A stretch of DNA of 25,056 nucleotides. It comes from a virus. Shown piece by piece: positions 1 to 25,056 of this stretch. The notes under the pieces were generated by a model. The model ran no database searches. It saw nothing but the letters and a program-made list of their open reading frames with translations, and was not told where the DNA came from. Location of the stretch: positions 1-25,056 of the IMG/VR virus record IMGVR_UViG_3300042402_002503; one strand, written 5' to 3'. Position 1 is the stretch's first letter. Each line of letters begins with the position of its first letter. Made by a program: the position numbers and the translations under genes.

Positions 1-163
1 CCTAAATGATAAGTCAGCAGCATTAGGGTTGAACTATCCAATGGGTACATGGGTTGGAACAATGAAGGTTGATAACAGAGAATTGTGGACAAAAATAAAA
101 AATGGTGAATACAACGGCTACTCAATTGAAGGATATTTTAATGAGCGGGTGGTATTTAACTAA
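1..163 (+). CDS. Prohead protease, XkdF-like (C-terminal end only)
   Basis: The last 53 codons of a gene that begins before the window, read from base 2 to the TAA at 161-163. The segment with TWVGTMKVDNRELWTKIKNG followed by EYNGYSIEGYF resembles the C-terminal core of XkdF-type phage serine proteases, in which a variant such as G(F/Y)SIEG closes the domain. Such enzymes cleave scaffold and capsid proteins during prohead maturation. The neighbours support this: a scaffold-like gene and the major capsid gene follow directly. The catalytic residues lie outside the window, so the assignment rests on the tail of the domain and on gene order. Confidence 0.7.
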   Translation, partial: LNDKSAALGLNYPMGTWVGTMKVDNRELWTKIKNGEYNGYSIEGYFNERVVFN

Positions 164-169
164 GCCTTT

Positions 170-177
170 TATATTTA
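170..177 (+). promoter_or_regulatory. Possible promoter -7 box TATATTTA upstream of the capsid genes
   Basis: TATATTTA lies in the 47-nt gap between the protease and the 250-aa gene, 33 nt before that gene's start. It fits the Bacteroidota -7 element TAnnTTTG at 7 of 8 positions, but no TTG is found at the expected upstream distance. The same octamer also occurs inside coding sequence, so this is a weak call. Confidence 0.25.
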
Positions 178-210
178 AGGGTATAAACAAAAAAATAAAT
201 TATTTTTTTT

Positions 211-963
211 ATGAATAAAAGCGAAATTAAAAGAAAGATTGCTGAGTTACTCGGCAAAACCTTTTTTTCTTTTTCATCATACAAAACCAAAGATGGTAGT
301 GAGATGAGAACTGAGAGTGAAAAAATGGAAGTAGGTATGCCTATTTACATTGTCACACCAGAAGGACAACTACCAGTACAAGAGGGAGAGTATGAAATGG
401 AAAATGGTATGAAAATTAAGGTTAAAGAAGGTATGGTGACTGAAATTGTTGATGAAGGTATCAGCGAGGAAGGAACACCCGTAGATGAAACAGCAGGTGA
501 TGATGTAGAAATGGATGAAGCAACATTGGTTGACGGTACTAAAGTAGGTACAGACGGAGACTTTGAGGTTGGTAAAACATTGTATGTTAAAGATGCTGAT
601 GATAATTGGGTAAAGGCACCTGTCGGCGAACATACTACTGAAAGTGGTATTGTATTGGTAGTTGATGAGGAAGGTGTTATCACTGGTATTTCTAAACCAG
701 ACGCTCAACCTGAAGGCTCTTTGGAGACTGAGGAAATGAGTATGGAAAGTTTGTTAGAAGTGTTCACTGAAGCAGTTAACCAATTAAAAGATGAATTATC
801 ATCCATTAAAAATGAACAAGCAATTTTAGGTGAGAAGTTTAAGAAGTTCTCTGCTGAACCTGCTGGTGAAAAAATCTTTGATAGAAAAGGTTATATGGAT
901 GAAAGAAACCATGAGAAGTTCTCAAAATTGGAGGCTATCTCACAAATAAAAAATAAAAAATAA
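211..963 (+). CDS. Acidic head scaffold or decoration-like protein with duplicated domain
   Basis: A 250-aa, very acidic protein between the prohead protease and the major capsid protein, the usual place for a capsid scaffold or head-assembly protein. It contains two copies of one small beta-rich module, at about residues 25-82 and 105-162. Both follow the pattern VG-x3-YV, then P-x-G-E, then G-x3-V and a closing (V/I)TxI. From about residue 175 the protein turns helical and charged (MESLLEVFTEAVNQLKDELS, then more heptad-like sequence to about 215), suggesting a coiled coil, and it ends in a Lys-rich tail. I know similar duplicated modules next to capsid genes in Bacteroidota phages, but the precise role is inferred from position. 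The ATG follows a T-rich leader without a Shine-Dalgarno sequence. Confidence 0.5.
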   Translation: MNKSEIKRKIAELLGKTFFSFSSYKTKDGSEMRTESEKMEVGMPIYIVTPEGQLPVQEGEYEMENGMKIKVKEGMVTEIVDEGISEEGTPVDETAGDDVEMDEATLVDGTKVGTDGDFEVGKTLYVKDADDNWVKAPVGEHTTESGIVLVVDEEGVITGISKPDAQPEGSLETEEMSMESLLEVFTEAVNQLKDELSSIKNEQAILGEKFKKFSAEPAGEKIFDRKGYMDERNHEKFSKLEAISQIKNKK

Positions 964-989
964 ATTAAACAAAACAAAATATTAAAATT

Positions 990-1928
990 ATGAAAAAATA
1001 TGCTATGGGATTTAACCTCGCAGGGCTTCAACAGTACACTGATGAGGTAGGAGGATTACTTCTTGCGGAAGCGGTTGTTAAAGGAAAAACTGCTGAATTA
1101 GGGTATGTTGTTAGTGGTATCAAGGGAACTCAAGCCCTTAACTTGTTGACTTCAACATTAAATGTACAAGACGGTTCATGTGGTTGGTATTCAAGTGGAA
1201 GCACTACTTTCACTCAAAGAGACATCACAGTATGTAATCTAAAAGTAAATGAGGCACTTTGTCCTGCCGACCTCAATGAATATTGGGCTGGTCAGTTCTT
1301 AAACGCAGGTTCATACAATGAGAATGTACCGTTTGAGGAGCAAATTGCTAAATTAAAAGTTGAACAAATCCAAAAGTACATTGAGGATAAGTTGTGGAAA
1401 GCATTACCAGCATCATCAGGCGGAACAGATTGTTTCACTGGTTTTTATGGTTTGTTCTCTTTGTCAGCAACTACACCAGTAAACATGGTTAGTTCACCAA
1501 CAACTGCTTTCACATCATCAAACATGTTAACTATTGTTGATGAAGTTATCGCAACATTACCTGACAAAGTACAAGAGGACAACGACCTTTGTGTAATGAT
1601 GTCAATGGCAAACTATAGAAAGTACACCGTAGGCTTGCGTTCTGCTAACTATTTCCACTACTCGCCAGAGGAAGCGGGTACTGAGTTTATCACTTTCCAT
1701 CCTGGTACTAACATCCGTGTTGTAGGACTTCCAGGTATGGCGTCTACTAACCAAGTAGTTTGTGGTAAAATGAGTGAACTTATTATCGGTACAGATTTGA
1801 TGACTGATAGTGAGAGATTAGAAATCTTTTATGATAAAAATGATGATGAAGTTAGAGTAAGATGTAACTTCAAGATTGGTGCTCAAATACCATTTCCATC
1901 AAACTGGGCTTCCAACGGATTGTCTTAA
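990..1928 (+). CDS. Major capsid protein, HK97-fold type
   Basis: A 312-aa protein directly after the protease and scaffold-like genes. The section around residues 70-95 (QRDITVCNLKVNEALCPADL followed by NEYW) and the helix with KLKVEQIQKYIEDKLWKAL are characteristic of major capsid proteins of Bacteroidota phages, which are thought to adopt the HK97 fold. The C-terminal third, with DEVIATLPDKV, a receptor-like beta section and a closing VRVRCNFKIGAQIPFP, fits the axial and peripheral domains. No long N-terminal delta domain is visible, consistent with a separate scaffold gene upstream. The start follows an A/T-rich leader without a Shine-Dalgarno sequence. It probably forms the icosahedral shell; the family assignment by eye is fairly secure. 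Confidence 0.82.
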   Translation: MKKYAMGFNLAGLQQYTDEVGGLLLAEAVVKGKTAELGYVVSGIKGTQALNLLTSTLNVQDGSCGWYSSGSTTFTQRDITVCNLKVNEALCPADLNEYWAGQFLNAGSYNENVPFEEQIAKLKVEQIQKYIEDKLWKALPASSGGTDCFTGFYGLFSLSATTPVNMVSSPTTAFTSSNMLTIVDEVIATLPDKVQEDNDLCVMMSMANYRKYTVGLRSANYFHYSPEEAGTEFITFHPGTNIRVVGLPGMASTNQVVCGKMSELIIGTDLMTDSERLEIFYDKNDDEVRVRCNFKIGAQIPFPSNWASNGLS

Positions 1929-1955
1929 TAAACTATATTAAAAAATTAGAGAACT

Positions 1956-2492
1956 ATGAGTTATTCAGCATGTTATCAAACCGCAAGCATAGGCTTAAGT
2001 TGTGCTAGTAATGTTGGTGGAATTAAAGCAGCCTATTTAGTGGCTGGTGAAATTACAGGCGTTACTTACAACGGTGTAGGTCAAATTACGGGTATTACTG
2101 GAACAGGAAATATCTACACCTACAATGTACAAAAACAAACTAGTTCTTTAACAGAAACTTTTAATAGTAGTTTAGAAAACGGAACATTGTATTACTCACA
2201 AGAGTTATTACTCAATTTCCAAAAAATAGACAATGACAAAAGAGCACAAGTGAAGTTACTGGCTCAAAATAGAGGATTAAAAGCGTTTGTTGAGGACAAT
2301 AATGGTACAATTTACTATTTGGGCGCAGACTTTGATGGTGGTTATCTGTCAGCCGGTACATCGGCTACTGGAACCGCATTTGGAGATGCTAACCAATATT
2401 CTGTTACTTTATCATTTTTCTCAAAAGACCCGGCAGCATTGTTGTCAGGCACTTTGAGTAGTGTTGTTAGTGGTATCACTATCAACGCATAA
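1956..2492 (+). CDS. Putative major tail (tube) protein
   Basis: A 178-aa beta-rich protein following the capsid gene at 27 nt and ended by a strong terminator. The middle contains SLENGTLYYSQELLLNFQKI, where most tail-tube-like proteins carry a long strand-helix element. The C-terminal half has LKAFVEDNNGTIYYLGADFDGGYL and then GTAFGDANQYSVTLSF, a pattern I associate with a tail or virion protein beside the capsid gene in Bacteroidota phages. High dose relative to the following fibre genes is suggested by the terminator separating them. A head decoration or head-completion role is the main alternative; I see no motif that settles it. Confidence 0.45.
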   Translation: MSYSACYQTASIGLSCASNVGGIKAAYLVAGEITGVTYNGVGQITGITGTGNIYTYNVQKQTSSLTETFNSSLENGTLYYSQELLLNFQKIDNDKRAQVKLLAQNRGLKAFVEDNNGTIYYLGADFDGGYLSAGTSATGTAFGDANQYSVTLSFFSKDPAALLSGTLSSVVSGITINA

Positions 2493-2508
2493 TTAAAAAA
2501 CCAATAAT

Positions 2509-2534
2509 AAGGGGGGTTCACACCCCCCTTTTTT
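2509..2534 (+). terminator. Rho-independent terminator after capsid/tail-tube genes
   Basis: AAGGGGGG, loop TTCACA, CCCCCCTT, continuing into a run of six T. The stem is eight pairs, six of them G-C. It ends the unit containing the capsid protein and its 178-aa neighbour and limits transcription into the adhesin gene 20 nt further on. Confidence 0.9.
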
Positions 2535-2554
2535 AACTGCCAAAAAATTAAATA

Positions 2555-5143
2555 ATGAGTATTAGACCAAACCCCGCAGGACAAGACCCTAAAATTACAT
2601 GGGGCTTTTTAGGTAAATTAAAAACTTATAAAAATAGTGCTTATAAGGAACAAAAAAACTTAACAATAGAGGAAAGGTTTGAGGCACTCAATAAATCTAA
2701 AAAACCCTACAATAGTGAGGACTTTGAGGGGCGTATTATAGTTGTAGGTGGTGGTGGTGTATACCAACAAACCACACCAACTCCGTCACCTACCCCCACA
2801 ATGACGCCTACCCCGTCATCAACACCAATACCATCATTTAACCCGTCATCATTAGGGGACTTACAACTATGGTTTGATGCTGATGATAGTTCAACATTAA
2901 GTTTGGTTGGTGGTAATACTGTTGATACATGGACATCCAAAGGTTTGTTAGATGTTGTAATGTCAGCACCTACAACTGAAAGAAGACCTGGTTATACCAC
3001 AACGGGTGGACAAGGTGGTAATTCTGCCGTTGTAATATACTCATCATCAACAGCAGCCAATAGAAGTGGTTTATTGTCTGTTGATAGCACAAAATCTTTG
3101 GATTTATCAACAGGTTATACACACTTTATTGTTGGTAAAAACATAGGTACTAAAACAACTGCTAATTTATACAACTCTACATCATTACTCAGTATGTGGA
3201 ATACTGGCGGTACTGGTACATACTCAAGTAAATTATTGTTGTATCAAAGTAGAGTAACACAAGATTATCTACAAACGGGAGCAACTACGGGTGTTATTAA
3301 CCAATATTCTGCTTATGCTAACGCATCTGCCTTTACACAAGCCAGTGACTATGTATTAAACTCATTGGTTGTGGACTATACAGACCTTTACCCTGGTAAG
3401 TATTATGGTAAAAACATTGTAAGTGGTAATACAATTAACGCATCACTTACAACATCGGGTATGACAACCTTTACGGGTAAAACCGTAAACACTTATGGTA
3501 TTGTTAGTACAAAATACACAGGTACTGAAACTAATACAAATACCAACCCGTTTGAGATTTATGAGATTTTGTTATACAACAAGGTATTATCACCATCACA
3601 GATTAACCAGGTTGAAAACTACTTAAGAAATAAGTGGGAATACACCGCAGATACAAGTAATCTGGCTGTTGTTAATGTTAATTACACGGGTAAAACAAAT
3701 ACAGCATCACAATACTTAAGAGTTCTCGCTTCACCGACATTACAAGTTAATGCTCAAATGGCGTGGGACAACTATAATGATATTGTTATTCTACCAGTTG
3801 ATAACACTATTACCTTTGATAACACAGCATTTACCGCAGGTGTTGGTATAAATTACACCCTTAAAGATGGTTCTAACAACACAATTCTAAGTCAGTTATG
3901 TTATGATACCACTGACAAGACAATAACTCTTTCTGCGGGAACTTATACCTTTGATGGTAATATAGATTATGCTTGTGTTCAACCAACACCAACCATGACA
4001 CCTACTCCGTCAATAACACCAACTTACACACCGACACCAGAACCCACACCATCACCAACACCTACCATCTACTATCAGTATGCTGATAATTTCTTTAACC
4101 TAACGGGTGATAGTACAAGTAGATTTAGTTTAATACAAGACAGTAATAGTCAAGTATGGTTTGATATTAGTGGTGTGACTACAACAGGTTTTACACTCAA
4201 TTTACCACCGGAAAGTTTTACATTGGAGTATTCTAATACTAATGGTAATTATATGAACTTTGAGGGTTACCCTGCCGACTGTAATACTGGTTTACCTAGC
4301 GGTAGTCCATTGTATACAAATTATTGTACATCAGTGAATAACCAAAACTGGGGTATGGGTGGTATTTGTTATTACTTCAACATGTATGCGGATACAGCGT
4401 CTTGTATACCCACGCCTACACCAACAAATACACCAACTTATACACCCACTCCGTCAGTAACTCCAACATATACACCAACAATGACATCAAGTCCGGTACC
4501 GATATCATTAACATATATTAGTAATACCATCAACACAGCAAACCAAAGTTCATATACATTTAGTAGTGTATCAACGGGGGTTGGTTTAATTGCGGTTGTT
4601 GTAAATGGTTCAGCAGCGTATAATTCTGGTAGAGATTTTACTGGAGCAACCATAGGTGGAGTTGCTGCGTCAGTAGTTCATAGCGGCGTTGCTAATGGGG
4701 GACCTAGTTTAGGTAATACTTCAATTCAGGCTTTAATATATGCGGTAGTTACGGGTTCAACAAATGATATTGTTGTTAATTTTAATGGTTCAGTATTTAA
4801 TGCCGCCATATCTTGTTGGAGAGTTGAAAACTATACATCAACAACACCATTTTATAGTGATGGTTATGTAAATAATAATAACAATACTGAAATGAATAGG
4901 ACTACATCATCATTAAGTGGTAAAAATGTTTGTCTTGCTGGTTGTATTGTTGGTGATGGTGGTATGGGTAATAATACTTGGACTAACGCAACAGAGAGGT
5001 ATGATATTCAATTAGAGGCTGGACTTCCAAAAATAACTGGTGCTGACTTTACAACCACATCAAGTGGAGCGGTAACGGTTACTTGTAGTTATCCGGCACT
5101 CAATAATAGAGGTGCCGTATTTAGTATCGCAGTTTGGAAATAA
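2555..5143 (+). CDS. Multidomain tail adhesin with LamG-like domain and Pro-Thr linkers
   Basis: An 862-aa modular surface protein. Residues 1-72 form an N-terminal segment that may anchor it to the virion. Three low-complexity Pro-Thr/Ser linkers (about 73-97, 477-505 and 619-650) separate globular parts. Residues 101-363 look like a concanavalin/LamG-type jelly roll: LQLWFDADDSSTLSL near the start and EILLYNKVLSPSQINQVENY near the end are typical. Two beta-rich segments follow (about 364-475 and 506-616). The C-terminal domain (about 651-862) has GATIGGVAASV, ALIYAVV and a closing AVFSIAVW, a type I know from phage tail proteins. It probably binds host-surface glycans. The exact attachment point on the virion is unknown. 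The gene has its own leader just after a terminator. Confidence 0.7.
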   Translation: MSIRPNPAGQDPKITWGFLGKLKTYKNSAYKEQKNLTIEERFEALNKSKKPYNSEDFEGRIIVVGGGGVYQQTTPTPSPTPTMTPTPSSTPIPSFNPSSLGDLQLWFDADDSSTLSLVGGNTVDTWTSKGLLDVVMSAPTTERRPGYTTTGGQGGNSAVVIYSSSTAANRSGLLSVDSTKSLDLSTGYTHFIVGKNIGTKTTANLYNSTSLLSMWNTGGTGTYSSKLLLYQSRVTQDYLQTGATTGVINQYSAYANASAFTQASDYVLNSLVVDYTDLYPGKYYGKNIVSGNTINASLTTSGMTTFTGKTVNTYGIVSTKYTGTETNTNTNPFEIYEILLYNKVLSPSQINQVENYLRNKWEYTADTSNLAVVNVNYTGKTNTASQYLRVLASPTLQVNAQMAWDNYNDIVILPVDNTITFDNTAFTAGVGINYTLKDGSNNTILSQLCYDTTDKTITLSAGTYTFDGNIDYACVQPTPTMTPTPSITPTYTPTPEPTPSPTPTIYYQYADNFFNLTGDSTSRFSLIQDSNSQVWFDISGVTTTGFTLNLPPESFTLEYSNTNGNYMNFEGYPADCNTGLPSGSPLYTNYCTSVNNQNWGMGGICYYFNMYADTASCIPTPTPTNTPTYTPTPSVTPTYTPTMTSSPVPISLTYISNTINTANQSSYTFSSVSTGVGLIAVVVNGSAAYNSGRDFTGATIGGVAASVVHSGVANGGPSLGNTSIQALIYAVVTGSTNDIVVNFNGSVFNAAISCWRVENYTSTTPFYSDGYVNNNNNTEMNRTTSSLSGKNVCLAGCIVGDGGMGNNTWTNATERYDIQLEAGLPKITGADFTTTSSGAVTVTCSYPALNNRGAVFSIAVWK

Positions 5144-5155
5144 TTTATAAAAATT

Positions 5156-5665
5156 ATGTTGTTAATTAAAAAATATCAAACCAATTATTTAGTGGTATCC
5201 GTATCATTAAATAAGACTTTATCTAACCCGACATACTTATTCTCATTTGAGAACATTTTAAGTAAGGAGAAGGTTAGTTTTATACCTAAAAACATATCTA
5301 CATATACAAGTAGATATGATGAGTTTGAGTTTATTGAGAGTGATACTGTCATTTTAACAGCATCAACCCCGTCAGTGAACTTTAAGTATGAGGGTCAATG
5401 GTGGTATTCTGTTTATGAACAACAAAGTACAACAAATACCAACCCGTCACTTGCTTTTAACAAACTTGCTGAGGGTAGAGCCGTAGTTATAGACAATTAT
5501 GTACCTGAACAATACTATGAGTATGTCAGTGATAATGAAGATAACCACAATTTTATATTTATTAGTGATAGCGAGGAACCAGTTAACAACACATTTAGAA
5601 TTAAAACTCAAAGTGGGGACTTAATTACTACTGAGGCATCACAATACATAAACTATGAACACTAA
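5156..5665 (+). CDS. Virion-associated protein between two adhesin genes
   Basis: A 169-aa protein, mostly beta-predicted, with the core pattern NPTYLFSFENILSKEKVSF, then FKYEGQWWYSVYEQQS and a C-terminal stretch ending in the gene. I associate this N-terminal layout (LVVSVSLNKTL-x-NPTYLFSF, followed by a WxYxVYEQ strand) with small proteins encoded beside fibre genes in Bacteroidota phages. It lies between the Pro-Thr adhesin and the collagen-like fibre, 12 nt after the first and 23 nt before the second, so it may be a fibre adaptor or chaperone. No enzymatic motif is visible. The function is inferred from neighbours only. Confidence 0.45.
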   Translation: MLLIKKYQTNYLVVSVSLNKTLSNPTYLFSFENILSKEKVSFIPKNISTYTSRYDEFEFIESDTVILTASTPSVNFKYEGQWWYSVYEQQSTTNTNPSLAFNKLAEGRAVVIDNYVPEQYYEYVSDNEDNHNFIFISDSEEPVNNTFRIKTQSGDLITTEASQYINYEH

Positions 5666-5688
5666 GAATACCAAAGAAAAAATTAAAC

Positions 5689-7806
5689 ATGGCTGATATT
5701 TCAATTTCTCAACTGCCTTTATACACTGGTGATACCACCGGTGTGTATCTTATTATGAATAATTCAGGTGAAACCACCACCTACAAAGTTAAAAAAGAAA
5801 CCATCATTAGTGGTGGAACAAGTGGTAGTGGAACATCTGGCACATCTGGCTCAAGTGGAACTAGTGGTAGTTCAGGTTCATCAGGCACAAGTGGTAGTTC
5901 AGGCTCATCAGGCGTAAGTGGTTCATCAGGTTCAAGCGGTAGTTCAGGTTCAAGCGGAACTAGCGGTAGTTCAGGTTCATCAGGTTCAAGTGGTGTTAGT
6001 GGTTCATCGGGTTCAAGCGGAACTAGTGGACAAGCAGGTTCAAGTGGAAGTAGTGGAACATCGGGCACAAACGGAACATCGGGTTCTAGTGGAACAAGTG
6101 GTGATAGTATGTTTATGAGTGGAACTGGTGTTAATTCTGTTATCAACAAATATGAAACCGATAGTGATAATAACTCACCATATTCTGCGGTAATTGGTGG
6201 TGATAACCATATAATTAACTCAACAACAGAAGGATATAATGGAATATATGCTGGTAGTGGAAACACCATTACAAATAGTGAATTATCTGTTATTATGGGT
6301 GGTTTATCCAATAAAATAAGTAACTCAAATTACGCAGGTATTGTTGGTTCAAGAAAAGCAGAAATTGAGGATAGTGATTATGCCTTTATCGCAGCATCAC
6401 AAAGAGCAGATAATGGAACTGCTCCGTATATTAGAAATGATGCCAACGCTTCATTTATGTTAGGGGTGTTTAGAGGTTCATACATCAACGGAGCATACAG
6501 GTCTGGTATTATAGCATCACAAGACAGTTATATTAGTAGTGGTGGTATAAATATGTTTATTGCGGGTTCTACTAATTCATACTTTAACGGAGGTGGGGAA
6601 CAGTCAACAATTTTAGGTGGGGCATATAACCACATGGATAGTAACCCTATTAAAGACCAAATCTTAGGTGGTGAACTAAACTATATTACGGGTGGTGCTC
6701 GCTTTGGTTCAATTATCAACGGATATTCTAATACCATTAACACCAACACAAATAACAACTCAATTTATCATAGTGAAAGTTGTACAATTCAAGGTAATGG
6801 AGCATATTATAACAACATTTACGGCTCTCTTGCCAGTGAGATTTTTACTGATGGTGGTGGTGATGATATCCACAACACTATCTCATCAAGTAATGACGCA
6901 ACTATCAACAATTCAGCGTGGTGTGGTATCTACAATTCACAAGACAACGCTGATATTACTAGTTCAACGGGTTCAACAATATTTGGTTCAAGGAGTGCGG
7001 CTATTGACGGGGCAACAAATAACGCAGGTATTTACTCATCACAAGGAGCAGGAATAGACATACCTGGTGGTGGTATTTCTAATACTATTTTTGGTTCTAA
7101 ACAAGTCAATATTTCAGGTGGAACACAAGACTACTCAAGTATTTTTTCAAGTGAAGCATCTAAAATAGTATCTTATTATACGGGAACAACTGACTATGGT
7201 AAGTATAACTCAATTTACAACTCAAACTTAGGTAATATTTATGTTGAAAGCGGGCAATATAATACCTTGTTAGGTGGTAGAGGAAACTATATTTCAGCAT
7301 CTACGGGTAATTACAACACAATTCAAGCATCGCAAAATTGTGATATTAAAATTAGTACTGGTGAATATAACGCATTTTACTCATCTTATGATAGTGATAT
7401 TACAACAAACCTAACAAGAGCAATTGGTATTGGTTTAAGTGGTAGAACACTAACTGAAAGTAATACAACTTACACAGAAAACTCATATCACTATGGACAA
7501 GTATATGGTGGAACAACAAGTCAAACGGGTTCAACCATTACCGTTAATATGAATAATGGTAATATCCACTTTATACAAGTCACCGCTAATTTAGATTTAA
7601 CACTTACAAACCTTAAAAATGGTGGAACATATAGAGTTGTTGTTGAAACTACGGGTAATTACACAGTTAATAGTTTAACCACAAGTGGATTTACACAAAA
7701 GAAAGATAGTAATTTCAATAACTTAATTAACACTGGTTTTGTTGAATTAACATTTACATGTGTAAATGGATACATCACTTGCCGTCATAGTGGTACATTG
7801 TCATAA
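5689..7806 (+). CDS. Tail fibre with collagen-like stalk and repetitive beta-solenoid shaft
   Basis: A 705-aa protein in three parts. Residues 1-42 are an N-terminal segment (ISQLPLYTGDTTGVYLIMNN), probably the virion anchor. Residues 43-138 are about 32 Gly-x-y triplets, nearly all GSS or GTS with a few GVS, GQA and GTN, and no prolines, which suggests a collagen-like trimeric stalk. From about 150 to 600 the chain has irregular rungs of the form N-x-I-x(2)-S/G-x-Y/N-x-I-x-(G/A)-S, as in YadA-like or parallel beta-helix fibres. The last 110 residues (LDLTLTNLKNGGTYRVVVET, then CVNGYITCRHSGT) resemble C-terminal knobs of phage fibres. It is likely a trimeric receptor-binding protein. The stop lies 42 nt before the portal gene. 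Confidence 0.72.
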   Translation: MADISISQLPLYTGDTTGVYLIMNNSGETTTYKVKKETIISGGTSGSGTSGTSGSSGTSGSSGSSGTSGSSGSSGVSGSSGSSGSSGSSGTSGSSGSSGSSGVSGSSGSSGTSGQAGSSGSSGTSGTNGTSGSSGTSGDSMFMSGTGVNSVINKYETDSDNNSPYSAVIGGDNHIINSTTEGYNGIYAGSGNTITNSELSVIMGGLSNKISNSNYAGIVGSRKAEIEDSDYAFIAASQRADNGTAPYIRNDANASFMLGVFRGSYINGAYRSGIIASQDSYISSGGINMFIAGSTNSYFNGGGEQSTILGGAYNHMDSNPIKDQILGGELNYITGGARFGSIINGYSNTINTNTNNNSIYHSESCTIQGNGAYYNNIYGSLASEIFTDGGGDDIHNTISSSNDATINNSAWCGIYNSQDNADITSSTGSTIFGSRSAAIDGATNNAGIYSSQGAGIDIPGGGISNTIFGSKQVNISGGTQDYSSIFSSEASKIVSYYTGTTDYGKYNSIYNSNLGNIYVESGQYNTLLGGRGNYISASTGNYNTIQASQNCDIKISTGEYNAFYSSYDSDITTNLTRAIGIGLSGRTLTESNTTYTENSYHYGQVYGGTTSQTGSTITVNMNNGNIHFIQVTANLDLTLTNLKNGGTYRVVVETTGNYTVNSLTTSGFTQKKDSNFNNLINTGFVELTFTCVNGYITCRHSGTLS
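5815..6102 (+). repeat. Degenerate short tandem repeat encoding Gly-Ser-Ser/Thr triplets
   Basis: About 290 nt of near-repeats built from units such as GGTAGTTCAGGTTCATCAGG, encoding the collagen-like stalk of the fibre. Synonymous serine codons (AGT, AGC, TCA, TCG, TCT) alternate, so the DNA is less repetitive than the protein. One phase interruption (GSG) occurs near the start. Array length could vary by recombination, changing stalk length. Confidence 0.85.
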
Positions 7807-7848
7807 TACTATACAGGGTTGAATAAAATAAATTATATTTAAGAGTAT

Positions 7849-8958
7849 ATGAATACATTAGAACATTTACAGTTTGAGGTAGTAAACTTACCAACCTTTG
7901 AGGAGGTTTTAACCAATAAAGAATATGTCTTGTGGGGTGGAGATAATTTATGGGCTAGACATAGTATTGAGTTATACAACTTCTCAAGTATCAACAGAGC
8001 ATGTCTAAACGCTAAAAGAGATGGTGTGTGGGGTAAGCAATTACTGATAGATGGTGTGGATGCTTCTAAGTATATGGTAAACTCAACAGAAAGTCTTAGA
8101 GATGTGTATAAAAAGACAGCAATGGACTTTGTTATTCACAATGGTTTTAGTCTTAATGTTATCAAGCGTAGGGACAATGAAGGTATCAGTGAGTTTTACC
8201 ACATGGACATATCTAAACTCCGTAGTGGTAAAGTAGATTACAGGGACTTTGTTAAGGACTATTACTACTCAAGTGACTGGAGAGACATTAGGAAATACAA
8301 ACCTATTAGACTGCCAGCGTTTAATTTAAGTGATGATGAACCATCACAGATTTATTGGTATATGGGTTATGCCCCTAACCAAACTTACTATCCAATACCA
8401 GACTGGATTGGTTGTAGAGTATCTTGTGAAATAGATGTTAACATCAAAAACTTTCACTTACAAAACTTACAGAACGGGTTTTTTCCATCCATCTTTATTT
8501 CATTAAATAATGGTGTACCAGGTGAGGAGGAAAGAACACAAACATACAGACATTTGATGGACAAATACTCATCTACAAACAACGCAGGTGGGTTATTTCT
8601 TAATTTCAGTGATGATAAAGAACATGAGCCAACCATCACACCCCTTTCACTTAACAACTCAGACCAATTCTACAGAGACATGGATGATATTGTTAGAAAC
8701 ACCATTTTAACGGGACATAGGATAACATCTCCAAAGTTATTAGGTATTGAGACACCTGGCTCATTAGGCTCAAAGGATGAGGTTATAGAAGGTTATGAAC
8801 ACTTCTTACAGACTGTAATTGTACCATTACAAGAACAACTCTTAGGTGAGTTTGAGAAAGTCTTATTTTTAAGGGATAAAAAATTACACAAGTTAGAGAT
8901 TATCCAAAATAACATCTTTGACACGGATAAAACAATAGAAGTTAAACCAGAACTATAA
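7849..8958 (+). CDS. Portal protein
   Basis: A 369-aa protein with the layout of portal proteins from Bacteroidota phages. An N-terminal section (residues about 30-60) ends in INRACLNAKRDGVWGK. A middle section has FHLQNLQNGFFPSIFISLNN followed by GVPGEEER, the helix and strand preceding the channel loop. Later, GGLFLNFSDDKEHEPTITPL and a helix with ILTGHRITSPKLLGIETPG form the crown/stem region. The portal would form the dodecameric DNA channel at one capsid vertex and dock the terminase. It is somewhat shorter than many portals, and its gene lies after the fibre genes instead of between terminase and protease. The start codon overlaps no other gene; the stop overlaps the next start by one base. 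Confidence 0.8.
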   Translation: MNTLEHLQFEVVNLPTFEEVLTNKEYVLWGGDNLWARHSIELYNFSSINRACLNAKRDGVWGKQLLIDGVDASKYMVNSTESLRDVYKKTAMDFVIHNGFSLNVIKRRDNEGISEFYHMDISKLRSGKVDYRDFVKDYYYSSDWRDIRKYKPIRLPAFNLSDDEPSQIYWYMGYAPNQTYYPIPDWIGCRVSCEIDVNIKNFHLQNLQNGFFPSIFISLNNGVPGEEERTQTYRHLMDKYSSTNNAGGLFLNFSDDKEHEPTITPLSLNNSDQFYRDMDDIVRNTILTGHRITSPKLLGIETPGSLGSKDEVIEGYEHFLQTVIVPLQEQLLGEFEKVLFLRDKKLHKLEIIQNNIFDTDKTIEVKPEL

Positions 8959-9569
8959 TGTCAGCAGTATTACTAATATCAGCAAAAAAAATTAAGTCTT
9001 TTACTGAGGTAAATGACAATGTGGATGAAAAATTATTACTTGCCAATGTTCAAGTATCACAAGACATTGGATTACAAAATCTGTTAGGCACCCGTTTTTA
9101 CAACCACATCTTAGAAGCAGCATCGGGTAATACTTTGACATCTGCCGAAACCATTTTAGTAGAGGACTACATCCAACCTTACCTTTTGTGGAGAGCAACA
9201 TGGGAAGCCTTACCAACACTTTGGATGAGAGTTATGAATAAAAGTATTATTGTTGGTAATACTGAACAAGGACAGGCGATAGACCAAAAGGGTTTAACAT
9301 ACCTAAGGAATATCCACCAAGATAGATATTCTTTTTATTCTCAACGCTTAATGGACTACATTAAAAACAACCCGAGCGACTTTCCAATTTATTATCAGTA
9401 TACATCAACGGACGGTATGGCTCCACAGAAGGAACAATACTACGCTGGTTTACACTTTGAGCCAGGTATCCGTAAACTACCTAGAGTAGGAACTGGTAGT
9501 AAATATGGTTATAATGGTATACCATCATACTTTAACCCGACAGATAGTGACTGTTGTGCTGACTACTAA
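8958..9569 (+). CDS. Head-tail connector (adaptor)-like protein
   Basis: A 203-aa protein translationally coupled to the portal gene (TAATG overlap). The first 90 residues are helical with the pattern ISAKKIKSFTEVNDNVDEKL followed by DIGLQNLLGTRFYNHIL, the usual opening of short head-tail adaptor proteins in Bacteroidota phages. A central helix (YLRNIHQDRYSFYSQRLMDY) and an extended, Gly/Tyr-rich C-terminus follow. Its likely role is to bind below the portal ring and receive the tail. Family membership is judged by helical pattern and position. Confidence 0.6.
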   Translation: MSAVLLISAKKIKSFTEVNDNVDEKLLLANVQVSQDIGLQNLLGTRFYNHILEAASGNTLTSAETILVEDYIQPYLLWRATWEALPTLWMRVMNKSIIVGNTEQGQAIDQKGLTYLRNIHQDRYSFYSQRLMDYIKNNPSDFPIYYQYTSTDGMAPQKEQYYAGLHFEPGIRKLPRVGTGSKYGYNGIPSYFNPTDSDCCADY

Positions 9570-9572
9570 GAT

Positions 9573-9860
9573 ATGGACTTAATAGTTAACTTTTTAATTA
9601 CCACAATTACCACTTTAATTGCCTATGTTATAGGTAGGAGAAGGGCGAGTAAGGAAACTGATAATTTAATTCTACAGAATATAGAAAAAAGTGTGTCAAT
9701 TTACCAAATTATCATAGATGATATGGGTAAACAAATTGTATCACTAAACAAAAAGATAGATGACTTAGAAACTAAGGTTGATGAGTTGTTAAAAGAGAAT
9801 AATGAATTAAGAACACTAATTAAGAAAACAGATGCCAATACCCGCACCAAAGTCAAATGA
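9573..9860 (+). CDS. Small membrane-anchored coiled-coil protein
   Basis: A 95-aa protein. Residues 2-21 (DLIVNFLITTITTLIAYVIG) form one hydrophobic span, followed by an Arg-rich stop-transfer patch (RRRAS). Residues about 45-85 show clear heptads with Leu/Ile at a/d positions (IVSLNKKIDDLETKVDELLK and on), a coiled coil. Such a plan occurs in phage spanin-like or holin-accessory proteins and in membrane proteins of unknown role. No signal peptidase site is evident. It starts four bases after the connector gene and overlaps the next small gene by 29 nt. A lysis role is possible but not shown. Confidence 0.6.
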   Translation: MDLIVNFLITTITTLIAYVIGRRRASKETDNLILQNIEKSVSIYQIIIDDMGKQIVSLNKKIDDLETKVDELLKENNELRTLIKKTDANTRTKVK

Positions 9861-9996
9861 GCAACAGAAGGACTATGTCAGCCGTTGTTATGTAGAAATT
9901 AAAGATGAATATGATAGAGCCACTGCGTTTGGTATCTGTTATTCTAAGTGGAGAGAGAAAAAGATGGCTCAACTCCGTAAACTTAAGAAAAAGTAA
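9832..9996 (+). CDS. 54-aa protein of the MPIPxP...C-x-W phage type
   Basis: A small gene overlapping the membrane-protein gene by 29 nt in another frame. Its product starts MPIPAPKSNEQQKDYVSRC and continues with DEYDRATAFGICYSKWREKK. This pattern (MPxPxP, a Cys after about 18 residues, an acidic DEY, then CxxxW and a basic end) recurs in small phage proteins and at the start of some prohead-protease or head genes. That supports it as a real gene. Its function is not known to me. It ends convergently with the leftward zinc-finger gene, overlapping it by 14 nt. Confidence 0.7.
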   Translation: MPIPAPKSNEQQKDYVSRCYVEIKDEYDRATAFGICYSKWREKKMAQLRKLKKK

Positions 9997-10345
9997 TACC
10001 TTTTTTTCTTAACCTTTCCATAAATTGTTCATGGACATCTTTAGTGGTGTCATAACCTAATCTTTCAAGGATTTGTCTAGCCAAATGTTTATCTGGTAAG
10101 TTAGAGTTCTCAAGGTTTTGTTTACTTCTTAAGTTATAAAACTTTTGTGTCTCCTTACAGTATGTGTGAAAACCTCTAGATGAGTTTACATTTTTGTAAA
10201 AGTTCTCACGGGGTTCATATTCATTACAATAACTACAATACCATAGTTCATCACCATTATCATCATAAATTGGTGTACATAATAACTCTGTGTACTCTTG
10301 TGGGGACATTTTAGTTTTAAGGTAGGAAGGTGTGGAATTATTCAT
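9983..10345 (-). CDS. Leftward zinc-finger protein with one altered cysteine position
   Basis: A 120-aa protein, the only leftward gene in the window. The centre has WYCSYCNEYEPRENFYKN, then about 10 residues on HTYCKETQKFYN. Many phage proteins carry a C-x2-C ... C-x2-C finger of this spacing, often with YCKxC as the second half. Here the fourth position appears to be Thr (C-K-E-T), so the site may be degenerate or use another ligand such as the nearby His. The C-terminal third is helical (RQILERLGYD, then EQFMERLRKK). It could be a DNA- or RNA-binding regulator or an HNH-related protein without the catalytic motif. Its 3' end overlaps the 54-aa gene convergently by 14 nt. Confidence 0.6.
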   Translation of the reverse strand: MNNSTPSYLKTKMSPQEYTELLCTPIYDDNGDELWYCSYCNEYEPRENFYKNVNSSRGFHTYCKETQKFYNLRSKQNLENSNLPDKHLARQILERLGYDTTKDVHEQFMERLRKKGITFS

Positions 10346-10356
10346 TTGTTTTTATA

Positions 10357-10366
10357 TTATAAATAT
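10357..10366 (-). promoter_or_regulatory. Possible -7 element for the leftward gene
   Basis: On the minus strand this reads ATATTTATAA, the same string as at 11452-11461 and 14869-14878 on the plus strand upstream of other genes. It lies 11 nt before the start codon of the zinc-finger gene. No TTG at the expected distance was found, so support is weak. Confidence 0.25.
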
Positions 10367-10446
10367 GAGGGGTTAATTCTTTATAGTTTTTGTTAGTCAC
10401 AGGAGTTTTATTTTTTTTTATCCATATAGGTTAACCCCTCTTTTTT
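10367..10446 (+). terminator. Large-loop inverted repeat with T run between divergent genes
   Basis: GAGGGGTTAA (10367-10376) and TTAACCCCTC (10431-10440) are a perfect 10-nt inverted repeat separated by 54 nt and followed by six T. Read rightward it has the form of a terminator with an unusually long loop, and could stop transcription coming from the head genes through the leftward gene. It could also be a small structured RNA or a paired operator for the divergent genes. Confidence 0.55.
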
Positions 10447-10457
10447 ACTAAAAATAC

Positions 10458-10991
10458 ATGGCTCACAGAAATTATCCATACTACTATAGAAAGGGTGAAA
10501 TAATGACTACTAAGGAGTTGTTTAGACCCACATATGAACATCTTACCACCTTAGGTAATATAATTCAATACAACCCCTTATTTAATGGTTTTAGTGTCAT
10601 TGGTTGTGGTTCATTAACTCAAGGGGTTAATTCACCACCAGATATGGACATACTAATTTATGGTGCGTTGTATGATAGCAATTTAATTTATAAGATGTTG
10701 TATGAAATATCTAGAATTGGTATTGTTGAATTAAATGTTAATACAGATGTTTTATTTACCACAGACATATCTTTCTTAACCACAGACATTTCACTTCAAC
10801 AGAGCAAGTCCTATGATGTGTACACTCATTATAACTTTGAGATGGAGATACGGGACAATGTCATTACAAAGTTTAGAAACTTTAATTCTAATGAAAGAGT
10901 TGGTTTATTAACCAAACACAAAACTACTCAACCATCCATTAAGGCAATTGAGAGAAATTACAAACCAAACCAACATATTTTTTTAAGGTAG
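10458..10991 (+). CDS. Nucleotidyltransferase-fold protein (pol beta superfamily)
   Basis: A 177-aa protein. Residues 49-67 read GCGSLTQGVNSPPDMDILI. The G-S at 51-52, followed by a D-x-D pair at 62 and 64, is the signature of the pol beta nucleotidyltransferase superfamily. A third acidic residue is present in a strand at D97 (NTDVLF), as required for metal binding. The protein therefore probably transfers a nucleotide to a protein, RNA or small molecule; the substrate cannot be told. A second in-frame ATG (10503, codon 16) follows an AAAGGG-like sequence and may be the real start, since the first lies only 12 nt beyond the T run of the preceding inverted repeat. No antitoxin-like partner is visible next to it. 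Confidence 0.6.
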   Translation: MAHRNYPYYYRKGEIMTTKELFRPTYEHLTTLGNIIQYNPLFNGFSVIGCGSLTQGVNSPPDMDILIYGALYDSNLIYKMLYEISRIGIVELNVNTDVLFTTDISFLTTDISLQQSKSYDVYTHYNFEMEIRDNVITKFRNFNSNERVGLLTKHKTTQPSIKAIERNYKPNQHIFLR

Positions 10992-11317
10992 ACTTTACAT
11001 CACCATTTAGACTGTTAAATTGTGTCTTAGATGGTATCTAAGTGTATAGTGACAACACCTTTCACATTTACCTAAGACGGAGAAACTCCAAAGATTATAA
11101 GATAGACTATGGTGAAGCAATGTCTCTAAATGCTTCTAAACTTTAACTCACAAGGTTATTGGTTCAGGTAAAATGTTAATTAAAAGTTGTTGGTTCTTTT
11201 TGTGGGGGGCTTTTTGTTTACAACACCTTTTTTTATAGGGAGAGAAAACCCCTGCGGGTTTATAGAACAACTAATAAAAAAAATATAATTTAGTGTTTAT
11301 TATCAGGTAAAAACTAA

Positions 11318-11325
11318 TATATTTA
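11318..11325 (+). promoter_or_regulatory. Possible -7 box TATATTTA for a short RNA
   Basis: TATATTTA with a TTT (not TTG) 19 nt upstream. It would start transcription near 11330, just at the hairpin and terminator that follow. The match to the Bacteroidota promoter pattern is partial. Confidence 0.3.
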
Positions 11326-11327
11326 TA

Positions 11328-11412
11328 GTATTGTATTAAAATTATTTACACTTAGATACAATACCGTCTTAGGTGAAAAAACCCGCACTGTCACTAGCGG
11401 GTTTTTTCTTTT
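11328..11412 (+). ncRNA. Candidate small RNA with loop complementary to the next gene's leader
   Basis: GTATTGTAT (11328-11336) and ATACAATAC (11356-11364) form a perfect 9-bp stem. Its 19-nt loop (11337-11355) is followed 11 nt later by a strong terminator, giving an RNA of about 80 nt if transcription begins near 11330. The loop bases TAAAATTATTTACACTTA (11337-11354) are the exact reverse complement of 11459-11476, which lies immediately before the start codon at 11479. The RNA could therefore pair with the leader of the nuclease-like gene and block its translation. The pairing and the terminator are seen directly; the transcript and its function are inferred. The inverted repeats could instead be protein-binding sites. 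Confidence 0.45.
11376..11412 (+). terminator. Rho-independent terminator AAAAAACCCGC / GCGGGTTTTTT
   Basis: A perfect 11-bp stem (11376-11386 with 11397-11407) with a 10-nt loop, running into TTTTTTCTTTTT. It would work in the rightward direction, and the A6 on the left side could allow leftward function as well. It separates the non-coding island from the small-gene operon starting at 11479. Confidence 0.9.
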
Positions 11413-11450
11413 TATACCCTACCTACACTTTCTTTAATAAAAAAAAAACT

Positions 11451-11458
11451 TATATTTA
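11451..11458 (+). promoter_or_regulatory. Candidate promoter of the small-gene operon
   Basis: TATATTTA, 20 nt upstream of the start codon at 11479, with TTT 19 nt further upstream (11429-11431). It fits the Bacteroidota -7 pattern at 7 of 8 positions. A start site just downstream would place the right arm of the inverted repeat at the very 5' end of the mRNA. Confidence 0.4.
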
Positions 11459-11478
11459 TAAGTGTAAATAATTTTATT

Positions 11479-12093
11479 ATGAAGTATCAAGGAAACAAAA
11501 AAGACGGGGACATTGTACCTCAAAACAAAAGGGTAATAAGTCTTTTAGACCAAATGTTAGAACATTACATTAGAAACCCTAAGTACAAGCAAGGGGTAAT
11601 AGATGAACAATATGTTGATGATAATGTATTCTCAGCACCTGAAGACCAAACTGAAGTGAAACATCTAACTGAAATTAAAACAGAAAGTTTGGATAGAGTA
11701 TTGGAATATGGTAATTTTTATGTTGAAACACATGCTAGAATAAATGGTTATCAAAACTTTTATCCATCTGGTATTTCAACTACTAAGAGTAAATGGTGGG
11801 TTGTATGTATAAAAGATAAAAAAGATATGTTATTACCATACTTTTTTTGTATTTCAACTGACTATATTAAAGAGTTGATGTCAAATAGTGAAACAAATGG
11901 TATCAAGTTAAACCAACCCACACTCAATTTAGATACTGGTGATGATAACTTAGGAGCGTTGGTAAAGATAACTAGTTTAATGCCTGAGTTATTTGACGCT
12001 ATACCAACTAGTGAATTACAAGATATCATAGACGCCCGTAATATTGCCGCTAAAAACAGATTAAAACAACTCAGGTGTAATGAAAAAAAGTAA
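11479..12093 (+). CDS. PD-(D/E)XK nuclease-like protein
   Basis: A 204-aa protein. Residues 64-67 (T-E-I-K) supply an E-x-K pair, preceded by acidic residues at 55-59 that could provide the first Asp. Residues 78-83 (GNFYVE) and 96-107 (PSGISTTKSKWW) follow, giving the order D, ExK, GNxxxE, SGxxTTxxxxW. That is the arrangement of small phage PD-(D/E)XK nucleases related to Holliday-junction resolvases, where the SGI-TT-ADYW segment follows the catalytic strands. It would cut branched or foreign DNA; the substrate is unknown. The C-terminal part (residues 150-200) is helical and basic. It leads a run of small overlapping genes and has the unusual leader described separately. Confidence 0.5.
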   Translation: MKYQGNKKDGDIVPQNKRVISLLDQMLEHYIRNPKYKQGVIDEQYVDDNVFSAPEDQTEVKHLTEIKTESLDRVLEYGNFYVETHARINGYQNFYPSGISTTKSKWWVVCIKDKKDMLLPYFFCISTDYIKELMSNSETNGIKLNQPTLNLDTGDDNLGALVKITSLMPELFDAIPTSELQDIIDARNIAAKNRLKQLRCNEKK

Positions 12094-12457
12094 GATACAA
12101 GACATTATGTTGATGATGAACAATTATCTAATAATGGACTACCCCGCAGATGCTGGTACAGGGTGTTGTGAACATTGTTTATTAGAAAAAATAGACAAGT
12201 TCAAGGATGGAATATTCTTTACTGAGGAAGGATTACTCACTTCAATTAAACAAGGTGGTAAGTTGATAATATATGATAACCTCAAAGACAAAGATTTGGT
12301 GGATATTATGTGTAAAAACCACAATATAGAATATACCCGTATTAGTGATAACCTTATTTATGTCAATGGATATATTGGTGAGTTAAGGGCATTATTAGAT
12401 GTAATGTGTGATGAAAAAATAAGTATGTTTAATGAACTACTCCATGAGCAAGTATGA
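12080..12457 (+). CDS. Unrecognised 125-aa protein with CC-x2-C cluster
   Basis: Starts inside the end of the nuclease-like gene (14-nt overlap) and overlaps the following gene as well, so it is probably co-translated. Near the N-terminus it has GTGCCEHCLLEKI, a cysteine cluster of the form C-C-x2-C, with further cysteines around residues 78 and 109. The rest is a mixed alpha/beta sequence (GGKLIIYDNLKDKDLVDIM, then a strand LIYVNGYIGE). I do not recognise a family. A small metal-binding or regulatory protein is possible. Confidence 0.6.
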   Translation: MKKSKIQDIMLMMNNYLIMDYPADAGTGCCEHCLLEKIDKFKDGIFFTEEGLLTSIKQGGKLIIYDNLKDKDLVDIMCKNHNIEYTRISDNLIYVNGYIGELRALLDVMCDEKISMFNELLHEQV

Positions 12458-12758
12458 TGTTTTTAAGAAGTTTGTGGGTGGGTTAATACAACAACCATCC
12501 AATTATGACATTTCATTTGTGGAGTGGAAACCAAAAGAGTATGCCTTTTTTATTGTACATGATGGTGGTGTTGTTGAAAGTATCAAAATAGATAGTATAT
12601 TAGACTTACTCAACGCTGACTGGCACATTAAACGGAAGTATGGTATTCAGTTTTTATACGCAATATCACATTTGAGTGGTTGGACATACCATGACTATTT
12701 GGTGTACAGACAGAGATTACTAAAAAGAGCAATGAAAGAACCAGCCCATGTACAATAA
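12432..12758 (+). CDS. Unrecognised 108-aa protein
   Basis: Overlaps the previous gene by 26 nt from the first ATG, or by 14 nt if the second in-frame ATG (12444) is used. The sequence starts with a helix (KYDVFKKFVGGLI), then beta strands (AFFIVHDGGVVESIKI), and ends in a basic helical section (YLVYRQRLLKRAMK). No known motif is seen. Its place in a chain of overlapping genes and its ordinary codon use support it as real. Confidence 0.6.
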   Translation: MNYSMSKYDVFKKFVGGLIQQPSNYDISFVEWKPKEYAFFIVHDGGVVESIKIDSILDLLNADWHIKRKYGIQFLYAISHLSGWTYHDYLVYRQRLLKRAMKEPAHVQ

Positions 12759-13026
12759 AGATGAATACATACCACAAAATTATAAGGTGGATACTTCAAC
12801 ATGGAAGGTATACCTTTATATGACTGGTAAAAGTCCATTACACTTTGGTTATATTATAACTGAGAATAATATATTAAGGGGTTATGATGATATTGGACTA
12901 CTTACAGATGAAGGTAGTTTGTTATGTGTTAGGGACAGGGTGGATTATTTTGTGAATAATCTACCCCTGTCCAATGAGTTGGTACTCAATACAAAAATGG
13001 TGAACAAACATCTTTTTGTTAGATAA
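12748..13026 (+). CDS. Unrecognised 92-aa protein
   Basis: Overlaps the preceding gene by 11 nt. The product is beta-rich at first (TWKVYLYMTGKSPLHFGYII) and then contains DEGSLLCVRDRVDYFVNNL. I recognise no family. It is the last of four overlapping genes that begin at 11479; an A/T-rich stretch with a run of nine T (13039-13047) follows and might weakly end the transcript. Confidence 0.6.
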   Translation: MYNKDEYIPQNYKVDTSTWKVYLYMTGKSPLHFGYIITENNILRGYDDIGLLTDEGSLLCVRDRVDYFVNNLPLSNELVLNTKMVNKHLFVR

Positions 13027-13064
13027 AAATATTTTTAATTTTTTTTTGTAATGATGCTGCGGGA

Positions 13065-13292
13065 GTGAAATACTCGCTGTATGTTTGTGGTATGGAAAAC
13101 AACAAACAACACAACACAGTATACACTTTCAACATCCAAAAAAACCAATGGGGTTTTTACACCACTACCATCTACGAGAACGGTAAGGTTGTAGGTTATG
13201 TTGACACTAACAACAAAACTGAAGCGGTTAAAACAACCAGTAGTCAAAAGAAATTGCGTGAACACGCTGAATTGTGTAAAATCTTTTCATAA
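13065..13292 (+). CDS. Small protein (75 aa from GTG, or 66 aa from ATG at 13092)
   Basis: The frame opens with GTG at 13065 and has an in-frame ATG at 13092, giving MENNKQHNTVYTFNIQKNQW and so on. The central part (GFYTTTIYENGKVVGYVDTN) is a beta hairpin-like strand pair and the end is basic and helical. Codon use is noticeably richer in C-ending codons (AAC, ACC, ATC, TAC) than in neighbouring genes, shared with the next gene. Some bases before the start (13051-13068) contain a tiny ATG-ATG frame ending in TGA. No family is recognised. Confidence 0.55.
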   Translation: MKYSLYVCGMENNKQHNTVYTFNIQKNQWGFYTTTIYENGKVVGYVDTNNKTEAVKTTSSQKKLREHAELCKIFS

Positions 13293-13297
13293 TAATT

Positions 13298-13328
13298 TTG
13301 GTAGACTAAAAACTTTGTATTATCTTTA
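13298..13328 (+). promoter_or_regulatory. Bacteroidota-type promoter TTG-N20-TATCTTTA
   Basis: TTG at 13298-13300, exactly 20 nt, then TATCTTTA at 13321-13328. This matches the primary sigma promoter described for Bacteroidota (TTG, 19-21 nt, TAnnTTTG) except for the last base. The start codon of the 58-aa gene follows 21 nt later. Confidence 0.6.
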
Positions 13329-13349
13329 CACCATCAAATAAAAACAACC

Positions 13350-13526
13350 ATGAAATACACTATCAAAAAAACCAAAAACTACAACTTCGGCGGTGGAGTT
13401 ATCCGTGACACTTACTTTGTAAAAGTATGGGACAACTACGGAGATTTAACACATGTTGTCATCGGTGGATTTACCAAAGAGGAAGCAATGGAAACCAAAA
13501 ATAATCTTAAAACCAAAATGTTCTAA
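13350..13526 (+). CDS. 58-aa protein from its own promoter
   Basis: A short gene immediately downstream of a good promoter. The product begins MKYTIKKTKNYNFGGG and continues VIRDTYFVKVWDNYGDL, then ends in a basic helix. It is rich in C-ending codons (TTC-GGC, AAC-TAC, ATC), like the 13065 gene, which in many phages marks strong early expression. No family is recognised. The start is set by the ATG after AAAACAACC and the frame is clear to the TAA at 13524-13526. Confidence 0.7.
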   Translation: MKYTIKKTKNYNFGGGVIRDTYFVKVWDNYGDLTHVVIGGFTKEEAMETKNNLKTKMF

Positions 13527-13537
13527 TAACAACAACT

Positions 13538-14059
13538 ATGAAAAAGCGAGCAAAACTAAACATGACAGAAACAAAACTAGTACAGAAACTAATTCAACCA
13601 GGTTTTGTATTGGTAGATGAGAACCAATGGGGTGTTCACACTGAGGAAGTGGTAATATCACGGGAACACATACCAAATGGTGAAAAAGTAAAAACAAGTA
13701 CTGGTATCCACATCCGTAGAACTACAACTATGATGGCAGATAAAATGTGTTTTGATATGGGACTGTGTGATACTATAACCAATGAACCCATTGTCAAGGT
13801 TGAATATTTTACAAGACCCGTCAACCATATTTCTTTTGAGAAGTTTTTGACTAAAAGTCAACCTGTGGAAAACACAGAAACAAAAATTGACTACCAAAGT
13901 GAAACATTAGGTACGGAACATTACAATGAATTATTTGACTTACTTACAGATTATTCAATGTTATTCACCGACTTAAAAATTACATGGGACATTGACAAAG
14001 TACTCCGTATAGAAAACATGAGAGGGCAATTAGAAATGTTGAATAATAAGAACCAATGA
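13538..14059 (+). CDS. Unrecognised 173-aa protein
   Basis: Lies 11 nt after the 58-aa gene. The product has an N-terminal helix (TETKLVQKLIQ), a beta-rich middle (GFVLVDENQWGVHTEEVVIS) and a C-terminal half with acidic helical stretches (EHYNELFDLLTDYSMLF, later IENMRGQLEML). No catalytic motif stands out. The stop overlaps the next start as ATGA, so the two are probably coupled. Confidence 0.6.
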   Translation: MKKRAKLNMTETKLVQKLIQPGFVLVDENQWGVHTEEVVISREHIPNGEKVKTSTGIHIRRTTTMMADKMCFDMGLCDTITNEPIVKVEYFTRPVNHISFEKFLTKSQPVENTETKIDYQSETLGTEHYNELFDLLTDYSMLFTDLKITWDIDKVLRIENMRGQLEMLNNKNQ

Positions 14060-14226
14060 AAAACTTTATCTTAATACAATTAAAAAGACAAGACGGAACA
14101 ACCATCACAACCTTTGATGGTGAACCACAACACGCAGTTGTACTGAAAGACCAAATAACCAATATCTACATAAATGAAAGTGGTGGACAAACAATTTGGA
14201 TAGAAATTATAGCATCCAATATTTGA
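14056..14226 (+). CDS. 56-aa protein coupled to the preceding gene
   Basis: Starts in the ATGA overlap at 14056. The product (MKNFILIQLKRQDGTTITTF, then HAVVLKDQITNIYINE and on) looks like a small all-beta protein. No family is recognised. Its stop codon overlaps the TTG of the following promoter at 14223-14225, so the two regulatory and coding functions share bases. Confidence 0.6.
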   Translation: MKNFILIQLKRQDGTTITTFDGEPQHAVVLKDQITNIYINESGGQTIWIEIIASNI

Positions 14227-14253
14227 CATCACCAATAGAAAGTGTTATATTTA
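14223..14253 (+). promoter_or_regulatory. Bacteroidota-type promoter TTG-N20-TATATTTA
   Basis: TTG at 14223-14225, exactly 20 nt, then TATATTTA at 14246-14253. The start codon of the 65-aa gene is 26 nt further on. It is the second promoter in the window with this 20-nt spacing, which makes chance less likely. Confidence 0.6.
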
Positions 14254-14279
14254 ATTAAGAAAAAAAAACTAACAAAACA

Positions 14280-14477
14280 ATGATGAGAAACAAAGAAATG
14301 TATGAGCAGTCCTTACCCGTTTACCCCCGTGAACGCCGTATCTTACAAGAGGAATTAAACCAACTTGTAGTGGACAAAGAACAAGACCCTAATGAGCGTA
14401 TGGACTTAGATAGGGAGTATAATGAAATGGAGTTTGAGCGTGAAATGGAGGCATTTTGGAGCGGAATATTTGACTAA
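14280..14477 (+). CDS. Acidic, charged 65-aa helical protein
   Basis: A short, highly charged protein, ERRILQEELNQLVVDKEQD followed by DREYNEMEFEREMEAFW, almost certainly helical. Two ATG codons in tandem could start it (14280 or 14283). It is driven by the promoter at 14223-14253 and followed 2 nt later by another small gene. No family is recognised; charged helical proteins of this size often act by binding a host protein. Confidence 0.6.
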   Translation: MMRNKEMYEQSLPVYPRERRILQEELNQLVVDKEQDPNERMDLDREYNEMEFEREMEAFWSGIFD

Positions 14478-14479
14478 TT

Positions 14480-14740
14480 ATGGAAACAAAGAAAACCACA
14501 TCACCAGTAATAACTGATAAGGATATTCTAATTATCCGTCAGTCACAAATGGAAAGAGCAATTGAGTATTACCAAACAATTAAAAAACTTCCATCAACAA
14601 AAGACATAATAAAAACAGCATCCATGTTTGAGTATTTTATCAAATACGGATATAGTGATAGTTTAATGAAAAAATTAGATGCGTTGGATGAGCACATAGA
14701 ACAACGGATACCATCCTTTCCAGTAAATCTACCACTATAA
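14480..14740 (+). CDS. 86-aa helical protein
   Basis: A helical protein beginning METKKTTSPVITDKD, with helices around QMERAIEYYQTIKKLP and TKDIIKTASMFEYFIKYGYS. No motif beyond the helices is seen. It is two bases after the preceding gene and ends just before two hairpins, so it closes a two-gene transcription unit. Confidence 0.6.
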   Translation: METKKTTSPVITDKDILIIRQSQMERAIEYYQTIKKLPSTKDIIKTASMFEYFIKYGYSDSLMKKLDALDEHIEQRIPSFPVNLPL

Positions 14741-14747
14741 AGATATA

Positions 14748-14783
14748 GGTTCACTTTTTTATTGCTCACATTTTAAGTGAACC
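14748..14783 (+). other. Hairpin GGTTCACTT / AAGTGAACC upstream of a terminator
   Basis: A perfect 9-nt inverted repeat (14748-14756 with 14775-14783) with an 18-nt loop. It has no T run after it, and lies 5 nt before a true terminator hairpin. It may be an RNA stability element or a dyad operator. Confidence 0.6.
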
Positions 14784-14788
14784 ACAAT

Positions 14789-14823
14789 AACCCTCATCAG
14801 TAATGGTGGGGGTTTATTTTTTT
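14789..14823 (+). terminator. Rho-independent terminator
   Basis: AACCCTCATC (14789-14798), loop AGTAAT, GGTGGGGGTT (14805-14814), then TATTTTTTT. The stem has ten pairs, two of them G-U. It separates the small-gene region from the sigma-like gene. Confidence 0.8.
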
Positions 14824-14867
14824 AGGAACAAAAAGGGACACACTACTTACTTTTTATGTTTTTTTGG

Positions 14868-14875
14868 TATATTTA
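14868..14875 (+). promoter_or_regulatory. Possible -7 box upstream of the sigma-like gene
   Basis: TATATTTA followed by TAA, identical over 11 nt to the sequence at 11451-11461. It is 34 nt before the GTG start at 14910 and just behind a terminator. No TTG is found at the expected distance, so it may be an activator-dependent or phage-specific promoter. Confidence 0.35.
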
Positions 14876-14909
14876 TAACTGATAAAATAAATACTAACGG
14901 GTATTATTT

Positions 14910-15413
14910 GTGGATACAAGACAATGGTTAACAAAAAATTACACAGAATTACTTAACATAACCAAAAAAGTGGTTAAAAATGAAAGTGAAGTTGATGATG
15001 TGTTCCAATGCGTAGTAGAACAGGTATTACTCAAAGACAAAAAGTTGGATACTATAGATGACAAACAAAAGTTATATTATTTTATTAGGGTGGTTAAGAA
15101 CAATTATTACAGTAAAACTAGTTCATACTATTACCAATACAAAAAGAGTTCAACACATAACCTACAATTTGATGAAACCATATATGAGAACATACCTGTT
15201 GAACCCTATAAAGAAAACCTACCGACAATGGAGTGGGTTAATGAACAACTTAAAGATTTGGACTGGTTCAGTAGGGACTTATTTTTATTATGGTTAGATA
15301 TGGGTAGTCTAACAGCGGTAAGTAAACAAACAACCATACCCCTTAACTCAGTGGGTAGATACATAAAAGACATAAAAATTATACTAAAAGAAAGATGGCA
15401 AAAATTAAATTAA
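14910..15413 (+). CDS. Sigma-factor-like protein (ECF type)
   Basis: A 167-aa protein whose only plausible start is GTG at 14910, because an in-frame stop lies just upstream and no early in-frame ATG is present. Residues 29-33 (DDVFQ) within SEVDDVFQCVVEQVLLKD resemble sigma region 2, where ECF sigmas have a DxxQ-type motif after a short helix; a Tyr-rich basic stretch follows (about 63-80). Residues about 122-157 form a helix-turn-helix-like region 4 (TAVSKQTTIPLNSVGRYIKD). This would let the phage redirect host RNA polymerase, perhaps to late genes. Similarity is at pattern level, and other helix-turn-helix regulators are possible. It lies between a terminator with a candidate promoter and the small-terminase region. 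Confidence 0.55.
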   Translation: MDTRQWLTKNYTELLNITKKVVKNESEVDDVFQCVVEQVLLKDKKLDTIDDKQKLYYFIRVVKNNYYSKTSSYYYQYKKSSTHNLQFDETIYENIPVEPYKENLPTMEWVNEQLKDLDWFSRDLFLLWLDMGSLTAVSKQTTIPLNSVGRYIKDIKIILKERWQKLN

Positions 15414-15619
15414 ACCATGAAAAAGTAGAAGTGATAAAACACCTACTTAAAACAACCAAAATGAAACACAAAGACATTGGTGCTTTGGTTAACATTTCAA
15501 GGGAACAGATTAGTAAGATTAACAAAGGTCTAAGGTGGGACTATGTAGATGTGCCAAGTAGAACAAGGGGACAATACCTATACTATAAATTACTCAATGA
15601 CACAAACAGAGATGAATAA
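15395..15619 (+). CDS. Small helix-turn-helix DNA-binding protein
   Basis: A 74-aa basic protein overlapping the end of the sigma-like gene by 19 nt. Residues 11-48 contain VEVIKHLLKTTKMKHKDIG then ALVNISREQISKINKGLRW, the classic two helices of a resolvase-like or Xre-like helix-turn-helix. The remaining tail is aromatic and basic. It most likely controls transcription within this phage; its targets are unknown. Confidence 0.65.
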   Translation: MAKIKLNHEKVEVIKHLLKTTKMKHKDIGALVNISREQISKINKGLRWDYVDVPSRTRGQYLYYKLLNDTNRDE

Positions 15620-16034
15620 GTTGTATAGTATGAAAGTTAAACACAGCCCATATCCAAAGGTTAAGTTTGAGAGTGGGACTGTTGATAGATACCAACAGAA
15701 GTCTTATTACTTTAATATATTGGGCTGGTACACACCAAATGGTGAGAACCTACACAAACCTATACAAGACTTATTTAAGTCCGTTAAAGCAAGTGTAATG
15801 GAGTTAAAAAAAGATGAGTGGTTCAAGGATATTATGATATCTTTTGATACAACACCTGTATATTGTAACCCAAACAACCCACACTTTATAACCTTTGAGT
15901 TTACCCTATACAGAAAACCAAATACAAGAATTGACAAATTAGAATTGTTGAAACATTTTAATGAACTGGCAGATGGAATATATTATAAACATTTTGACAA
16001 GTATGACACATTAACCATCACCAATAACAAATAA
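15612..16034 (+). CDS. Unrecognised 140-aa protein
   Basis: Overlaps the previous gene by 8 nt at GATGAATAA. Earlier in-frame ATGs (15549, 15597) exist, as does a later one (15630); I prefer 15612 because of the short overlap, which is typical of the neighbours. The sequence has FESGTVDRYQQKSYYFNILG, a strand pair, then LHKPIQDLFKSVKASVMELK and FDTTPVYCNPNNPHFITFEF. This alpha/beta layout is familiar from hypothetical proteins of similar phages but I know no function. Confidence 0.55.
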   Translation: MNKLYSMKVKHSPYPKVKFESGTVDRYQQKSYYFNILGWYTPNGENLHKPIQDLFKSVKASVMELKKDEWFKDIMISFDTTPVYCNPNNPHFITFEFTLYRKPNTRIDKLELLKHFNELADGIYYKHFDKYDTLTITNNK

Positions 16035-16045
16035 ATTGACAAATT

Positions 16046-16300
16046 ATGAGTTGTGAAAGTTGTAAAAATAAAATAACAGAATTAAAATTAAGTGATATGG
16101 GAAATTATACATTTGAGGAATTAGAACAAGCACATAAAATGGGGGACAGGTCGTCCTACTCCAATGATGAGCAAGCATGGTTTTATAACCTGTACAACAG
16201 AGTATTCAACCAAAATAAACAACCTGGTTGTGGTAAGTGTTTTGTAAATGTCCGTAAGCAGTTATCTACAAGATATCAGGCAGAAGCAGGACAATTATGA
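16046..16300 (+). CDS. Small zinc-ribbon-like protein before the terminase genes
   Basis: An 84-aa protein with two Cys pairs: C3-x2-C6 at the N-terminus (MSCESCKNK) and C-x2-C at about residues 62-65 (PGCGKC), followed by FVNVRKQL. Four cysteines this arranged could bind one zinc ion across a helical hairpin. I associate the end pattern, C-G-K-C-F-V-N-V-R, with small proteins encoded just before terminases in Bacteroidota phages. A DNA-binding or packaging accessory role is inferred. The next start overlaps its stop (ATGA). Confidence 0.6.
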   Translation: MSCESCKNKITELKLSDMGNYTFEELEQAHKMGDRSSYSNDEQAWFYNLYNRVFNQNKQPGCGKCFVNVRKQLSTRYQAEAGQL

Positions 16301-16728
16301 GTGATAACAAAAAGGGGAGACCTAAAGGAAGTGGTAGAGATAACGGGTTTAAGTTATCTAAGATGACTAATGCGGAAGTGGAGGACTTTTTGGTTCAGTC
16401 CACTGAACTCATCTTTACTAAACACCTATCATATAAAGAATATATTGAGTGGTGTAGACAACAAGACATATCAGTAAAACAGGCTAATGAGTACTGGGTT
16501 AGGGTATGGCAGTCAGTGAAAGAAAAGTTCAAGTTAAAGAAAGATGAACTCATTACCAAACACCTAAAAGCATACTGGGATATTCATAGTAGAGCACTTA
16601 CCAATAATGACTTATCCAACGCAAGACAGGTGTTAAATGACATCGCCAAGTTAACTGGCATAAATGAACCTGAGAGGTTGGACATCAAAGGTGAAAGTAC
16701 AATAATATTCAAGTTTGGAGATGAGTAA
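16297..16728 (+). CDS. Terminase small subunit
   Basis: A 143-aa protein starting in an ATGA overlap. It opens with a basic patch (KKGRPKGSGRD), then helices with TNAEVEDFLVQSTEL and YKEYIEWCRQQDISVKQANE, a DNA-binding helix-turn-helix arrangement. A long second helix (SVKEKFKLKKDELITKHLKA) fits the oligomerisation domain, and the closing part (TGINEPERLDIKGESTIIFK) is a common ending of small terminases. It recognises the packaging site and recruits the large subunit. Its position two genes before the large terminase supports the call. Confidence 0.72.
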   Translation: MSDNKKGRPKGSGRDNGFKLSKMTNAEVEDFLVQSTELIFTKHLSYKEYIEWCRQQDISVKQANEYWVRVWQSVKEKFKLKKDELITKHLKAYWDIHSRALTNNDLSNARQVLNDIAKLTGINEPERLDIKGESTIIFKFGDE

Positions 16729-17734
16729 TATAAACATCATAGATGGTGATAGTTTTGAGTTGATAAAGACACTTGCTGATAACTCTGTAGATTTGGTAAT
16801 AACCAGTCCACCATACGCTGACATTGTAAATTATGGTAAAAACATATCTGTGAAAAAACCCACAGAATATGTGGATTGGTTATTACCTTTATTTAATGAA
16901 ATACACAGAGTTCTTAAACCTAGTGGTAGTTTTATATTAAACATAAATGATAATTGTTCTGGTGGGTATAGAAACCCCTTTATTTATGAACTGATACATA
17001 GAAGTCAAAAGGAAACCAAACTAAAGTTTTATGACACTTACATCTGGCATAAAATGAACGGTATACCAAATGGTTCACCAAAAAGATTTAGGAATATGAC
17101 GGAGTTTATTTTTCACTTTGTCAAAGACCAAAAGGAGTTGAAGTTTTATATGGACAGGGTTATTGACAAACCCGCTCAGTCCACCATTGACAGAAGTAAG
17201 TATGAGTGGAGTGTTAAAGGACATGGTGAAATTATTGACGGACAAAGGGGTAATAAAAAAACAATACATTATGATGTAATTGTTGATAAAGGTATTAGAC
17301 CCGACAATGTGTTTAGATTTAGAACAGCGGCAACGGCAAGGGACAATACCATCCGTCATCCAGCACCATTTAATAAAGAATTACCAGAATATTTTATTAA
17401 ATTATTAACAGATGAAGGTGATGTTGTATTAGATATCTTTGGTGGTATTATGACAACGGGTATACCTTGTAAAGAAATGAACAGGGACTTCATCGGGTTT
17501 GAGTTAAATGAGAAGTACGCTGACTTTGGTAGGAAGCGTGTAATGGGTGAGGAATTGGATGAGTGGGTTATATGTCAGTATGACTTAGATGATAACTTTA
17601 TCCGTAGTTGGAGAACCATTACTGAAATAGAAACCACATTAGATTTTGATAGTCATAACCATATTGAAGATTGTTTAAGAAAGGGAAACCAAACAAGTTA
17701 TGGTTATAAGTGGAAATTAGAAAAAAGAATATGA
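16721..17734 (+). CDS. DNA methyltransferase (N4-cytosine-like) with C-terminal NUMOD1-like module
   Basis: A 337-aa protein starting at the ATG at 16721, which overlaps the small-terminase gene by 8 nt (an in-frame TTG six bases earlier is less likely). Residues 28-32 are TSPPY, the catalytic motif IV of the class usually making N4-methylcytosine. Residues 62-76 (HRVLKPSGSFILNIN) match the following conserved strand. The S-adenosylmethionine site lies near the C-terminus, as in the beta class: D238-I-F-G-G-I-M-T-T-G247, differing from the usual DPFxGxGTT. Residues about 282-337 (VICQYDLDDNFIRSW, then ITEIETTLDF, GNQTSYGYKWKLE) look like a NUMOD1-type DNA-binding module normally found in homing endonucleases. 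It could mark phage DNA against restriction or control packaging. Confidence 0.75.
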   Translation: MSNINIIDGDSFELIKTLADNSVDLVITSPPYADIVNYGKNISVKKPTEYVDWLLPLFNEIHRVLKPSGSFILNINDNCSGGYRNPFIYELIHRSQKETKLKFYDTYIWHKMNGIPNGSPKRFRNMTEFIFHFVKDQKELKFYMDRVIDKPAQSTIDRSKYEWSVKGHGEIIDGQRGNKKTIHYDVIVDKGIRPDNVFRFRTAATARDNTIRHPAPFNKELPEYFIKLLTDEGDVVLDIFGGIMTTGIPCKEMNRDFIGFELNEKYADFGRKRVMGEELDEWVICQYDLDDNFIRSWRTITEIETTLDFDSHNHIEDCLRKGNQTSYGYKWKLEKRI

Positions 17735-18957
17735 TAATACAAGGTTTTACACCACACCCCGACCAACGCACAAAGATTAACCAAATAGAACAAGAACACA
17801 TCAAGTATGTGGTATTGACTACAGGTCGTCAGTGGGGTAAAACATTACTAGCACAAAACCTTTTACTGAAATGGGCATTACAAACCCCTAACCAAACACT
17901 CATGTGGGTATCACCGGTATATTCTCAATGTAGGAAAGTGTTTAATGACATCACAAAAGCCATCGCCGATAGTGGTGTGGTAATAGAAAACAACAAGTCC
18001 AACCTACTAATAAAGTTTTTTAATGGTAGTGTAATACACTTTAAGTCTGGTGAAAGACCCGACACCTTGCGTGGTTATACATTGGACTATTGTATTGTGG
18101 ATGAGGCAGGGTTTATCAAAGATGATGTTTGGAACTTAGTGTTAAAACAAACAGTATTGGTTAAGGGTAAAAAAATATTATTCATTTCAACACCACGAGG
18201 TAAAAATTACTTATACTCACTAGCATTAAGGGGACAAGATGAAACACAAAATAGTTATTTATTCTTAAAAGGTTCATCCTATGATACCCCTTACATATCA
18301 AAAGATGAATTAGATGAAGCCAAAGCATCATTGCCTGAGGACATCTTTAGACAAGAATTATTAGGGGACTTTATAGATAGTGGGGGTGAAGTTTTTAATG
18401 ACATTGACAGATATTGTGTGTTAACAAATTACACACCCCCACAACAAAAAAACAAGTATTGGGCGGGTGTGGATTTTGGTAGACAAAATGACTACTCAGT
18501 TTTAACCATTTTTGATGATAACGGAAACTTAGTAGGGTTTTATAGGGAAAGACATAAGCCGTGGGGAGATATCATCACCAGCATAGCCCAAAAACTACGG
18601 GAATACAACGCAACATGTCAAGTAGAAGTGAACAGTATAGGTGATGTACTATATGAACAACTCAAACAGAAATATTCTAATGTTGAACCTTTTTTGACTA
18701 CCAACGCATCCAAACAGAATATTGTTGAGGACTTTATTTACGGAACAAATGAAGGGTTAATTAAACTACCAACTGAGGAATTAAACCCGTCATTATACAA
18801 TGAATTAAAAGCATTTACCTATGACTATAACTTAAAGTCAAGGAAAATATCATACGGGGCAGTTGAAGGAGCCCATGATGACATTATTATGAGTATGTGT
18901 ATAGCATACAATACCCTAAAAGTCCGTAAGACTAAGGGTTCATACTTCATTTATTAA
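17731..18957 (+). CDS. Terminase large subunit
   Basis: A 408-aa protein starting at ATG 17731 in an ATGA overlap with the methyltransferase gene (a GTG 21 nt earlier is in frame but unlikely). ATPase motifs are clear: Walker A at residues 32-38 (GRQWGKT), Walker B at 118-126 (LDYCIVDEA) with catalytic E125, and a coupling motif at 152-157 (ISTPRG). The RNase H-fold nuclease follows: D248 in WAGVDFGRQNDYSVL, a middle acidic strand (VEVNSIGDVLYEQL), and a last acidic pair in GAHDDIIMSM. It drives DNA into the prohead and cuts the concatemer. Its length is about normal, and every key residue is present. Confidence 0.93.
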   Translation: MIIQGFTPHPDQRTKINQIEQEHIKYVVLTTGRQWGKTLLAQNLLLKWALQTPNQTLMWVSPVYSQCRKVFNDITKAIADSGVVIENNKSNLLIKFFNGSVIHFKSGERPDTLRGYTLDYCIVDEAGFIKDDVWNLVLKQTVLVKGKKILFISTPRGKNYLYSLALRGQDETQNSYLFLKGSSYDTPYISKDELDEAKASLPEDIFRQELLGDFIDSGGEVFNDIDRYCVLTNYTPPQQKNKYWAGVDFGRQNDYSVLTIFDDNGNLVGFYRERHKPWGDIITSIAQKLREYNATCQVEVNSIGDVLYEQLKQKYSNVEPFLTTNASKQNIVEDFIYGTNEGLIKLPTEELNPSLYNELKAFTYDYNLKSRKISYGAVEGAHDDIIMSMCIAYNTLKVRKTKGSYFIY

Positions 18958-18975
18958 AAAATTATATTAAAAGAT

Positions 18976-19745
18976 ATGGAAAAACATGTGATAGAATATG
19001 ATGGTAAAGAATATACCATACAAGAACCCACCATTGAACTTTGGAACCAGTTACAAATATTAAAAGACTTATACACAGAAAAAGACTTTGGTTTGTTGTT
19101 GATATCCATTGCTACTGGTTTAGAGGTAGATGAACTAAAAAACGCAGATTGGTTAGGGGTTTATGAAGCATCCAACACCCTTGCTGAATATTTTATGACA
19201 AAGAGTGAACAATTTTACAATGAGTTTGACTTTCAAGGACAAAAATACAGATTTATTGACTTAGAAAACTTAACATTTGGTGAGTTCATTGACATAGATG
19301 AGTTCTTAAAACAACCCCTTGTAAAAAGACAGTCTCAATTACACATGTTGATGGCATTATTCTACAGAGAAGTGGGTGATGATGGTAAGATAGAAAAATA
19401 TGATGCCAGTAAATTAAAACACAGAAGTGATGTGTTTAGATTTTTACCAATAAAATACCTAAACGGAGCAATGCGTTTTTTTTTTCATTTAGAGAACATC
19501 TTACAAAGAAGTACACGCTCCTTTTTTCACAAGATGTTGTGGAGGATGAGGTGGAAACTACAAAGACTTTTGAGGGTTTTTGGGGGTGGTATTCAACACT
19601 TGTATATTTATGTAATGAGGACTTACTCAAATTACAAGAAGTGGCTAGTAAACCGCTTTTAGAAGTATTCAACTTTCTAACTTATATGAAAGATTTGAGT
19701 ATGTTAAGAGAAAGGGAACTCAAAAAACAACTTAAGAAATTATGA
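18976..19745 (+). CDS. Tail-assembly-type protein split by a -1 shift at a T10 tract
   Basis: The first frame begins at 18976 and reads MEKHVIEYDGKEYTIQEPTI and so on through FIDLENLTFGEFIDIDEFL to KYLNGAMRFFF at T10 (19476-19485). Continuing in this frame gives an odd Arg- and Trp-rich tail ending at 19662 (228 aa). Shifting by -1 at the T tract instead gives SFREHLTKKYTLLFSQDVVE, EDEVETTKTFEGFWGWYSTL and an ordinary acidic helical end that stops at 19745, where it overlaps the next gene as ATGA. The joined product has 256 aa. The second frame is clearly coding by composition and coupling. The protein lies between the large terminase and tail genes, so it may be a tail-assembly chaperone. 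A sequencing error in the homopolymer is an alternative. Confidence 0.65.
19476..19485 (+). other. Slippery T10 homopolymer in the tail-assembly gene
   Basis: Ten consecutive T (ATGCG-T10-CATTT). Reading shifts by -1 here, which is equivalent to one extra U in the mRNA. Such tracts promote transcriptional slippage or ribosomal frameshifting, and are also prone to under-calling by sequencers. Confidence 0.75.
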
Positions 19746-20251
19746 ACTATGTAAACTTTAAGAATATCATTACAGATTTAGAGACTTTGGAAACAAACCA
19801 TAAGTCCTTAAATAGTTTTGGTGTGGGTGATATTAGACAACTTATTTACCTTACTCAAAAAAGGGACAATGTGGATAACACCACAGAAAACCAGGCTCCA
19901 ATTTATCCACTTATGTATGTGATACCAACCAATGTACAGCGTGATGAAAACTTTGTGACTTACAGACTTAATGTTTTGATATTGGATGTAATGAACGCAA
20001 ACAACTATGACATTGAAGTTGACTTATGGAGTGATACCTTACAAATTGCCGAGGATATACTGGCTCAATACAAGTATTCTGTGACTTCACAACAAGGAGA
20101 TTATGAAACAAGGTATGACTTAGTATTACCAGCAACAATAACCCCTTTTAGTGAAGCGTATGATGATATTTTAGTGGGTTGGAACTTAGACTTACAAGTG
20201 ATAGTAGATATGCCCCTCAACAGATGTTATGCCCCTTATAACTCATTTTAA
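19742..20251 (+). CDS. Tail terminator-like protein
   Basis: A 169-aa protein starting in the ATGA overlap with the split gene. Its centre (PIYPLMYVIPTNVQRDEN followed by YRLNVLILDVMNANNYDIEV) and then SDTLQIAEDILAQYKY show the strand-helix pattern of small tail-terminator or neck proteins in Bacteroidota phages. The last part (TITPFSEAYDDILVGWNLDL) is the usual closing. It would cap the tail tube and join it to the head. The HK97 gp10-like gene follows two bases later. Confidence 0.6.
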   Translation: MNYVNFKNIITDLETLETNHKSLNSFGVGDIRQLIYLTQKRDNVDNTTENQAPIYPLMYVIPTNVQRDENFVTYRLNVLILDVMNANNYDIEVDLWSDTLQIAEDILAQYKYSVTSQQGDYETRYDLVLPATITPFSEAYDDILVGWNLDLQVIVDMPLNRCYAPYNSF

Positions 20252-20253
20252 TT

Positions 20254-20772
20254 ATGGAACCAGAACTACAAGCATTTATGACAAGGTGGGGTGGTATCTT
20301 TGTAAATGAACTCAAAGCACAACTTCAGTTATCATACAAATACGCACCAGGTATAAATGGTGATGCTTATAGTAGAGGTAGAAATGAACAATATTCTGGA
20401 CAAGAAAAAAAGGTAAACACGGGAGCATTACTCAATAGTATTTCAGCAAGTATAACCCCTGATGGTTTAGAATTGTTAATGTTGGATTATTGGGAGTTTG
20501 TTAACTACGGTAGGAAGGCAGGTAAGTATGTACCTATAAGACCCTTAGAAGTATGGGCATCACAAAAGGGCTTTCCAAACCCTAAGTCAGCAGCATTTGG
20601 AATATCAAGGAACATCTTTAAGTTTGGTATAGCACCAACCAATTTTTATGACAACGCAATAAATGTTTTAGAGGGTAAGTTCAGCCAAGAATTAGAGGAC
20701 GCCGCAGCGGCATCATTTGAGTTATTTTTTAATAATTTATTAGAGAATACAATATCAACACAACCACAATAA
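20254..20772 (+). CDS. HK97 gp10-like head-tail or tail component
   Basis: A 172-aa protein with INGDAYSRGRNEQYSG, then VNTGALLNSISASI, then FVNYGRKAGKYVPIRPLEVW and ASQKGF. These fit the HK97 gp10-like family: a central strand-turn with (V/F)-x-Y-G, then P-x-R-P-L-x-x-W, with a helical end. Family members join head and tail in siphoviruses. Its neighbours (tail terminator-like gene before, large tail proteins after) are consistent. Confidence 0.65.
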   Translation: MEPELQAFMTRWGGIFVNELKAQLQLSYKYAPGINGDAYSRGRNEQYSGQEKKVNTGALLNSISASITPDGLELLMLDYWEFVNYGRKAGKYVPIRPLEVWASQKGFPNPKSAAFGISRNIFKFGIAPTNFYDNAINVLEGKFSQELEDAAAASFELFFNNLLENTISTQPQ

Positions 20773-20773
20773 A

Positions 20774-22630
20774 ATGAGTATACAAGTAATACAACAACCA
20801 CTGGCTCTCACACCATCTAACGCACAACATGTGTATAATGTGGTATCAACCTTAAGTGGTAGTACAGATTTTAGATATGTCTTTGACATTTATATTAACC
20901 CTTATCAAACCACAGCACAAAGGATAGCAAGGGTAAAGATAGCACCTAACACATCGGGTAGAGGAATTGTTGATGTGGGTGATATCATTAAAAATTACTC
21001 AAAGGGTAATGTTAGAACAGACAAGTCAATTTCAACAAATGGTGTAGGTGGAACATCAACAACCCCTAATGGTATTTTATCAGCGGCAGGTGAGTTTAAT
21101 TACTTACCGTCCAACGCATTTAACACCAATACATCTTATGAAACATTACAACATGTTTTAGAATACAGAGTTATCATTGGTGAACAATATACCAATGTAA
21201 GTGGAACAACCACATTGAACATCTGTAGTGATGCTTCACAACCACCATCCACATTTAGTGCTGGAACCACTAATGTCATGGCGGCATATACTGGTACTCC
21301 AAACACAATAGTTGTCACAAATGCGGGGAGTAATATACCACCATATTCAACAGAAGTAAGGGGTTGGAATTACCAACATTACACAAGTGGTGGAACATTT
21401 GTTGCCTCAGGCACAACCACAGCATCATCGGGTAGTTATACCCCCGCATCAAGTCCATCAGTATATGATGTTGTTTATGTGACGGAAAACTATAGTGGTG
21501 TTAGATACTCATACCAATGGCAAGTAGAAAGTTTAGGTTTTGACTTTGTAAGTGAGTTCACGGGTGGTATTTGTTTTTCTAACCCTGGTGCTAAGACTAT
21601 ATGGCCTGGCACACAAGACAACAAAACAAACTTCAACTATAATAATGTTTATTGGAGTGGTAATACTAATGGAAGTAATAATGGTTTGTATTATGAAGCA
21701 TACAAATACAGATTTACTGGTTCAACATCACAAAATGATAATAACCCCGCACAATTTCTAACAACATTTGGTGATGAGTTATTCACATCTACATTTATTA
21801 ACTATGGAACTGGTTTTACAAGTAATAGAGTAAGACGCAGAAACCACCATTACCAATGTCCTGTCTTAGTATCACATTTTTGGACAGATAACGGGTTATT
21901 TGACAACGCATCTACATCAGTTGTACCTTACAATTATTCAAGTTCACAAAATACACCATACACCAATTTAGGAAGTGTGACGGGTATTACTTACACGGGT
22001 GGAACAGTCCTACCCGACTTCCGTATTGTTTATTCTGTACCTAACTACCAAATGATACAGAGTGGTGGTAAACTGGCAACATGGAGAAGTAATGGTAGTG
22101 GTGAAGGTTCATTTCTTAACAACTTTAGAATTAGTGAGGTTGTAGAATATTATTTTTATGGTGAGGACTGTATGTCAGACCCACAACACTTTTTATTCTT
22201 AAACAGAAGGGGTGTATGGGACACTTATACTTTTGACAGAAAAAATATTAAAAGATACAACAAAGATACTAGTTCATACGCTCAAGGGACTATCCGTGAT
22301 AACTCAACATATAACCCGTTCTTTTATGACAAAAGAGCAATTATTTACGACCAATACACCACTGAAGTTGTTGAAGCACAAAGTGACTTTATGACACAAA
22401 ATGATAGAGTTATTGTAGAGGAATTATTTTTATCAACAGATGTTTATTTGATATCAAACCACTACTACCCTATGGATACAGCGGCATCATATAGTAAAAC
22501 CCCTTATTTGATACCTATTGTAATTACATCTAACTCATTGGAGGAATACAAACAAAGATACAACAAATTATTTCAGTATACCCTTACTTATGAGTATAAC
22601 CCTAACCAACTTTATAGAACAACATTGTAA
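20774..22630 (+). CDS. Tail structural protein of Bacteroidota-phage type
   Basis: A 618-aa protein. The N-terminal part (FRYVFDIYINPYQTTAQRIA, then VKIAPNTSGRGIVDVGDII) and the C-terminal region with HFLFLNRRGVWDTYTFDRKN (near residues 470-490) are typical of a large tail protein I know in Bacteroidota phages, located between the tail terminator region and the baseplate-like protein. A Ser/Thr-rich segment at about 150-250 (VRGWNYQHYTSGGTFVASGT and so on) may be an inserted beta domain. The role is probably part of the distal tail or baseplate. The stop overlaps the next gene by one base (TAATG). Confidence 0.55.
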   Translation: MSIQVIQQPLALTPSNAQHVYNVVSTLSGSTDFRYVFDIYINPYQTTAQRIARVKIAPNTSGRGIVDVGDIIKNYSKGNVRTDKSISTNGVGGTSTTPNGILSAAGEFNYLPSNAFNTNTSYETLQHVLEYRVIIGEQYTNVSGTTTLNICSDASQPPSTFSAGTTNVMAAYTGTPNTIVVTNAGSNIPPYSTEVRGWNYQHYTSGGTFVASGTTTASSGSYTPASSPSVYDVVYVTENYSGVRYSYQWQVESLGFDFVSEFTGGICFSNPGAKTIWPGTQDNKTNFNYNNVYWSGNTNGSNNGLYYEAYKYRFTGSTSQNDNNPAQFLTTFGDELFTSTFINYGTGFTSNRVRRRNHHYQCPVLVSHFWTDNGLFDNASTSVVPYNYSSSQNTPYTNLGSVTGITYTGGTVLPDFRIVYSVPNYQMIQSGGKLATWRSNGSGEGSFLNNFRISEVVEYYFYGEDCMSDPQHFLFLNRRGVWDTYTFDRKNIKRYNKDTSSYAQGTIRDNSTYNPFFYDKRAIIYDQYTTEVVEAQSDFMTQNDRVIVEELFLSTDVYLISNHYYPMDTAASYSKTPYLIPIVITSNSLEEYKQRYNKLFQYTLTYEYNPNQLYRTTL

Positions 22631-25056
22631 TGCTTCAACTGAGAACCATAATAGATAACCAAATTAGGTATGTAGACTTATTTGAGGATGAGGACATCTT
22701 TTTAGATTATTCTTTTGCTGAAATACAAGATATCACCAGTAAGAACTCACCATTTAGTAAAAGTTTTTCTGTACCTGGCTCAAAAAATAATAATGATATA
22801 TTCCAACATTATTATAACATAAATGCTGCTATGACGGATTATGATATCCGCACTGTTTTTGAGGCATCATTAGAAATAAAAGGTTATGAAATATTAAAAG
22901 GTTATATTAGGTTAGAAGGGGTAAGTATAGATGTCACAAATGTGACTTATTCTGTTGTTTTTTATAGTGAAGTAGGATTACTTACATCACAAATTGGTGA
23001 TAAATTATTAAGGGAAGTTAACTACACAAGTCTAGACCATGACTACAACTTAAACAACATCATATCATCCATGTATGATACGGATTTTATGGCGTTGACG
23101 GGAGTTACACAACCTTATGAGGATGGTAGAGTGTTGTATATGTTAGGACACTACGGATATGACTATGATGATGACAACAATATCATCACAGGTTCAACCC
23201 CTATCTTAGACTTTAGAAACTCAACCGTACCGGGTTATTTTGACTACATTGGAACACCACTAAGGTTTTACTATCTTAAACCCGCAGTACAAATAAAATG
23301 GTTATATGAACAGATTTTTAGTGATGCTGGTTATACCATAAATAGTGACTTCTTTGATACCGCCTACTTTGAGCGTTTTTACTTACCACTTACATTTAAT
23401 AGTGATAGTTTATACCTTAACCAGTCCTTAAAACCTGAGTTTGAGTTTATCAACAATGGTAGGACAGGTTCAACGCCCACACAAAGTATTTATTGGATAA
23501 ACTTACCATCAGGTACAGGTATAGATTATGAGCGTATCTTACAAGAAAAAGTAATTAAAAATAACATCAACGCACATGCTGATGGTAATTATTCTTTCAA
23601 GGTAGGTGAGGAAGGTACATACACAATTAAAATGGTAATTGGTGGATACAACCCTGAATTGCCTGAAAGTATAGACTTAACAGCAAGGGGTAATCTAGCC
23701 TTACACCAAATTGAATTAGGTGGTGCCACTGGTGTGACGGGGACTACAACATACATAAGTCCAGTTATCACAATACCACCTGGATGGGGCTTTCTAAACA
23801 CCTTTGAGGTTGATGTATTTTTATCACCAAACTATTACTACTCAATGGACTGGTTTAATGATAGCGGACCTAGTTATGCTATCTTAACATACGCATCATT
23901 AGAGATTATCAACGGACCTAGAACCATCATTGGTGATGTAGATTTAGGTTTAGAATTACCTAGTGAGGAGGAAACACAGATAGACTTTATCAGTGGTATC
24001 AACAAAAGATTTAACTTAGTGGTTGTACCCGATACTGATGCTGAAAAAACATTTAGAATTGAACCTATTATTGACTACATCGGTAAGGGTGAAACATTAG
24101 ATTGGAGTAGACTATTAGACAAGAACTCAGTTATCAACATTTTACCAACCACAGCACTTATTAACGGAACACTATTTTACAAAAGTGAAACGGATGAGGA
24201 CTACGGAAACACTGAGTTTAAGAAAACAACCAACATCACATACGGAACAAAGTATGTGAAACTCAACAGAGACTACAAAAACAATGAAACAGTCTTTGAT
24301 GATGGTTTTAGTAATGCGGTGGATGACATTATGAGTAATGTTAACACACCAAATATTACATTGCCTATTTATTATATTACAAGGGAGGAGAATAAAGAAG
24401 GACAGGTTATCTACTATTACAACGCAAGGAAAACAATACCCCGTGTAGTATTTAGAGGGTTGAACTTACCATCAAAAAATGTCGGTATATTATTTACACC
24501 ATCGGGTGAAACATACAATACATTTTACTTAGAAAGTCAAAAAGTAGACATTTTTCCAGTATTCAACAGATTTATCACATATCCATTTGGTGTAAGCGGT
24601 CTTACACATGCCGTTAACTATAATAAGGAACATAGATTTAACCCTACAGAGTATAATTTCAGTGATACTGAGGATTTATACAATGTTTACTATGAGGACT
24701 ATGTAAATGACTTAAAAAATGAGGATAATAGAATATTGGTTGGTAAGTTTTACCTAACACCAGAACAAATTGCGGCATTAAAAGGTAATGAGCGTATATT
24801 CATTGAAGGTAATTACTACCGTATAAACAAGATAAACGGGTTCAACCTACTCAACCCTGATGTGACGGAAGTAGAATTGGTTAAGTTGACAAGGGAATAT
24901 GAACCACACAGAAAGAAATGTTTTAAGTTAACAGCGTGTGATGACCCCGCAGATATCATTTATGGTAATACAGACTTAAACTTTACCCTATGGGCTTATG
25001 TAGGTAAGAAGGTTAAGATAAATAATTTCTGTTATTACATTGAAAATGACACATGT
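22630..25056 (+). CDS. Large tail or baseplate protein (runs off the window)
   Basis: An open frame of 809 codons from the ATG at 22630 to the window edge with no stop. The N-terminus has DLFEDEDIFLDYSFAEIQDI followed by SFSKSFSVPGSKNNNDIF (residues about 16-58). That signature, a DxxE-x-I helix and then SFSK-x-F-x-(V/I)PG-x-KNN, recurs in large tail proteins of Bacteroidota phages. Later parts have many aromatic beta strands and FKVGEEGTYTIKMVIGGYN. It is probably a central tail or baseplate component that joins tube and fibres. Only the N-terminal part can be assessed here; the remaining domains lie beyond 25056. Confidence 0.65.
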   Translation, partial: MLQLRTIIDNQIRYVDLFEDEDIFLDYSFAEIQDITSKNSPFSKSFSVPGSKNNNDIFQHYYNINAAMTDYDIRTVFEASLEIKGYEILKGYIRLEGVSIDVTNVTYSVVFYSEVGLLTSQIGDKLLREVNYTSLDHDYNLNNIISSMYDTDFMALTGVTQPYEDGRVLYMLGHYGYDYDDDNNIITGSTPILDFRNSTVPGYFDYIGTPLRFYYLKPAVQIKWLYEQIFSDAGYTINSDFFDTAYFERFYLPLTFNSDSLYLNQSLKPEFEFINNGRTGSTPTQSIYWINLPSGTGIDYERILQEKVIKNNINAHADGNYSFKVGEEGTYTIKMVIGGYNPELPESIDLTARGNLALHQIELGGATGVTGTTTYISPVITIPPGWGFLNTFEVDVFLSPNYYYSMDWFNDSGPSYAILTYASLEIINGPRTIIGDVDLGLELPSEEETQIDFISGINKRFNLVVVPDTDAEKTFRIEPIIDYIGKGETLDWSRLLDKNSVINILPTTALINGTLFYKSETDEDYGNTEFKKTTNITYGTKYVKLNRDYKNNETVFDDGFSNAVDDIMSNVNTPNITLPIYYITREENKEGQVIYYYNARKTIPRVVFRGLNLPSKNVGILFTPSGETYNTFYLESQKVDIFPVFNRFITYPFGVSGLTHAVNYNKEHRFNPTEYNFSDTEDLYNVYYEDYVNDLKNEDNRILVGKFYLTPEQIAALKGNERIFIEGNYYRINKINGFNLLNPDVTEVELVKLTREYEPHRKKCFKLTACDDPADIIYGNTDLNFTLWAYVGKKVKINNFCYYIENDTC

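Follow-up and report, generated by a model that had tools for sequence, protein, structure and literature searches.

A candidate RNA switch at the translation start of p204 in an uncultivated phage with a probable Bacteroidota host

The DNA analysed here, which we refer to as the window, is a stretch of 25,056 nt with 34.6% G+C that corresponds to positions 1 to 25,056 of the virus record IMGVR_UViG_3300042402_002503. Its genes encode a terminase, a portal protein, head proteins, a DNA methylase, a sigma-like factor and an endonuclease VII/HNH-like protein, and the late genes are shared with relatives in IMG/VR, the nearer ones of which show roughly 54-80% identity. Judging from the form of the promoters alone, the host probably belongs to the Bacteroidota. 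The part of the window that concerns us is a gap of 487 nt in front of a gene for a protein of 204 aa, here termed p204 (11479-12093, plus strand), together with the hairpin, the intrinsic terminator and the two predicted promoters that this gap holds in the same orientation.

The hairpin (11328-11364) has a perfect stem of 9 bp, formed by GTATTGTAT (11328-11336) and ATACAATAC (11356-11364), that closes a 19-nt loop with the sequence TAAAATTATTTACACTTAG (11337-11355). All but the last base of this loop (11337-11354) are the reverse complement, 18 out of 18, of positions 11459-11476 in the p204 leader, such that the right arm of the inverted repeat stops 2 nt short of the ATG at 11479; when extended, the match between the arms spans 21 nt at 95%. 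Between the arms lies an intrinsic terminator (11375-11413) consisting of a 12-bp stem, GAAAAAACCCGC (11375-11386) and GCGGGTTTTTTC (11397-11408), a loop of 10 nt and a T5 run. Stem, loop and 18-base complement had been described in an initial annotation of this DNA, the coordinates of which proved exact to the base, and the strong terminator that it placed between the arms is borne out by the 12-bp stem and the T5 run. The terminator was absent from a consensus terminator scan, the rule of which admits loops of up to 8 nt as against the 10 found here.

Within 300 nt, the 25,056-nt window contains no inverted repeat of 14 nt or longer other than this 18-nt one, of which there is no third copy in the window. 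When the complete window was shuffled 200 times with dinucleotides preserved, the longest inverted repeat within 300 nt was 16 nt, and 16 nt was again the longest, with 18 nt never reached, when the region of 510 nt around the repeat was shuffled (0/2000). The frequency with which a perfect 9-bp stem closes a random 18-mer, allowing 0-2 nt of slack, is 1.5e-4 in shuffled sequence. Because the shuffles go no further than 16 nt and the closing stem is this rare, both the inverted repeat and the stem are beyond chance, and their coincidence is still less likely to be a product of chance. Folding predictions give the hairpin 11328-11364 on its own an energy of -7.7 kcal/mol (z -4.3), and an RNA consisting of hairpin and terminator an energy of -25.4 kcal/mol (z = -5.1).

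The gene that begins next to the right arm, p204, has distant homologues with 27-33% identity, with which its start codon is consistent, and its product matches phrog_13596 (E 8e-8). There is a weak resemblance to nucleases of the PD-(D/E)XK type: the top Foldseek matches of a structure model (pLDDT 49) are the endonucleases PvuII, I-Ssp6803I and NhoI (E 0.01-0.2), which hints at a PD-(D/E)XK fold. A model of such low confidence and E values in this range lend weak support to the term nuclease-like, which the gene had been given beforehand. Protein searches of phage records returned no match for p204 or for the DUF6712 protein, and a genome-contig search returned no relative of the DUF6712 family.

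A pattern scan finds two predicted promoters of Bacteroidota type in the gap, both on the plus strand. The upstream one, P1 (11296-11325), reads TTT (11296-11298)-N19-TATATTTA (11318-11325), and P2 (11429-11458), the predicted promoter of p204, reads TTT (11429-11431)-N19-TATATTTA (11451-11458). Transcription start site (TSS) measurements in Flavobacterium psychrophilum locate the -7 box between -12 and -5 (PMC9723704). By this spacing, the predicted +1 of P1 is at ~11330 (+/-2), no more than 2 nt from the 5′ edge of the hairpin, and that of P2 is at ~11463, within the complementary stretch and 16 nt 5′ of the ATG. The two occurrences of TTT-N19-TATATTTATA in the 487-nt gap compare with an average of 0.03 in shuffles, and the ten-letter sequence TATATTTATA appeared twice in the gap in 0/2000 shuffles. 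The -7 box of P2 is at the same time the centre of a palindrome, ACTTATATTTATAAGT (11448-11463). Bacteroidota promoters have been described as having the form TTTG/TANNTTTG (PMC6847099), and the promoters visible in the relatives of this phage, TTG-N18-20-TATATTT(A/G), are found 5′ of genes and on the sense strand only. The -33 boxes of P1 and P2 are TTT and not TTG, which counts against reading the locus as an antisense switch, as does the fact that P1 and P2 are of the same promoter class.

A third TATATTTATA is located at 14868, 5′ of the gene for the sigma-like factor (14910-15413). This factor has a weak match to region 2 in Pfam (E 0.016, below the cut-off) and is kept in the relatives at 47-57% identity; it might be the factor that reads the TATATTTATA promoters.

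We infer from these features that RNAs transcribed from P1 and P2 pair with each other in the cell and that the locus is an RNA switch holding down the translation of p204, through a free antisense RNA and possibly also in cis, a reading to which we assign a probability of about 50%. P1 would give rise to an RNA of ~83 nt, in which a 5′ hairpin with a single-stranded 19-nt loop is followed by the terminator, and P2 to a p204 mRNA with a leader of ~16 nt, nearly the whole of which is covered by the target (11459-11476, plus strand). The loop would pair with this leader from the leader's 5′ end almost to the start codon, the short mRNA winding into the loop by its free 5′ end, and upon opening of the stem the predicted pairing would extend over the AUG. 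Start regions in the Bacteroidota are tuned by structure and carry no Shine-Dalgarno sequences, and initiation needs an open start region (PMC6847099). In a host that does without Shine-Dalgarno pairing and requires the A/U-rich start region to be open, a duplex of this kind would be expected to block initiation. RNA that runs past the terminator contains both strands, and its leader would be folded shut in cis. On these assumptions, p204 would be translated solely from P2 transcripts, and solely when these outnumber the small RNA.

The trans mode ranks first in our view, since closing stem, terminator and the promoter match next to the hairpin together describe a stand-alone RNA. The initial annotation had offered two readings, an upstream antisense RNA and a switch that depends on read-through; the sequence fits both, and the proposal is strengthened by the promoter matches of P1 and P2 and by the predicted pairing past the AUG. 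It is conceivable, if doubtful, that the left arm is used twice, namely as a trans antisense on P2 transcripts and as a cis lock upon read-through of the terminator, and the upstream strand could have become usable in both ways through selection or by accident. If this dual use were real, the timing of the production of the nuclease-like protein would depend jointly on read-through of the terminator, on the choice of promoter and on the dose of RNA.

Pairing at the level of RNA is favoured by a weaker predicted helix past the exact repeat, in which 11331-11335 and 11478-11482 form a duplex over the AUG that includes two G-U pairs. Such G-U pairs would be invisible as DNA matches. When the predicted P1 RNA was cofolded with 33 start regions, that of p204 included, p204 came out by far the best with a net energy of -13.8 kcal/mol, ahead of a runner-up at -6.9; for all start regions other than p204, the mean was -3.3 kcal/mol (sd 1.9). 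The energy of the loop at p204 was reached by 0/400 shuffled loops, and a scan of the plus strand with the loop only found no site better than p204. A longer query that included the stem arms found several imperfect sites on the whole plus strand that equal or surpass p204, with energies up to -26.4. Energy alone is therefore insufficient to pick out p204; it is the perfect loop helix and its position that do so. For 11 other hairpin elements in this phage and its relatives, no complement of more than 12 nt to the element's own contig was found, own stems excepted.

Both arms are also present in a second assembly, IMGVR_UViG_3300042484_001293, which has 3 differences to the window in 12,523 nt (99.98% identical), none of them in the element. 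In about a dozen related contigs, both arms are absent, i.e., there is no such inverted repeat at this place. The occurrence in one near-identical assembly only, together with the lack of the repeat in the relatives, indicates that the element is recent or fast-changing. In the relatives, the p204 homologue (~30% identity) lies within an operon, behind another gene and without the repeat, which speaks against an antisense switch.

The surroundings of the element hold further repeats. CTTAGRT is found five times within 350 nt (11026-11466), compared with 13 occurrences in the whole window, and all three genome copies of TAAGTGTA lie within 11026-11466; these are possible protein-binding sites or repeat scraps. 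Two more complements of the small RNA are located at 11034-11080 on the plus strand, one of 13 nt (11034-11046, with 11347-11359) and one of 11 nt (11070-11080, with 11364-11374). A second target at this place was considered and rejected, since the order in which the two complements occur does not permit a continuous duplex. The reading frame at 10980-11145 is protein-like, has no upstream ATG and contains one internal TAA (VDFTSPFRLLNCVLDGI, stop, VYSDNTFHIYLRRRNSKDYKIDYGEAMSLNASKL, stop). It is probably a gene remnant, and no relative of it was found in the related loci examined.

A switch that acts in cis only is a serious rival to the trans mode, because ~4 of the 18 complementary bases lie 5′ of the predicted +1 of P2. 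These bases would be present on long transcripts only and superfluous for a pure antisense RNA, against which they therefore argue. Under this explanation, transcripts coming in from upstream would pair 11337-11354 with 11459-11476 in the same molecule and thereby conceal the start of p204, P2 would sit inside the loop of this fold and yield a short translatable mRNA, and the terminated RNA would be without function. In silico, the closed leader of the read-through RNA is predicted to be favoured by 8-14 kcal/mol, depending on the length of the RNA, and there is precedent in phage T4, where long transcripts of gene e, soc, 49 and I-TevI sequester the start and a promoter inside the structure produces a translatable mRNA (PMC3014915). 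The locus resembles gene e and I-TevI in this predicted preference of the long transcript for the closed fold; the P2 match between the arms may be the counterpart of their inner promoter, and I-TevI is, furthermore, a phage nuclease, as p204 might be. The difference lies in the strong terminator that parts the two strands here, such that few transcripts should carry both and most of the upstream strand would be present as free small RNA with a hairpin of its own. Moreover, a cis switch has no need for a separate 9-bp stem that loops out one of the arms, nor for a promoter match at the edge of this stem, and we regard it as unlikely that the locus works in cis only. To our minds a little less probable still is a neutral or decaying relic, in which the leader was duplicated in inverted orientation in a region with a gene remnant and the product is functionless at present. 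The restriction to a single lineage would agree with this, as would the repeat scraps nearby (the 13- and 11-nt complements, CTTAGRT and TAAGTGTA) and the frame with its internal stop, but a copying accident accounts neither for the perfect closing stem nor for the promoter match and the terminator that surround it.

The least probable of these explanations, in our estimate, is that the element functions at the level of DNA, be it as an invertible segment, as paired protein-binding sites or as a small transposon-like element. The 18-bp inverted repeats flank 104 bp that hold P2, which points at p204, and this is reminiscent of the invertible promoters of Bacteroides, in which inverted repeats flank a segment with an outward promoter and which are common there. 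The -7 box of P2 is palindromic, and TAAGTGTA, the core of three of these sites, is found nowhere else in the genome, which leaves room for DNA binding. However, both assemblies have the segment in a single orientation, a Pfam scan of 20 window proteins detected no recombinase-like family, and there is no paired copy in bacterial genomes, nor a third copy in the window. An element of this kind would also leave unexplained the closing stem, the terminator and the position of the hairpin at the +1 of P1. A mobile element with these terminal repeats was rejected as a candidate, there being no copy in bacterial genomes and no nucleotide match in phage records.

Returning to the RNA switch, the initial annotation did not recognise it as a described type of control, which is too strong a statement in view of two close precedents, the leader hairpins of T4 gene e and I-TevI and the C4 RNA of phages P1 and P7. 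C4 RNA is encoded immediately 5′ of its target and on the same strand, and here, too, the small RNA arm and p204 are on one strand (plus). It is ~77 nt long, and its loops bind the target mRNA at the ribosome-binding site, which is thereby partly occluded (PMC5320573). The likeness is that of a phage RNA loop occluding the start region of its target, in our case as a prediction from the 18/18 match. C4 RNA has three stem-loops and is cut by RNase P from a longer transcript, whereas the RNA predicted here has a single target hairpin, ends in a terminator and would be transcribed from its own promoter; the promoter match at the 5′ edge of the hairpin argues against a need for RNase P processing. 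Rfam gave no match at the gathering threshold; in 11280-11560, 23 matches were obtained when values up to E 10 were admitted, none of them to C4, and the sub-threshold matches reflect terminators. Membership in the C4 family is ruled out by the absent Rfam match and by the fold, which is one large-loop hairpin plus terminator without the a′ and b′ target loops.

Lambda OOP, P22 sar, IS10 RNA-OUT and plasmid FinP are antisense RNAs encoded in cis, each read from the opposite strand to its target. The RNA predicted here would have in common with them that a short RNA controls a gene of a mobile element, but it lies beside p204 and on the same strand, which sets it apart from this type. In the case of FinP, the loops of its stem-loops give specificity, and the ribosome-binding site of traJ is blocked (PMC5415839). 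A literature search of limited reach found no described case of such a switch in Bacteroidota phages, nor any RNA regulation in this phage group. To our knowledge, nearly all examples of antisense control in phages come from a handful of enterobacterial models. The switch, as read from the sequence, would be close to known phage devices, yet new in detail. If it exists, occluding a short A/U-rich leader suffices to control translation in a host without Shine-Dalgarno pairing, and the repressor of 83 nt and its target of 16 nt would form a compact pair in an uncultivated phage probably infecting Bacteroidota.

Other structured elements are found in these phages. A G-rich/C-rich hairpin with a loop of 50-70 nt, mostly ending in a T run, is present at 10366-10446 of the window and in the relatives L015 (6697-6769), L016 (11362-11431), L021, L034, L043 (8325-8412) and L022 (11410-11508). 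In most relatives covering that place, it is flanked by the divergent HNH gene on one side and by the next rightward gene on the other, usually with a TATATT box 5′ of it. The letters of its stem vary with the pairing kept, as judged by eye; in an automatic alignment, double changes are seen in only 2 of 8 pairs. This hairpin may be a conserved small RNA.

The sigma-like gene is preceded by a large-loop hairpin (14748-14783), a terminator (~14788-14826) and the TATATTTAT promoter (14868), and the same order of hairpin, terminator and TATATTTAT promoter is seen 5′ of this gene in most of these phages (L005, L008, L009, L019 and L028), with differing loops. We considered and rejected the possibility that the loop at 11337 is a by-product of this architecture: the large-loop hairpins of the sigma gene match at most 11 nt in their own contigs, unlike the loop at 11337. 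In L022 (11377-11536) and in L020, finally, a terminator and, 5′ of it, a structured non-coding RNA of ~150 nt directly precede the promoter of the first gene in the operon with the p204 homologue, and in L022 a TTG-N19-TATATTTATA promoter match is located 5′ of this structured RNA.
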